The notes under the pieces are model-generated. The model did no database searches. It saw only the letters and a list, made by a program, of their open reading frames with translations, and had not been told where the DNA came from. This document shows, piece after piece, positions 1 through 64,000 of a DNA stretch of 64,000 nucleotides. How positions within the stretch are numbered: the first letter of the stretch is position 1; every line of letters begins with the position of its first letter. Source of the DNA: Burkholderiaceae bacterium (GTDB lineage: Bacteria > Pseudomonadota > Gammaproteobacteria > Burkholderiales > Burkholderiaceae_F); contig JAFAIM010000007.1 of the NCBI GenBank assembly GCA_019236735.1, positions 1 through 64,000 on the forward strand, given 5' to 3'. Position numbers and translations under genes: made by a program.

Positions 1-144
1 CCCCATGCCGTACGCATCCTCGCCCGCGCCTGGGTCCGCGTCATCTGGCGCGCTTGGCGTGACCGCAAAACCTATCAGCCCCAACTTCACCGCGGCGCCG
101 CACACCTGCTCGCCGCCGCCGGAGGTTGACATAGGATGTCTCAT
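1..144 (-). CDS. Unidentified protein, N-terminal part (cut by window edge)
   Basis: An open frame of 48 codons runs off the left edge of the window. Its ATG at 144 overlaps the tsaB stop codon as ATGA, which argues for translational coupling to tsaB. Third codon positions are mostly G or C, as in the neighbours, and the other two minus-strand frames contain stops here. In many betaproteobacteria rimI follows tsaB, but the visible residues (including GLIGFAV) do not show a GNAT motif, so I do not name it. A second in-frame ATG lies at 132. Only the first 48 residues can be judged. Confidence 0.4.
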   Translation of the reverse strand, partial: MRHPMSTSGGGEQVCGAAVKLGLIGFAVTPSAPDDADPGAGEDAYGMG

Positions 145-866
145 CGGACGGTCCCTCCCGCCGGGGCGCGCTGCGCGACCGTCAGCGCCACCCGGTTGCG
201 CACGTACTCGGGCGCGGCGTCGCGCGGCGCGATCGTGCGGCCGGCGGCCAGCTCGATCCGCGCCAGCTCGGCCACCATCGAAGCATCGGCGACAAGATGC
301 GGCATACGGCTTGCTTGGAAGCGCGCCGGCCACGCCGGTTCGAACATCCGCAGCGCATCGCCGACAACGATGTTCGGCCGCCACCGGGCAAAATGGTCGG
401 CCATTTCGTCGCGCACCGCCAACGCAGGCTCCGCCAGCGTGCGCTCGGCCACCTGGCCCTCGTACACCGCCCAGTAGATCTGACCCATGCGCGCGTCGGT
501 GGCGGCCAGCACGCGCACCGGCGAGGCGGGATCTTCGCTTGCGCGCAGAAGAGATCGGGCGGCGCCATGCGCCAGCGCTCGCAAGCTGCCGATCGCGATC
601 ACGGGCCGATCAGCGCCGAATGCGAGTCCCTGTACCAACGCACAGGCGACGCGCAGACCGGTGAAAGCACCGGGCCCGCTGCCGAAGGCGAATGCGTTGA
701 CCTGCCCCAGATCGATCGACTGCTCAGCCAGCAGTTGTGCGACCAGCGCGAGCGCATTTTCCGACACGCGACCCGCCGCGGCCCAGCGGTGCTGCGCCAC
801 CCCGGTGGTATGTGTCAGCGCGACCGAACACTGTTCGGCCGAAGTTTCGATCGCAAGGATGCGCAC
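141..866 (-). CDS. tsaB: tRNA threonylcarbamoyladenosine biosynthesis protein TsaB
   Basis: TsaB is the inactive ASKHA-fold partner that binds TsaD (with TsaE) to make the t6A37 modification of ANN-decoding tRNAs in the cytoplasm. The 241-residue product opens with the family signature RILAIETSAEQCSVAL and has FGSGPGAFTGLRVA around residues 61-74, both typical of TsaB. The length is normal. The start is GTG (866); an ATG ten bases upstream is out of frame. The stop overlaps the next minus-strand gene. The upstream side is occupied by a palindromic repeat element, so its promoter must lie within about 45 bp or inside that element. Confidence 0.93.
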   Translation of the reverse strand: MRILAIETSAEQCSVALTHTTGVAQHRWAAAGRVSENALALVAQLLAEQSIDLGQVNAFAFGSGPGAFTGLRVACALVQGLAFGADRPVIAIGSLRALAHGAARSLLRASEDPASPVRVLAATDARMGQIYWAVYEGQVAERTLAEPALAVRDEMADHFARWRPNIVVGDALRMFEPAWPARFQASRMPHLVADASMVAELARIELAAGRTIAPRDAAPEYVRNRVALTVAQRAPAGGTVR

Positions 867-911
867 GAGGGCGCATTGTAGGTGTTCGGGTGCCGAATCG
901 GCTGTCTCGTA

Positions 912-1079
912 CTAGTGGCATGTAACACCCGATTCCGGAGGGAAAGGCGCGCCCGGGCGAGCCGGATGCGCGAAGCGAGCCGAGACGAATATCAGGCGAG
1001 TATTCGCGAGGCGAGCGACAATGCAGCCGGCCGCCCAGGCGCGCAAGGCACTATGGAATCGGGTGTTACATGCCACTAG
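912..1079. repeat. 168-bp palindromic MITE-like element, copy 1
   Basis: The element begins CTAGTGGCATGTAACACCCG and ends with the reverse complement; the terminal inverted repeats are 25 bp (912-936 and 1055-1079) and perfect. The interior also folds on itself, with GC-rich arms and a central CGAATA/TATTCG stem, so the whole element forms one long imperfect hairpin. It has no coding capacity. A second copy at 26812-26979 lies in the opposite orientation and differs at 4 of 168 positions by my alignment. The CTAG at both ends is compatible with insertion at a TA or CTAG target, as known for IS630/Tc1-mariner-type elements. No transposase is in the window. Confidence 0.85.
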
Positions 1080-1486
1080 GGCCGGCGACGGCCCCGCGGC
1101 ATCTCACGGTGGGCTTCGCGGATTTGCTCCCGCAGCTGGCGGCGCTCTTCGGGACTGAGCCGGAACCCCGCTGACCGATCAGGCGCGGGCGCTCCACGCG
1201 GCGCCGCGGGAGGCTGTGCTGCGCCGCGACCGTCGCGCGCCTCGCGTTGCTGTTCGCGGATGGCGCCACGCTGCTCCGGCGGCAGCCGGTTCCAAATGGA
1301 AGCACGCTCTTCCGGGGTCAACTGCTGCCAGAGCTGACGGCGCTGGTCGGCACTCATGTGACTCCAGATGTCGACCGTCGGGTCGGAACGTGGCGCGGCC
1401 TGCGGCGGCACCTGTGCGATCGCCTGCGCCACGGCGGAGCCGCAGCACACGAGTGCCACAACGAAAGCGAGGGCCCGGATTTTCAT
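1076..1486 (-). CDS. Small secreted LxPEQR-repeat protein (DUF3106-like)
   Basis: The 136-residue product starts at ATG 1486 with a classic Sec signal peptide (MKIRALAFVVALVCCGSAVAQA). The mature part is rich in Arg, Gln, Glu and Pro and repeats a short helical motif: MSADQRRQLWQQL, LTPEERASIWNRL, LPPEQRGAIREQ and, after a proline-rich spacer, LSPEERRQLREQIREAH. This resembles small periplasmic proteins annotated DUF3106 in betaproteobacteria; no function is established. The stop codon TAG (1076-1078) lies inside the terminal CTAG of the adjacent repeat element, so the C-terminus may have been redefined by insertion. It is divergent from the two-component operon and could be a target of it (inference). 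Confidence 0.7.
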   Translation of the reverse strand: MKIRALAFVVALVCCGSAVAQAIAQVPPQAAPRSDPTVDIWSHMSADQRRQLWQQLTPEERASIWNRLPPEQRGAIREQQREARDGRGAAQPPAAPRGAPAPDRSAGFRLSPEERRQLREQIREAHREMPRGRRRP

Positions 1487-1583
1487 CAAACGTGCGCTGT
1501 TACTGCGCGCCCACAATCTTGTCATTCGACGCCCGCCAGCGCCAGCATGCTCCTCGAAAAGTGGCGCGAAGCCGGGTAAATTC

Positions 1584-1596
1584 TGTAACACTTTGT
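1584..1596 (+). promoter_or_regulatory. Possible OmpR-type regulator box
   Basis: The divergent 172-bp gap between the secreted protein and the response regulator contains TTCTGTAACACTTTGTGG, whose TGTAACA core resembles half sites bound by OmpR-family regulators. The position, about 65-75 bp before the regulator start, would suit autoregulation. This is a similarity by eye only. Confidence 0.3.
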
Positions 1597-1658
1597 GGCC
1601 ACGCCTGGGTGCATTCCCGACGCGGCGATACGATCGGCGCGCTCCGCGAATTGTGCAT

Positions 1659-2384
1659 ATGTCCAAATCGTCCCCTCAGAAGGTCCTCGTCGTCGATGAC
1701 GATCAACGGCTACGCGATTTGCTGCGCCGCTACCTGACCGAGAACGGCTTCACCGTTTATACGGCCGATGGCGCCGCAGCGATGAACAAGTTGTGGATGC
1801 GCGAGCGTTTCGACCTGCTGATCCTGGACCTGATGATGCCCGGTGAGGATGGCCTTTCGGTGCTGCGCCGGTTGCGCGGCGGCAACGATCCGACGCCGAT
1901 CTTGATGCTGACCGCAAAAGGCGAGGACATCGATCGGATCGTCGGCCTGGAAATGGGCGCCGACGACTACCTGCCCAAGCCGTTCAATCCGCGTGAGCTG
2001 CTGGCCCGGATCAACGCGATCTTCCGCCGCAAAGCCCCCGCAGAGGCGCCGGGAGCGCCCTCGCAAGAGCCCAGCAGCGTCGTGTTCGGCGATTTCGTTC
2101 TCGACCTGGCTACCCGCACCCTTACCCGGGGCGGTGAGCCGGTGGCATTGACGACCGGCGAGTTCGCCGTGCTGAAGGTTTTCGCGCGCTTTCCGAAGGT
2201 CCCGTTGTCGCGCGAGAAGCTGATGGAAATGGCACGCGGCCGCGAGTACGAGGCATTCGACCGAAGCTTGGACGTCCAGATTTCGCGGCTGCGCAAACTG
2301 ATCGAGGCGGATCCGTCCAAGCCACGGTTTATCCAGACGGTCTGGGGCCTGGGTTACGTCTTCATTCCGGACGGAACGGCTTGA
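1659..2384 (+). CDS. ompR: OmpR-family response regulator
   Basis: A 241-residue two-domain regulator. The receiver domain (about residues 8-120) has the acidic pocket VVDDD (13-15), the phosphoacceptor Asp57 in LLILDLMMP and Lys in LTAKGED. The C-terminal winged-helix DNA-binding domain (about 145-238) ends in RKLIEADPSKPRFIQTVWGLGYVF, typical of the OmpR/PhoB class. It should be phosphorylated by the kinase encoded immediately downstream and act on promoters in the cytoplasm. The start at ATG 1659 is preferred because it begins just before the receiver domain; a GTG lies six bases upstream. The TGA stop overlaps the TTG start of the kinase gene. Exact orthology to OmpR is inferred from the EnvZ-like partner. 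Confidence 0.85.
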   Translation: MSKSSPQKVLVVDDDQRLRDLLRRYLTENGFTVYTADGAAAMNKLWMRERFDLLILDLMMPGEDGLSVLRRLRGGNDPTPILMLTAKGEDIDRIVGLEMGADDYLPKPFNPRELLARINAIFRRKAPAEAPGAPSQEPSSVVFGDFVLDLATRTLTRGGEPVALTTGEFAVLKVFARFPKVPLSREKLMEMARGREYEAFDRSLDVQISRLRKLIEADPSKPRFIQTVWGLGYVFIPDGTA

Positions 2385-3706
2385 GGCTGCGGTCGCCGCC
2401 GCTGTTCTGGCGCACGTTCCTACTGATCCTGCTGCTGTTCGCCGTGTGCCTGGCAGCGTGGTGGCCCACGGTGCGCGTGATCGAGCGCGAACCGCGAGCG
2501 CGGCAGATCGCCCAACAGGTCGTGTCGATCGTCAACATCACTCGAAGTGCTCTGGTCTACTCCGATCCGCAGCAGCGCCGCGACCTGCTGGGTGACTTGG
2601 CGGAAAACGAAGGGATCCGAGTCGTGCCATTGGAGCCGGGCGACCAGGTCGTGCCGCTGCCCGACAGCCCACTGGCAGAGACCGTCTCGCGCAACGTACG
2701 CAACAAGCTCGGGGCCACTACGCGTATGGCTTCCGATGTCAACGGCGTGCCGGGTGTCTGGATCAGCTTTTCGATCGACGACGACGCCTATTGGGCCTTT
2801 ATTGACAGGGATCTGTTCGCGGAGGGTGGTGGTCACGAGTGGGTAGCTTGGGCTGGCCTGGCCGCGATCATTTCCCTGATGGTCGCGGCCGTCATCGCGG
2901 GTTTGGTGAACCGTCCGCTGGCCGAACTGTCGCGGGCCGCGGCCGAACTCGGGGCTGGCCGCACTCCGCGCAATCTGCCCGACCGTGGACCGCCCGAAAT
3001 CCGGACGGTCAACCGCAGCTTCAACCGGATGGTCGAAAGCCTCGACCGCCTCGAACGAGACCGCGCGATCCTGCTGGCCGGAATCTCGCACGACTTGCGC
3101 ACACCGCTGACCCGCCTGCGTCTCGAACTGGAGATGAGCGATCTGCCCGAGGCTACGCGTGCGGAGATGATCGGCGACCTGGAACAGCTCGACTCAATCG
3201 TTCGCCAGTTCCTCGATTACGCGCGGCCGATGGCCGCACGCCCGGAGCAGGCGCTCGACCTCTCCACTCTCGTGCTCGATGCGCTGTCGCGCAGCAGGGT
3301 CGGAGCTGCCGCGCAATGCCAGGTCGAATCCCACGTCGAGCCCGGCGTCCGGGTGATGGGGCACGCGACCGATCTGTCGCGCGCGTTGGACAATCTTTTC
3401 AACAACGCGGTGCAATACGGCCGCGATGCATCTGGCGAGCTGCGCCTTCGCCTGCAGGTGCGCCGGGACGGGCCCGACGCGCTCGTCTCGGTCTGCGATA
3501 GCGGGCGAGGAATCGACCCCGATCAATTCGAGCGGCTGCTGCGCCCATTCGAACGTGGCGACGCTTCCCGCTCGGGCTCCGGCGGAGCCGGACTCGGGCT
3601 GGCGATCGTCGACCGCATCGCCCGCGCGCACCACGGTCGCCTGCAATTGAGCGTCAACCACCCGTCCGGGTTGTGCGCCGAGCTGCGGATTCCGGCGGTC
3701 GGGTAG
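2381..3706 (+). CDS. envZ: EnvZ-like sensor histidine kinase
   Basis: A 441-residue inner-membrane kinase. TM1 is at about residues 11-28, a periplasmic sensor loop follows, TM2 is at about 155-175, then a HAMP linker to about 228. The H-box GISHDLRTPLTRLR places the phosphorylated His at 237. The C-terminal ATPase has the N-box NLFNNAVQYG, the G1 box CDSGRGI and the G2 box GSGGAGLGLAIV. Length and order match EnvZ-type kinases that signal to OmpR. The start is TTG (2381) inside the stop of the regulator gene (TTGA overlap), so the two are co-translated. The stimulus cannot be read from the sequence; the periplasmic loop is the variable part. Confidence 0.85.
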   Translation: MRLRSPPLFWRTFLLILLLFAVCLAAWWPTVRVIEREPRARQIAQQVVSIVNITRSALVYSDPQQRRDLLGDLAENEGIRVVPLEPGDQVVPLPDSPLAETVSRNVRNKLGATTRMASDVNGVPGVWISFSIDDDAYWAFIDRDLFAEGGGHEWVAWAGLAAIISLMVAAVIAGLVNRPLAELSRAAAELGAGRTPRNLPDRGPPEIRTVNRSFNRMVESLDRLERDRAILLAGISHDLRTPLTRLRLELEMSDLPEATRAEMIGDLEQLDSIVRQFLDYARPMAARPEQALDLSTLVLDALSRSRVGAAAQCQVESHVEPGVRVMGHATDLSRALDNLFNNAVQYGRDASGELRLRLQVRRDGPDALVSVCDSGRGIDPDQFERLLRPFERGDASRSGSGGAGLGLAIVDRIARAHHGRLQLSVNHPSGLCAELRIPAVG

Positions 3707-3715
3707 AGGTTCCGC

Positions 3716-4177
3716 GTGACCACCGCGGAAGCACTGGAGTTTGTCCGCATGCACGGCGTGGTGCTCGAGTCCGGCAACGGGCCCGTACCCTCTCTTGCAT
3801 CCGCGGTTGCCGGCGAATCGATTCGCGGCAGCTGGTGGGCACATTCGCGCGGTCGCGAGATATTCGCGGCCACGCGCGCGGTAAGAGAGTGTCCAGACGT
3901 TCTCGTGTGCAGGTTGATCGACAACAAGATCACCTACGTTCACTGTCGATTGTGGCCCGCTCTCGTGCGCATTTCCCGAAGGTTCTCGGCGGCTCAGCTT
4001 AGACAAGTCTCTGAAGTGCACACTGCATCTGGCGCGCATCGTGTGCAAGAGATTCCATTCCCTGACTGGGTGCCTGCTGATGACGTCGCGCAGGCGTCAA
4101 GTCTCAGCGAGGAAGACGCGTTCGGCCTACTGGGGAACTGGTCGAGGAAAGGATATCGGCCTCGACTCACGCGATGA
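3716..4177 (+). CDS. Hypothetical protein downstream of envZ
   Basis: A 153-residue protein of a family I do not recognise. It starts at GTG 3716, 9 bp after the kinase stop, with AGAGG six bases upstream as a good ribosome binding site, which supports a real gene in the same transcript. No signal peptide or membrane segment is visible. Notable stretches are GESIRGSWWAH, PDVLVCRLIDNKITYVHCRLWP and a C-terminal LSEEDAFGLLGNW. The charged and aromatic composition suggests a soluble globular protein, perhaps nucleic-acid related, but that is a guess. Its base composition in the central part looks less GC-rich than the neighbours. Confidence 0.6.
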   Translation: MTTAEALEFVRMHGVVLESGNGPVPSLASAVAGESIRGSWWAHSRGREIFAATRAVRECPDVLVCRLIDNKITYVHCRLWPALVRISRRFSAAQLRQVSEVHTASGAHRVQEIPFPDWVPADDVAQASSLSEEDAFGLLGNWSRKGYRPRLTR

Positions 4178-4201
4178 GTCATAGCGGAGGAATTTTGGCC
4201 G

Positions 4202-4600
4202 CTACGGCACAGAAGGCGTCGTCGCAACCTCGAACGACTTGGCGGTGGCGTCGCGTTCGACAAACAAGGCTTTGATCGCTCGAGGTCTGAAGCTGCGTTG
4301 CGTCACTTCGATCGCAACCCGATCATCGAACGGCTTGCAGGAGAAAATGTCGATGTAGGCGTCGCCCGAGCGGTCGACGAAATGCGCGACGATCGACGAA
4401 GTCTCGATGAACTGCACCAGCGAATAGCCGGCCTTATCCGGGTCGTGGGTCGCGAAATGCTCGATGCGCGGCTCGCCGAAGGGCCGCACGTCGATCGCCG
4501 CCACGAGCTCCCGCACGTATGCGGTCAGCGCTTTCCGATCGCGCGCGACCGCCAGATCGCAGCCCTGGCAGTCGAGCAGAAGTTCCATTCCCCAGCTCAT
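4202..4600 (-). CDS. SpeD-like pyruvoyl-dependent decarboxylase homologue
   Basis: A 132-residue protein that aligns with class 1 S-adenosylmethionine decarboxylases (SpeD). The segment IETSSIVAHFVDRSGD then AYIDIFSC (residues 65-88) matches the SpeD region carrying the self-cleavage serine, the catalytic His and Cys: Ser68, His73 and Cys88 fall at the aligned positions. The usual Glu before the serine is replaced by Thr67 and the HTWPE context is lost, so either the substrate or the processing differs. Some SpeD homologues are known to have become ornithine or arginine decarboxylases. Its ATG overlaps the ccmE stop (TGATG), so it is coupled to the cytochrome c maturation operon; no other polyamine gene is nearby. 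Confidence 0.65.
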   Translation of the reverse strand: MSWGMELLLDCQGCDLAVARDRKALTAYVRELVAAIDVRPFGEPRIEHFATHDPDKAGYSLVQFIETSSIVAHFVDRSGDAYIDIFSCKPFDDRVAIEVTQRSFRPRAIKALFVERDATAKSFEVATTPSVP

Positions 4601-5049
4601 CAGCTCGCCGGCATCTTCAGCGTCTTGCGCGCTTTCTCGGCCTGCTCCAACGCGTGGCCCGCCTCGGGCGGCATGTAGTTCTCGTCGTGCTTGGCGAGCA
4701 CCTGTGACGCGTGGAAGACCCCCGCCGTGTCGAGGCGCCCTTCCGCCACCACACCTTTGCCCTCTTTGAACATGTCGGGAAGGATGCCGTCATAGGTGAC
4801 GCTGATGGTCTTCGCAGTGTCGGTGACTCGAAAACTCACCCGCACGCCGTCGCGCTGCAGGCTGCCCTGTTCGACCAGCCCGCCGATCCGGAACGTGTGA
4901 TCGAGCGGCGCCTCCTTTGCGGCCACCTGGCTCGGCGTATAGGCAAAAATGAGGTTCTGCCGGAACGCCGACAGCACCAGCGCCGTAGCCACACCGACGA
5001 CTGCGACAACCGCCACGATCAGCACTGCGCGCCGATGCCTGGGCTTCAT
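4600..5049 (-). CDS. ccmE: Cytochrome c maturation haem chaperone CcmE
   Basis: CcmE covalently binds haem delivered by CcmABCD in the periplasm and hands it to the CcmF lyase. The 149-residue product has one N-terminal membrane anchor (about residues 8-28) and an OB-fold periplasmic domain. The haem-binding motif is LAKHDENYMPPE, giving His121 as the covalent ligand and Tyr125 as the likely axial ligand. Length is normal. Its ATG overlaps the ccmD stop and its own stop overlaps the start of the SpeD-like gene. Confidence 0.97.
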   Translation of the reverse strand: MKPRHRRAVLIVAVVAVVGVATALVLSAFRQNLIFAYTPSQVAAKEAPLDHTFRIGGLVEQGSLQRDGVRVSFRVTDTAKTISVTYDGILPDMFKEGKGVVAEGRLDTAGVFHASQVLAKHDENYMPPEAGHALEQAEKARKTLKMPAS

Positions 5050-5231
5050 GGCTGCCCTGCGCTACCGGACCACTCGGCGCCGCGCCGCGCCACCTCGCGC
5101 GCCCGCTTCCAGCGTGCCCGCAGCAGCGCGATCTCCGCGGCGAACGCGACGGCGACCATCCCATATGCACCCCACACGTAGGAAGCCGATCCGCCCATCG
5201 CCCAAAATGCGCTCCAACTCGACCAATGCAT
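5046..5231 (-). CDS. ccmD: Haem exporter protein CcmD
   Basis: A 61-residue single-pass membrane protein at the usual place between ccmC and ccmE. It begins MHWSSWSAFWAMGGSASYVW, has one hydrophobic helix (about residues 18-38) and ends in a basic cytoplasmic tail (LLRARWKRAREVARR), the standard CcmD layout. CcmD helps release holo-CcmE from CcmABC. The start at ATG 5231 is 17 bp downstream of the ccmC stop; the stop overlaps the ccmE start as ATGA. Confidence 0.88.
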   Translation of the reverse strand: MHWSSWSAFWAMGGSASYVWGAYGMVAVAFAAEIALLRARWKRAREVARRGAEWSGSAGQP

Positions 5232-5248
5232 CTGGTTCGCGCTCCCGC

Positions 5249-6004
5249 TCAACCGATCACCGCTTGCACCCACGCAGAGCGCTTCTCGCGCTCGAGGAGG
5301 ATCGCCCGTGCGCGCGACAGCGAAGCGGCGATTGCGTAGGACCAGAAAGCGAACATCATCACGAACATCGCCTCCAGCATCGTGGCTGCCATCGACGGAG
5401 CCCGCGTCAGACTGATGCTCGCGCCTTGGTGCAGCGTATTCCACCACTGGACCGAGAAGTAGATGATCGGCAGATTCACGACACCGACGACCGCAAGCAC
5501 TCCGGCAGCCCGGTCAGCGCGGCGCGGATCTTCGATCGCACCGTGCAACGCAATGAAGCCGATGTACAGAAACAGCAGGATCAGCGTCGACGTCATTCGC
5601 GCGTCCCACACCCAGTACGCACCCCATGTCGGCCTGCCCCATAGCGCTCCTGTCCACAGCGCCAGGAACGCCATCAGCGCGCCGGTGGGTGCCATTGCGC
5701 ACGCCCACATCGAGGACATCCGAGTATTAAAGGCGATTCCCAATCCGGCCCAGAACGCCATCACCGCGTAGATGAACATCGCCATCCAGGACGCCGGGAC
5801 ATGGATGAAGATGATTCGGTACACCTCGCCCTGTTGAAAGTCGGTCGGCGCCACGAAAAATCCCAGATACAGACCGAACGCGGCCAGCAGCACCGCAGCG
5901 GACGCGAACCACGGGACCAGGCGGCCGGCCAGGCGGTAGAACTCCGAGGGCGCCGCAAAGCGGTGGAAACCGAATCTGGAGGGACGGATCGCTTCGATTT
6001 GCAT
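5249..6004 (-). CDS. ccmC: Haem exporter CcmC, haem-handling protein
   Basis: CcmC presents haem to CcmE in the periplasm. The 251-residue protein has six predicted membrane helices and the tryptophan-rich WWD signature WGAYWVWDARMTS (about residues 127-139), preceded by WGRPT. Conserved periplasmic histidines sit in IHVPASW (His68) and in WWNTLHQGAS, expected as haem ligands. Length and order fit the family. It follows ccmB by 32 bp in the minus-strand operon. Confidence 0.96.
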   Translation of the reverse strand: MQIEAIRPSRFGFHRFAAPSEFYRLAGRLVPWFASAAVLLAAFGLYLGFFVAPTDFQQGEVYRIIFIHVPASWMAMFIYAVMAFWAGLGIAFNTRMSSMWACAMAPTGALMAFLALWTGALWGRPTWGAYWVWDARMTSTLILLFLYIGFIALHGAIEDPRRADRAAGVLAVVGVVNLPIIYFSVQWWNTLHQGASISLTRAPSMAATMLEAMFVMMFAFWSYAIAASLSRARAILLEREKRSAWVQAVIG

Positions 6005-6036
6005 ATCCGCAGATTATTTCAAATTCCTCGGGACGT

Positions 6037-6705
6037 TCATTCAACCGAAATCCGTAGCGCGGCGGCGATTGCCCATGGAGCAAGCGCGGCCGCCCCAAGC
6101 GACATTCCGCCGAGCAGCATCAGGTGCGCGGCCGGCGAGAGACCGGCGGCCGACGCATCGACCGCCCCGGCCCCGAAGACCAGCACCGGAACGTACAGCG
6201 GCAGCACCAGCAGCGTGACCAGCACGCCTGCGCCGCGCAGGCCCAACGTCAGGGCGGCGCCCACTGCACCGATCAGGCTCAAACTCGGCGTACCCAGCAG
6301 CAGCGAAGCGGCCAGCGTCGCCGACGGCTCCGCGGCCATGTCGAACATCGCCGCCAGCAGGAACGACAGCGCGGTGATCGGCGCCCCGGTCACGAGCCAG
6401 TGCGCAGCGATCTTGCCCAAGACTGCGAGCGACAGCGGCTGGCCCGACAGCAGGATCTGCTCCAACGTACCGTCGGCGTAATCCAACGCGAACATCCGGC
6501 CCAGCGAAAGGATGGCCGATAGCAGCGCGGCGACCCAGATTACCCCCGGCGCGATCGCCCGCAGAGTTTCTTTTTCGGGTCCGACTCCCAGCGGAACCAT
6601 CGTGACCACGATCACGAAAAAGAGCAGGCAATTGGCGACATCACCGCGCTGCCGGATCGCCAACAGAAGATCGCGACGCGAAACTGCCACCAGCGCCTGG
6701 ATCAT
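6037..6705 (-). CDS. ccmB: Haem exporter permease CcmB
   Basis: The 222-residue integral membrane protein has about six hydrophobic helices and the N-terminal block RRDLLLAIRQRGDVANCLLFF followed by PLGVGPE, typical of CcmB. With CcmA it forms the ABC transporter whose ATP hydrolysis frees CcmE from CcmC. A 17-bp tandem duplication (6702-6735) covers its start codon and the ccmA stop; the ATG at 6705 is the copy nearest the gene, and the duplicated upstream ATG reads only a few codons before TGA. Confidence 0.94.
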   Translation of the reverse strand: MIQALVAVSRRDLLLAIRQRGDVANCLLFFVIVVTMVPLGVGPEKETLRAIAPGVIWVAALLSAILSLGRMFALDYADGTLEQILLSGQPLSLAVLGKIAAHWLVTGAPITALSFLLAAMFDMAAEPSATLAASLLLGTPSLSLIGAVGAALTLGLRGAGVLVTLLVLPLYVPVLVFGAGAVDASAAGLSPAAHLMLLGGMSLGAAALAPWAIAAALRISVE

Positions 6706-6735
6706 GCGTGCTTCATCCTCATGCGTGCTTCATCC
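6702..6735. repeat. 17-bp tandem duplication at the ccmA/ccmB junction
   Basis: TCATGCGTGCTTCATCC occurs twice in perfect tandem (6702-6718, 6719-6735). On the minus strand each unit contains a TGA and an ATG, so the duplication copied both the ccmA stop and the ccmB start and moved the real ones 17 bp further apart. Confidence 0.9.
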
Positions 6736-7404
6736 CGGAGGAACCGCCACCGCCGCCTCGCTACCGAGCTGCAGCCGTGTCACGGACACGGGCGGCTGCC
6801 ATGCCTGATGCGTCGTTAACACGACTGCGCCGCCCTTGCCGATGTGCCGCTCGATCAGCCGGTTCAAAATCTCCACTCCGCGCCAATCCAGCGCGGTAAA
6901 CGGCTCATCCAGGATCCAGACACGCGCCGCCGGTGCCAGTGTCAAGCGCGCCAGCGCGATTCGACGCTTCTGCCCTTGCGACAGCTGTGCGGCCCGCCAG
7001 TGTGCGAACCGATCGATCGCCAGCAGCTCGAGCGCTTGTCCAATCGTCTCGCCGCCCACGCCCAAGCCGGCGATCGCCGCCCAGGCGCGGAGGTTCTCGG
7101 CCGCCGTCAGATCGTCCTTCACGCCGTTCAGGTGCCCGACGTACACCAGATCGGCACCGTATTCGTCCCTGGCCTGGCGGATCTGCCGTCCACTCCAGCG
7201 AACCTCGCCCGCGGTCGGTTGCAGCAGCCCGCACAGGATCCGCAGCAGGCTGGTCTTGCCGGCGCCGTTGTCGCCGACGATGTGCATACACTGGCTCGCC
7301 TGAACCCGGAACGAGAGAGCCTCGAACAGGCGCCGGTGGCCGCGCTCGCACTGCAGGTCGATCGCCTCCAGCAGGACGCTGCCCGGCGACGCGGGACCAT
7401 TCAT
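6730..7404 (-). CDS. ccmA: Haem exporter ATPase CcmA
   Basis: ATP-binding subunit of the CcmAB transporter on the inner face of the membrane. The 224-residue protein has the Walker A GDNGAGKTS, the ABC signature LSQGQKRR and the Walker B VWILDEPFTALD, with the switch histidine in VVLTTHQ. Length fits CcmA (about 205-225). Its ATG overlaps the ispF stop as ATGA, so the ccm genes are co-translated with the isoprenoid genes upstream. Confidence 0.96.
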   Translation of the reverse strand: MNGPASPGSVLLEAIDLQCERGHRRLFEALSFRVQASQCMHIVGDNGAGKTSLLRILCGLLQPTAGEVRWSGRQIRQARDEYGADLVYVGHLNGVKDDLTAAENLRAWAAIAGLGVGGETIGQALELLAIDRFAHWRAAQLSQGQKRRIALARLTLAPAARVWILDEPFTALDWRGVEILNRLIERHIGKGGAVVLTTHQAWQPPVSVTRLQLGSEAAVAVPPG

Positions 7405-7886
7405 GCGGCGAGCAGCAGAACGACCGCGGTTGCCATGACAGCTTCGCCCCGTCCCACGAAACCCAGCCGCTCAGTGGACTTTCCCTTGACGCCGACACTG
7501 GACGGTTCGACATGCAGCAGCGTGGCAATCGAGGCCCGTATCGAGTCGGCGTACGGCGCGATGCGCGGCTCCTGCGCGATCACAACGCAATCGATGTTCC
7601 CGACTCGCCAGCCGGCCTGGCGCACGCGCGCAACGACATCCGATAGCAACATCCGGCTGTCCGCATCGCGATGGCGAGCATCGCTGTCCGGAAACAGCTG
7701 CCCGATATCGCCCAGCCCGGCCGCCCCCAGCAGCGCGTCGGCGATCGCGTGCAGCAAAACGTCAGCGTCCGAGTGCCCGAGCAGGCCCTGTGCGTGCTCG
7801 ATCTGCACGCCGCCGAGCAGCAGGCGCCGGCCAGGCACCAGCGGATGCACGTCGAATCCCTGTCCGATTCGAATGGTTCCTACCAT
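7401..7886 (-). CDS. ispF: 2-C-methyl-D-erythritol 2,4-cyclodiphosphate synthase IspF
   Basis: IspF cyclises CDP-methylerythritol phosphate to MEcPP in the non-mevalonate isoprenoid pathway. The 161-residue protein starts at ATG 7886 with IRIGQGFDVHPL, where Asp12 and His14 are zinc ligands. GHSDADVLLHAIADALLGAAGLGDIG and FPDSD are the usual motifs, and VGVKGKSTERLGFVGRGEA closes the active site at the subunit interface. Length is normal for the trimer. It overlaps the end of ispD by 7 bp and the start of ccmA by 4 bp. Confidence 0.97.
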   Translation of the reverse strand: MVGTIRIGQGFDVHPLVPGRRLLLGGVQIEHAQGLLGHSDADVLLHAIADALLGAAGLGDIGQLFPDSDARHRDADSRMLLSDVVARVRQAGWRVGNIDCVVIAQEPRIAPYADSIRASIATLLHVEPSSVGVKGKSTERLGFVGRGEAVMATAVVLLLAA

Positions 7887-8572
7887 CGCCCACCTGCACG
7901 CAGTATCGCTTCGGCCACAGGCCAATCGGACGGGGTCGTCAGCTTCGGATTGGCATCGATCGAGTCGACCAGGCGCGGTCGCAATCCGAGCCGCTCCACG
8001 GCGCTCGACTCGTCCGTGACGCTTGTCAGATCCTGACAATCCTCCAGCGCGCGCAGCAGGATACCGAAAGGAAACAGTTGTGGCGTTTGCGCCCGCCAGA
8101 GCTCCGCGCGATCGACGGTTGCAGTCACCATCCGGCCCTCGGCTCGCTTCAAGGTGTCGGAAAGCGGTGCCGCCAGCAATCCTCCCGCCTCATCCGCACC
8201 GGCCGCGTCGATCAGCGCAGCAAGGTCCCGTGGCGACAGGCAAGGCCGCGCTGCATCGTGCACCAGCACGCGATCGTTGTCGCGCGCTTCCGAAGCAAGC
8301 GCACGCAAGCCGTTTCGCACGCTCTCGCCGCGGGACGCGCCACCGACCCGCGCAGCCCGCACGGTCGGCGGAAACGCCAGCGCCAAGTAGTGCCGGTCCT
8401 GCGGCGCAACCACCACCAGGACAGAACCGACTCGCACATCCGACATCAGTGCTGCGATGGAATGCTCGAGCAGGGCGCGCGACCCCAATCGCAAGTACTG
8501 TTTCGGAACATCGGTGCCCATTCGGGAACCGTATCCGGCTGCTGGGATCAGACCGAAAAAGCGGATCGCCAC
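7880..8572 (-). CDS. ispD: 2-C-methyl-D-erythritol 4-phosphate cytidylyltransferase IspD
   Basis: IspD makes CDP-methylerythritol from MEP and CTP. The 230-residue product opens with the nucleotide-binding loop FGLIPAAGYGSRMG then PKQYL, has VLVHDAARPCLS and the DTLKRAE segment, all diagnostic. GTG 8572 is chosen because the next ATG would cut into the Gly-rich loop, and anything upstream adds sequence the family lacks. It is the first gene of the ispD-ispF-ccm run and is divergent from mfd across 111 bp. Confidence 0.96.
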   Translation of the reverse strand: MAIRFFGLIPAAGYGSRMGTDVPKQYLRLGSRALLEHSIAALMSDVRVGSVLVVVAPQDRHYLALAFPPTVRAARVGGASRGESVRNGLRALASEARDNDRVLVHDAARPCLSPRDLAALIDAAGADEAGGLLAAPLSDTLKRAEGRMVTATVDRAELWRAQTPQLFPFGILLRALEDCQDLTSVTDESSAVERLGLRPRLVDSIDANPKLTTPSDWPVAEAILRAGGRW

Positions 8573-8683
8573 GGATGGATAGGGACGCGGTGTTATCGTG
8601 CGTTGCGTAGAGTCGGAGAGGCGGCCGCTTCGCCCGATGCGACGACCGAGGGCCGCGGCGTTCCGGACGGATTCTCGCATGCC

Positions 8684-11600
8684 ATGAACGAATGCATTTC
8701 GTCCCACGCTGCCAGCGCGGCCGAGGCCGGTCTGCCGGCGCTGAAGGTGGGCGAGCGATTCTCCATCGGCAGGCCGGCCGGTTCGGCCGATGCTTTGCTG
8801 CTCGCCCGGCTCGCCGTGCGCGAGCGCGAACAGCGACACGCGGTCGTCGTCGTATGCGCGGACGCACTGGACGTTCATCGGCTATCCGAGGAGTTGCCGT
8901 ACTTCGAGCCGTCGCTCGCCGTGCGTGCATTGCCGGACTGGGAAACGCTTCCATACGACATTTTGTCGCCTCACCCGGACCTGGTTTCCGAGCGGATCGA
9001 GACACTGTATCGGCTGATGACGCGCCAGCCGAGCCTGGAGGCGCCCGGCACGGATGTGCTGCTGGTAGCCGCCACCACGGCAATGCAGCGGCTGACGCCG
9101 CCGTCGTTCGTCGCCGCGCGCACATTTCGTCTGCGTCAGGGTGAGCGAATCGAAGTCGAGCAACTGCGCGGCCAGCTCGTTCTGGCCGGGTACCACGCAG
9201 TGTCGCAGGTGGTGGGGCCGGGAGAGTTCTCGATCCGCGGCGGCTTGATCGATTTCTACCCGACCGGATCGGCCCTGCCGCTGCGCCTCGATCTGCTCGA
9301 TGACGTGATCGAGACGATCCGCGCGTTCGATCCGGACAACCAGCGCAGCATCTATCCGGTTCCCGACGTGCGGCTTCTGCCGGGGCGGGAGTTCCCCTTC
9401 GACGAACCCGCGCGCACCGCCTTCCGCGGACGGTGGCGCGACGCGTTCGAGGGTGACCCGGCGCGTGCGCCGCTGTATCGCGACGTCGGCAACGGCATCG
9501 CCTCGCCCGGAATCGAGTACTACTTGCCTCTGTTTTTCGAACAGACCTCCACGCTGACCGATTACCTGCCGGCGGACACGCGCGTCGTGCTGCACGGCCC
9601 GGTGGAAGCGTCGGCACGGCGCTTCTGGAACGAGACCAGCGAGCGCTACGCGTTCCTTTCGCGCGACTCGCAGCGCCCCTGCCTGCCGCCGGCGAGCCTG
9701 TACCTGCCGGTCGAGGAGTTGTTCCTGCAGTTCAAGCCGCTCGCGCGTCTGGCGCTCGCCGAATCGGCACACCCCGATTTCGAGGCGCTGCCGCCGCTGG
9801 CAGTCGACCGCAAGAATGCCGACCCGCTGCAGCGGCTGCGGCTGTGGTGCGAGGCGTTTCCCGGCCGGTTGCTGATCGCAGCCGATTCGGCCGGACGCCG
9901 CGACACGATCTCGCAGCTGCTGTCCGAGTCGAATCTGGCGTTCGCGCAGTGCGAGACCTTCGAGCAGTTCCTCGCTGCCGGTGACCGCTTGCTGCTCGGC
10001 ACCGCACCCCTGCACCAGGGATTCGCCTCGCCGACGGCTGGCATCGCGCTGGTGACCGAGGCCGAGCTCTACGCGGCGAGCCCGCGCCGCCAGCGTCGCA
10101 CACAGCGCGACCGCACGACCAACATCGACGCGGTGGTGCGCGACCTGGCCGAGCTGCGCCCGGGTGATCCGGTCGTGCACGTAGAGCACGGGATTGGACG
10201 CTACCTTGGGCTGGAGGCGCTCGACCTTGGCGAGGGGCCGACCGAATTTCTGCACCTGCAGTACGCCAGCGACGCCAAACTGTACGTACCGGTTGCTCAG
10301 CTGCACCTGATCGGCCGCTACATCGGCGCCGATCCCGACGCCGCCCCATTGCATGCGCTGGGCGCCGGCGACTGGGACCGAGCGCGGCGCCGAGCCGCCC
10401 GGCAGGTGCGCGATACCGCCGCTGAGCTGCTGAACCTGTACGCGACGCGGGCCGCGCGCAAAGGCCACGCGTTCCAGTTTTCCGAACGCGACTACGAAGC
10501 GTTTGCCGATGGTTTCGCGTTCGACGAAACACCCGACCAGCGTGCTGCCATCGAGGCGGTACTGAAAGACATGCGCGCGAGTTTCCCGATGGATCGGCTG
10601 GTGTGCGGCGATGTCGGCTTCGGCAAGACCGAGGTCGCTCTGCGCGCGGCGTTCGCAGCGGTCGCAGGCAGCCGCCAGGTAGCCGTGCTGTGCCCGACCA
10701 CACTGCTGGCCGAACAACACGTCCAGACATTCCGAGACCGCTTCTCGCAGTGGCCGGTGCAGATCGGGGAGCTGTCGCGCTTCCGTTCGGCGCGGGAAGT
10801 TGCACACATCCTGGAGGGGCTCGCCAACGGCAACACCGATATCGCGATCGGCACGCACAAGCTGCTTTCGCCCGAGGTGCAGTTCGCGCGACTGGGGTTG
10901 GTGATCATCGACGAGGAGCACCGCTTCGGCGTGCGGCAGAAGGAACGGCTGAAGGCGCTTCGCGCCGAGGTCGACGTGTTGACTCTTACGGCCACGCCGA
11001 TCCCGCGCACGCTGGCCTTGTCGCTCGAGGGGATCCGCGACTTTTCCGTGATCGCGACGGCTCCGCAGCGGCGCCTGGCGATCAAGACCTTCGTTTGCCC
11101 GGAAAGCGGCGCGCTGATCCGCGAGGCGTGCCTGCGCGAACTCAAGCGCGGCGGCCAGATCTACTTCCTGCACAACACCGTCGAGACGATCGAGCAGCGC
11201 CACCGCCTGTTGAGCGAGCTGGTGCCGGAGGCGCGCATCCGCGTGGCGCACGGTCAGTTGCCCGAACGCGAGCTCGAACAGGCGATGCGGGATTTTTACC
11301 AGCAACGCTTCAATTTGCTCTTGTGCACGACGATCATTGAGACCGGGATCGACGTGCCGACCGCCAATACGATCCTGATCCACCGCGCTGACCGATTCGG
11401 GCTGGCGCAGCTGCACCAGCTGCGCGGCCGGGTCGGCCGCTCGCACCATCAGGCGTATGCGTATCTGATGGTGCCGTCGGAGGACGGACTGACCCGCAGC
11501 GCCGAGAAGCGCCTGGAGGCGATCCAGAGCCTGGAGGAGCTCGGCAGCGGCTTTTACCTGGCGATGCACGACCTGGAGATCCGAGGCGCGGGTGAGGTGC

Positions 11601-12154
11601 TGGGAGAGTCCCAGTCCGGCAACCTGCAGGAGGTTGGCTTCGATTTGTACACTCAGATGCTGAACGCTGCGGTGCGCTCGTTGCGCAACGGGCGCGAGCC
11701 GGAGCTGCTGCAGCCGCTGGCCGCAGTGACCGAGATCAATTTGCACACCCCGGCTCTGCTGCCGGCCGACTACGTCGCCGATGTGCAGCAACGGCTGTCG
11801 CTGTACAAGAAGCTCGCCTCCTGCCAGGACGAGGACAGCCTGGTGGCGCTGCGCGAGGAGCTGGTCGACCGTTTCGGCCGGCTGCCGCCGGCGGCACGCG
11901 CTCTGCTGGAGACGCACCGGCTGCGCTTGGCGGCCGAGAAGCTTGGCGTGCGAAAGATCGAAGCTTCGGGCGACTGGATCGGGCTGCAGTTTTCCGGCGA
12001 CACTCCGGTCGACCCGGCACGCGTGATCCAGCTGATGCAGCAGGACAAACGCCTGCGCCTGACCGCCCCCGACCGGCTGCGGCTGAACGCGGCGGTTCCC
12101 CAGGTCGAGAATCGGTTGCACGAGCTGCATCGCTTGCTGAAGGAACTGGCGTGA
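8684..12154 (+). CDS. mfd: Transcription-repair coupling factor Mfd
   Basis: Mfd removes RNA polymerase stalled at lesions and recruits UvrA. The 1156-residue protein has an N-terminal UvrB-like module (LPDWETLPYDILSPHPD), a polymerase-interacting domain around residues 480-560 (GDPVVHVEHGIGRYLGLE), an RecG-like translocase with Walker A GDVGFGKTE (about 642-650), DEEH box, TATPIPRT and RGRVGRSHHQAYAY, and the C-terminal TRCF domain with LPADYV. Length is typical. Start is ATG 8684, just before the conserved region; the stop overlaps the serB start (GTGA). Confidence 0.97.
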   Translation: MNECISSHAASAAEAGLPALKVGERFSIGRPAGSADALLLARLAVREREQRHAVVVVCADALDVHRLSEELPYFEPSLAVRALPDWETLPYDILSPHPDLVSERIETLYRLMTRQPSLEAPGTDVLLVAATTAMQRLTPPSFVAARTFRLRQGERIEVEQLRGQLVLAGYHAVSQVVGPGEFSIRGGLIDFYPTGSALPLRLDLLDDVIETIRAFDPDNQRSIYPVPDVRLLPGREFPFDEPARTAFRGRWRDAFEGDPARAPLYRDVGNGIASPGIEYYLPLFFEQTSTLTDYLPADTRVVLHGPVEASARRFWNETSERYAFLSRDSQRPCLPPASLYLPVEELFLQFKPLARLALAESAHPDFEALPPLAVDRKNADPLQRLRLWCEAFPGRLLIAADSAGRRDTISQLLSESNLAFAQCETFEQFLAAGDRLLLGTAPLHQGFASPTAGIALVTEAELYAASPRRQRRTQRDRTTNIDAVVRDLAELRPGDPVVHVEHGIGRYLGLEALDLGEGPTEFLHLQYASDAKLYVPVAQLHLIGRYIGADPDAAPLHALGAGDWDRARRRAARQVRDTAAELLNLYATRAARKGHAFQFSERDYEAFADGFAFDETPDQRAAIEAVLKDMRASFPMDRLVCGDVGFGKTEVALRAAFAAVAGSRQVAVLCPTTLLAEQHVQTFRDRFSQWPVQIGELSRFRSAREVAHILEGLANGNTDIAIGTHKLLSPEVQFARLGLVIIDEEHRFGVRQKERLKALRAEVDVLTLTATPIPRTLALSLEGIRDFSVIATAPQRRLAIKTFVCPESGALIREACLRELKRGGQIYFLHNTVETIEQRHRLLSELVPEARIRVAHGQLPERELEQAMRDFYQQRFNLLLCTTIIETGIDVPTANTILIHRADRFGLAQLHQLRGRVGRSHHQAYAYLMVPSEDGLTRSAEKRLEAIQSLEELGSGFYLAMHDLEIRGAGEVLGESQSGNLQEVGFDLYTQMLNAAVRSLRNGREPELLQPLAAVTEINLHTPALLPADYVADVQQRLSLYKKLASCQDEDSLVALREELVDRFGRLPPAARALLETHRLRLAAEKLGVRKIEASGDWIGLQFSGDTPVDPARVIQLMQQDKRLRLTAPDRLRLNAAVPQVENRLHELHRLLKELA

Positions 12155-13071
12155 CGGGCGCGCCGGCGGATCTGGTCGTGCAGGGGCCAGATTTGTCGGC
12201 ACAAGCGATCGCCGCATTCCGCGACCGGTTTGCATCCGCGCCCTTGCGCAAGCGGGCCGCATCGGTGCGATTCGAAGCGGCCGGGCAGGATCCTCAAGCG
12301 GCCACGCACGCCGCGCAATTGGCCGAGCGGTGGCGATGCGATGCGACGCTCGTTGCGCCCGGCATCGCTCTGGCCGATTTCCGCGTACTGGCACTCGACA
12401 TGGATTCGACCTTGATCGGGGTCGAATGCATCGACGAGCTTGCAAAGCTCGCGGGGCGCGGCGCCGAAGTAACGGCAATCACCGAAGCGGCGATGCGAGG
12501 AGAGATTGCCGACTTTGCAACGAGCCTGCGGCGGCGCGTGGCCCTTCTCGCGGGAGCCGATGCCTCGCTGCTGGAGCGGGTCGCGCGCGAACGAATGCAA
12601 CTTTCGCCCGGCGGCGAGCGGCTGTTGCAAGCCGCCCGTCAGGCCGGCTTGCGCACGCTGCTCGTGACCGGCGGTTTCACGTTCTTCGCGCAGATGCTCC
12701 GCAGCCAGCTTCGGATCGACACCGTGTGCGCCAACGAGCTGCAAATCCGCGACGGGCGGCTCACCGGTGAGGTGCGCGCGCCGGCGCAAGACCCCCAATC
12801 GCTCGTCGATTCGCAAGGAAAGGCCCGCGCGCTGCTGCGGGCTTGTGCGGATGCGGGCTGTACGGCCGCGCAGGCGATCGCAATCGGCGACGGCGCCAAC
12901 GACCTGCCGATGCTCAGCCTCGCGGGGGTCGGTGTCGCCTACCGCGCCAAGCCGCTCGTGCGAAGCAGCGCGGCGTACCGGCTCGATTACAGCGGCCTGG
13001 ACGGGGTGCTGGAGTGGTTCCGTGCGCCTTCGGGCGCCCCCCTTCACCGGCGCGAGTTCCTGACTTCCTGA
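12151..13071 (+). CDS. serB: Phosphoserine phosphatase SerB
   Basis: SerB catalyses the last step of serine synthesis. The 306-residue HAD-family protein has motif I DMDSTLI (nucleophile Asp83, acid Asp85), motif II LLVTGGFTFF, a conserved Lys in DSQGKARAL and motif III IGDGANDLPML. The roughly 80 residues before motif I correspond to the N-terminal regulatory-like extension seen in other SerB proteins. It starts at GTG 12151 inside the mfd stop codon, indicating coupled translation. The stop lies within an 8-bp triple repeat. Confidence 0.95.
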   Translation: MTGAPADLVVQGPDLSAQAIAAFRDRFASAPLRKRAASVRFEAAGQDPQAATHAAQLAERWRCDATLVAPGIALADFRVLALDMDSTLIGVECIDELAKLAGRGAEVTAITEAAMRGEIADFATSLRRRVALLAGADASLLERVARERMQLSPGGERLLQAARQAGLRTLLVTGGFTFFAQMLRSQLRIDTVCANELQIRDGRLTGEVRAPAQDPQSLVDSQGKARALLRACADAGCTAAQAIAIGDGANDLPMLSLAGVGVAYRAKPLVRSSAAYRLDYSGLDGVLEWFRAPSGAPLHRREFLTS

Positions 13072-13080
13072 CTTCCTGAC
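13057..13080 (+). repeat. Triple 8-bp repeat TTCCTGAC at the serB stop
   Basis: Three perfect tandem units (13057-13064, 13065-13072, 13073-13080). Because the unit is 8 bp, its three TGA triplets fall in three different frames; the middle one is the serB stop. Confidence 0.85.
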
Positions 13081-13241
13081 AAGAGCTGTTTACATTGCCA
13101 AAGCCCAAGCGCGCGGGCGGGCCGGGTTCAACGCGCTATTTGGCCGACCGTGCGTAACGCACGTTGGGCATCATCCGTGACACGCGGCGCGTTTCGGACG
13201 ACCCTTCTGCGCCAAACCTTAAGGAAGCGTCAGGACGAACA

Positions 13242-13745
13242 ATGAGCACCGTAGCCAATGTCCGCCGCAAATCGTTGGGCTTTACGCTCGTCGAGCTGAT
13301 CATCGTGATCCTGATCATCGGCATCCTCTCGGCGCTGGCACTGCCGCGCTTCATCAACATGGGTGCCGATGCCCGTACCGCGAAGGCGCAGGCAATCCTG
13401 GGCGCGACGCGCTCCGCGTCGCAGGTCGTGCGGGCCGCCTCGCTGGTACGCAGCCAGACCGGGGCGACCGGCTCGGTCACGGTCGATGGTGTGTCGATCA
13501 ACACCGTCTATGGCTACCCGGCAGCGACGCAGACCGGCAATGGGGCCGGTGGGATCGTCGATGCCTCGGGACTTGACACATCGGCCAACAACAACGACGC
13601 GATCACTCTCACCGGCGGCGGTGCGAGCGCGCTCGTGATCCAGGTGAACGGATCGGCTACACCCGCTAGCTGCTCGGTGTCCTACACCGCGCCGACAGTG
13701 GCCGACTCGGAGCCGATCATCTCGATGACCACCTCCGGGTGCTGA
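13242..13745 (+). CDS. Type IV pilin-like protein (MSHA/PilA-type)
   Basis: A 167-residue prepilin. The leader ends KSLG and is followed by FTLVELIIVILIIGILSALALP, the class III signal cut by PilD before Phe, with Glu5 of the mature chain present. The C-terminal half is Ala/Thr/Gly-rich with only two cysteines (PASCSVSY and TSGC) forming a likely C-terminal disulphide loop, as in pseudopilin- or MSHA-type subunits. GGA sits six bases before ATG 13242. It stands alone between serB and bktB, well away from the minor pilin operon at 51.9-59.7 kb. Whether it is the major pilin is unknown. Confidence 0.85.
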   Translation: MSTVANVRRKSLGFTLVELIIVILIIGILSALALPRFINMGADARTAKAQAILGATRSASQVVRAASLVRSQTGATGSVTVDGVSINTVYGYPAATQTGNGAGGIVDASGLDTSANNNDAITLTGGGASALVIQVNGSATPASCSVSYTAPTVADSEPIISMTTSGC

Positions 13746-13804
13746 TGCTGATTTAGCCTCGTGCTTGACCCGACGCTGCGGCGCCGCGGAGGCCTCGATT
13801 CCTC

Positions 13805-14992
13805 CTACGTCGCGATGCGTTCGAAGATCGCAGCGATTCCCTGGCCGCCGCCGATGCACATCGTCACCAGCGCATAGCGGCCTTCGATCCGCTCCAGCTC
13901 GTACAGCGCTTTGATCGCGATAATGGCTCCGGTGGCGCCGATCGGGTGGCCGAGCGAGATGCCGCTGCCGTTCGGGTTGACCTTGGCCGGATCGGCGCCG
14001 AGCTCGCGGGTGACTGCGCAGGCTTGCGCCGCGAACGCCTCGTTGGCCTCGATCACATCCATTTGCGCCAGCGTCAGACCTGCGCGTTGCAGCGCGATGC
14101 GCGAAGCGGGAACCGGGCCGATTCCCATGATCTTCGGGTCCACACCCGCATGTCCGTACGAGACCAGGCGCGCGAGAGGCTTGACCCCGCGGCGGCGCGC
14201 GACCTCGCGCTCCATCAGCACAACTGCTCCGGCTGCATCATTGATTCCGGACGAATTGCCGGCGGTGACGGTTCCGTTTTCCTTCGCGAACACCGGCTTC
14301 AATTTGCCCAGGTCCTCGAGGCTCACGTCGCGCCGGGCGTGCTCGTCCGTATCGAACGACACCGTGCCCTTCTTACCGCGCGTCTCGACCGGAACGATCT
14401 GAGCTTTGAAGCGCCCCTCGTCGATTGCCCGGATCGCGCGACGGTGACTTTCCAGTGCAAGCTGATCCTGCTGCGCACGGCTGATGCCGAACTGCGTCGC
14501 AACGTTCTCGGCGGTCACTCCCATGTGGATCGAGTGAAACGGATCGTGCAGCGCCGCCACCATCATGTCGATCACTTTGGCGTCGCCCATCCGCTGCCCC
14601 CAGCGCGCCGCCGGCAAAGCGTACGGGGCGCGCGACATGCATTCGGCACCGGCGCCGATTGCGATGTCGGTATCGCCCAGCAAGATCGTTTGCGCGGCGG
14701 AGACAATGGCTTGCAACCCGCTGCCACACAGGCGGTTGAGCGTCAAACAAGGCGTCGCGTGCGGAACTCCGCCCTCGACCGCTGCCACGCGCGCCAGATA
14801 CATGTCGCGCGGCTCGGTGTGCACCACGTTGCCGAATACGACGTGCCCGACGTCGGCGCCCGCAACCGCAGCCCTGGAAAGCGCCTCGCGAACCACGGTC
14901 GCGCCAAGTTGCGCGGGCGGCAAATCCTTCAAGCTGCCGCCGAACGTTCCAATGGCGGTGCGCGCACCGCTTGCCACAACGACTTCTCTCAT
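13805..14992 (-). CDS. bktB: Beta-ketothiolase BktB
   Basis: BktB-type thiolases condense acetyl-CoA with acetyl- or propionyl-CoA to give C4/C5 3-ketoacyl-CoA for PHA synthesis. The 395-residue protein reads REVVVASGARTAIGTFGGSL, has the acylated Cys89 in LNRLCGSGLQ, and the C-terminal base residues in GISLGHPIG and VTMCIGGGQG. Similarity to Cupriavidus BktB is strong (for example VVFGNVVHTEPRDMYL). ATG 14992 is chosen because GAGG precedes it by six bases; an in-frame ATG six codons upstream lacks this spacing. It follows rimO closely, in the same direction as the pha genes. Confidence 0.93.
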   Translation of the reverse strand: MREVVVASGARTAIGTFGGSLKDLPPAQLGATVVREALSRAAVAGADVGHVVFGNVVHTEPRDMYLARVAAVEGGVPHATPCLTLNRLCGSGLQAIVSAAQTILLGDTDIAIGAGAECMSRAPYALPAARWGQRMGDAKVIDMMVAALHDPFHSIHMGVTAENVATQFGISRAQQDQLALESHRRAIRAIDEGRFKAQIVPVETRGKKGTVSFDTDEHARRDVSLEDLGKLKPVFAKENGTVTAGNSSGINDAAGAVVLMEREVARRRGVKPLARLVSYGHAGVDPKIMGIGPVPASRIALQRAGLTLAQMDVIEANEAFAAQACAVTRELGADPAKVNPNGSGISLGHPIGATGAIIAIKALYELERIEGRYALVTMCIGGGQGIAAIFERIAT

Positions 14993-15010
14993 CTCCAACC
15001 TCGCTTCCAA

Positions 15011-16420
15011 CTAGCAGTTTGACGTGCTTGCAAGCACGAGCGCATCCAAATCGTGCTCGTCGCTCGCGACGATCTGCGCTTGGCAGAATTCGCCCGGCGG
15101 CAGTCGCCGGCCGGCGCGGACGCGTACCACGCCGTCGATCTCGGGAGCCTCGAAGCGCGTTCGGCCGATACCGCCTTCGGGCGTCGACTCGTCGATCAGC
15201 ACCTGTTCAACGCTGCGGACGCGCGCTCGCAGCCGCCCGAGCGAGACTTCGGCCTGGACTTGCATCAGCAGCGCCCTGCGCTCTTCCCGCACCGGTTCCG
15301 CAACCGGATCGGGCAGTTCGTTGGCGGCGGCTCCTTGCACCGGTGAGTATGCGAAACACCCGACACGGTCGAGCTGCGCCTCGCGCAGGAACTGCAGCAC
15401 GGTTTCGAATTCCTGTTCGGTCTCGCCCGGGAACCCGGTGATGAAGGTGCTGCGAATCGCCAGCTGGGGGCAGGCCGCGCGCCACGCGCGGATGCGGTCC
15501 AGATTGCTCTCCGCGCTGGCCGGCCGCTTCATCAGTCGCAAAATCCTGGGGTGCGCGTGCTGCAGCGGAACGTCCAGGTACGGCACCAGCCGCCCTTCCG
15601 CCATCAGCGCGACGAGTTCGTCGATGTGCGGATACGGGTAGACGTAATGCAGTCGCACCCAGGCGCCCAGTTTGGCCAGTTCGACCGCCAGGTTGCGGAT
15701 TCCGGTGCGGACCGGCCGGCCGTCGATGAAGTCGGTCCGGTTGCGCAAGTCCACCCCGTATGCACCGGTGTCCTGCGACACGATCAGCAGCTCGCGCACT
15801 CCTTGCTGCACCAGTCGCGCGGCCTCGCCCGCGACTTCGCTCATCGGGCGCGACACCAGTTTGCCGCGCATCGACGGAATCACGCAGAACGTGCAACTCT
15901 GGTTGCAGCCCTCGGCGATCTTCAGATACGCGTAATGGCGCGGCGTCAATTTGATGCCGGCAGGCGGAACCAGGTCGACGAAAGGCTCGTGAGGTCGCGG
16001 AAGGTGCCGGTGGACGACCTGCAGCACCTCGTTGAGCACCTCGGTGGTCGCTGCCGGTCCGGTGACATGCAGCACGCTCGGGTGGACCCGGCTGACCATC
16101 GATCGACCGTCGGAGTCGCGGCGGGCGCCGAGGCAGCCCGTGACGATCACCCGGCCGTTCTCTGAAATCGCCTCGCCAATCGCTTGCAGGGACTCCGCGA
16201 CCGCCGCGTCGATGAAACCGCAGGTGTTAACGATCACGAGGTCGGCATCGCGGTACGTGGGGCTGACCGCGTAGCCCTCCGCGCGCAACTGGGTCAGGAT
16301 GCGCTCGGAATCGACCAACGCCTTGGGACAGCCGAGCGAGACGAACCCGATCGCAGGCTGCTGAAAAACGACTGCGCGGGGCGGCTCAGCCGTTCTTCTT
16401 TTCTGTCGGGCCGCCAGCAC
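15011..16420 (-). CDS. rimO: Ribosomal protein S12 methylthiotransferase RimO
   Basis: RimO is a radical-SAM enzyme that methylthiolates the conserved aspartate of ribosomal protein S12. The 469-residue protein has the N-terminal UPF0004 domain ([15 protein letters not shown], with NTCGF and TGCLG supplying the auxiliary cluster cysteines), the radical-SAM CNQSCTFC motif (about residues 171-178) and a C-terminal TRAM domain. No ATG precedes the conserved start; GTG 16420 is the likeliest, which places the first 12 codons inside the end of phaR in another frame. It lies between bktB and phaR, an odd place for a translation gene. Confidence 0.94.
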
Positions 16421-16937
16421 CGAAGGGGAACGAGGAGAACATCGAACGCGTCTGGTTCTGCATGTTCTCCTGCATCTGTACGAACAGATTCTTGCTCTGT
16501 TCGATGTAGTTCGACATCATCGATTGGATCATCGGAGCCTGCATGTTGACGAACTGGGTCCAGGCCTCCGGGCCGATCTTATTGGTGTCGTAAAAAGCTC
16601 TGCTCTGCTCCTGCAGCTTGCGCTGGATGTCGATAAAGGCCTGGATGTTCTTCTCCAGGTACGACCCCATGATTCCCTGCATCGCGTTACCGTAGAAGCG
16701 GATGATCTGCGATAAAACGGGCGAGGTGAACATCGGCATGCCCGCCTGCTCCTCCTCCAGGATGATCTGCAGCAGGATCTGGCGCGTCAGGTCCTCGCTG
16801 GACTTGGCGTCGATGACCTGGAACTCCTCCTGCTCGATCACGAGTTGCTTGACGTCGGCCAGCGTGATGTAGGTACTGGTCTGCGTGTCGTACAGGCGGC
16901 GGTTTGGGTACTTCTTGATCAGACGTGCGCTGGCCAT
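16386..16937 (-). CDS. phaR: Polyhydroxyalkanoate synthesis repressor PhaR
   Basis: PhaR binds DNA upstream of phasin and its own gene and is titrated off by PHB granules. The 183-residue protein starts [18 protein letters not shown], the PHB_acc_N DNA-binding domain, followed by [12 protein letters not shown] and the PHB_acc repeats ([21 protein letters not shown]), which bind the polymer. The C-terminal third is Gln/Met/Asn-rich. ATG 16937 is preceded by GGAG. It is separated from phaB by 125 bp, enough for its own promoter, and overlaps the start of rimO. Confidence 0.95.
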
Positions 16938-17062
16938 GTCGCTCCGGTCCTGTCTGGGGCGCTCGAATGCCCCATCGTGCAAACGCCGCGGGTCCCCGTG
17001 AAGGGCTCGGATTGTACCGGTTCGGGGGTACCGACGCGCCCGCTTTTCACCAGCTCACCCGC

Positions 17063-17797
17063 TCACCCCATGTGCAGGCCGCCGTTGATCGAGAACTCTG
17101 CGCCGGTCGCAAAACCGGCCTCATCCGTCGACAGCCAGCCGACCGCCGATGCGATCTCCTCGGCTTTGCCGAGGCGCTTGACCGGGATCGTCTGGATGAT
17201 CTTCTCGCGCACATCTTCCCGCACGGCCATCACCATGTCGGTCGCAATATAGCCAGGCGCGACGGTGTTGACGGTGATGCCCTTGTTGGCGACCTCCTGT
17301 GCAAGCGACATCGTGAAGCCGTGCATTCCGGCTTTGGCAGCGGAATAGTTGCTTTGACCGAACTGCCCCTTCTCGCCGTTGACGGACGAGATGTTGATGA
17401 TCCTGCCCCAGCCGCGATCGAGCATCGAGTCGATCACCTGCTTGGTCACGTTAAAAAGGCTATTGAGGTTCGTGTCGATGACGGCACGCCAGTCCGAAAG
17501 AGTCATCTTGCGGAAAACGCCGTCGCGCGTGATTCCGGCGTTGTTCACCAGAATGTCGATCTGGCCGAATTCCGCCTTCACCTTGTCGAACGCGGACTTG
17601 GTCGAGTCCCAATCGGCGACGTTGCCGACGGAAGCGTGGAAGCGGTAACCCTGCTCTGCCTGCTCGGCGATCCACTTTGCGTGGTCCCGGGTGGGGCCGC
17701 AGCCGGCGATCACTTGATAGCCCATCTCGTGGAACTTGCGGCAAATCGCCGTGCCGATGCCGCCCATTCCGCCGGTCACGTACGAGACTTTCTTCAT
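17063..17797 (-). CDS. phaB: Acetoacetyl-CoA reductase PhaB
   Basis: PhaB reduces acetoacetyl-CoA to (R)-3-hydroxybutyryl-CoA with NADPH. The 244-residue short-chain dehydrogenase has the cofactor loop VTGGMGGIG, NNAG, the catalytic Ser in NISSVNG and YSAAK supplying Tyr and Lys. GPTRDHAKW and QFGQSNYSAAKAGMHGFTMSLA match PhaB rather than general FabG. ATG 17797 is chosen because GAGGAG lies six bases upstream; another in-frame ATG occurs two codons earlier. Confidence 0.96.
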   Translation of the reverse strand: MKKVSYVTGGMGGIGTAICRKFHEMGYQVIAGCGPTRDHAKWIAEQAEQGYRFHASVGNVADWDSTKSAFDKVKAEFGQIDILVNNAGITRDGVFRKMTLSDWRAVIDTNLNSLFNVTKQVIDSMLDRGWGRIINISSVNGEKGQFGQSNYSAAKAGMHGFTMSLAQEVANKGITVNTVAPGYIATDMVMAVREDVREKIIQTIPVKRLGKAEEIASAVGWLSTDEAGFATGAEFSINGGLHMG

Positions 17798-17825
17798 CTG
17801 CATCTCCTCGATCCAAACAGCGCCA

Positions 17826-19007
17826 TTAGCCGCGCTCGACCGCCAGCGCCACTCCCATACCTCCCCCGATACACAGCGACGCCAGCCCGCGCCTGGCATT
17901 GCGCCGCTTCATCTCGTGCAGCAGCGTCACGAGGATCCGGCAGCCCGACGCGCCGATCGGGTGTCCCAGCGCGATCGCACCTCCGTTGACGTTGATCTTG
18001 CCGGTGTCCCAGTCCATCTCTTTGTTGACGGCGCACGCTTGCGCCGCGAATGCCTCGTTGATCTCCATCAGATCCAGGTCGGCCGGCTTCCATCCCGCCC
18101 GCTGCAGCGCCTTGCGCGACGCCGGTACCGGCCCCATTCCCATCACCTTCGGATCGACGCCGGCGGAGGCGAAGGCGTGAACGCGTGCAAGCGGTTGCAG
18201 GCCGAGCGCTTTGGCGCGAGCTTCCGACGTCACCACGACCGCGGCGGCTCCGTCGTTGATCCCCGAGGCGTTGCCCGCCGTGACCGAGCCTTCCTTGTCG
18301 AAGGCCGGTTTGAGTGCGGCCATGCCGTCCACAGTGGCGTCATCGCGGATGAATTCGTCCTCGGCAAACGGCACCGGGTCGCCCTTGCGCTGCGGCACCG
18401 GCACCGCCACGATCTCCTCGCGAAAGCGCCCCGCTTCCCGGGCGGCGAGGGCCTTGCGCTGCGACGCCACCGCGAACTCGTCCTGCGTTGCGCGCGAGAT
18501 GCCGTACTCCTTTGCGACGTTCTCGGCGGTGATCCCCATGTGATAGCGGTTGTACACATCCCACAAGCCGTCGACGATCATGCTGTCGATCAGCTTGGCA
18601 TCGCCCATCCGGAAGCCATCGCGCGAGCCCGGCAACACGTGCGGAGCCAGCGTCATGTTCTCTTGTCCGCCAGCGACCACGACGTCCGCATCCGAGTTCG
18701 CGATCGCCTGCGCCGCCAGCATCACCGCCTTCAATCCGCTGCCGCACACGACATTGATCGTCATCGCCGGCACCGCCACCGGCACCCCGGACTTGATCGA
18801 GGCCTGCCGCGCCGGGTTTTGCCCGGCGCCGGCCGTCAGGACCTGCCCCATGATGACTTCGTCGACCTGGTCGGGCGCCAGCCTCGCCCTCTTCAAAGCC
18901 TCGGCGATCACGATTGCTCCCAGTTCCGGCGCACTGATGCGCGCAAGGCTGCCGCCAAACTTTCCGATCGCGGTGCGGGTCGCGGAAACAATTACAGCTT
19001 GCTGCAT
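17826..19007 (-). CDS. phaA: Acetyl-CoA acetyltransferase PhaA
   Basis: PhaA condenses two acetyl-CoA to acetoacetyl-CoA, the first step of PHB synthesis. The 393-residue thiolase has the nucleophile Cys88 in NVVCGSGLKAV, His in GGAIALGHPIGASG and the second Cys in SLCIGGGMG. A perfect AGGAGG precedes ATG 19007. The gap to the phaC stop is 2 bp, so phaC and phaA are coupled. It is distinct from BktB 4 kb away, giving the organism two PHA thiolases. Confidence 0.97.
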   Translation of the reverse strand: MQQAVIVSATRTAIGKFGGSLARISAPELGAIVIAEALKRARLAPDQVDEVIMGQVLTAGAGQNPARQASIKSGVPVAVPAMTINVVCGSGLKAVMLAAQAIANSDADVVVAGGQENMTLAPHVLPGSRDGFRMGDAKLIDSMIVDGLWDVYNRYHMGITAENVAKEYGISRATQDEFAVASQRKALAAREAGRFREEIVAVPVPQRKGDPVPFAEDEFIRDDATVDGMAALKPAFDKEGSVTAGNASGINDGAAAVVVTSEARAKALGLQPLARVHAFASAGVDPKVMGMGPVPASRKALQRAGWKPADLDLMEINEAFAAQACAVNKEMDWDTGKINVNGGAIALGHPIGASGCRILVTLLHEMKRRNARRGLASLCIGGGMGVALAVERG

Positions 19008-19009
19008 GG

Positions 19010-20809
19010 TCAACCTCCTGCGGGTGCTTCCTCTGCTCTCTGAAGTACATAGCTGCCCGGCGCCGGCTCGATCGGCGGATACCGGTCGCTGCCGTACGTG
19101 CCTGGGGCGTCGACTTCTGCGTCGGCAAGACCGGCCAGCCACTTGTCCCAGTCCTTCCACCAGCTTCCCTGGATTTCCTTGGCCGAATCGAGCCATTCAT
19201 CTGGCCGCGCCGGCAAGCCCGACCGCTCCGACACGCAGTAGCTGCGTCGATTTTTGTAGGCAGGGTTAATCGCACCGGCGATGTGTCCGCTCGCGCCGAG
19301 TACATACCGAAGCTGTCCGGCCGGCACTCCTGTGAGGGCTCGCCCCGAAAGGTACGCGCCGCGCCACGGAACGATGTGATCTTCGCGGGCGGCGAACACG
19401 TACGTGGGCGCCTGGATCCGGCCCAGATCGATCGGTACGCCGCAGGTGGAAACTTTGCCCGGCACGACAAGCTTGTTCTCGAGATAGGTGTTGCGTAGAT
19501 ACCAGGCATACATCGGGCCCGGCAAATTGGTGCTGTCCTGATTCCAGTAGAGCAGGTCAAAGGCCGGCGGCTGGCGACCTTCGAGGTAGTTGTTCACGAC
19601 GTAGTTCCACACCAAGTCGTTGGGCCGCAAACTGGAGAACGTATTGGCCAAGTCGCGACCCGGCATCAGACCGCCTCGGCCGATCGTCTGCTCGCGCATC
19701 CGTACGTGGGTCTCGTCGATAAAGATGTCCAGGATGCCGCTGTCGGTGAAATCCAGCAGCGAGGTCATCAGCGTCAAGCTCGCGACCGGATCGTCGCCGC
19801 GCCCCCGCATCACTGCCAATCCAGTTGCGAGCAGCGTGCCACCCACGCAGAAGCCGAGAGTATGGACTTTGCTGGAGCCGGTAATCGCGCGCACGGCGTC
19901 GATCGCTGCGATCGGCCCCTGCCCGACGTAATCGTCCCACGTCAGTAGCCTTTGCTCGCTGCCGGGGTTGCGCCATGAGATCAGAAATACCGTGTTGCCG
20001 CGCTCGACGCAATAGCGGACGAGTGAGTTCTCCGGCTGCAGATCCATGATGTAGAACTTGTTGATGCAGGGTGGAATGAGCAGCAACGGCCGTGCGCGCA
20101 CTTTGGAAGTCAGCGGCTTGTACTGGATCAGCTCGATCACCTCGTTCCGATACACGACCATGCCCTCGCTGGTCGCCACGTTGCGCCCGATCTGGAATGC
20201 GGCCTCGTCGGTCTGCGAGATCTTGCCCCTGGCCACGTCGCCGAGCAGATTGCGCAGGCCATCGGTCAGGCTGCCGCCCTTGGTTTCGAGCAAGCGCTTC
20301 TGAACTTTGGGATTGAGCGCCAGAAAATTGGACGGAGCGGTCGCATCGACCCACTGAGACACGGCAAAGCGAACTCGGGCCTGCGTCTTCGGGTCAGCCT
20401 CGACGCTGGCCGCCAGCTCGTTCAAGAACTGGGCATTCACCAGATAGGTGCGCGCGGCGAACGAGGCGACCGAGTTTTCCTGCCAGCTGGGATCGGAGAA
20501 ACGCGGGTCGGCGATCGCGGCCGAGGCGCGCTCCGGATGTGCAACGAAGTCGTTCCAGATCGCCGTCATCGCCTTCATGTAGCCGTCCTGCAGTTCGGCC
20601 AGGCGCTGCGGCGAGATCGACAAGCCTGGAACCGCTGGCGTCGCAGGAGTTGACGGCATCCACCATCGCATCCACGACGCCAGTCCGAACGGATCACCGC
20701 TCTGCGTGTCGTGAGCGGCGCCTTCCTGCGCCACCGGCGCGGACTCGGCGCTGGACGATTCACTGAAATTCTTTTCTGCTTTCATCGCGTCCACCCGCAC
20801 GCTGCGCAT
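19010..20809 (-). CDS. phaC: Class I poly(3-hydroxyalkanoate) synthase PhaC
   Basis: PhaC polymerises 3-hydroxyacyl-CoA at the granule surface. The 599-residue protein is class I by length and by lacking a phaE partner. The lipase-like box GFCVGG gives the catalytic Cys near residue 320; Asp in AREDHIVPW near 480 and His in GASGHIAGAINP near 509 complete the triad, matching the Cupriavidus numbering closely. ATG 20809 is chosen because GGAGG lies eight bases upstream; an ATG eight codons later has no such site. It heads the phaC-phaA-phaB cluster. Confidence 0.96.
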   Translation of the reverse strand: MRSVRVDAMKAEKNFSESSSAESAPVAQEGAAHDTQSGDPFGLASWMRWWMPSTPATPAVPGLSISPQRLAELQDGYMKAMTAIWNDFVAHPERASAAIADPRFSDPSWQENSVASFAARTYLVNAQFLNELAASVEADPKTQARVRFAVSQWVDATAPSNFLALNPKVQKRLLETKGGSLTDGLRNLLGDVARGKISQTDEAAFQIGRNVATSEGMVVYRNEVIELIQYKPLTSKVRARPLLLIPPCINKFYIMDLQPENSLVRYCVERGNTVFLISWRNPGSEQRLLTWDDYVGQGPIAAIDAVRAITGSSKVHTLGFCVGGTLLATGLAVMRGRGDDPVASLTLMTSLLDFTDSGILDIFIDETHVRMREQTIGRGGLMPGRDLANTFSSLRPNDLVWNYVVNNYLEGRQPPAFDLLYWNQDSTNLPGPMYAWYLRNTYLENKLVVPGKVSTCGVPIDLGRIQAPTYVFAAREDHIVPWRGAYLSGRALTGVPAGQLRYVLGASGHIAGAINPAYKNRRSYCVSERSGLPARPDEWLDSAKEIQGSWWKDWDKWLAGLADAEVDAPGTYGSDRYPPIEPAPGSYVLQRAEEAPAGG

Positions 20810-20872
20810 GCGGCAATCCTCCAAACCTCCCAATGCATCTGCGCCCATTGTGACGACCTGCGCGCATCGATG

Positions 20873-21685
20873 TCAAACGAGCGGCTGCAGCCAGATCAGC
20901 GCGGCGTGGCGTCCGGTGATCCGGTCTCGTCGGAAGCTGAAGAAGCGTTCCGGCTCAGTCATCGTGCACCAGCTGCCGCCGAAGACGGAAAGCACACCGA
21001 CCTGTGCGAGCGCCTGCCGAGCCAGCGCAGGAAGATCGGCCAGGAATTTCCCGTTCGGCAGGACCGCAAAGGCACAATCGGCCTGCGGCAACGTCCGCAG
21101 CATCGCGTGCAGAACCTCTTCGCCCACTTCGAACGCAGCGGGGCCGATCGACGGTCCGAGAAAGGCGTCGATCGGACCGATCGATGCGCGTGCGCGCTCA
21201 TGCATCGCTTGTACGGTCGCCTGCAGCACTCCGGCGGCGAGGCCGCGCCAGCCGGCGTGCGCGGCCGCCACTACCACTCCGGATCGATCTGCCAGCAGCA
21301 CGGGAAGGCAGTCGGCCACCGTCACACAACAGACGATTTCGGGGGTGATCGCGGTCGAAGCGTCTGCTACCGCCGGCTCGGACCCGATTTCTTCGGCTGC
21401 AACGACGCCCGCTCCATGCTGCAAAGCCAGCCAGCGCGGCGGAGCAGGAAGGCGGGCAGCGAGCAGCGCTCGATTGCGAGCAACGGATTCGGCAGAATCT
21501 CCGCTGCCGAAGCCGACGTTCATTCCGCCCAGCGCGCCAGCTCCCCATGGGCCGCGCGAGACGCCGCCGCTGCGCGTGGTAACAAAGGCGCGGACCGTTG
21601 TCGGCGCAGGCCAATCCGGGACGATCCATTCGGGCGGCAGCGGTGCCCGCGCCGGCTCCGCAGCCCGCGACGGCAAGCCGCTCAT
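20873..21685 (-). CDS. pgeF: Peptidoglycan editing factor / purine nucleoside phosphorylase PgeF (YfiH family)
   Basis: YfiH-family (DUF152) enzyme with reported purine nucleoside phosphorylase activity and a role in excluding wrong amino acids from peptidoglycan. The 270-residue protein has LQHGAGVV, CCVTVADCLPVLLAD and AAAHAGWRGLAAGVL, which carry the metal-binding His and Cys residues, and LGPSIGPAAFEVG. ATG 21685 overlaps the rluD stop (ATGA); this rluD-pgeF coupling upstream of phaC is common in Burkholderiales. Confidence 0.92.
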   Translation of the reverse strand: MSGLPSRAAEPARAPLPPEWIVPDWPAPTTVRAFVTTRSGGVSRGPWGAGALGGMNVGFGSGDSAESVARNRALLAARLPAPPRWLALQHGAGVVAAEEIGSEPAVADASTAITPEIVCCVTVADCLPVLLADRSGVVVAAAHAGWRGLAAGVLQATVQAMHERARASIGPIDAFLGPSIGPAAFEVGEEVLHAMLRTLPQADCAFAVLPNGKFLADLPALARQALAQVGVLSVFGGSWCTMTEPERFFSFRRDRITGRHAALIWLQPLV

Positions 21686-22773
21686 TCGGGGCGGTCCGGG
21701 GCGAATGCCTCGACCGGCCGGTCCCCAGCGAAACCGACTTCGCGCATCAGTTGCAACAGATCCGCAGGCGGCGGGCGAAACCATGTCATCCAACCGGCGC
21801 GCGCCGGAGACTCGACAGACAGGCGGCAGGCGTGCAGCGCTTGACGTTGCAGCGCAAGCGCCGCCCCGGCGGTAGCTGCGCGGCGTCGGCAGTACAACGG
21901 ATCGCCCACCAACGGATGCCCGATCGATTCCAGGTGAACGCGAATCTGGTGTGTGCGCCCGGTGTCCAGGCGGCACGCAAGCCAACTGAGCGCCGGCCCA
22001 ACTTGGCCAGCCGCCGGTTCGGAGACGGCGATGCGACGGTATCTCGTGCGCGCGGCTCGCGCATTCGCAGCGCGGCTGACTCGAAAGCGCAGCGGGTTGC
22101 GCGGATCGCGCGATAGCGACGCCTCGATCGTTCCTGCCGGCGGCGTCACGCCCGTGACAATCGCCCAGTACTCGCGGAGGATCGATCGCTGCTGCAACTG
22201 ACGCACCAGGTCGAGCTGAACCGCTGCCGTCTTGGCTACGACCATCAGACCCGACGTTCCGGCGTCGAGGCGGTGCACGATACCTGCGCGCGGAACCGCC
22301 GCCAGCGCCGGACAATACGCGAGCAGACCGTTCAGGAGCGTTCCGCCCCAGTTTCCCGCGCCAGGATGGACGACCAGCCCGGCAGGCTTGTCGAGAACGA
22401 TGATCATTTCGTCTTCGTGAACGATCGAAAGCGGAATCGGTTCCGGCTCGAAGGCAGTCGCTTCGGGTGCCTGCTGCACCTGCACCTCGACCCGATCGCC
22501 AGGCGCGACCCGGTCGCGCGCGCGCGCAGCGAGCGAGTTGACGCGGGCACCGCCATGCTCGATCCAGCCCTGAATCTGGCTGCGCGAGATCGACGGCACG
22601 ACAGCCGCTATCGCTCGATCCAGCCTCCAGCCACCCTGCTCCGGCGCTACCGTGAACCGCAGCGGCTCTTCGGCTTGCGCGGGCAGCTCGGCGAGGTGGG
22701 AATCGTCATCGCGCAGCGGATCGTGCGGCACCGATCGCGGGCGATGCGGCCCGATATAATCGGTTGGTCCCAT
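21682..22773 (-). CDS. rluD: 23S rRNA pseudouridine synthase RluD
   Basis: RluD modifies U1911, U1915 and U1917 of 23S rRNA. The product has an N-terminal S4 domain (RLDRAIAAVVPSISRSQIQGWI), the catalytic motif HRLDAGTSGLMVVAKT with the nucleophilic Asp, and LDTGRTHQIRVHLESIGHPLVGDP. The start is uncertain: ATG 22773 gives 363 residues and overlaps the divergent bamD start codon by two bases, while GTG 22731 would give 349 residues and leave room for the bamD promoter. The conserved domain begins about 35 residues after the first ATG, so the shorter form is plausible. Confidence 0.92.
   Translation of the reverse strand: MGPTDYIGPHRPRSVPHDPLRDDDSHLAELPAQAEEPLRFTVAPEQGGWRLDRAIAAVVPSISRSQIQGWIEHGGARVNSLAARARDRVAPGDRVEVQVQQAPEATAFEPEPIPLSIVHEDEMIIVLDKPAGLVVHPGAGNWGGTLLNGLLAYCPALAAVPRAGIVHRLDAGTSGLMVVAKTAAVQLDLVRQLQQRSILREYWAIVTGVTPPAGTIEASLSRDPRNPLRFRVSRAANARAARTRYRRIAVSEPAAGQVGPALSWLACRLDTGRTHQIRVHLESIGHPLVGDPLYCRRRAATAGAALALQRQALHACRLSVESPARAGWMTWFRPPPADLLQLMREVGFAGDRPVEAFAPDRPE
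22755..22760 (+). promoter_or_regulatory. Candidate -10 box (TATAAT) for bamD
   Basis: A perfect TATAAT lies 11 bases before ATG 22772. No good -35 hexamer is seen 17 bp upstream. If used, the transcript would start about 5 bases before the bamD ATG, making it nearly leaderless, and the promoter would lie within the first codons of rluD if that gene starts at 22773. Confidence 0.4.
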
Positions 22774-23599
22774 GGAATCACTCATTCGCAGCGTCGGCGC
22801 CCAGCAGGCGGTGGCATCGGTGCGGGCGCACGGCCGAGCCGTCGCGCTCGCGGCGGCCATCACGCTGGCCGCGTGCAGCGCGCTCGAGAAGGATCCTACA
22901 TCGAAGTGGGACGCCGAGAAGCTCTACAAGGAAGGCCACACCGAGCTGCAGGCCGGCAACTGGAGCCACGCCCGCGAGCTGCTCGAAAAGCTTGCGAGCC
23001 GCTATCCGTTCGGCCGTTACGCGCAGCAGGCGCAGATCGAGATCGCCTACTCGTATTACAAAGAGGAGGAGACGGCCGACGCGCTGGACGCGGTGGACCG
23101 TTTCCTGAAGGAGAATCCGACCCATCCGAATGCTGATTACGTCTGGTATCTGAAGGGGTTGATCAATTTCACAGAGCCGCCGGCGCTGATCGGGCGCCTG
23201 ATCGGCTACAAGGTCAGCGAGCGCGACCCAAAGGCGATGCGGGATGCCTTCGATGCATTCAAGGAGCTGTTGGCGAAATTCCCCAACAGCCACTATGCGA
23301 AAGATGCGGCTGTGCGCCTTCGTTACCTGCAAGACGCGCTCGGCGGGCACGAGGTGCGCGTGGCTGACTACTACTTTCGGCGCGGTGCGTACGTTGCGGC
23401 GATCGAACGAGCACAGGGGGCGCTGACCGAATTTCCAGGATCGGCCGCACAGCGCGAAGCGCTGTCGATCATGGCGCGCTCGTACGACGCGCTCGGATTG
23501 ACGCAGCTGCACGCAGATGTCGAGCGCGTCTTGCGCTTGAACTACCCCGAGGCGGTCGCCGCAAAGGCGGGTGCGAAGAATTCGCAGGCCGCCGACTGA
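22772..23599 (+). CDS. bamD: Outer membrane assembly lipoprotein BamD
   Basis: BamD is the essential lipoprotein partner of BamA in outer-membrane protein insertion. The 275-residue precursor has a lipobox LAAC with Cys35 as the lipidated residue, followed by TPR helices: AEKLYKEGHTELQAGNWSHA, LLEKLASRYPFGRYAQQAQI, AYSYYKEEETADALDAVDRF, FLKENPTHPNADYVWYLKGL. The 34-residue signal peptide is long, and GTG codons at 22811 and 22820 could give a shorter one. The C-terminus overlaps the convergent dinG gene by 58 bp. Confidence 0.95.
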   Translation: MESLIRSVGAQQAVASVRAHGRAVALAAAITLAACSALEKDPTSKWDAEKLYKEGHTELQAGNWSHARELLEKLASRYPFGRYAQQAQIEIAYSYYKEEETADALDAVDRFLKENPTHPNADYVWYLKGLINFTEPPALIGRLIGYKVSERDPKAMRDAFDAFKELLAKFPNSHYAKDAAVRLRYLQDALGGHEVRVADYYFRRGAYVAAIERAQGALTEFPGSAAQREALSIMARSYDALGLTQLHADVERVLRLNYPEAVAAKAGAKNSQAAD

Positions 23600-25638
23600 T
23601 CGCGCGTGAGCGAAAATGGCGGCAGGCTCTGCAAGACCGTCCTGCCGTAGGATTTTCCGAGCAGGCGTCCGTCCAAGATCATCAGAACGCCGCGATCCCT
23701 TTCATCGCGGATCAGTCGCCCCACTCCCTGCTTCAGCAGCGTGACCGCCTGTGGCAACTGATACTGGGCGAACGCGTTGCGCCCGTGGGCGCGGAGCTGG
23801 CGAATTCGCGCTCGCACCAGCGGATCATCGGGCGGTGCGAACGGCAATTTGTCGATCACCACCAGTGAAAGCGCGTCGCCGCGAACGTCGATGCCTTCCC
23901 AGAAGCTGATCGATCCGACCAGCACCGCGCCGTGCGCTCCCCGGTAGCTCTGCAGCAAGTTGCGGCGTGTGCCCTGTCCCTGGACCAGTAGCGGAAATCG
24001 GACCGCACTTTCCTCCATGTGAGTCCGCAGGCGCGCGGCGACCCGATCGACCGCCTTCAGCGTCGCGCACAGAACGAAAGCGCGGCCACCGCTGGCGCGA
24101 ATCACCGGCCAGGCGGCATCGGCGACCTCCTCCGCGAAGGTCGGCGACGCGGGGGACGGCAGTGGGTCCGGCAAGTACAAAAGGGCTTGGCGCGCGAAAT
24201 CAAATGGGCTTTCCCAGCGCCGCGTCGTCGCGTTCAAGCCGATCTCTCCCAGGAACGCATCGAAGCGTGAAGCGACCGTCAGAGTGGCGGAAGTCAGGAT
24301 CCAGGCCTGGGCCGTGCGCTCGCGTGCCCGCAAAAGTGGATCGCGGATCGACAACGGAGTTGCGTGGAATTGCGCGCCCGATGAAGAAGCTGCGATCCAA
24401 CGCACCACGTCTTCGGCCGCCGGCGCCGGCGGGTTCGGATTGCCGCCTTCCTCGCCGGAATCTTCGGCGCCATTTTCCGTAGCGGAGGAATTCGCGCGCT
24501 GGCGTTCGACCGCCTCGACCCACTGCTGCAGCAACACGCGCAAGCGCTGTACGCGTGGGGGCAGAAGGTCGAGTTCAGGGTCTCGACCGGCATTGCGTTC
24601 CAAAGCTGCGCCCAGCTGCACAGCGCTTCGCAGCAAACGCTCCAGGCTCGCCGCAAGCTCCGCACAGCCTTGCATCGGCAACGCCTCCAGCCCGACGCGC
24701 GCGCCCGTCGCCACGCCAGCTTGCGCCAGCGCCGCCCGCACTGCGCGTGCCGCCTGATCGAGCGAGCGAGTCAGATCCACCCAGGCGGCGCCGTCGCGGG
24801 CCGCACGCAGTCCCGCCGCGAGTGCATCGGCCGCCAATTCGCCAACCTGACCAAGCGACCAGCTTTCGCCGAAGAACTCCGCCCCCAAACGCGGCAAGTG
24901 GTGCGCCTCGTCCAGTACGACCGTGTCCACCGTCGGCAGCAGCTGACCGAAGTGTTCGTCGCGCAGCACCATGTCGGCCAGGAACAAGTGATGATTGACG
25001 ACGACGACCTGGGCCGCCAGCGCGCGCCGTCGGGCGCGATACACGAAGCAGGGCTCGAAGCGCGGGCACTGCGCACCCAGACAATTATCCTGAGTCGACG
25101 TCACCGCGTGCCAGATGCCGGCGTTTTCGGGTACCAACGGGATTTCGGAGCGGTCCCCGGTCGAGCTGGCGCGAGCAAATCGGTCGATCGCGTGCAGCTG
25201 GCGCGCCGCTTCCACACCGTCATGCTGCCGATCGCCGATCGCGCGCTCGAGACGGTGCAAGCAGACGTAGTTCTGCCGGCCCTTTAGCAGCGCGACATCG
25301 GTCGCGACGCCGAGCGCGCGGCTGACAATTCGCAAGTCCTTGTCGAAGACCTGGTCCTGCAGCGTCTTGGTGCCGACCGACAGCAGCACCCTGCCGCCTG
25401 CGAGCAGACACGGGACGAGGTAGGCGAATGTCTTGCCGGTTCCGGTACCCGCCTCGGCCACCAGCGTTCCGCGTTCAACGATGGCATCGAAGACCGCCAG
25501 CGCCATTTCGCGCTGCGACGGTCTTGCGGCAAATCCGGGCACGGACCGCGCGAGCGCGCCGCCCGGTTCGAACGCCTGTGCGACCTGTTGCCTGCGCAGC
25601 GCGATGTCGTCCGGCTGCGCTTCGCCCGCCTGCGCCAT
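23542..25638 (-). CDS. dinG: DinG/YoaA-family iron-sulphur DNA helicase
   Basis: XPD-like superfamily 2 helicase acting on DNA in the cytoplasm. The 698-residue protein has Walker A AEAGTGTGKT (61-70), motif Ia VLLSVGTKTLQDQ, four cysteines that would hold a [4Fe-4S] cluster (NYVCLHR, DNCLGAQC, PC), the DEAH box VVLDEAHHLPRLG, and motif VI QGVGRLIRDERDRGV. The architecture fits YoaA-like DinG proteins. Its ATG overlaps the stop of the upstream DUF465 gene (TGATG). The last 19 codons run under the end of bamD. Confidence 0.92.
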   Translation of the reverse strand: MAQAGEAQPDDIALRRQQVAQAFEPGGALARSVPGFAARPSQREMALAVFDAIVERGTLVAEAGTGTGKTFAYLVPCLLAGGRVLLSVGTKTLQDQVFDKDLRIVSRALGVATDVALLKGRQNYVCLHRLERAIGDRQHDGVEAARQLHAIDRFARASSTGDRSEIPLVPENAGIWHAVTSTQDNCLGAQCPRFEPCFVYRARRRALAAQVVVVNHHLFLADMVLRDEHFGQLLPTVDTVVLDEAHHLPRLGAEFFGESWSLGQVGELAADALAAGLRAARDGAAWVDLTRSLDQAARAVRAALAQAGVATGARVGLEALPMQGCAELAASLERLLRSAVQLGAALERNAGRDPELDLLPPRVQRLRVLLQQWVEAVERQRANSSATENGAEDSGEEGGNPNPPAPAAEDVVRWIAASSSGAQFHATPLSIRDPLLRARERTAQAWILTSATLTVASRFDAFLGEIGLNATTRRWESPFDFARQALLYLPDPLPSPASPTFAEEVADAAWPVIRASGGRAFVLCATLKAVDRVAARLRTHMEESAVRFPLLVQGQGTRRNLLQSYRGAHGAVLVGSISFWEGIDVRGDALSLVVIDKLPFAPPDDPLVRARIRQLRAHGRNAFAQYQLPQAVTLLKQGVGRLIRDERDRGVLMILDGRLLGKSYGRTVLQSLPPFSLTRDQSAACEFFAPAFAATASG

Positions 25639-25835
25639 CAGGCCGGGATGTCCGGCACGAGGTCCATCTGCAGCCGCGCGATATTGTCGCGAAGCATCAG
25701 CTTGCGCTTCTTCAGCCTGCGCAGCTGCAGTTCGTCCACTCCCGGCTGATGCGACAGGCGCTCGATCGCTTCATCCAAGTCGCGATGCGCGATCTGCAAC
25801 TCGACGATCCGGCGCTTGATGGCATCCTCGTCCAT
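25638..25835 (-). CDS. DUF465 (YdcH-like) small helical protein
   Basis: A 65-residue protein of the DUF465 family: charged, all-helical, with the conserved C-terminal LRRLKKRKLMLRDNIARL segment. Function is unknown; members are small cytoplasmic coiled-coil proteins. It ends with a TGATG overlap onto dinG, so the two are expressed together. Confidence 0.85.
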   Translation of the reverse strand: MDEDAIKRRIVELQIAHRDLDEAIERLSHQPGVDELQLRRLKKRKLMLRDNIARLQMDLVPDIPA

Positions 25836-25956
25836 GGTGAAAAGCCAGGCGGCTTCCAGGGCATCCAGGAGGAATGCTAGCAGGAGCGAAAAAGAAGGAG
25901 TCCTGCGGCCGATTCCCGCTGATAGACTGCCGGCGCTTCGGCCCTACTATTGGAGC

Positions 25957-26754
25957 GTGGCAACTTCCCAGTTCAAGGTCAGCGCGGCGATCGCCGAGCA
26001 TCTTGGCGACCGCTCCGAGCAGCAAGATCGCGTCGCACTGCTGACCAGTCCGCGCAATCCCGGCACGCTGCTGGCGATCGTCGCCGACGGAATGGGTGGG
26101 CGAACCGGCGGCAGGATGGCTTCGGACCAGGTGGTCTCGACCGCCGCCGCTCTGTTCGGAGAAATGTCGGAGCGCGACACGACACTTCCGGACCTGCTGC
26201 GGCAGATCGGATCCGAGGCACACACGGTGATCCGGCTGTCCGCGCTGTCCAGCGAAAAAGAGCCGCATAGCACGATGGCGGCCTTGTTCGTCAAGCGTGA
26301 CATCGCGATCTGGGCGCACGCGGGGGACACTCGCCTGTATTGGTGCCGTGGCGGCCGCGTGCTGCGGCGCACAGTCGATCACACGGTGGCTTCGCAGCTG
26401 CAGGCGGAAGGACGCCATGAGGAGGCAGAAGTTGCAGCGCACCATTACAAGAACGTGTTGTACAGCGCCCTCGGAATCCGCAATCAGCTGAAGCTGGACG
26501 TCGACGAGACCCACGACCTGCGCGTCGGAGACGCCTTTTTGCTCGCCAGCGATGGACTCTGGGCGTACTTCGAAGACGACGAGGTCGCATCACTGCTGGA
26601 TCGTTTGACGCCGACCCCGGCTTGCCAACAGCTGGTCAAACTCGCGCGGGAGCGCGCCGAAGGGCGCGGCGACAACCTTTCGCTGGTGGTGGTCAAGCTG
26701 GAGTCTCCGGCCGAGCCACAGAAGTTCGACGTCCCGGAGCTGCGCAGCCCGTAA
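25957..26754 (+). CDS. PP2C-family serine/threonine protein phosphatase
   Basis: A 265-residue cytoplasmic PP2C/PPM phosphatase of the PrpC/Stp type. Motifs seen: NRDQQ-like start HLGDRSEQQDRVAL, metal-binding VADGMGGRTGG, AHAGDTRLYW, TVDHTV, LLASDGLWAYF and GRGDNLSLVVV. The first metal-binding motif reads EHLGDRSEQQD rather than the usual GxxRxxNED. GTG 25957 is chosen because it sits right before the domain; in-frame ATGs from 25816 would overlap the divergent DUF465 gene and add an unconserved leader. No partner kinase is adjacent. The substrate is unknown. Confidence 0.85.
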   Translation: MATSQFKVSAAIAEHLGDRSEQQDRVALLTSPRNPGTLLAIVADGMGGRTGGRMASDQVVSTAAALFGEMSERDTTLPDLLRQIGSEAHTVIRLSALSSEKEPHSTMAALFVKRDIAIWAHAGDTRLYWCRGGRVLRRTVDHTVASQLQAEGRHEEAEVAAHHYKNVLYSALGIRNQLKLDVDETHDLRVGDAFLLASDGLWAYFEDDEVASLLDRLTPTPACQQLVKLARERAEGRGDNLSLVVVKLESPAEPQKFDVPELRSP

Positions 26755-26760
26755 CCGCCT

Positions 26761-26808
26761 TAGCCAGCTACCGGCTTCCGGCTACGAGCCACCGGCTACC
26801 GGCCAGCC
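26761..26808. repeat. Short imperfect CCGGCTACC repeats
   Basis: The spacer after the phosphatase gene is built from imperfect copies of GCTACCGGC/TTCCGGCTAC, immediately before the second palindromic element. No coding or terminator signal is seen in it. Confidence 0.6.
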
Positions 26809-26811
26809 GCC

Positions 26812-26979
26812 CTAGTGGCATGTAACACCCGATTCCGTAGTGCCTTGCGCGCCTGGGCGGCCGGCTGCTTTGTCGCTTTCCTCGCGAATACTCGCCTGAT
26901 ATTCGTCTCGGCTCGCTTCGCGCATCCGGCTCGCCCGGGCGCGCCTTTCCCTCCGGAATCGGGTGTTACATGCCACTAG
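26812..26979. repeat. 168-bp palindromic MITE-like element, copy 2
   Basis: Same length and same 25-bp perfect terminal inverted repeats (26812-26836 and 26955-26979) as the copy at 912-1079, in opposite orientation, with four substitutions, three of them in the loop-side part of one arm. It sits between the 3' ends of two convergent genes. Its strong hairpin may also block read-through from either side. Flanking bases are ...GCC|CTAG and CTAG|TCTC. Confidence 0.85.
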
Positions 26980-26990
26980 TCTCTTAGGGT

Positions 26991-27752
26991 TCAGTCGCCG
27001 GGGCCTGGCGCCGGGACTTCCGGCGATACCGCCGCCGCCTGCGCCTTAAGCTTGGCTTCGCGCTCCTTGCGCTTTTCCTCGCGCTCGCGCTGCCTGCTTT
27101 GCGCGTACGCCTTCGCACTGTCCTGTTTGTCCCGGTAGCGCTTCTCGTTCTGCGCGACGTTGCGCAGGTGGACGCTGGCGCGCTCGGCCTCGTCCTTGTC
27201 GTGCTGGGCATTGCGTTGCTCGTAGCCCTTGCGGTTGCCTTCGGCCTGCTCCTGCTTATGCAGCGCATCCTGCTCCTGCTCTTGCGCATGCGCAGAGCGT
27301 TCCTGGGCCGCTTTGTGCGCGTCGGCTTCCTTCTGGGGGCGCTCGGCCTGCTCCCGGCGCCACTGCGCCTGCTGGGCTTCTTGGTCGGCCGTGTGCTGTT
27401 GCGCCGCCAGCAGACGCTGCAGGTCGTGCGCCTCGACCTCGACCCGATGCACCTGTTCCTGTCCCTTCATATAGATCTTGCGCGCCTTTTCCTGGCACGC
27501 GTTCTGCAGGAAAACACGCAAGCAGCGGGCCGTCTCGGACTTGTAGCTCGACTCGAGCGCTTCGCGGACAGTGCCTGCGTCGACGAGCGCCTGCTGCGCG
27601 GTGGCAGCAGTCTTGATCGTGCCCGCCGGATAGTGCCCGTTCAGGTCGGCCGCGGTTTGCGCGGCCCAGACGGCCGCCGCCCAAGTAACCAGGCTGGTCA
27701 TGGCTGCCAAGGTCAACGAGGCTCGGCGCAAATCCCGCTTGCAAAATTTCAC
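26991..27752 (-). CDS. Secreted Gln/Glu-rich coiled-coil protein
   Basis: A 253-residue protein whose GTG start (27752) overlaps the zapE stop (GTGA), so it is the last gene of the TCA-cycle run. A signal peptide is present (basic KFCKRDLRR then a hydrophobic stretch ending VWAAQ). The early mature part has two cysteines (TARCLRVFLQNACQEKARKIYM). From about residue 90 on it is a highly charged Arg/Gln/Glu/Lys/Ala helix typical of a long coiled coil, then a short proline-rich tail. I do not recognise the family. A periplasmic structural or envelope role linked to ZapE would be a guess. Confidence 0.65.
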   Translation of the reverse strand: MKFCKRDLRRASLTLAAMTSLVTWAAAVWAAQTAADLNGHYPAGTIKTAATAQQALVDAGTVREALESSYKSETARCLRVFLQNACQEKARKIYMKGQEQVHRVEVEAHDLQRLLAAQQHTADQEAQQAQWRREQAERPQKEADAHKAAQERSAHAQEQEQDALHKQEQAEGNRKGYEQRNAQHDKDEAERASVHLRNVAQNEKRYRDKQDSAKAYAQSRQREREEKRKEREAKLKAQAAAVSPEVPAPGPGD

Positions 27753-28843
27753 GTCGTCACGGCTACGCGTCTGGTCCGATTGCCACTGTACTCCGGTGAC
27801 TGCATCTCGATCAGCCGCGATGCCGCACGCTGGAATTCCTGCTGCAGCTGTCCCGCGCGGTACAGACCGTTGGGCGCAACCTGCGCCGAAACGATCAGTC
27901 GCACGCCGCGGTCGTACAGAACGTCGATCAGCCACGTCAGCCTGCGCGCCTCGGACGACTGTGCCGCCGATAGCTGCGGCACGTTCGACAGCAGCACCGT
28001 GTGAAACTGCGATGCGATTTCCAGGTAGTCGTTGTACGAGCGCGGGCCGCCGCACAACTCTGCGAAATCGAACCAGACGATGCCGCCGGCTCGCCGGCGT
28101 GCTTGGATCGTGCGATCCTCGATCCGCAGCAGCGGCGGTTGATCCGCCACCTCGGCAATGCGCGCAAATGCCGCCTGCAAGCGCGCTTCCGCCGCCGCAC
28201 CGAGCGGGGTGACGTACATTTCGACGTCGCGCATCGCGAGCAGCCGGTAGTCGACCCCGCCATCGACGGCCACGACATCGAGCTGCTGCTTCAACAGCTC
28301 GATCGCCGGCAACAGACGGTCGCGATGCAACCCGTCCGGATACAGGGCCTCGGGCTCCTGGTTGGACGTCATCACGAATCCGACCCGAAGTTCGAACAAG
28401 CGGACCAGCAGGCGGTGCAGGATCATCGCATCGGCGATGTCCGAAACCTGAAACTCGTCGAAACAGATCAGGCGGCTGCGCCTGGCCAGCAGCAGCCCCA
28501 CCCGGTCCAGCGGCTCCGTTTCGCCCCGCACCTCCTGCATGCGACGGTGCACGTCGCGCATGAACTCGTGGAAATGCACGCGTGTCTTGCGCACCAGCGG
28601 CACGGCATGGAAGAAGCAGTCCATTAGGAAGCTCTTTCCGCGCCCCACTCCGCCCCATAGGTAGACGCCGCGCGGGATCGGCGGACGCACGAGCAACCGC
28701 GTCACCGCGTTGGAACGGCGCGACTTATAGTCGATCCACTCGTCGCATAGCCGCTGCAGCCGTTCGGCGGCGGCGCGCTGCGAGGCGTCGGCTTGGAAGC
28801 CGCGCGCCGCCAGCGTCTGCTCGAAGCTTTCGATCACCGACAT
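27749..28843 (-). CDS. zapE: Cell division ATPase ZapE (AFG1 family)
   Basis: ZapE is an AFG1-like ATPase that acts on the FtsZ ring under stress. The 364-residue protein has Walker A GGVGRGKS, VHFHEFM, Walker B LICFDEFQVSDIADAM, sensor TSNQEPEALYPDGL and the C-terminal DVLYDRGVRLIVSAQV. Length fits. It follows lpdA by 61 bp in the minus-strand run, a neighbourhood shared by many betaproteobacteria. Confidence 0.94.
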   Translation of the reverse strand: MSVIESFEQTLAARGFQADASQRAAAERLQRLCDEWIDYKSRRSNAVTRLLVRPPIPRGVYLWGGVGRGKSFLMDCFFHAVPLVRKTRVHFHEFMRDVHRRMQEVRGETEPLDRVGLLLARRSRLICFDEFQVSDIADAMILHRLLVRLFELRVGFVMTSNQEPEALYPDGLHRDRLLPAIELLKQQLDVVAVDGGVDYRLLAMRDVEMYVTPLGAAAEARLQAAFARIAEVADQPPLLRIEDRTIQARRRAGGIVWFDFAELCGGPRSYNDYLEIASQFHTVLLSNVPQLSAAQSSEARRLTWLIDVLYDRGVRLIVSAQVAPNGLYRAGQLQQEFQRAASRLIEMQSPEYSGNRTRRVAVTT

Positions 28844-28904
28844 TTCTGCGGTCCGGAGGCGAAAATGCCCCCGCGAGTCCAGCTGCGCGGGCGAAGCTTC
28901 GCGA

Positions 28905-30347
28905 TCAGATGTTCAGCGCCCGCCCCTCGACTGCCAGCGCGGCCTCGCGCGTGGCTTCGGACAGCGTCGGGTGCGCGTGACACACGCGCGCGATGTCCTC
29001 GGAGGAGGCCCGGAACGCCATTGCCAGCACCGCCTCGGCGATCAGCTCGGATACGAGCGGCCCGACGGCATGCACTCCGAGCACACGGTCGGTCTGCGCG
29101 TCCGCCAGACACTTCACCAGTCCCGCGGTGTCGCCCATAGCGCGGGCGCGCCCGTTGGCGGCGAAAGGGAATGTGCCAGCGCGATACGCTCGTCCCGAGG
29201 CCTTCAGCTGCTGCTCGGTCTGACCGACCCAGGCGATCTCGGGAGCGGTGTAGATGACCCAGGCAATGGTTTCCAGATCCACATGCCCGTGCTGTCCGGC
29301 GATCGATTCGGCCACAGCGACGGCTTCCTCCTCGGCTTTGTGCGCAAGCATCGGACCGCGAACGACGTCTCCAATGGCCCAGATACCTTCGATACTGGTA
29401 CGGCAGGCCGCGTCGACCTCGATGAATCCGCGCTGATCCAGCTTCAAACCTACCGCTTCACCGTTCAGGCCCTCGGTATTGGGTAGTCGGCCGATCGAGA
29501 CGATCAGCTTGTCACACTCCAACTGTTGCGCCTTCTTGGCCGAGTCCTGGTAGCGCACGCGCAGACCCTCGGCGCCGGAATCGACACTCTCGATCGCGAT
29601 ACCGAGCTCGATCTTCAGCCCCTGCCGCGTGAACTGCTTATGGGCTTCGCGCGCGATCTGCTCGTCCGCCGCAGGCAAGAACGCGGGAAGCGCCTCCAAC
29701 AGCGTTACCTCCGAGCCCAACCGCCGCCACACCGAACCCAATTCGAGACCGACCACTCCGGCACCGATGACACCCAAGCGCTGCGGCACCGCCGCGATCG
29801 ACAGGGCGCCGTCGTTCGACAGTACGCGCTTCTCGTCGAACGCGAGTCCCGGCAGCGGGCGCGCCACCGATCCGGTCGCCACCACGACATGCGGCGCCGT
29901 CAGGACCATGCCCTCGCCTGCGCCGGCGACCGAGACGCGGTGCAAGCCGGCAGCGTCGGTTTCGAAACGACCCGGGCCGTGGAAGAACGTCACACGGTTC
30001 TTCTTGAAGAGGTACAAAATCCCCTCGTTGTTCTGGCGAACGACGGTGGATTTGCGCGCAAGCATCTTCTGCAGGTCGATCGCGATCGAGTCGATTCGAA
30101 TGCCGTGGTCGCCAAAGTGGCGACGTGCATTCTCGAAGTTCTCGGACGAATGCAGCAGCGCTTTGGACGGGATGCAGCCGATATTGGTGCAGGTTCCGCC
30201 GGGCGCCGGGCCTCCCTTCTCGTTGCGCCACGCGTCCACGCATGCCACGCGCAGGCCGAGCTGCGCGGCGCGGATCGCGCCCGTGTAACCGCCCGGGCCC
30301 GCGCCGATCACGATCACGTCGAAACGATTGTCCGCGCTCGAGGCCAA
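28905..30347 (-). CDS. lpdA: Dihydrolipoyl dehydrogenase (E3) of 2-oxoglutarate dehydrogenase
   Basis: FAD enzyme that reoxidises lipoamide on OdhB. The 480-residue protein has the FAD fingerprint VIVIGAGPGGYTGA, redox disulphide Cys53/Cys58 in GGTCTNIGCIPSK, NAD motif VIGAGVVGLELGS and the C-terminal His in HAHPTLSEA. The start is TTG (30347): no ATG or GTG exists between it and the fingerprint. Placement after odhB marks it as the E3 dedicated to this complex. Confidence 0.95.
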   Translation of the reverse strand: MASSADNRFDVIVIGAGPGGYTGAIRAAQLGLRVACVDAWRNEKGGPAPGGTCTNIGCIPSKALLHSSENFENARRHFGDHGIRIDSIAIDLQKMLARKSTVVRQNNEGILYLFKKNRVTFFHGPGRFETDAAGLHRVSVAGAGEGMVLTAPHVVVATGSVARPLPGLAFDEKRVLSNDGALSIAAVPQRLGVIGAGVVGLELGSVWRRLGSEVTLLEALPAFLPAADEQIAREAHKQFTRQGLKIELGIAIESVDSGAEGLRVRYQDSAKKAQQLECDKLIVSIGRLPNTEGLNGEAVGLKLDQRGFIEVDAACRTSIEGIWAIGDVVRGPMLAHKAEEEAVAVAESIAGQHGHVDLETIAWVIYTAPEIAWVGQTEQQLKASGRAYRAGTFPFAANGRARAMGDTAGLVKCLADAQTDRVLGVHAVGPLVSELIAEAVLAMAFRASSEDIARVCHAHPTLSEATREAALAVEGRALNI

Positions 30348-30402
30348 GCCAATCTCAGATCAGGTCAGGGCCGGACTCCGCGGTCCGGCAATGAGTCGCC
30401 AC

Positions 30403-31731
30403 TTAGACTTCAAGAAGTAGGCGCGACGGATCCTCCAGCGCCTCCTTGATCGCGACCAGCGAAAGCACCGCCTCGCGACCGTCGATGATCCGGTGGTCGT
30501 ACGACAGGGCCATGTAATTGACCGGACGAATCACGATCTGCCCGTCTTCGACCACCGGGCGATCGCGCGTGGCGTGCACACCCAGGATCGCCGACTGCGG
30601 TGGATTGATGATCGGCGTGGAGAGCATCGATCCGAACACCCCACCGTTGGAAATCGAAAACGTTCCGCCGGTGAGTTCCTCGATCGTCAACCGGCCCTGG
30701 GTCGCGCGTCCGCCGAAATCGGCGATGCGACGCTCGATCTCCGCGAAACTCAGCTGGTCGGCATCGCGCAGGATCGGAACCACCAGCCCGCGCGGAGAGC
30801 CCACCGCAATCCCGATGTCGAAGTAGCCGTGATAGACGATTTCGGCGCCGTCAACCGATGCATTGACGATCGGGTACTTCTTCAATGCAGACACCGCGGC
30901 TTTGACGAAGAAGGACATGAAACCGAGCTTGACGCCGTGCTCCTTCTCGAAGCGATCCTTGTAGCGGTTGCGCAGCTCGATCAGCGGTCCCATGTTCACT
31001 TCGTTGAACGTGGTCAGGATAGCCGCGGTCGACTGCGATTGCACCAAGCGCTCGGCCACGCGCTGACGCAGCCGCGACATCGGAACGCGCTGTTCCGGAC
31101 GCCCGCTCAGCGATCCTGGATCGATCGGCGCTTTCACTTCCGGAAGCGCCGGCCGCGCGGCCGCCGCGGGTGCCGATATCGGAGCCGGTGCCACCGGTGC
31201 CGCCGGCGCTTCAGCCGCCGAAGCGCGGGGCGCGGAGGCGGGCTGCAACGCCGCAAGGACGTCACCCTTGGTGATCCGTCCATCGCGCCCGGTGCCGACA
31301 ACCTGCGAAGCCGACAAACCTGCGTCGGCCATCCGCTTGGCTGCCGCCGGCATTGCCACGGCAGGCGCCGAATTCGCAGCGGCTGCAGCCGAAGCAGACG
31401 CCTGGATCGCCGCAGGTGCAGGCGCGGCCACCGCCGGGGCGGACGCCTGCGTCCCGGAAGCAGCGGCGCCACGGCCGGATGCCCCCTGCGCGTCGCCCTG
31501 CGGGTCGATGACGGCGATCAGTTCACCGGATGCGACCGAGCTGCCGTCGGGCTTGACGATCTGCGCGACCGTCCCGCCGGACGGCGCCGGAATCTCGAGG
31601 ACCACCTTATCGGTCTCGACCTCGACCAGCACCTCGTCGGCAGCGACGCGCTCGCCGGCTTTCTTCTTCCATTGCAGCAGCGTCGCCTCGGAGACCGATT
31701 CGGACAGCTGCGGGACCTTTACTTCGACCAT
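30403..31731 (-). CDS. odhB: 2-oxoglutarate dehydrogenase E2, dihydrolipoyl succinyltransferase
   Basis: The 442-residue E2 has one N-terminal lipoyl domain with the lipoylated Lys42 in [10 protein letters not shown], an Ala/Pro-rich linker (about residues 80-125), an E3-binding domain ([29 protein letters not shown]), a second Ala/Pro linker and the catalytic core ending in [12 protein letters not shown], with the active-site His. It passes succinyl groups to CoA. One lipoyl domain and the [20 protein letters not shown] start of the core are as in OdhB/SucB. Confidence 0.96.
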
Positions 31732-31775
31732 TTTTCGACCATCGGGGAAGTTCCTGTGTTCGGGAAAAAGAGTCC

Positions 31776-34631
31776 TCAGCGGTGCAGCACCAGGCCCTTG
31801 AGCTTGCCGAAGGCCGCTTCGATCAGCGCTTTCTGCTGCTCCATGTGCTTGACGTAGTAGCCGACCGCAGGCGAAGCCGAAGCGGGACGGCCCGCGTAGC
31901 CGAGCTTATGCGCCTCGGTCATTTCTTCCAGCAAGTGGTGCTGCACGTAGGACCACGCCCCCATGTTCTGCGGCTCGTCCTGGCACCAAACGACCTCGGT
32001 CACATTCGGCAGGCGCTTGAATTCGGCGGCCAGCACCTTGTGCGGGAATGGGTACAGCTGTTCGACACGAATGAGCGCCACGTCGTCGGCTTTGCGCTCC
32101 TCGCGCTCGCCCTTCAGGTCGTAGTACACCTTGCCGGAGCACAGCACCACGCGGCGCACCTTCTGCGCGTCCGGCGCCGACGGGTCCGAAAGCACGGTGC
32201 GGAACTCGCCGCGCGCAAGTTCGACCAGCTCGGAGGCGGCGTCCTTATGGCGCAGCAGCGACTTTGGCGTCATGATCACGAGCGGCTTGCGGAACATCCG
32301 GATCATCTGCCGCCGCAACAGATGGAAAATCTGTGCTGCGGTCGTCGGCTGCACCACCTGCATATTGTTATCGGCGGCCAGCTGCAGGAAACGCTCCGGC
32401 CGAGCCGACGAATGCTCGGGGCCCTGCCCCTCGTAGCCATGTGGCAGCATCAGTGCTAGCCCCGACTGACGGCCCCACTTGACTTCGCCGGCAGCGATGA
32501 ACTGATCGATCACGACCTGCGCACCGTTGCCGAAGTCGCCGAACTGCGCCTCCCACACCACGAGTGCGTTGGGTGCTGCGCTCGAATAGCCGTACTCGAA
32601 GCCCAGCACCGCCTCTTCCGAAAGGACCGAGTCGATGACGGTGAAGGGCGCCTGCTTGTCCAGCACGTTTTGCAGCGGCACATATGTGCCAACGTCCCAC
32701 TTTTCTCGATTCTGGTCGTGCAGCACCGCATGTCGGTGCGAGAACGTCCCGCGCCCGGAATCCTGGCCGGTGATGCGCACCGGGTAGCCGCTGGCCACGA
32801 GCGAGGCGAATGCAAGGTGCTCGGCCATTCCCCAATCGACCGGGACCTTTCCTTCGCCCATCGCGCGCCGGTCGGCAACCACTTTTTCGACCAGCGGATG
32901 CAGCTTGAATTTCTCGGGTACCGTCGTGATCCGCTGGGCCAGGCGCTTGAGCTCCGACACCGGGATCGCCGTGTCCGCCGTGTCCGTCCACTTGCGGTTC
33001 AGGTATGGCGTCCAGTCGACCGCGTACTGACTCTTGAAATTGGTCAGAACCGGATCGACGGTCTGGCGCCCCTGGTCGAGCACCGAACGGTACGTGCGCG
33101 ACATCGCATCGGCCTCGTCGGCCCCGATCGTGCCCTGGGTCGCCAGCTTTTCCGCGTACAGCTTGCGAGTTCCCGGGTGCAGCGCGATCTTCTTGTACAT
33201 CAGCGGCTGCGTCACGGCCGGGGTGTCCTGCTCGTTGTGCCCCAGCCGCCGGAAACAGACGATGTCCAGCACCACGTCCCTGCCGAATTCCTGCCGGAAG
33301 TCGAGCGCGATCTGAGTGGCCAGCACCACCGCTTCGGGATCGTCGCCGTTCACATGCAGCACCGGCGCCTCGATCATCTTCACCACGTCCGTGCAGTACA
33401 GAGACGAGCGCGAATCGCGCGGATCGGAGGTCGTGAAGCCGATCTGGTTGTTGATCACGATGTGGACCGTGCCTCCGGTGCCATAGCCGCGCGTCTCGGC
33501 CAGCTCCAGCGTCTCCATCACGACGCCCTGTCCTGGGAACGAGGCGTCGCCGTGCACCAGCACCGGCAGCACCTTGTCCCCGCGTGCATCGCCGCGCCGT
33601 TCCTGGCGGGCGCGGACTGAGCCTTCCACCACTGGATCGACAATCTCCAGGTGCGACGGGTTGAACGCGAGCGACAGGTGCACCGGCCCGCCCGGGGTCG
33701 GAACGTCGCTGGAGAAGCCCAGGTGGTACTTCACGTCGCCGGCCGGCAAATCAATGGCCGCTTTGCCTTCGAACTCGGCGAACAGCTCCGCGGGTGTTTT
33801 GCCGAGCGTATTGACCAGAACGTTCAGGCGCCCGCGATGCGCCATCCCGATCACGATCTCCTCGACTCCCGCTTCGCCGGCGCGCTGGATCAGTTCGTCC
33901 ATCGCCGCAATGAAACTCTCTCCGCCCTCGAGCGAGAAGCGCTTCTGTCCGACGTACTTGGTATGCAGGTAGCGCTCCAAACCTTCGGCGGCGGTCAGGC
34001 GGTTCAGGATGTGGCGCTTCTGATCCGCAGAGAAATTCGGGGTCGAGCGGATTGTCTCGAGGCGCTGCTGCAGCCAGCGCTTCTGCGCAGGGTCCGCGAT
34101 GTACATGAACTCGGGCCCGATGGTGCCGCAGTAGGTCTGCCGCAGAGCCTTGACGATGTCGCGCAGGCTCATCTGCTCCTGGCCGAAATACGTGTTGGCG
34201 GCAGAGAACTCCGTATCCAGGTCCGCCTCGTTCAGGTCATAGAAGGCCGGCTCCAACTCGGGGATCTTCGGCCGCTCCTGGCGTTTCAGCGGATCCAGGT
34301 CGGCCCAGCGGCTGCCGAGGAAGCGATAGGCGGCGATGATCGACTGGACATGGACCTGCTTGCGCGCAACCGACAGGTCCGTCGGCGCAACGGACGGTCG
34401 CAAGGTCCCCGCTTTGGCGCGCAGCGCGAACGACTCCACGATCGGGGCGTGTGCCACGTCCGGGGTGGAAGCCTTGCCGTCGGCCGCCGGCACCAGCTGC
34501 ATCTGGTCGAAATAGGCGCGCCAGCGTTCCGGCACCGACCCGGGGTTGTCGAGGTAGTGCTCGTACAGATCCTCGATGTAGGAGGCATTGCCCCCGAACA
34601 AGTACGAGTTGACTTGGAACTGCCGCATCAT
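31776..34631 (-). CDS. odhA: 2-oxoglutarate dehydrogenase E1
   Basis: Thiamine-diphosphate decarboxylase of the complex, 951 residues. It starts [30 protein letters not shown], has the succinyl-site region [14 protein letters not shown], the ThDP motif [20 protein letters not shown] and [16 protein letters not shown], and the pyrimidine-binding [22 protein letters not shown]. Upstream in-frame codons to 34799 overlap gltA and look non-homologous, so ATG 34631 is chosen. It follows gltA by 37 bp. Confidence 0.96.
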
Positions 34632-34668
34632 TGCTCGGGCCTTCCCAACGGTGGTTTGGCGAGCGATT

Positions 34669-35979
34669 CTACTTGCCGGGCGTGACGTCGCGCTTGGCAT
34701 GCCCGCTATACAGTTGGCGCGGCCGCCCGATCTTGTATTCCGGATCCGCAAGCATCTCGTTGAGCTGCGCGATCCAGCCGACCGTGCGAGCCAGCGCAAA
34801 GATCGCGGTGAACAGCGGCACCGGGATGCCGATCGCTTTCTGAACGATGCCGGAATAGAAATCGACGTTCGGATAGAGCTTGCGTGAGACGAAGTACTCG
34901 TCCTCGAGCGCGATCTTTTCCAGGCCCATCGCGAGCTGGAACAGCGGGTCGTCGTGCAGCCCCAGTTCGGCGAGCACCTCGTGGCAGGTCTCGCGCATCA
35001 GCTTGGCGCGCGGGTCATAGTTCTTGTACACGCGATGGCCGAACCCCATCAGACGCACGCTCGAATTCTTGTCCTTGACCTTTGTAATGAACTCGCCGAT
35101 ACGCGCCAAGCCGCCCTGCCCCTGCAGCTCGTACAGCATCGACAGCGCCGCCTCGTTGGCGCCGCCGTGCGCCGGACCCCACAAGCAGGCCACCCCCGCG
35201 GCGATCGCCGCGAAAGGGTTCGTGCCGGACGAGGCGCACAGTCGCACGGTGGAGGTCGATGCATTCTGCTCGTGGTCGGCGTGGAGGATGAAAATGCGGT
35301 CCAGCGCCCGTACCAGCACCGGGTTCACATGGTAGTCCTCGCACGGCGTGGCAAACATCATGTGCATGAAGTTGGCTGCATACGACAGCTCGTTGCGCGG
35401 GTACATGTATGGCTGCCCGACCGTGTACTTGTAGGCCATCGCGACCAGCGTTGGCATCTTCGCGATCAGTCGGATCGCCGAGATCTCGCGTTGGCGCGGG
35501 TCGTGCACGTTGATCGAATCCGGGTAAAAAGCGGACAGCGCCCCCACCAGCCCGGTCATCACCGCCATCGGGTGCGAATCCCTCCGGAACCCCCGCAGGA
35601 AGTACTGCATCTGCTCGTGCACCATCGTGTGGCGCGACACCAGCCAGGCGAACTCCTTGCGCTGCTTCGTGTCGGGCAGCTCCCCGTACAGGATCAGGTA
35701 GCACACCTCCAGGAAGTTGCAGTGGTGCGCCAGCTGCTCGATCGGGTAGCCGCGGTACAGCAACTCGCCGCGATCGCCGTCGATATAGGTGATCGACGAA
35801 TTGCACGCCGCTGTTGACAGGAAACCGGGGTCGTATGTGAATTTGCCGGTGCGCGGATACAGCGCGCGAATGTCGAGCACATCCGGCCCGATGGTGCCCT
35901 TGTAGATCGGCAGCTCGATGGGCGGCGAGCCGTCGCTGAAGCTCAGCGTAGCCTTGTGTTCTGAGGCAGTCATCGCCAT
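34669..35979 (-). CDS. gltA: Citrate synthase
   Basis: Type II (Gram-negative) citrate synthase of 436 residues. The catalytic His residues are in [13 protein letters not shown] and [15 protein letters not shown], and the N-terminal domain (about 60 residues) associated with NADH control in hexameric enzymes is present. Substrates are oxaloacetate (from Mdh, encoded 5 kb away) and acetyl-CoA. GGAGAAG precedes ATG 35979 by a short spacing; a second ATG lies two codons on. Confidence 0.97.
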
Positions 35980-36008
35980 CGTCTTCTCCGCGGTTAGAGT
36001 GCGAATCG

Positions 36009-36305
36009 CTATCGGTCCGTTTGTGCCGTCGCAGGGGCGCCACCCGCGCGCAGCTCCGCCAGCACCTCGCGCACCGACGGCGCATCGAGCTCGGCGTCCG
36101 GCTGCCGGCGCTCCAACAGCAGTTCGAGCAGCTCGGGATCACCCAGCTCGAGCAAGCGCGCAAGCGCTTCAGCGTGCGGCCGCTCGAGCGCGGCGCCGTG
36201 CCGGTCCAGGAAGCGGGCGAGCAGGATGTCGTTCTCCAGCAGTCCGCGCCGAGCGCGCCATCGCAGTCGACGCAAAGCGTCGGTCGGTTGATCGGCTGCC
36301 GTCAT
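36009..36305 (-). CDS. sdhE: Succinate dehydrogenase assembly factor SdhE
   Basis: SdhE promotes covalent FAD attachment to SdhA. The 98-residue helical protein has the family motif [11 protein letters not shown] (RGxxE) near residue 20 and the [17 protein letters not shown] segment. It follows sdhB by 13 bp. ATG 36305 is preferred to an in-frame TTG four codons upstream. Confidence 0.92.
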
Positions 36306-36318
36306 GTTGCGATCCAAG

Positions 36319-37125
36319 TTAGACCTCTCGCCGCGTCATCAGCTCCTTGATCTTGCCGATCGCGCGGGTCGGGTTGAGCCCTTTTGGGCACACGTCGACG
36401 CAGTTCATGATCGTGTGGCACCGGAATAGGCGGTACGGGTCGTTCAGATTGTCGAGGCGTTCGCCGGTGGCCTGGTCGCGGCTGTCGGCGATAAACCGGT
36501 AGGCCTGTAGCAGGCCGGCTGGCCCGACAAACTTGTCGGGATTCCACCAGAAGCTCGGGCATGAGGTCGAGCAGCAGGCGCACAGGATGCACTCATACAG
36601 TCCATTGAGCTCCTCCCGTTCCGCCGGCGACTGCAAGCGTTCCCGCTCCGGCGGCGGCGATTCGTTGATCAGGAACGGCTGGATCGAATGGTATTGGTCG
36701 AAGAAGTTGGTCATGTCGACGATCAGATCGCGAACGACCGGAAGGCCGGGGATCGGCCGCAGCCGCACTGGCTGCTGCAACTCGCGCAGGTTCGTGATGC
36801 AGGCCAGGCCGTTGCGTCCATTGATATTCATGGCATCCGAGCCGCACACCCCTTCGCGGCAGGATCGGCGGAACGCAAGGCTGTCGTCCTTCTCCGCCTT
36901 GATGCGCAGCAGCGCATCGAGCAGCATCCGATCGGTCGGTTGCAGGTTCACCTCATAGGCTTGCATGCGCGGGCGCTCGTCGCGGTCCGGGTCGTAACGG
37001 TAGATCTCGAAGCGCATCGTGGGCGCCGCGGCTGAAGCCGCAGCACTTGCGCTCGGCCGTGCGCTCGCAGGCGCGGAAACGGTCGCAATCTTCGTTCCGG
37101 CTTTGGTTTCCATGCTGGCGCGCAT
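36319..37125 (-). CDS. sdhB: Succinate dehydrogenase iron-sulphur subunit SdhB
   Basis: The 268-residue subunit passes electrons from FAD to quinone. The [2Fe-2S] ligands are in [12 protein letters not shown] and LAC; the [4Fe-4S] set in CILCACC...SC; the [3Fe-4S] set in [16 protein letters not shown]. The domain proper begins at [19 protein letters not shown] 37125 has GGA close upstream and lies 14 bp after sdhA, but it adds a 36-residue Ala/Ser/Pro-rich leader; ATG 37017 would give the usual 232 residues without a visible ribosome site. The start is therefore open. Confidence 0.94.
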
Positions 37126-37139
37126 CCTTTCCGTGGAGC

Positions 37140-38903
37140 TCAATACGTGCGCTTCTTCGGTTCGAACGTGGCAACGGTCAGCGGCTTGAGATTCACCGGC
37201 TTGTAGTCGAGGCGATCGCCGTCGCGGTACCACAGCGTGTGGCGCATCCAATTGGAATCGTCGCGCTGCGGGAAATCGTCGCGCGCGTGGGCGCCGCGGC
37301 TCTCGGCGCGTGCCTCCGCCGATACGATCGTTGCCCTCGCCGTTTCCACCAGGTTGGCCAGCTCGAGCGCTTCGACACGCGCCGTGTTGAATACCTTGGA
37401 ATGGTCGTCGATCGCGACGCGGCTGGCGCGCTCTTCGATCTTGCGGATCAGGTCGATACCTTCGCGCAGCAGCGGCCCGGTGCGGAACACCCCGCAGTGC
37501 GACTGCATCGTCCGGCGCAGATCGTTGGCGACTGCCTGCACGCGTTCGCCCTTGGCACGCCCATCCAGATCGGCCAGGCGCGCCTGTGTCGCATCGCCCG
37601 CTCCGGGCGCCAGCGGCTTGTGCATCCGTTCGCCGAGACCTTGCGAAACGATGAAATCGCCCGCCGAGCGGCCGAACACGACCAGATCCAGCAGCGAGTT
37701 GGTCCCGAGGCGATTGGCTCCGTGCACCGACACACAGGAACACTCGCCGATTGCGAACAACCCGGGAACGACCGCGTTCGAATTGCCGCCGCGCGGCGCC
37801 ACCACCTGGCCGTGAACATTGGAGGGGATTCCGCCCATCTGGTAATGGATCGTCGGAACCACCGGGATTGGTTCGCGCACCGGATCGACGTTGGCGAACT
37901 TGATCGCGATCTCACGGATCGACGGCAGCCGCTTCGCGATCGTTTCCACGCCCAGATGGTCCAGCTTCAGCAGCACATAGTCGCCCTCGGGGCCGCAGCC
38001 GCGCCCCTCCTTGATCTCCTGGTCCATCGAGCGCGACACGAAGTCGCGCGGCGCCAGATCCTTCAGCGTCGGCGCGTAGCGCTCCATGAAACGCTCGCCC
38101 TTTGAGTTCAGCAGGATTCCGCCCTCGCCGCGGACTCCTTCGGTGATCAGCACCCCCGCCCCGGCAACTCCGGTCGGGTGAAACTGCCAGAACTCCATGT
38201 CCTGCAGCGGCAAGTCCGCCCGTGCGGCCATGCCAAGTCCATCGCCGGTACAGATGTAGGCGTTGGTCGAGGCGGCCCATACGCGCCCTGCCCCGCCGGT
38301 CGCCAGAACAGTCGCCTTCGCCTCGAGCAGCACCACGCTGCCCGTTTCGATCTCCAAAGCGACGACGCCGAGGCATTCGCCCGCGCTGTCCATCACCAAG
38401 TCCAGCGCCATCCATTCGACCAGGAACTGCGTGCGCGCCGCGACGTTGCGCTGATACAGGGTGTGCAGCAGCGCGTGGCCGGTACGATCGGCTGCCGCGC
38501 ACGCCCGCGCCACCGGCTTTTCGCCGAAGTTGGCCGAGTGCCCGCCGAATGGTCGCTGGTAAATGGTGCCGTCCGGGTTGCGGTCGAACGGCATGCCGAA
38601 GTGCTCCAGTTCATACACGACGCGAGGCGCCTCGCGGCACATGAACTCGATCGCGTCCTGATCACCCAGGTAATCGGATCCCTTGACGGTGTCGAACATG
38701 TGCCACAGCCATTGGTCCTCGGCCATGTTGCCGAGCGAGGCTCCGATTCCTCCCTGCGCGGCAACGGTGTGCGAGCGGGTCGGAAACACCTTGGACAGAA
38801 CGGCGACGCTCAGGCCCGCGTGCGCCAGCTGCAGCGCGCAGCGCATTCCCGCGCCGCCCGCCCCCACGATCACGGCGTCGAAGCGCCGCCGAGGCAGTGC
38901 CAT
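37140..38903 (-). CDS. sdhA: Succinate dehydrogenase flavoprotein subunit SdhA
   Basis: The 587-residue flavoprotein oxidises succinate. It begins with [17 protein letters not shown], has the FAD-linking His in [17 protein letters not shown], and the active-site region [21 protein letters not shown] with the catalytic Arg in [10 protein letters not shown] and HYQMGG. ATG 38903 lies 5 bp after the sdhD stop and starts right before the FAD fold; longer frames upstream read through sdhD out of register. Confidence 0.97.
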
Positions 38904-38908
38904 TGCCG

Positions 38909-39265
38909 TCAGAGTCTCCAGAGGATCTGCACGATCCACACCACGCACGCGGCCAGCCAAAGTACCGTGCACAGCTGCAGCAACATCCGCAGCGCAGTCG
39001 GCCGCACGTAGTCCATCCAGATATCTCGCACGCCGACCCACGCATGCCAGGCAAGCGCAACGAAAGCGATCAGCGTAGCCACCTTCATCGAAAGCGGAGC
39101 GAAGATCGCCGCCCAGCTGTCGTACTCGATCGGACCCGCCAGCACCACCGCAACGGCGAGGCCGAGCAGGTAGATCGCCAAAACAACGGCGGTGGCCCGC
39201 TGGATCAGCCAGTCGCGCAGTCCGTAGTGGGCACCGACCACGAGTCTGCGCGCGCCGATTGCCAT
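38909..39265 (-). CDS. sdhD: Succinate dehydrogenase membrane anchor SdhD
   Basis: A 118-residue anchor with three membrane helices (about residues 22-44, 55-77, 92-115). The haem-ligand His is expected in FVALAWHAWVGVRDIWMDY, which also carries the conserved Asp-Tyr of the quinone site. Its ATG overlaps the sdhC stop (TGATG). Confidence 0.93.
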   Translation of the reverse strand: MAIGARRLVVGAHYGLRDWLIQRATAVVLAIYLLGLAVAVVLAGPIEYDSWAAIFAPLSMKVATLIAFVALAWHAWVGVRDIWMDYVRPTALRMLLQLCTVLWLAACVVWIVQILWRL

Positions 39266-39672
39266 CACAGCACTCCGAAAATCACCAGCGCCGCGCAAGC
39301 GGCCATCGGAAGGCTCACCGCGAACACGATCCAGGCGCTGCGGCGCGCGGCTGCCCGCTCCACGCCGAGATCGACGTCGATCAGCAAGTAGCGAATCCCG
39401 GCGGCCAGATGGTGCAGCAGCGACCACGCGAGCGCGGCGAGCACAAGTTTCACCGGCCAAGCTGCTACGAACTGCTGCAAAGCTTCGTAGCTCGCTTCCG
39501 TGCGCAGGCTCAGGTCGAACAGCCATAGGATCGCAGGCAGCAACACAAACAGCAGCGCGCCGCTCACGCGATGCAGGATCGAAAGTACCCCCGGCACGGG
39601 CAGCCGATAGCGAAGCAGATCGGGAAGCGACAAGTTTCGGATTACCCGACGCGCCGGCATATTTTTGGACAC
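39265..39672 (-). CDS. sdhC: Succinate dehydrogenase cytochrome b556 subunit SdhC
   Basis: A 135-residue membrane subunit with three helices. The signature RPxSPHL-like region reads LPVPGVLSILHRVSGALLF, and the second helix carries HHLAAGIRYLLIDVD with the haem-ligand His. The start is GTG 39672 or ATG 39660 four codons later; GGGTG upstream suits the ATG slightly better. It is the first structural gene after gntR. Confidence 0.93.
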   Translation of the reverse strand: MSKNMPARRVIRNLSLPDLLRYRLPVPGVLSILHRVSGALLFVLLPAILWLFDLSLRTEASYEALQQFVAAWPVKLVLAALAWSLLHHLAAGIRYLLIDVDLGVERAAARRSAWIVFAVSLPMAACAALVIFGVL

Positions 39673-39691
39673 CCTTTGGGGTTGCGCGTTT

Positions 39692-39760
39692 CTATTTGCG
39701 TTGCAATATATTGTGAACGAATTCGGGCCGGAACAAAAACGTTTCCAAAGCGCCTGATCG
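39692..39760 (-). promoter_or_regulatory. Candidate sdhC promoter region
   Basis: Reading on the minus strand, TTGTTC is followed after 17 bp by CAATAT, part of the palindrome CAATATATTG (39703-39712). This AT-rich patch stands out in GC-rich DNA and lies about 30 bp before sdhC. It may be a sigma-70 promoter, or a site for a regulator. Confidence 0.35.
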
Positions 39761-39782
39761 AGACTGTAGCCGCAGTGTCACC

Positions 39783-39803
39783 GAGTGGCATGTAAGTAAC
39801 TAG
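39783..39803. repeat. Degenerate end of the palindromic element
   Basis: GAGTGGCATGTAAG shares AGTGGCATGTAA with the terminal repeat of the 168-bp element, and a CTAG follows at 39800-39803, overlapping the gntR stop codon. No partner arm is seen, so this would be a solo remnant, or a chance match. Confidence 0.3.
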
Positions 39804-40579
39804 GCCAGCCTGTTCCAATAGTGGCAATCATTCGTCACGCAGTGGCCGCGCCGGAACTCGATTGCGCGGTCGCCGTACGTATAGGAAACGCGGTCGACCC
39901 GCAGCAGCGGGGTGCCCATCGCAACCTGCAGCGCTGCGGAATCCTCGGCGGTGCTCGGCACCGCGCGCAGCTCCTCCACGGCGCGGATCATCCGAACGCC
40001 GAATTCGCTCTCGAATAACCCATACAGTGGCCCTTTGTACTGCGCCAAACGTTCGGCCGACAGTCCGCCAAAGGGCCCGGCCGGCAACCAGATGTCGTCG
40101 AGCACTCGTGGCCAATCGCCGAACAGCAGCACGCGCCGCACGTACATCAAAGGCGCTCCGGTACGAAGCCCGAGGCGGTCGGCCAACTGCGCGCTGGCAC
40201 GCTGCGGACAACATTCCAGAAAGCGGCTGCTGGTCGCCGCCGGCGTGCCGTCGTCCGGGAGCAGCCGCAGAAAGCGATACTGGGCACGCGGCTCCTGGTG
40301 GGTCGCGACGAACGTACCCTTGCCCTGTCGTCGCACCAGCAGGTTTTCGGATGCGAGCTCGTCGATCGCTTTGCGCACCGTGCCCTGGCTGACTTGGAAG
40401 CGGACCGCCAGCTCGGTCTCACTCGGGATTGCGGTGCCTGGCATCCACTCGCCACGGCGCAGGCTCTCGAGCAGCAAATGGCGGACCTGCCGATACAAAG
40501 GACGCGTGCGGGCGCGCGGCGCCGCGCGTCCACCGTCGTCGCTTTCATACGGAGGTGGCGTGCTGCTGCCTAGCGGCAT
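39800..40579 (-). CDS. GntR/HutC-family transcriptional regulator of the TCA-cycle genes
   Basis: A 259-residue repressor-type protein. The N-terminal winged helix-turn-helix (about residues 28-95) reads PLYRQVRHLLLESLRRGEW, IPSETELAVRFQVSQGTVRKAID and RRQGKGTFV; the C-terminal UTRA ligand-binding domain (about 115-250) ends in EFRRGHCVTNDCHYW. The effector is unknown; a TCA-cycle acid is likely from context. It is transcribed towards sdhCDAB and divergently from mdh, the usual position of a local regulator. The palindrome TCTTATATAAGA in the divergent region is its best candidate site, which would also give autoregulation. Confidence 0.88.
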   Translation of the reverse strand: MPLGSSTPPPYESDDGGRAAPRARTRPLYRQVRHLLLESLRRGEWMPGTAIPSETELAVRFQVSQGTVRKAIDELASENLLVRRQGKGTFVATHQEPRAQYRFLRLLPDDGTPAATSSRFLECCPQRASAQLADRLGLRTGAPLMYVRRVLLFGDWPRVLDDIWLPAGPFGGLSAERLAQYKGPLYGLFESEFGVRMIRAVEELRAVPSTAEDSAALQVAMGTPLLRVDRVSYTYGDRAIEFRRGHCVTNDCHYWNRLA

Positions 40580-40638
40580 GTGATGTCCGGCTCCCGGCTC
40601 ATCGTTCGTCAGTCGGCTGATGCCGGGCCGATCTTATG

Positions 40639-40650
40639 TCTTATATAAGA
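40639..40650. promoter_or_regulatory. Palindromic operator candidate TCTTATATAAGA
   Basis: A perfect 12-bp palindrome in the 289-bp region between gntR and mdh, 60 bp before the gntR start and next to TATACT (40658-40663), a possible -10 box for mdh. GntR-family proteins bind such AT-centred palindromes. A regulator bound here could repress mdh-acnA and gntR-sdh transcription at once. Confidence 0.6.
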
Positions 40651-40749
40651 GTCTGGCTATACTTTCGGCGGGAAGTACACTGCGCGCGGTGCAACGCACC
40701 AGGCACCAGATGCGGGCCCGTGCGGCGCGTGTGAAGGCCGCGGGGGGAG

Positions 40750-40779
40750 TTCGAGGGGGGTCGCAGACCCCCTCTCGAA
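40750..40779 (+). promoter_or_regulatory. Strong stem-loop in the mdh leader
   Basis: TTCGAGGGGGGTC, loop GCA, then GACCCCCTCTCGAA: a near-perfect GC-rich hairpin about 90 bp before the mdh ATG and downstream of the candidate promoter. No T-run follows, so it is not a standard terminator; it could act in mRNA stability or attenuation. Confidence 0.55.
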
Positions 40780-40868
40780 GCCGATCCTCCCGCTCTTCGG
40801 TGCCGAAGCCAACGCTCGATGCAGAAGACAATGCAGCTCGAAGCTGAGGTCTACGAAAGGATTCAGCG

Positions 40869-41864
40869 ATGAACAAGCCGCCAGTGCGAGTCGCCGTGAC
40901 CGGAGCAGCCGGACAAATCGGGTATGCGCTGCTGTTCCGCGTTGCCGCCGGCGAAATGCTGGGTGCCGACCAGCCGGTCAGCCTGCAGTTGCTCGAGATT
41001 CCGGATGAGAAAGCGCAAAAGGCGCTGCACGGCGTAATGATGGAGTTGGAAGACTGCGCCTTTCCTCTGCTCGCTTCGATGGAAGGCTTCAGCGACCCGG
41101 CCCAGGCGTTCCGCGACGCCGACTACGCGGTGCTGGTCGGGGCACGACCGCGCGGTCCCGGAATGGAACGGCGCGACCTGCTTGCGGCAAATGCGCAGAT
41201 CTTCACTGCTCAGGGCAAGGCGCTGAACTCGGTGGCACGGCGTACCGTCAAAACCCTTGTGGTCGGCAACCCGGCCAACACCAACGCCTATATTGCGATG
41301 AAATCGGCACCCGATCTGCCGAAACGCAACTTCACCTCGATGATGCGCCTCGATCACAATCGGGCGCTGTCGCAGATCGCCGCGCGGCTGCGCCTGCCGG
41401 TGCAGCGGGTCGAGCGGCTCGCCGTGTGGGGCAATCATTCGCCGACGATGTACGCCGACTACCGGTTCGCCATCGCGGACGGCAAGTCGGTACGCGAGTC
41501 GATCGGCGACGAGAAATGGAACCGCGAAGTGTTTCTCCCCGCAGTGGGCAAGAGAGGCGCAGCGGTGATCGAAGCGCGCGGCCTGTCCTCCGCCGCATCG
41601 GCAGGCAACGCTGCGATCGGCCACATGCGCGATTGGGTCCTGGGAACAGGCGGGCGCTGGGTTTCGATGGGAGTTCCCTCGGACGGCAGCTACGGCATCC
41701 CGACGGACACGATGTTCGGTTTCCCTGTGACCTGTGACCGTGGCGATTGGAAGATCGTCCCGGACCTTACAATCGACGAGTTCTCGCGCAGCTGCCTAAA
41801 TCGGACGCTGGCCGAGTTGGACGAGGAGCGCCAAGCGATCGCTCACCTGCTGGAGGGGAAATGA
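40869..41864 (+). CDS. mdh: Malate dehydrogenase
   Basis: NAD-dependent malate dehydrogenase of 331 residues, class with [15 protein letters not shown] as the cofactor loop. Catalytic His is in [12 protein letters not shown] (about residue 189), with RLDHNRA supplying substrate Arg/Asp. It makes oxaloacetate for GltA. AAGGA lies seven bases before ATG 40869. The stop overlaps the acnA start (ATGA). Length and [11 protein letters not shown] fit the cytosolic-type bacterial enzyme of betaproteobacteria. Confidence 0.97.
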
Positions 41865-44560
41865 CAGCGAATCCGTTCGGCAGCTTGCAGGAATTCGCTT
41901 TCGAAGGCGGGCGCGGCAAGTTGCACCGCCTGGCCGCGCTAGAGGCCGCAGGCCTCGGCCAGATATCCCGTTTGCCGCATTCGATACGGATCGTGTTGGA
42001 GTCGGTGCTGCGCAACTGCGATGGGCGAAAGGTCACCGAGGAACACGTGCGGCAGCTCGCAGCGTGGGGGCCGCGGGCCGCGCGCACCGAGGAGATCCCG
42101 TTCGTCGTGGCGCGCGTGATCTTGCAGGATTTCACCGGCGTTCCGCTGCTGGTGGATCTGGCGGCGATGCGAGGCGTCGCCTCGCAGATGGGCCGAGCGC
42201 CTGAGCTGATCGAGCCGCTGGTGCCGGTGGACCTGGTGGTGGACCACTCGGTGATGGTCGATCACTACGGCACGCGAAGCGCTCTGGACCTGAACATGCG
42301 GCTCGAGTTCGAGCGCAACCGGGAGCGCTACCAATTCATGAAGTGGGGGATGCAGGCGTTCGACACGTTCCGCGTAGTGCCGCCCGGCTTCGGCATCGTG
42401 CATCAAGTCAACTTGGAATTCCTGGGGCGTGGAGTGCACCGGCGCGACGGCGTGTTCTTCCCGGACACCCTGGTCGGGACCGACAGTCACACGACAATGA
42501 TCAACGGCATCGGCGTGGTCGCCTGGGGTGTCGGAGGCATCGAGGCCGAGGCAGCGATGCTCGGACAGCCTGTGTATTTGTTGACTCCAGATGTGGTCGG
42601 CGTCGAATTGAAGGGCCGACTGCGTGGAGGCGTCACTGCGACCGATCTGGTGCTGACGATCACTGAGATGCTGCGCAAGGAAAAAGTGGTCGGCAAATTT
42701 GTGGAGTTCTTCGGTGACGGCACAGCCGCCCTCTCCGTGCCGGACCGGGCCACGATCGCCAACATGGCTCCCGAGTACGGCGCCACGATGGGTTTTTTCC
42801 CGGTCGACGAGAAAACCGTCGCGTATTTCCAGGGTACCGGACGAACTCGCGAGGAGATCGCAGCGTTCGAGGCGTACTACCGTGCTCAGGGTATGTTCGG
42901 CGTCCCGAGCGCCGGCCAGATCGATTACACGAAGACCTTGAAGCTGGACCTGGCGAGCGTCGCGCCTTCGCTGGCTGGGCCGAAGCGGCCGCAGGACCGG
43001 ATCGAGATCGGTCGCGTGAAGCGAACGTTCACGGAGTTGTTCTCCAAAGCGGTCGCCGACGGCGGCTTCAACCAGCCTGCCGACCGCCTCAAGCGATCCT
43101 TTCCCACAGCCAGCGGCCAGGACGTCCACAACGGCGACGTGCTGATCGCCGCGATCACTTCCTGCACCAATACCAGCAACCCTAGCGTGCTGCTGGCGGC
43201 CGGACTGCTCGCCAAGAAGGCTGTCGAAGCCGGCTTGTCGGTTCGACCGCGCGTGAAGACTTCGCTCGCACCCGGCTCGCGCATCGTGACCGAGTACTTG
43301 CAGCGAACCGGCTTGCTGCCATACCTGGAGAAGCTCGGCTTCAGCGTCGCCGCTTACGGGTGTACGACCTGCATCGGCAATGCCGGCGACCTGAGCGCGG
43401 AGCTGAACGAGGCCATTACAAAGAACGACCTCGTTTGCGCCGCGGTGCTGTCGGGCAACCGCAATTTCGAAGCGCGTATCCATCCGAACTTAAGGGCGAA
43501 TTTTCTCGCCTCGCCACCGCTGGTCGTGGCATATGCGCTGGCAGGCAGCGTGCTGATCGATCTGATGTCGGAGCCGGTCGGTCGCGGACACGGGGGGCGC
43601 GAAGTCTGGATCGGCGACATTTGGCCTTCCGGCGAAGAAGTCGACGCGTTGTTGAAGTACGCAATGAACGGGGAGGCGTTCCGATCGAATTACGCGAAGG
43701 TCGCGAGCGAACCCGGCGAACTGTGGAAGGCCATTGAGAGCGGCAGCGGCAAAACGTATTCCTGGCCGGCATCGACCTACATCGCGCAGCCGCCGTTTTT
43801 TGAAGGCTTCTCGATGCAGCCGCGCCGCCCTGGCCCCGTCCGGAGTGCACGCGCTCTGGCGGTCTTCGGCGACTCGATCACGACCGACCATATCTCGCCC
43901 GCCGGCTCGATTCACCCGGATTCGCCCGCTGGCCGGTGGCTGATCGCGCATGGCGTCGCGAAGGGCGATTTCAACAGCTACGGCGCACGGCGCGGCAATC
44001 ACGAGGTGATGATGCGCGGAACGTTCGCCAACGTGCGCATCAAGAATCTAATGATCGAGCCGCGTGCCGACGGCTCGCGTGTCGAGGGCGGCGTCACAAT
44101 CCACCAGCCGTCCGGTGAGAAGATGCCCATTTACGAGGCGGCGATGCGATACATCGCCGAGTCGGTGCCGACGATTGTGTTCGGCGGCGAGGAGTACGGT
44201 ACAGGTTCCTCGCGCGACTGGGCTGCGAAAGGAACACAGTTGCTGGGTGTGCGTGCGGTCGTCGCGCGCAGCTTCGAGCGAATCCATCGTAGCAATCTGG
44301 TCGGGATGGGAGTGCTGCCGCTGCAGTTCGCCGCCGATCAGAGCGTGCAGTCGCTAGGGATTCGCGGCGACGAACAGTTTGATCTGCTGGGCCTGGATGA
44401 GGCCCTGCGGCCGCTGCAGCCTGTGACACTGGCGATCCGTCGCCCGGACGGCTCGACGCGACAGGTCGAAGTCACGCTGCGGATCGACACCCCGATCGAG
44501 GTCGACTATTTCCGGCATGGGGGAATCCTGCCGTTCGTGCTGCGCCAGTTGCTCCAATGA
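41861..44560 (+). CDS. acnA: Aconitate hydratase AcnA
   Basis: The 899-residue enzyme isomerises citrate to isocitrate and is of the AcnA/IRP type. [4Fe-4S] ligands are in [10 protein letters not shown] (about Cys435) and [10 protein letters not shown] (about Cys500 and Cys503). Other signatures are [25 protein letters not shown] and, in the swivel domain, [23 protein letters not shown] immediately precedes ATG 41861, which sits in the mdh stop. With mdh it forms a two-gene operon divergent from gntR-sdh. Confidence 0.97.
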
Positions 44561-44694
44561 CTTGCCTCGCTTGATCCGGAGCGGATTGTCCGGGTGCGGG
44601 TTCGCTCCTGGGCGCCTTTCGCCACCACGACGGCTCGGCGCCCAAGTCGCTCACCCGCATCCCGAACACTCCGCCCCGGAAACCATCCGACTCC

Positions 44695-45303
44695 ATGGCA
44701 GATTCGCCGTCCTCCGACAACGGGTTGACCCGCTTCTTCACCGGCGTCTGGCCCCTTTTAGCGCTCTTCGTTACGTGCGCGGTGACGATCCGCGCGTGCG
44801 TTCCATCCCAGGAAGGGATCGCCCCTTCAGCGGCGGCCCCGTCCGCAGTTGCGGCCTACGATTCGGCGCCAGTGCCCGCAGCCAATGCAGCCAACAACAA
44901 TTCGCTTACGATGGCTGCGTTGGGCGCCTTGACACCCGATTCGGAAATTGCCGACGTGCTGGCGGCATTGAATCGAGTGACGATCGCGTTTGCGCCAACA
45001 AGCGCGGCCGTTCCCGACGGTGCCGACGCGGTGCTGGTGCAGGCCGCAGGGGTGTTGCAGACGCGCCCGCAGTCGGAGCGGTTCGAAATCGCCGCTTACG
45101 CCGACGACGCGGGTTCACCCCTGTCCGACCTGGAGCTGGCGAGGCGTCGGGCCCAGGCGGTCATCGACTTCCTTGTGAACCAAGGCGTGCCGGCGCAGCG
45201 CTTGCAGGGCCGCGGCGTCGCCGATGAGGACCCCGCTGCCCGCGAACCCGGTCAGCTGTCCGGCCCTCGCACTCAGCGCATCCAGTTCACGCTGCTGCCG
45301 TAG
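44695..45303 (+). CDS. OmpA-family protein with N-terminal membrane anchor
   Basis: A 202-residue protein with one hydrophobic segment (about residues 15-34, WPLLALFVTCAVTIRAC) that looks like an uncleaved anchor or a signal, an Ala-rich linker, and an OmpA C-terminal domain (about 85-200). The latter has VTIAFAPTSAAVPDGA, FEIAAYADDAGSPLSDLELARRRAQAVIDFLVNQGV and RTQRIQFTLL, the peptidoglycan-binding pattern. It is probably attached to the inner membrane and binds the cell wall. It overlaps the convergent downstream gene by 17 bp. Confidence 0.75.
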   Translation: MADSPSSDNGLTRFFTGVWPLLALFVTCAVTIRACVPSQEGIAPSAAAPSAVAAYDSAPVPAANAANNNSLTMAALGALTPDSEIADVLAALNRVTIAFAPTSAAVPDGADAVLVQAAGVLQTRPQSERFEIAAYADDAGSPLSDLELARRRAQAVIDFLVNQGVPAQRLQGRGVADEDPAAREPGQLSGPRTQRIQFTLLP

Positions 45304-46402
45304 CCGCGCGCCGAGACGGCGGCTCGCCCAGAACCGCGCAGCGCAGGGCGAGCGCGTCGTCGAGCGCGTGGTGACGCCGCAGCCGCAGTTCCTGCGACAA
45401 GCGGTCCATTTCCGAATAGGCCACCGGCGCACGCTGCCACCTGGCACCTTCCGGAGGATCCTCGACGCCGAGCATCTCGGCGAGCGCCCACCGATCGAAG
45501 CCGGAGTCGCTGATCAGCCGCACGGCGCGGCCGTCGGCCTGTGCACCAAGCCATCGCAGGAACTGCTCCGCGGCATCGGCGCGCGTGGTCCCCAGATTTC
45601 CGAGCAGCGGCAGCACGTTTTTTTCGACGAAGGTCGAGTATGCGACCGGACGGGTCTGCTCGATCTCGACGTAGAACGTCTCGCCCTCGGCGCTGGCGGC
45701 GCCGAAGCTGAGCAGCGCGGGGGCTTCCAGCGAGCTGAATTCGCTGTCGATGAACACGCACAGTTCCTGGTCGCGCGGAGCCGGCGCCGCCCACGCGATC
45801 GGCAGGATCCGGAAAAGCATGACCACGTCGCGGTAAGCAGAGGCGTCCAGGCCGAGACGTACGAGCACATCGACCGGCTCCAGATCGGTCTCGCGAAAGC
45901 CCGCGCGGCGCGCGCAGCGCAGCGCCCGAACGTTTCGCCGCGAAGGACGCAACAGGAAACGGTTGACGCCGCAATTCGACTGCAGCCACGAGCAGGCCAG
46001 CTCGAGCGCCTCGGCCGCGATTCCGTGGCGGCAGAAGCGGGCTGCGGCCAGCCAGATCTCGAGCTCAACGAGGTCGCGCATCAGATCGACTCGGCGCCAA
46101 ACGAGAATCCCGGCATCTTCCTCAGCCGTGCTTAACACCAGTGCGCGGCCGTCGAAGGGGCGCGAGCCATCAAAACAGTGGCGCGGAAAGCGCATCAGAA
46201 ATTGTTCGAGCGTCGGAATCGGCCGCTCGGTGAACCAGGGTGGCCCTACCCAAGTGGGGGTCAAATCGGATTCGGCCAGCCATCGGTGCGCCTGCGCGAC
46301 ATCCTGGGGCAGCGCTCGGCGCAATGCGACCTTGTCCCCGGACGCGATCGTCACGGTTCCGGATTGTTCCGGAAGCGGCGCCAGTGCCACCGCTGCATCC
46401 AT
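45287..46402 (-). CDS. Fusion of GNAT acetyltransferase and DEDDh 3'-5' exonuclease domains
   Basis: A 371-residue two-domain protein. Residues about 15-200 are a GNAT domain of the aminoglycoside-6'-acetyltransferase type (LRRALPQDVAQAHRWL, LEIWLAAARFCRHGIAAEALEL, LRPSRRNVRALRCARRAGF). Residues about 212-360 match Rv2179c-like exoribonucleases: FIDSEFSS gives Asp219 and Glu221, LISDSGFD Asp299, and HHALDDALAL the His344/Asp349 pair. All DEDDh residues appear present. ATG 46402 follows AGGTG; a GTG ten codons upstream is possible. No adjacent gene explains the pairing. Substrates of both domains are unknown. Confidence 0.75.
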   Translation of the reverse strand: MDAAVALAPLPEQSGTVTIASGDKVALRRALPQDVAQAHRWLAESDLTPTWVGPPWFTERPIPTLEQFLMRFPRHCFDGSRPFDGRALVLSTAEEDAGILVWRRVDLMRDLVELEIWLAAARFCRHGIAAEALELACSWLQSNCGVNRFLLRPSRRNVRALRCARRAGFRETDLEPVDVLVRLGLDASAYRDVVMLFRILPIAWAAPAPRDQELCVFIDSEFSSLEAPALLSFGAASAEGETFYVEIEQTRPVAYSTFVEKNVLPLLGNLGTTRADAAEQFLRWLGAQADGRAVRLISDSGFDRWALAEMLGVEDPPEGARWQRAPVAYSEMDRLSQELRLRRHHALDDALALRCAVLGEPPSRRAATAAA

Positions 46403-46486
46403 TCGAAGCACCTGCAAAGTTCCCTCCCCCACCGCTTATGATTACACGGCTTCGTTCGCCCCTACCTGTCCCTCGTGCGAGCTTCC

Positions 46487-47668
46487 ATGCCAGACGGAAC
46501 ACCGGAAACCGATCCGCAGTCTTTGCTCGGGCCGTCGAAACTGCCCGCCGTCGGCACCACGATTTTCACCATCATGTCGCAGCTCGCGGCGGAGCACCAG
46601 GCGGTCAATTTGGGCCAGGGTTTTCCGGACTTCGATTGCGAGGCGCACCTTAAGGAACTCGTGGCCGAAGCGATGCAGCTTGGGCACAACCAGTATGCGC
46701 CAATGCCGGGCCTGCCGGCGCTGCGGCAAGCGGTAGCGCAAAAAGTCCAGCGTTTGTACGGGCGCCGCTACGACAGCGATTCGGAAGTGACGATCACCGC
46801 GGGTGCGACACAGGCGATTTTGACGTCGGTACTGGCGGCGGTACGCGCCGGCGACGAGGTCATCGTGCTAGAGCCGGCTTACGACAGCTATGGCCCCGCA
46901 ATTGAGCTGGCCGGCGGCCGCGCCGTCGCGGTGCCACTGGACTTCACCCGCGGATACGGCGTGAACTGGGAGCGCGTGCGCTCCGCGCTTACGCCACGAA
47001 CGCGCCTGCTGATCCTGAATTCGCCGCACAACCCGACCGGGAGCGTACTCGGCGAGCCGGACTTACGCGCGCTCGAGCAAATCGTCAGCCGCCATCGCTT
47101 GCTGATCGTGTCCGATGAGGTCTACGAACATATCGTGTTCGACGGCCAGCCGCATTGGAGCATCTCCTGCTCCGAACTGCTGGCTTCGCGCGCATTCGTG
47201 CTTTCGAGTTTCGGCAAGACGTTCCACGTAACCGGATGGAAGATCGGAACTTGCTGCGCCCCGGCACCGCTGATGGAGCAGTTCCGCAAGGTGCACCAGT
47301 TCAACGTGTTCACGGTCAATACCCCGATGCAGTGGGCGCTGGCGCGTTTCCTGCAGCAGCCGCGTCACTATCTCGAACTGCCGGCCTTTTACCAGCGAAA
47401 ACGGGACCGCTTCGTCGAGGCGCTGGCGAGCACGCGCTTTTCGCCGCTGCCGTGCCGTGGCACCTACTTCGTGTTAGCGAACTATTCGGCCATCTCCGAC
47501 GAGCCGGAGGAGCAGTTTGCACGTCGGCTGACGGTGGAACACGGAGTGGCGGCGATTCCGCTGGCTCCGTTCTACACGCACCCTGTGAATCGCCACATCG
47601 TTCGCTTTTGTTTCGCCAAACGTGACGAAACGCTCGACGCAGGGCTGGAGCGGCTGGCGCGGGTCTAG
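46487..47668 (+). CDS. PLP-dependent aminotransferase (methionine aminotransferase, YbdL-like)
   Basis: A 393-residue class I aminotransferase. Motifs: VNLGQGFPDFDCEAHL, NQYAPMPGLPALRQAVA, NSPHNPTGSVL, SDEVYEHIVFDG and the PLP lysine in SSFGKTFHVTGWKIG. The N-terminal GQGFPDF and the motif order match YbdL and kynurenine/glutamine aminotransferases, which act on methionine, Phe and related residues. ATG 46487 is preferred to a GTG four codons upstream. Its stop lies in a CTAGTG sequence between convergent genes. Confidence 0.88.
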   Translation: MPDGTPETDPQSLLGPSKLPAVGTTIFTIMSQLAAEHQAVNLGQGFPDFDCEAHLKELVAEAMQLGHNQYAPMPGLPALRQAVAQKVQRLYGRRYDSDSEVTITAGATQAILTSVLAAVRAGDEVIVLEPAYDSYGPAIELAGGRAVAVPLDFTRGYGVNWERVRSALTPRTRLLILNSPHNPTGSVLGEPDLRALEQIVSRHRLLIVSDEVYEHIVFDGQPHWSISCSELLASRAFVLSSFGKTFHVTGWKIGTCCAPAPLMEQFRKVHQFNVFTVNTPMQWALARFLQQPRHYLELPAFYQRKRDRFVEALASTRFSPLPCRGTYFVLANYSAISDEPEEQFARRLTVEHGVAAIPLAPFYTHPVNRHIVRFCFAKRDETLDAGLERLARV

Positions 47669-47680
47669 TGCGTGTAACCC
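47665..47680. repeat. CTAGTG-like remnant between convergent genes
   Basis: CTAGTGCGTGTAACCC resembles the end of the 168-bp element (CTAGTGGCATGTAACACCC) with small changes. It holds the aminotransferase stop codon and abuts the rmuC stop. It may be an eroded insertion scar. Confidence 0.3.
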
Positions 47681-48952
47681 TTACTCCTCCTCATCGTCGC
47701 GCGGCGCCGCGGGCAAAATGGCCACCGCCTGCTCGGCCGGCAAGGCTTCGACATCGCTCAACTTTTTCTGCATCTGGCGCGTGCGGGTGTCTGCCTGCTC
47801 GAGCGTGCGGGAAACAGTGCCAACCTGTTCGCGGACTCGCCCGAGCCATTCTCCAAAACGGGCGAATTCCGTTTTCACCGCCCCCAGCACCTGCCAGACT
47901 TCGGCCGAGCGCTGCTCGATCGCAAGCGTTCGAAAACCCATTTGCACCGTATTGAGCATCGCAAACAACGTGGTCGGACCCGCTACCACGATGCGAAGTT
48001 CGCGATTCAGCGTTTCGGCCAGGCCCGGACGCCGCAACACTTCCGCAAACAGGCCCTCGGTCGGCAGGAACAGCACCGCAAAGTCCGTCGTATGCGGTGG
48101 CTCGACATACTTCTCGCGCAACGAGCGTGCCTCGGTGCGGACGCGCTGTTCCAGCGCACGCCCGGCTTCCTCGGCACTGGCGGCATCAGCGCGTTCCTGC
48201 GCGGCGACCAGTCGCTCGTAATCCTCTGTCGGGAATTTCGCATCGATCGGCAGCCAAACCGAGCCTGAGCCGTTGCGGCCCGGCAGCCGTACCGCAAAAT
48301 CGACGCGTTCGCTCGAGCCCGGTCGGGTCGGAAAATTGATGGCGTACTGGTCGGCCAGCAGCACCTCGCCCAGCAGAGCCGCCAGGCGTACCTCGCCGAA
48401 TACCCCGCGCGATTTGACGTTGCCCAGCAGCCGCTTCAGGTCTCCAACCCCGGCCGCGAGAGCCTGCATTTCGCCCAATCCTTTGTGTACTTGCTCCAGG
48501 CGTTCGGATACGAGTCGGAACGACTCGCCCAGGCGACCTTCCAAGGTCATTTGCAGTTTTTCCTCGACCGTCGCCCGCATCCGCTCCAAACGGGCTTCGT
48601 TGCCGTCCTGTAGCGCCTGCAACCTTGTTTCGACAGTCGCTCGCACGTCTGCCAGATGCCGCTGGATCGCCGCGGTCAGGTCGGCCAGATGCTGCTGCAT
48701 CGTGCGGCCGAAATCCCCCACTTGTTCGCCCTGTATCCGGGTGATCTGCGTCATGTGCGCGGTCAGCGCATCCTGCAACTGCGCCACGCGCGCGCCGATC
48801 TGCAGCGACGCGCGATCGGCGCTCGAATCGACTGCGTGGCGAACTTCGCGTTCGAGCCGATTCAGGCGCGACCGAACCGCCCAAAGAATTGCCGCGACCG
48901 CAGCGGCGGTGCCCGCGACCTCGGCCAACAACCACACTGGAACTTCGCTCAT
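47681..48952 (-). CDS. rmuC: DNA recombination protein RmuC
   Basis: A 423-residue protein with an N-terminal hydrophobic segment (about residues 8-26), a long coiled coil (about 27-170) and the RmuC core (about 175-375) with LKRLLGNVKSRGVFGEVRLAALL, DFAVRLPGR, LPIDAKFPTEDYERLV and TTDFAVLFLPTEGLFAEVLR. The core resembles nuclease folds and RmuC limits inversion between short repeats in E. coli. It is expressed alone and convergent with the aminotransferase. Confidence 0.93.
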   Translation of the reverse strand: MSEVPVWLLAEVAGTAAAVAAILWAVRSRLNRLEREVRHAVDSSADRASLQIGARVAQLQDALTAHMTQITRIQGEQVGDFGRTMQQHLADLTAAIQRHLADVRATVETRLQALQDGNEARLERMRATVEEKLQMTLEGRLGESFRLVSERLEQVHKGLGEMQALAAGVGDLKRLLGNVKSRGVFGEVRLAALLGEVLLADQYAINFPTRPGSSERVDFAVRLPGRNGSGSVWLPIDAKFPTEDYERLVAAQERADAASAEEAGRALEQRVRTEARSLREKYVEPPHTTDFAVLFLPTEGLFAEVLRRPGLAETLNRELRIVVAGPTTLFAMLNTVQMGFRTLAIEQRSAEVWQVLGAVKTEFARFGEWLGRVREQVGTVSRTLEQADTRTRQMQKKLSDVEALPAEQAVAILPAAPRDDEEE

Positions 48953-49039
48953 CGCGACTGCGCCCTTCCCTGCTTCTCATTTCAGCACGCGCCGGTGCCG
49001 ATTATCGAGGAACCGCGACTTTTCAGCCCGCTGAAACAC

Positions 49040-51550
49040 TTACACTTCGCGCAGAACCGTCCAGGGAGGAGTCGATGTCACGCGCCGAAGCGCGACCGAA
49101 CCCGCGGCGATCGCGCTCGCGGCGCCGAACGCGATTCCCAAGGCGAAAGGCCACGCGCTTGGACGATAGTCGAAGTGCAGCACCTGGCGCGCCAGCAGCC
49201 AGGCGATCGCGCTTGCGGCCATCGCGGAAAGCAGGCCGGAGATCGAACCGATGGCGCCGAGCTCCACAAGCTGGACGCCTCGCAACTGCCTGCGCACCGC
49301 CCCGAGCGCACGAACCAGGGCCGCGTGGCGTGCACGTTCGTCCTGGGTCGCCCATAACGCCGAGTACAAGACGAGCACGCCGGCCAGCAGCGCGAATGCG
49401 AACACCAGCTGTACTGCAGAACCGACCTGTTCGACCACGGAACGGACTTGGGCAAGCACCGCGCCCGTATCGATCACCGTCAGGTTGCGAAATTCTCGCA
49501 CCAGTGTCGAGGTCGGATCCGGCTGCAGCTGCAACTGCGGCACGTAAACGGATGTGATCAAGGTTTGCGGGCGATCCTGCAACAGCGCGGGCGACATGAT
49601 CACAAAGAAATTGACCTTCATCGAATCCCAGTTGAGCTCGCGTACGCTGGTCACCGCCGCTTCCACGGTCTCGCCCGCGACGTCGAAGCCCAGTCGATCG
49701 CCAACGCGCACCCCAAGCGTCTGGGCGATCCCTCGCTCGATCGACAATTCGGCCGAGCGCGCCCCGAACCACCTGCCTTGAACGATCCGGTTATAGGAAG
49801 GCAGTTCGTCCATATACGACAGATTGAATTCGCGTTCGACCAGCCGGCGCGCGCGTTCATCCGCGTAGCGACCGGGATCGACCGGCTGCCCGTCGATCGA
49901 CACCAGCCTGCCGCGCACCATCGGAAACAGCTCGGCGCCGGTGATTCCCAGCGCATGCAGGCGTGCTTGTACCGCCTGCGCCTGGTCAGGTTGGATGTTG
50001 ATGATGAAGCGGTTGGGTGCGTCCGGTGCGATCTGGGCCCGCCACTGCTGCAGCAGATCGGTGCGCAGAATTCCCATTACGAGCAGCGCAGTCAGCCCGA
50101 AAGACAGAGCTACCACCTGGACGATGGTTGCCGAGGGATGGCGTGCGATCGCCGCCAGTGCCAGGCCAACGCTCGACGGCAAGCGCTTCGCGCCTCGGCG
50201 CAACCGGCGCAATGCTGCGAGCCAGCCCCATGCAGCGGCGGCGAACACGACGACTGCGCCGGCGAATCCGGCGCCGGTCACCAATGCCAGCTGCATGTCG
50301 CGCGAAAGCCATAACAGGAGGCACACGAACGCGGCTGCTGCCGCTGCATAGACGATTGCAGCGGACTGCGTTGGCCACGCCGCAGCATCGCGCCGAAGTG
50401 CGCGCAGCGGGGGCACGTTGCGCAGGCGCACGATCGGCGCCAGCGCGAATCCGCCCAGCAGCGCCAGCCCGCATCCGAAGGACTGCATCGCCGACGCGAT
50501 CGACGGCGGCGGCAGCTGCGTCGGTAACAGTGTTCCCAGAGCCTGCACGATCGCCAGATGCAATACGAGGCCGCCTGACACGCCGGCGAGCGAACCCGCG
50601 AGCCCGACCCAGGCGAACTGCAGCGCGAACAGAGCCAGCAGATCGCGCGGCCGCAATCCCAGACAACGCAACACCGCGCAACTGTCGATCCGCCTGTGCG
50701 CGAACTGCCTCGCCACCATCGCGACCGCGACTGCGGCCAGCAGCGCTGCGAGCAGGGCAATCAGCGTCAGGAACTGGCGCGCCCGCTCCAGCGCCGCATG
50801 CAGCTCCGGCCGGCCATCCTGCAGCGACTGCAGGCGCTGTCCGCGCGCAAGGCGCGGTCGCAGCCACCCGGAAAAGCGCTCGATGGAATCGGTGGGGCCT
50901 GCGAACAGCAGGTGGTACGCGACTCGGCTGCCGGGCTGCACCAGATGCGTGGCGGCGAGATCATCGAGCTGGATCATCACGCGCGGAGCGAACGATAGGA
51001 GCTGCGCGCCGCGGTCCGGCTCCGTGACGATCACGCCCGCGACTCGCAGCGTCGAGTCGCCTAGGCGAAAGCGGTCGCCGACCGCCAGGTTGAGCGAATC
51101 CAGAAGCTGCGGATCCACCCACGCCTCGCCCTCGGCGGGTGCTCCGGGCGCTGCAGCGTCGGTTCCGGGCGCCCGAAGTGTGACTTTGCCTCGCAGCGGA
51201 TAAGCCGCTGAGACCGCCTTGAGCGCGGCAAGGACGCTGCGCTGCGGGTCTTGTGCGCTGACCGCCATGCTCAGAAACGTGACGGTTTGAGCAAGCTGCA
51301 ATCCCGCCGAGCGCGCCTGCTCTGCGATTGTCGCGTCGATCGGCCGATCCGACTCGAGTACCAGATCGCCGCCGATGAAAATCGCGGCGTCTCGCTGTAG
51401 CGCCCGCTCGGCTCGATCTACGAAGAAGGCGACGCTCGCCAGCGCGGCCACCGCCAGCGCGAGCGAGGCCGCAAGCAGTCGCACTTCGCCCGAGCGCCAG
51501 TCGCGGACGGTCATCCGCAGCGACTGCGAAAGTAAGGCCGCGAACGTCAC
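49040..51550 (-). CDS. ABC-type transport permease, FtsX/YbbP family
   Basis: An 836-residue inner membrane protein with two FtsX-like halves. The N-terminal helix (about residues 24-44) is followed by a large periplasmic domain, then helices near 262-285, 308-335, 355-378, a central block of three or four helices, a second periplasmic domain (GRLVSIDGQPVDPGRY) and a last trio near 710-830. The layout matches YbbP, whose ATPase YbbA is normally encoded next door; no ATPase gene is adjacent here. The start is GTG 51550. Substrate unknown; lipoprotein or lysophospholipid handling is the family precedent. Confidence 0.82.
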   Translation of the reverse strand: MTFAALLSQSLRMTVRDWRSGEVRLLAASLALAVAALASVAFFVDRAERALQRDAAIFIGGDLVLESDRPIDATIAEQARSAGLQLAQTVTFLSMAVSAQDPQRSVLAALKAVSAAYPLRGKVTLRAPGTDAAAPGAPAEGEAWVDPQLLDSLNLAVGDRFRLGDSTLRVAGVIVTEPDRGAQLLSFAPRVMIQLDDLAATHLVQPGSRVAYHLLFAGPTDSIERFSGWLRPRLARGQRLQSLQDGRPELHAALERARQFLTLIALLAALLAAVAVAMVARQFAHRRIDSCAVLRCLGLRPRDLLALFALQFAWVGLAGSLAGVSGGLVLHLAIVQALGTLLPTQLPPPSIASAMQSFGCGLALLGGFALAPIVRLRNVPPLRALRRDAAAWPTQSAAIVYAAAAAAFVCLLLWLSRDMQLALVTGAGFAGAVVVFAAAAWGWLAALRRLRRGAKRLPSSVGLALAAIARHPSATIVQVVALSFGLTALLVMGILRTDLLQQWRAQIAPDAPNRFIINIQPDQAQAVQARLHALGITGAELFPMVRGRLVSIDGQPVDPGRYADERARRLVEREFNLSYMDELPSYNRIVQGRWFGARSAELSIERGIAQTLGVRVGDRLGFDVAGETVEAAVTSVRELNWDSMKVNFFVIMSPALLQDRPQTLITSVYVPQLQLQPDPTSTLVREFRNLTVIDTGAVLAQVRSVVEQVGSAVQLVFAFALLAGVLVLYSALWATQDERARHAALVRALGAVRRQLRGVQLVELGAIGSISGLLSAMAASAIAWLLARQVLHFDYRPSAWPFALGIAFGAASAIAAGSVALRRVTSTPPWTVLREV

Positions 51551-51581
51551 CGTTTTATGAGGTCGCCATCGGGTTCAGCGC

Positions 51582-51782
51582 TCAGCGACGCAGCCACCAC
51601 AGCAGAAGTGTCAGCACAGCCGAAACCAGCACGCTGCTGGCCAACGGCAAATACAAATCGAACCCGCCACGATGGAAGTGAAAATCGCCCGGCAGCCGGC
51701 CGAGCGGGATGCGGGAGAGCCACGGCCATGTCAGGCCGGCAACCAACAGCGCGAGGCCCGCCCCGATCAGCCAGCGATTCAT
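51582..51782 (-). CDS. DUF2905 small membrane protein
   Basis: A 66-residue protein with two membrane helices (residues 4-22 and 45-63) joined by IPLGRLPGDFHFHRGGFDLYLP, the DUF2905 signature. Function is unknown. It lies 31 bp before the permease in the same direction, so the two may be co-transcribed. Confidence 0.85.
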   Translation of the reverse strand: MNRWLIGAGLALLVAGLTWPWLSRIPLGRLPGDFHFHRGGFDLYLPLASSVLVSAVLTLLLWWLRR

Positions 51783-51860
51783 CGTCGCTGTTATACACCG
51801 CGACTGGGGAGCGGGTGCTTGCAGGGCCCAGATGCAGTTTGCCCCACGGCACAGCGGCGA

Positions 51861-51878
51861 GGCGCGGATCTCCGCGCC
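51861..51878. other. Perfect GC-rich inverted repeat
   Basis: GGCGCGGATCTCCGCGCC is an 18-bp inverted repeat with 8-bp arms, in the leader of the DUF2905 gene downstream of the pilY1 terminator. It has no T-run. Confidence 0.5.
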
Positions 51879-51895
51879 TTGCTCAGCTGATCTGC

Positions 51896-51926
51896 AAAAG
51901 CGCCCGGCAGCGGGAGGGCCGGGCGC
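51896..51926 (-). terminator. Intrinsic terminator of the minor pilin operon
   Basis: On the minus strand, 15 bp after the pilY1 stop, the arms GCGCCCGGC and GCCGGGCGC (51918-51926 and 51900-51908) enclose a 9-base loop and are followed by TTTT (51899-51896). This is a standard rho-independent terminator. Confidence 0.8.
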
Positions 51927-51941
51927 GGCACTGTTACCTTG

Positions 51942-56597
<4,656 letters not shown>

Positions 56598-56608
56598 GGT
56601 GGATCCCA

Positions 56609-57178
56609 TCACAGCGTGATGAAAGCTTGACTAAGCGTGGAAGAGTTGCGGGCATTCGCCACTTGCACGGTGACCCGATAGAAATACTTCGGCGACCCGA
56701 TGTACGTCACGGCGTCGCTCGACATGCTGCCGTTGTTCGACGAGCCGCCCGATACCGACGCGCAGAAGTTGCCGACGCCGCCGGGAGAGCCGGTCAACTT
56801 GCACATCCGGCTGATCGTCCACGAAACCGTGTTGTTGGCGTTGTCGGTGACGGTGCAGGTTGTGCATGTGTTCCAGAACGTTGACGAAGTCCAGAGCTGA
56901 TCGGTTCCATAGGAGTAGTAGCCGCTGGCCGGCGCATCGGCGTTCAAAGCGCCCGTAGTGGAGTTGGCCTGCAGCCACGCCACCGCCGCCTGAACCCCGG
57001 AGTCGGCGCTGTTGACAGTCGCATTGCGCGCGGCCAGGTTGCCAGCGACCATCTGGCCGGTGTCCATCGAACGAATCATCGCTACACCGGAAACCATCAT
57101 CGCGACCAGCGCAACCAGCACCATCAGCAGCATGTATCCGTGTTGCGCCTTTCGCGGCGCCGTTCGATTCGATCTCAT
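56609..57178 (-). CDS. pilX: Minor pilin PilX
   Basis: A 189-residue minor pilin. After a 16-residue basic leader ([14 protein letters not shown]) comes [20 protein letters not shown], a pilin-type helix with Tyr at the cleavage site and no Glu5, as in many PilX proteins. The C-terminal part has paired cysteines (NTCTTCT, MCKL, FCAS). ATG 57178 overlaps the pilW stop (ATGA); an ATG four codons upstream lies inside pilW. It precedes pilY1. Confidence 0.85.
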
Positions 57179-58266
57179 GACGGTGTCCAAATCAGGTTAC
57201 GAACGCTGCTGGTGACGTGAAAGACCCGGTAGCGGTAGCACTGCCAGCCCGGTTCGGTCGGAGCGGCGGTGCCAGAAAGATCGAGCTGCGTCACGGTTCC
57301 ATCGTCCCAGGTGACGGAAGGAGACGCCAGCGTGGTGACGCATTGGCCCGCGCTGTTTTGCTTTTCGGGCTTGGCGCTGCGGGCCACCAGCACGACTCGG
57401 ACCGCCAGCACGCTTTGCCACGTTGCGGGCGCCGCAACGGTCCAGGCTCCGACGGTGCCGGTGCCGTTATCGATTCCGTACATTGCCTTCAACATCACGA
57501 TATTCGCCGCTACGGGCTGAGAGGCTTGGTCTGCGATCAGTTGATTGACCATCAGCGTGTCGAAGTTCGGGAGCGCCGGGTTGTTCTGGATCCAGTACTG
57601 GTTCGCGATCGGTGCCGGGCCCATATCCATCACCACTGCGCTGGCCGAGTAGTTCGGCCCCATGCCTCCCGCCGGGTTGTAGCGGGCAGCGGCGTGCTTG
57701 ATCGTGTTCTGGTTGGTGGCGCCGTTGGTCGGCGTATTGGTCGCTTCGGCAAGCGTGCAGGGCTGGCCGGGTTGTGCCAGCAGCAGCACGTCGCCCTGGT
57801 TTACACCATACGCGTCGGTGACGACGTAGTCGGACGTTGGCGACGCCAGACCCGTCGTCAGATTGATGACGCCCGGCATCATGTCGGTGTTGCTGGAGAT
57901 GACGGTGATCGAGTCGGGCTGCTGCGCGTTCCCGCCGAACGCGATCTGAACAGGGGCGAGCGTGAAGGGTCCGATCGCGGCGGCTGGAGTCACGCCCGAG
58001 TCGGAGCCGCTCACCTGGCATCCGAGGTAGTTGGCGTTATTGATTCCATAGCCGGCGATCCGCAGATCGCGATCCAATACATATGTCCCAAGGGTGCCGC
58101 TGAAAGAGGCGTCGCCGCCGCTGGTCGCGGTTCGCCGGTAGCCCTCCGACACCGCGAACGCCTGCATCACGACGAGCGTCGCGAACATCGCCACGACGGT
58201 CGAAACCAATATCTCGATCAGCGAAAAGCCGGTTTGATGGGTGCGCCGCTTCATGCCTGATCTCAT
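57175..58266 (-). CDS. pilW: Minor pilin PilW
   Basis: A 363-residue large minor pilin. The prepilin leader MRSGMKRRTHQTG is followed by FSLIEILVSTVVAMFATLVV, with Glu5. The long C-terminal region contains DRDLRIAGYGINNANYLGC and a conserved VRVVLVARS strand typical of PilW. ATG 58266 overlaps the pilV stop; ATG 58254 is also possible. PilW helps assemble the tip complex with PilX, PilV and PilY1. Confidence 0.9.
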   Translation of the reverse strand: MRSGMKRRTHQTGFSLIEILVSTVVAMFATLVVMQAFAVSEGYRRTATSGGDASFSGTLGTYVLDRDLRIAGYGINNANYLGCQVSGSDSGVTPAAAIGPFTLAPVQIAFGGNAQQPDSITVISSNTDMMPGVINLTTGLASPTSDYVVTDAYGVNQGDVLLLAQPGQPCTLAEATNTPTNGATNQNTIKHAAARYNPAGGMGPNYSASAVVMDMGPAPIANQYWIQNNPALPNFDTLMVNQLIADQASQPVAANIVMLKAMYGIDNGTGTVGAWTVAAPATWQSVLAVRVVLVARSAKPEKQNSAGQCVTTLASPSVTWDDGTVTQLDLSGTAAPTEPGWQCYRYRVFHVTSSVRNLIWTPS

Positions 58267-58658
58267 GGGTTCTGGATCGTCGCGATTTCGCTGTGCTGGT
58301 GCGCCGTGCCGTTGGGCGGCGTCCACGTGATCGTCACCTGCACCGTTCCGGTCGCAGGCGTGACTGCGACCGTAGCGGCACCGTTCGGCAGCGCCGTCTG
58401 CACCTCGTTTACCCAGCCCACCAGCACGGTCGGGGCGGCTCCGCCGCCGTACGCGTACGTGGCCAGGTTGGTCCGGTTCACCCACATGTCGTTGATCAAG
58501 GCTTCCGACAGCAGAACGGCGTCGGTGCGGTTCTTCGCGTCGGAGTAGTAAGAGATCGCGCGCGCCTGCATCCCCAACATTCCGAGAATTCCGAAGGCAA
58601 AAATCGTCATCGCGACCAGAACTTCGATCAGCGTCATTCCGCGTACGGCAACTCGCAT
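58263..58658 (-). CDS. pilV: Minor pilin PilV
   Basis: A 131-residue minor pilin with leader MRVAVRG and MTLIEVLVAMTIFAFGILGMLGMQ, Glu5 present. The body includes ISYYSDAKNRTDAVLLSEALINDMW, characteristic of PilV. GGAGG lies a few bases before ATG 58658; a GTG five codons upstream is in frame but the ribosome site favours the ATG. Stop overlaps the pilW start. Confidence 0.9.
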   Translation of the reverse strand: MRVAVRGMTLIEVLVAMTIFAFGILGMLGMQARAISYYSDAKNRTDAVLLSEALINDMWVNRTNLATYAYGGGAAPTVLVGWVNEVQTALPNGAATVAVTPATGTVQVTITWTPPNGTAHQHSEIATIQNP

Positions 58659-58673
58659 CGCTCCTCCGTTCAC

Positions 58674-59288
58674 CTAGCACCCCCTCGGATCGTTCGCCAA
58701 AAGCAAGGCCGGATCGCACATCCGGATCTGGCCGCTGCTCACCGTTACCCGCAGCGGACGAGCGTTGTTCGGAATCGAGACGTTGATCGTCGCGATTGCC
58801 GTGGTGTTGTCGAGGTTGGACGGCAACACCATTCCCAGAGAGTTGAATGTGACGACGCTGGTCGGGGCGCCGTTAGCGTCGACGGAATTGACCTGAGCCA
58901 GCGGAGTTCCCTCGTTTGCCGCCAGGTGATACTGGATCCAATTGAACGGTGCACCGCCCGTTGCGCTGCCAGGGCAATCGCCCGCCGCTTCCGGCACGGG
59001 TCCCGCGCCGTTCGAGTTGAACGGATTCATACATCCGACCATCCAGTCCGCTTGCGGCGGATTTCCCCCAGAAGTCAGCCAGAACATCACGCTGCGGTTG
59101 CGTCGCAGCGCCTCAGCGCGTGCGAGCTGCAGGCCGTTCTGAATGGATTCGGTCGCAGTGCGAACCTGAACGTTCTGCATCCATGTGCTGAACATCGGCA
59201 CCGCCTGCGACAGCAGGACGGCGGCAATGGCCAGCGCAACCGCCAGTTCGATCAGCGTGAAGCCGCGGATCAAGTAAGAGGACCTCAT
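58674..59288 (-). CDS. fimT: Minor pilin FimT/FimU (GspH-type)
   Basis: A 204-residue prepilin with leader MRSSYLIRG and FTLIELAVALAIAAVLLSQAVP, then the GspH/FimT domain (TESIQNGLQLARAEALRRNRSVMFWL) and a C-terminal Cys. It initiates pilus assembly with PilVWX. GAGGAG lies nine bases before ATG 59288. The gap to pilE is 19 bp. FimT and FimU cannot be told apart by eye. Confidence 0.88.
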   Translation of the reverse strand: MRSSYLIRGFTLIELAVALAIAAVLLSQAVPMFSTWMQNVQVRTATESIQNGLQLARAEALRRNRSVMFWLTSGGNPPQADWMVGCMNPFNSNGAGPVPEAAGDCPGSATGGAPFNWIQYHLAANEGTPLAQVNSVDANGAPTSVVTFNSLGMVLPSNLDNTTAIATINVSIPNNARPLRVTVSSGQIRMCDPALLLANDPRGC

Positions 59289-59307
59289 CGTCGATCGCTC
59301 CTCGCTT

Positions 59308-59721
59308 TTACCGTGTCGTCCAACCCGTGGTCGACGTCGCCCAACCCTGCGGCGCCTGCGGTGTCGCCTGGTTGTTGTTCTGGTCGACCGTGTACTTGAA
59401 ACCTGCGATAGGTCCGAGCGAGGTGGCCGTGGCGATGTACGCCTGCGCGCCACCGTTCAAGGCGCAAGCCACTGTGAAATTGACGAGAGGGGGGGTCGCG
59501 GGAGGCACCACTCCGCAAGCCGCTCCATTGGCATACGAGTTGTTGTCCTGGTACCACTGCTCCATCTGCACTCGGTATGCAGCAAGCGCATTCGTTCCCT
59601 CGACCAGGTCGCCGCGCTGCACGTAACGCGTGTATTGCGGAATCGCGACCGCTGCCAAAATCCCGATAATCACGATCGCAACCAGCAGTTCGATCAGAGT
59701 GAAACCTTGCTCACGTCGCAT
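59308..59721 (-). CDS. pilE: Minor pilin PilE
   Basis: A 137-residue prepilin with leader MRREQG and FTLIELLVAIVIIGILAAVAIP, then PQYTRYVQRGDLVEGTNALAAYRVQMEQWYQDNNSYANGAACG, the PilE pattern with a C-terminal disulphide (GAACG and VACAL). GGAG lies upstream of ATG 59721. It is first in the minus-strand operon here, whereas in Pseudomonas pilE is last. The 219 bp before it hold no clear promoter I can name. Confidence 0.9.
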   Translation of the reverse strand: MRREQGFTLIELLVAIVIIGILAAVAIPQYTRYVQRGDLVEGTNALAAYRVQMEQWYQDNNSYANGAACGVVPPATPPLVNFTVACALNGGAQAYIATATSLGPIAGFKYTVDQNNNQATPQAPQGWATSTTGWTTR

Positions 59722-59940
59722 CGCTAAGCTCCGTTTTGCCCTGTACACGGATTTCGCCGTGCTCGTTACCGCTTACGGATCAGCGGGTACGCGTCTTGAA
59801 TCGGGTCGGGCGCAGCGGCCGTTTCCGGACGACGAGCGGTGCGTTGGGAGGTTTCGAGCGCCGGATTGCGTGCCCGCACCCGCGATAAACGCAGAACTGG
59901 TGTTCGTTTGCCGACCTTAGCGAAGCTGAGGAGCTAAGGC
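59722..59940. other. Spacer between pilE and thiDE
   Basis: This 219-bp stretch should hold the pilin operon promoter and the end of the thiamine operon. An inverted repeat CCTTAGC/GCTAAGG (59915-59921, 59933-59939) lies just after the thiDE stop but lacks a T-run. Nothing else is recognisable. Confidence 0.4.
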
Positions 59941-61491
59941 TTAAGCGCTTCTTGTCTTTGACAAGATGCTTGTGCTTGGCAGTTCGGGAACAGCGATCGG
60001 CAGATCGGCAGACACTGCGCGGAGCGCGTCAAGAACCGGCGGTACCGCTGCGTGCGGGTGCTCTGCGATCGCGCGCAACATGCACACGTAGCGCGCACCG
60101 CAAGACGCCGCGGCACGAGCCTGTTCGGCAGTCAGGATTCCTCCGATCGCCGCAACGGGCCTGGGCGCGATCGCGCACCACCAGGCGAGATTGCCCAGTC
60201 CCTGCTCGCGCCACGGCATCGCTTTGGTCGCGGTCGGCCACACAGGCCCGCACGCGATGTACTCCGGCGCTAGTGCCGTCGCTCGAGCAAGCTCCCACAG
60301 GCAGTGCGAACTGACCCCAAGCGCGAGCCCGCTGTCGGCAAGCGACCGGCGACCGTCCGGGCCGAGCGCAGCCAGGTCTTCCTGCCCCAGGTGCACGCCA
60401 TCGGCGCCCGCTTCTTTCGCAAGTTGCCAGTAGTCGTTGACAAACAGGCGCGCGCCGCCGGCGCGGCATTCCTCAACACTGGCTCGTATCTGCTCGCGCA
60501 ACTGCGCTTGTTCCGCTTGCTTGATCCGCAACTGCACGATTTTCACGCCGGCCGCCACCACTGCGCGTACCAGCGCCGCACGATCGACGATCGCATACAG
60601 CTGTGCCTGCCCGCTCACGACGGTCCGCGCAGCCGGAGGTTGCGGTGGCACGGCATCGAACGACATCGAAGGCAGCAAGCGCGGATCGCCCGCAAATCCT
60701 GTGCTCGCTCGCACTGGCCCGGCACCCTGCCCCGCCCGATAGCCGCGCTGCAACGCGCCTGCGGTCGCCATTTTCGCCAGCACCAGCGCGTCTGCCGCAG
60801 CAAAGTCGAGCGCGAGCGCCGCAGCAGCAGACGTTGCGAACGTGCAGCCGGTGCCGTGCGTGTGCGCAGTGTCGATTCGCGGCAATGCGAGCCAGCCGCG
60901 CGCGTGGTCGGTATCCACCCAGTCCAGCGCGAGCGCGCCTTCGCCGGCGTCATCTCCGCCCGTCACGCACACCGCTCCGGCGCCGAGCGAGCGCAGCTCA
61001 GCGGCCAGCGCGGGAGCGGCGAGCGCCGTGCCCGCCAGCGCCTCGGCTTCTCGCCGATTCGGCGTCACCAAGTCCGCGCGCGGAAGCAGCAGCTCGCGGT
61101 ACGCCCTGCGCGCGTTCTCGTCGGCGAACGATGCGCCGGTGCTCGCAGCGAACACCGGATCGACCACCAGCGCGACCGGCCGACGCGAGCGCAAGCGGTC
61201 GATCCAGCGCGCGACGACTTCGATGAGCGCAGCGCTCCCCAACAGCCCGGTCTTGACTGCGTGCGGCGGCAAATCATCTTCGAGCGCCGCAAGCTGCGCC
61301 CCGAGAAGTTCCGGCCGAACTGGCTCGACACGAGCGACAGCGCGCGAGTTCTGCGCGGTGACTGCAGCGACGACCGGACAAAGATGCACACCAAAAGCGT
61401 CGGCGGCGCGCTGATCCGCCGACAATCCGGCCGCGCCGCCACTATCGCTGCCGGCAATGCTCCAGATTACCGGTCTACTTTCTGCTGGCAC
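59941..61491 (-). CDS. thiDE: Bifunctional ThiD-ThiE: HMP-P kinase and thiamine-phosphate synthase
   Basis: A 516-residue fusion. Residues 1-280 are ThiD (IAGSDSGGAAGLSADQRAA, VVDPVFAAS, DLVTPNRREAEAL, THGTGCTFATSAAAAL with the ATP/anion site). Residues about 293-495 are ThiE (LYAIVD, IVQLRIK, LFVNDYWQLAKEAGADGVHLGQEDL, GVSSHC, ACGPVWPTATK, PVAAIGGI). The fusion makes HMP-PP and joins it to the thiazole. The start is GTG 61491, inside the thiG end (17-bp overlap). The ThiE part is slightly degenerate in the LRxK motif (QLRIKQAE). Confidence 0.92.
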   Translation of the reverse strand: MPAESRPVIWSIAGSDSGGAAGLSADQRAADAFGVHLCPVVAAVTAQNSRAVARVEPVRPELLGAQLAALEDDLPPHAVKTGLLGSAALIEVVARWIDRLRSRRPVALVVDPVFAASTGASFADENARRAYRELLLPRADLVTPNRREAEALAGTALAAPALAAELRSLGAGAVCVTGGDDAGEGALALDWVDTDHARGWLALPRIDTAHTHGTGCTFATSAAAALALDFAAADALVLAKMATAGALQRGYRAGQGAGPVRASTGFAGDPRLLPSMSFDAVPPQPPAARTVVSGQAQLYAIVDRAALVRAVVAAGVKIVQLRIKQAEQAQLREQIRASVEECRAGGARLFVNDYWQLAKEAGADGVHLGQEDLAALGPDGRRSLADSGLALGVSSHCLWELARATALAPEYIACGPVWPTATKAMPWREQGLGNLAWWCAIAPRPVAAIGGILTAEQARAAASCGARYVCMLRAIAEHPHAAVPPVLDALRAVSADLPIAVPELPSTSILSKTRSA

Positions 61492-62341
61492 GAGTGGTAT
61501 GCGGATCCCTGATAGGCGGATCCGTCAGACCGACCAGAACGCGCTCGCCGCCAACGGGAGTGGTTGCGACAGCAAAATCCTGGACCGGTATCAGGCCGGC
61601 CCGCCAGCCTTCGCGCCCGGCCGCAACCGCCTGCCCGAACGCGTGCGCCATCCGCACCGGGTCACCCGACAATGCAACCGCTGAATTCGACAGCACCGCA
61701 TCGAATCCCATCTCCATCACGCGCGCCGCGTGCGATGGAGCGCCGATTCCGGCGTCGACGATCAGGATCGCGTCGGCCAGGCGCGCACGCAGCGTGCGCA
61801 GCGCCAGTGGATTGGCGATCCCCTGCGCGGAGCCGATCGGCGCCCCCCAAGGCATCAACAGCGCGCAGCCCACGTCCAGCAGGCGCCGGCACGTCACGAG
61901 ATCATCGGTGCAATACGGCCACACGACGAAACCCTCGCGCACCAGTGCACGCGCCGCTTCAACCAGCTCGGCCGGGTCCGGCTGCAGCGTGTATTCGTCG
62001 CCCACCACTTCCAGCTTCACCCACGCGGTCCCGTATAGCTCGCGGGCCATCATCGCCAGCTCGATCGCCTCGCGCGCGCTGCGGCAGCCCGCGGTATTCG
62101 GCAGCAGGCGTGCTCCCTGTTCGGCCAGAGCTGCGCGAACGATCGCCACAAAGCCGTTGTCGCCACCGCGGGCAAGCGTGCGCTTCAAGCCGACGGTCAC
62201 AATCTGAGTGCCGGATGCACGGATCGCCTCCCGCAGCGTCTGGGGCGAAGGGTATCCGGCCGATCCCAGCAAGAAACGGCTGCACAGCGTGACGCCGTCG
62301 ACTTGCCAGGTGTCGGTCTCGACTTGCGGTTCCCGATGCAT
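61475..62341 (-). CDS. thiG: Thiazole synthase ThiG
   Basis: The 288-residue TIM-barrel enzyme condenses DXP, dehydroglycine and ThiS thiocarboxylate into the thiazole phosphate. The Schiff-base Lys109 is in WVKLEVVGDEYTLQPD; LPNTAGCRSAREA and MPWGAPIGSAQGI and VDAGIGAPSHAA are diagnostic. AAAGG lies six bases before ATG 62341. The N-terminus is about 15 residues longer than in E. coli and C-terminus is extended by about 10. Confidence 0.95.
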   Translation of the reverse strand: MHREPQVETDTWQVDGVTLCSRFLLGSAGYPSPQTLREAIRASGTQIVTVGLKRTLARGGDNGFVAIVRAALAEQGARLLPNTAGCRSAREAIELAMMARELYGTAWVKLEVVGDEYTLQPDPAELVEAARALVREGFVVWPYCTDDLVTCRRLLDVGCALLMPWGAPIGSAQGIANPLALRTLRARLADAILIVDAGIGAPSHAARVMEMGFDAVLSNSAVALSGDPVRMAHAFGQAVAAGREGWRAGLIPVQDFAVATTPVGGERVLVGLTDPPIRDPHTTRASRK

Positions 62342-62352
62342 GCTGGGCCTTT

Positions 62353-62375
62353 CCGATTGCCGATTGCCGATTGCC
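62353..62375. repeat. Tandem 7-bp repeat between thiS and thiG
   Basis: CCGATTG occurs three times in tandem followed by CC, in the 71-bp thiS-thiG gap, with further CCGAATG-like units beside it. It is probably a small slippage product. Confidence 0.7.
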
Positions 62376-62412
62376 AAATGCCGAATGCGGATTGCGTACC
62401 GAGCCGCGGCGT

Positions 62413-62625
62413 TCAGCCGCCGGCGATCGGCTGGAACAACAACACCGAGTCGCCTTCGTGCAGCTCGAAGCGCTCGCGGTTCGAACGCGCGACGAAACGC
62501 CCATTGACGGCGGTGGCAACCGCGCTTGGCTCGTAGCGAAGCGAGGTGAGCAACAGCGCCAGCGTGGTGCCGGCAGCGAGTCGGTGCGGATGGCCGTCGA
62601 GCGCGACTGCGATGGTTGCATCCAT
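62413..62625 (-). CDS. thiS: Sulphur carrier protein ThiS
   Basis: A 70-residue ubiquitin-like protein ending in the required GlyGly (FQPIAGG), which is adenylated and thiocarboxylated to give sulphur to ThiG. AVNGRFVAR and LHEGDSVLLF are typical. Its start is 13 bp after the thiO stop. Confidence 0.95.
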   Translation of the reverse strand: MDATIAVALDGHPHRLAAGTTLALLLTSLRYEPSAVATAVNGRFVARSNRERFELHEGDSVLLFQPIAGG

Positions 62626-62638
62626 TGCCTCACATGCC

Positions 62639-63712
62639 TCACACTGCTGCTGTCTCGCGGCGCGCCTGCAGGGGCTGCGCTAGACCGACCATCGCGAGCG
62701 CATCGTCGACCAGCGCAGGCGCGAGCAGCCAACCATGCCGAAACAGTCCGTTGATCCGCACCAAAGCCTCCTCGACCTGAAAATGAGGCTCGTGGTCGGG
62801 CAGCGCCGGACGCAAGTTGCGATCGAGCCTGAGGATTCGTGCTTCGGCGAGCTGCGGCAGCACGCTGTGCGCTGCGCTCATCAACTCGACCGCCGATTGC
62901 AGCGAAACCGGTGAACGGTCTTCGCTCTCGATCTGGCTGGCCCCTACGATCAGGACGTCGCCCGGCCGAGGCACCACGTACACGCGGTGGCGCGGATGCA
63001 GCAGGCGCAGCGGTCGCTGCAGTGCGAGGCCCGGAGCGTGCAACCACGCTGTTTCGCCACGCACGCCGCGCACCGCCAAATCCGGCCGCGCGCCGGTGCC
63101 GCGCACGTCGAACGCGACGTCGAACCGATGCCAGCCCTGCCCTGTCACTCGCATCCTGCCCGGTTCGATCTGTTCGACGCTCGAGCCGAAACACCAGCGC
63201 GCCGCGCGCGCGCCTTCGTACAGCGCTGCCATCACTGCCACCGCGTCCAAATGCGCCTCGCCTGCCAGCATCCACGCGTGGCGAACCCCAGCCACTGCCG
63301 GTTCGAGCTGCCGCAAACGCTCCTGGTCGAGTGACTCCGCGCTCACACGCGGATCGCCCGCTTGCCGCAGTCGTGCCAGGATCCTTTCCGCGGCACCCAG
63401 ATCCGTTCGGTGGGCCAGCAGCAGGCTGCCTCGCTCGGCGAAGAAGGGCTGACCCGGAAGGTCCGCGACAATCTGTCGCCACAGCTCGACCGAGCGCAAT
63501 CCCAGACGCGCCACTGCCGGGGAAGCGGTCTCGAGCTCGGCAACCGGGCTGAGCATCCCCGCGGCGCTGAAGGCCGCCGCGCCCTGGCCGTCGAATGCCG
63601 GTTCCGCTCCGCCAGCCGAGTCGAACACGATCACGCGGTGGCCGGCCTGCACGAGGCGCCAAGCCAGCAGGCGACCCAGCAGGCCCGCTCCCGCGATGCC
63701 GACGGTTGCCAT
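62639..63712 (-). CDS. thiO: Glycine oxidase ThiO
   Basis: FAD-dependent oxidase making dehydroglycine for ThiG. The 357-residue protein has the FAD fingerprint VGIAGAGLLGRLLAWRLVQAG, VRGVRGETAW, VYVVPRPGDVLIVGASQIESE and the C-terminal NGLFRHGWLLAPALVD, all of the DAO/ThiO family. Presence of ThiO rather than ThiH indicates the oxygen-dependent route. It follows thiC by 9 bp. Confidence 0.93.
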   Translation of the reverse strand: MATVGIAGAGLLGRLLAWRLVQAGHRVIVFDSAGGAEPAFDGQGAAAFSAAGMLSPVAELETASPAVARLGLRSVELWRQIVADLPGQPFFAERGSLLLAHRTDLGAAERILARLRQAGDPRVSAESLDQERLRQLEPAVAGVRHAWMLAGEAHLDAVAVMAALYEGARAARWCFGSSVEQIEPGRMRVTGQGWHRFDVAFDVRGTGARPDLAVRGVRGETAWLHAPGLALQRPLRLLHPRHRVYVVPRPGDVLIVGASQIESEDRSPVSLQSAVELMSAAHSVLPQLAEARILRLDRNLRPALPDHEPHFQVEEALVRINGLFRHGWLLAPALVDDALAMVGLAQPLQARRETAAV

Positions 63713-63721
63713 TTCAGCGGC

Positions 63722-64000
<279 letters not shown>

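Follow-up and report, generated by a model that had tools for sequence, protein, structure and literature searches.

The window analysed here, a single stretch of 64,000 nucleotides of bacterial DNA, contains two inverted copies of a 168-bp palindromic element. We consider it probable that this element is a MITE carrying a hairpin module that is both shared with other elements and under selection, and that the parts of such elements have been recombined between families. MITEs are commonly regarded as dead transposons held together by their ends; an element family that is conserved inside and differs at its ends provides a testable case for functional MITE interiors. The preliminary description of this DNA had correctly seen a palindromic MITE, but it missed the conservation of the interior hairpin, a module that recurs across the order with other ends, IS5-type ends included.

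The 168-bp element in its own genome

The element and its parts are located in the window as follows.

912..1079, plus strand: element copy 1, from CTAG to CTAG, 168 bp
915-1076: element proper of copy 1, between the two TA, 162 bp
26812..26979, minus strand: element copy 2, inverted, with 4 differences relative to copy 1
912..936, plus strand: left 25-bp terminal inverted repeat of copy 1, target C-TA included
1055..1079, minus strand: right 25-bp terminal inverted repeat of copy 1
963..1027, plus strand: hairpin core of copy 1, 65 nt, covariance model R1
26864..26928, minus strand: hairpin core of copy 2, 65 nt
970..974, plus strand: main internal loop of copy 1, 5' side, GCGAA, model columns 8-12
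1017..1022, plus strand: main internal loop of copy 1, 3' side, GACAAT here and GACAAA in most copies

The position and opposite orientation of the two copies had been given correctly in the preliminary description; they are 98% identical by search and differ at four positions in the alignment. As it had also stated, the ends of both copies, CTAGTGGCATGTAACACCCGATTCC, form perfect 25-bp inverted repeats and each copy can form one long hairpin: both strands of copy 1 fold in this way, with energies of -112.4 and -109.1 kcal/mol (z -13.2 and -13.4) that no shuffled sequence reached (0/200 as low). The genome to which the window belongs (G000, referred to as the own genome) is a draft of 3.32 Mb in 95 contigs, and the whole-genome search that had been proposed with the 168-bp sequence revealed a multi-copy element. 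With copy 1 as query, 7 more complete copies were retrieved at 90-98% identity, bringing the complete total to 8, together with one copy cut by a contig end. Nine more two-ended copies are internally deleted (45, 48, 52, 67, 67, 75, 75, 76 and 86 bp), the shortening being around the centre, and decayed single ends are also present. Allowing 3 mismatches at most, the terminal 21-mer matches 35 times in the 3.32-Mb genome and the reversed control pattern 0 times. The copies are spread over many contigs and have unlike flanks. A length under 500 bp, the lack of a transposase gene, terminal inverted repeats and dispersed copies are the properties of a MITE.

Two observations concern the shortened forms. 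In the own genome, the left border GTTGGCGTCTAGTGGCATGTA adjoining a 75-bp deleted copy (L019, G000:C43 near 36611) is tandemly duplicated over 21 bases. In the genome G239, five copies of about 48 bp (L305, L306, L308, L310 and L311), barely more than two terminal repeats, have much the same internal junction at separate loci, as if minimal elements can move.

Of the 17 own-genome copies with two ends, 15 have TA at the left border, 16 at the right border and 14 at both. The inner G/C beside the TA has changed at 0/34 positions and the outer C/G at 8/34 (p 0.005). Because the inner bases are constant, as if they were the element's own, while the outer ones change, a 2-bp TA duplication inside CTAG is the best fit to these sequences for the window's element. 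Duplication of 4 bp, CTAG, is formally possible instead, and CTAG is indeed found on both sides in 9/17 own copies when the boundary is set one base further in. For IS630, a preference for CTAG was reportedly noted by Tenzen and Ohtsubo in 1991. In a wider set of 19 copies, 5 of which come from G030 and G028, TA lies on both sides in 13/19 compared with 12.7 after shuffling; as the target is nearly invariant, shuffling cannot tell a duplication from a fixed flank, and it is the empty sites that support a duplication. Direct repeats of 3 or 4 bases starting at the GTGGC boundary were present in none of these 19 two-ended copies.

To look for empty sites, we joined the flanks of the 17 own-genome copies and compared 10 of them with G066, the set's other representative of this genus. 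Across the junction, five of these ten sites are readable in G066 (C29a, C29b, C71, C47 and C10) and all five lack the element; at C10 the intact target, GCATTCTAG, is retained, as expected. Both window copies (w912 and w26812), C60, C39 and C18 have a one-sided flank match only, the C18 site being empty in a poorer alignment. The ends have two matches in G066 itself, both diverged. Relatives of the 168-bp element, at about 80% identity, occur in G030 (3), G028 (1, with a further, more diverged copy in L082) and G027 (a cut one), which, together with the empty sites, indicates that the element family is older than the species and the tested sites young. Thus the copies, the deletions, the TA flanks and the empty sites identify a recently mobile MITE, and the earlier view of a non-autonomous element recently active in its own genome is supported by its multiple copies, its TA/CTAG flanks and its absence from 5/5 readable same-genus sites. 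One full copy (L005, G000:C29:53433-53600) sits in codon 2 of what appears by eye to be a response-regulator-like frame; its site is empty in G066, where the frame interrupted at C29:53434 starts ATG-CAG-GGC.

Mobilisation of IS630/Tc1 type had been proposed as well. The TA/CTAG flanks and IS630-style ends speak for it, but the transposase gene with matching ends that it called for did not turn up, the own genome's single IS630 carrying a different repeat, CTAGTATCTAGTTGC. This IS630 (L192, G000:C93, 392-1505; NF033545 E 2.4e-72) is the sole PF13358 match of the own genome and has an intact 353-codon frame with perfect 15-bp ends set in CTAG. Ends that start CTAGT(G/A) and are set in CTAG were found at 6/10 IS630-type loci examined, one of them in the own genome; besides CTAGTATCTAGTTGC, they are CTAGTGTACTGTC (gene annotated ISPsy32), CTAGTGTTCCGTC, CTAGTGTGGTGTT, CTAGTGTAGTGTT and CTAGTGGATTGAT. 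The remaining 4/10 have no repeat (L322, L325) or other repeats (L196, L198), and the copies L190, L196 and L198, all in other genomes, have end kinds unlike those of the window's element. The latter's CTAGTGGCATGTAAC follows the IS630 CTAG style, yet it is a different repeat; judged by their letters, the ends look IS630-like. The IS630-type transposon ISY100 is described as inserting at TA with a duplication of TA (PMC2170065).

Profile searches covered PF01797 and PF13358 in 20 genomes and PF01609 in 8. No IS630 with the repeat GTGGCATGTAACACCCGATTC was found in this draft assembly and the limited sample of genomes. The end repeat occurs (up to 3 mismatches) in 5/67 genomes of the family, and in 16 stretches read around such ends no pair at insertion-sequence distance was found. 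A further 20 stretches around single or outlying ends (18 from G239, 2 from G269), in which end pairs were compared and the first bases after each end read, hold deleted copies, one complete copy (L317) and single ends; the only pair at insertion-sequence distance, L314, encloses FlhB-/FlhA-like frames (by eye) and no transposase. We count it against our main reading that no autonomous partner was found for the window's own ends. A search of plasmids and phages with the 168-bp element by BLAST gave no match, and exact-pattern scans of genome contigs and viral contigs gave 0. Mobilisation of the window's element by IS5 appears unlikely, given its GTGGC-type ends and the lack of any PF01609 match in G000 at E<=0.01.

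The hairpin core and the ends around it

In a BLAST search of 399 genomes of the order, the best match outside the own genome was to the middle of the element, 83% over 69 nt at two places in G101 and within a different outer frame; all others covered less sequence or scored lower. Twelve cores, aligned with one single-base gap, form 17 pairs, 8 of them with two-sided changes. The 65-position covariance model finds the core in 66/399 genomes and 39/159 genera of the order, own included, and 18 of these 66 genomes have from 5 to at least 13 core matches each. In a class-wide sample, in which at least three of the unmatched genomes listed belong to the same order, the core was found in 3/369 genomes, own included. 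One of the two outside matches, G466, is built in the same way, its ends being GAACCTATCTCAA, and for this reason is probably a true member.

Covariation was measured on 100 of 290 loci, picked to avoid duplicates, all of which matched the model (120 matches, 100 distinct). In the stored structure 87.6% of the cells pair, against 67.2 in shuffled alignments, and two-sided changes affect 304 cells against 79.7 +/- 11.0 (0/500 shuffles as high); since the alignment is fitted to the model and the shuffles leave relatedness in, it is the size of these effects that counts. The covariation score is 0.503, compared with 0.142 after shuffling and 0.038-0.073 with the partners slid, and the number of pairs with a two-sided change shows a modest excess (15 versus 12.6 shuffled, 7/500 as high). 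Mean identity over the main internal loop (11 columns) is 92%, compared with 77% for the paired columns (45 hairpins, at most 90% alike); ACAA, columns 89-92, is 96-100% identical, and several paired columns are equally constant. In a single sequence, L058, the opposed GA/GA beside the loop has become GC/GC. Since the fold is kept by compensating changes and the loop letters are kept as well, we infer that the core is selected as a folded single strand, that is, as a hairpin signal in RNA or single-stranded DNA. The GCGAA / GACAAA internal loop also offers a defined motif for finding its reader.

Among the 20 additional matches, 17 are second cores that lie beside the first on the opposite strand, 15 at 105-112 nt and two at about 145, from which many sister elements appear to be about 270 bp long and to carry a pair of inverted hairpins, where the window's element has a single one. 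Rfam gave 0 matches in the window at gathering scores, and at 12 loci with E<=5 the only match over a hairpin was mir-301 (E 4.2, far under its gathering score). Away from the element, L137 has a match to the Rfam family Vibrio RNA AS9 at 2319-2419 (44.6 bits, gathering 50). Searched against plasmids, four sister elements gave one match, in the Comamonas odontotermitis plasmid NZ_CP083452.1, and otherwise none; this plasmid (L328) has a core-like hairpin at 1511-1573 (25.7 bits, E 4.6e-5), between ruvA and a trypsin-like gene.

The core was found between five kinds of ends. Anchoring the search on the core retrieved 36 end pairs of GGAANC type, 18 of GAG type and 30 of GGG type, with L240 in the first two sets; a loose GGAA motif used without this anchor returned 279 pairs, mostly false, and was abandoned. 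Exact 4-bp direct repeats flank 12/36 GGAA-type elements, against 3.4 shuffled (1/2000 shuffles as high), and read CTAA, TTAG or CTAG, with ATAG and TAAG once each. GAG-type elements have exact 3-bp repeats (TTA or TAA) in 6/18 cases, against 2.8 shuffled (42/2000 as high), and the GGG type has TA on both sides in 19/30 and no 3- or 4-bp repeats. For the fifth type, CAGGSTGTTGAA, three copies proved true, and one of them is flanked by TTAG on either side. In G100 (L243), two core elements with ends GGGCCTGTTCACAC and GAGCCTATTTCAG lie about 1 kb apart, at 198-462 and 1453-1774.

The only gene found with matching ends, those of the GGAA lineage, is a broken IS5 relic. At L293 (G102), TTAG-GGAACCACTGATTTATTCCC is followed by an IS5-family gene (NF033581 E 2.6e-58; PF05598, PF01609) with a stop after 187 codons, and L208, from another genome of that genus (G224), contains both cores, shares 20/20 bp of its ends with L293 and has CTAT on both sides. 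These ends, together with the 4-bp YTAR duplications, characterise the GGAA sister lineage as an IS5 MITE; by its sequence, the window's lineage does not appear to be one. On plasmids of Aromatoleum aromaticum EbN1 and Hydrogenophilus thermoluteolus, TAG-GGAAGCGCTGATTTATTC and TAG-GGACACACTGATTTATTC, respectively, stand in front of IS5-family genes, whose far ends were not found by the script.

Core and ends seem not to share one history. Among the 91 of the 100 loci with an assigned end type, mean core identity between genera is 0.677 for like ends (522 pairs) and 0.648 for unlike ends (2,994 pairs), in a comparison that covers 65 nt with unequal sampling. The core of G101, which has CAGG ends, is 89% identical to a core of G030, a genome of another family whose element has GTG ends and belongs to the window's lineage, and 72% identical to that of G095, which has CAGG ends too. 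Different end types coexist in G379 (cores 78-79% alike) and G145 (55-66%). It speaks against exchange that in the GGAA lineage core and ends are in part associated, the nearest core from another genus having the same ends in 22/33 cases, though in 32/91 over all types. We read the incongruence of core and end similarity as a sign that some lineages have had their ends or cores replaced, and modules and ends would thus have recombined between element families in evolution.

Of the 103 elements with fixed ends, 52 have a border TA(G/A) that serves as stop codon to an open frame of 300 nt or more, compared with 79/277 background YTAR sites, namely the other YTAR sites of the same stretches (odds ratio 2.6, p 9e-5), counts that rest on open frames rather than proven genes and are both inflated by high G+C. 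In the own lineage 9/20 elements are so placed; at copy 1, a minus-strand open frame, 1076-1666, stops in the right CTAG. This siting suggests why such elements persist, as the duplicated target leaves the frame intact. A crude gene finder placed 114 elements between tandem (58), convergent (26) or divergent (18) genes or inside genes (4), with 8 unclassified. Relative to the tandem genes the core is sense in 20 cases and antisense in 38 (p 0.025 on these crude calls), a weak bias opposite to that of a simple sense-RNA role.

Proposed mechanism and alternative explanations

In the mechanism that we favour, each palindrome is a copy of a non-autonomous DNA transposon, on the ends of which a DDE transposase, most likely of IS630/Tc1 type to judge from flanks and end sequence, would act in trans. 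Insertion would take place at TA, usually within CTAG, with TA duplicated. The hairpin module between the ends is common to MITEs with other ends, including those of IS5 type with 4-bp duplications. As a working guess, the module may act as a hairpin within the 3' part of the RNA transcribed from the neighbouring gene, where a host RNase or a binding protein could process or protect it, and insertion at the stop codon would leave that gene intact. The main alternative to a role in RNA is that the folded DNA strand acts in transposition. A bolder version, which we put forward only tentatively, is that the core is a selected, folded motif and a mobile module independent of any one transposase, captured more than once between unrelated transposon ends (IS630-like, IS5-type and others), so that the cargo would be the unit of descent.

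An ordinary MITE lineage is the strongest rival, although we judge it unlikely. One ancestral two-hairpin MITE, perhaps of IS5, would have diverged vertically, its ends drifting with transposase subgroups and its core kept by descent, and parts would never have been exchanged. Subgroups of the IS5 family with 2-, 3- and 4-bp duplications do exist, the IS5 relic and the YTAR duplications are real, and the agreement of ends with the nearest core in 22/33 GGAA cases fits such descent, as do the CTAG flanks of 9/17 own copies and the resemblance by eye, with one gap, of GGCATGTAACA to GGGCGTGTTAACA of another lineage. However, the constant part of a MITE is usually its ends, and here it is the core that is constant between lineages; moreover, the G101 core is closer to that of G030 with its GTG ends (89%) than to that of G095 with its CAGG ends (72%), and loop letters are on average more constant than stems.

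The core could also be a product of mutation, its arms kept complementary through quasipalindrome correction by template switching, and have no function. Such correction is a known process in palindromes, switching from arm to arm can yield compensating changes without selection, and one deleted copy (C52) has two like arms. This explanation is nevertheless improbable to us, as correction should remove mismatches and the same mismatched loop persists across many genera, with loop letters at 92% mean identity against 77% for paired columns.

Least credible is a REPIN-like element for which a Y1 (RAYT/TIRYT) tyrosine transposase would recognise the hairpins and bring about movement, with the terminal repeats secondary: the two inverted hairpins at fixed spacing in many sister elements do recall REP dimers and the own genome has one Y1_Tnp match above the family cut-off (E 1.8e-6), but Y1_Tnp is absent at E<=0.001 from 8/14 carriers tested (G066, with decayed ends only, counted), among them G239, G269, G224 and G101 with at least 13 core matches each, and target duplications with long terminal repeats suit DDE transposases, so that a RAYT/REPIN identity was rejected for want of a cognate Y1 transposase in these 8 carriers.

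Relation to known systems

Our preferred reading, a MITE with a shared and selected hairpin module, has partial counterparts in several known systems. The letters of the core and the ends were sought in 5.39 million open papers, with unrelated matches only, and topic searches of literature listings returned, in the portions of the sources considered, no description of a hairpin core common to MITEs of different transposase families. REPINs and the GTAG and CGTC REPs (PMC3733652) are likewise palindromic and often paired in inverted orientation, and the part of that source considered describes RAYT genes with long terminal repeats on either side; the window's element differs in being several times longer, with long terminal repeats, and no linked RAYT was found in 8/14 carriers. 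BRE, the Betaproteobacterial repeat element, is described as a GC-rich repeat of about 90 bp that is usually intergenic in Betaproteobacteria (PMC3110155); it is partly tandem, and on comparison by description only a relation is possible. TIMEs illustrate that non-autonomous elements can turn mosaic (PMC4133298), but they are Tn3-derived by the title of that paper, the portion of which considered here makes no mention of a core shared between transposase families.

With regard to the ends, insertion sequences and MITEs of the IS630 family resemble the window's element in a TA duplication, which is probable for the latter, a CTAG preference and, at 6/10 loci examined, ends in CTAGT(G/A), although no IS630 was found in the genomes sampled that carries its repeat. 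The IS5 family (NF033581) and its MITEs are related through the core-sharing sister elements with 4-bp YTAR duplications and GGAACCACTGATTTATTCCC ends, whereas the ends of the window's element are different and its duplication is probably of 2 bp. As for the interior, the Correia elements of Neisseria (CREE/NEMIS), likened here by description only, are also short, with inverted repeats and a conserved core, and differ in that we met no report of the Correia core with other ends. They are described as binding IHF and RNase III, and RNase III may cleave them (PMC2649163). By analogy, the Correia elements may be the best model for the possible role of the core.
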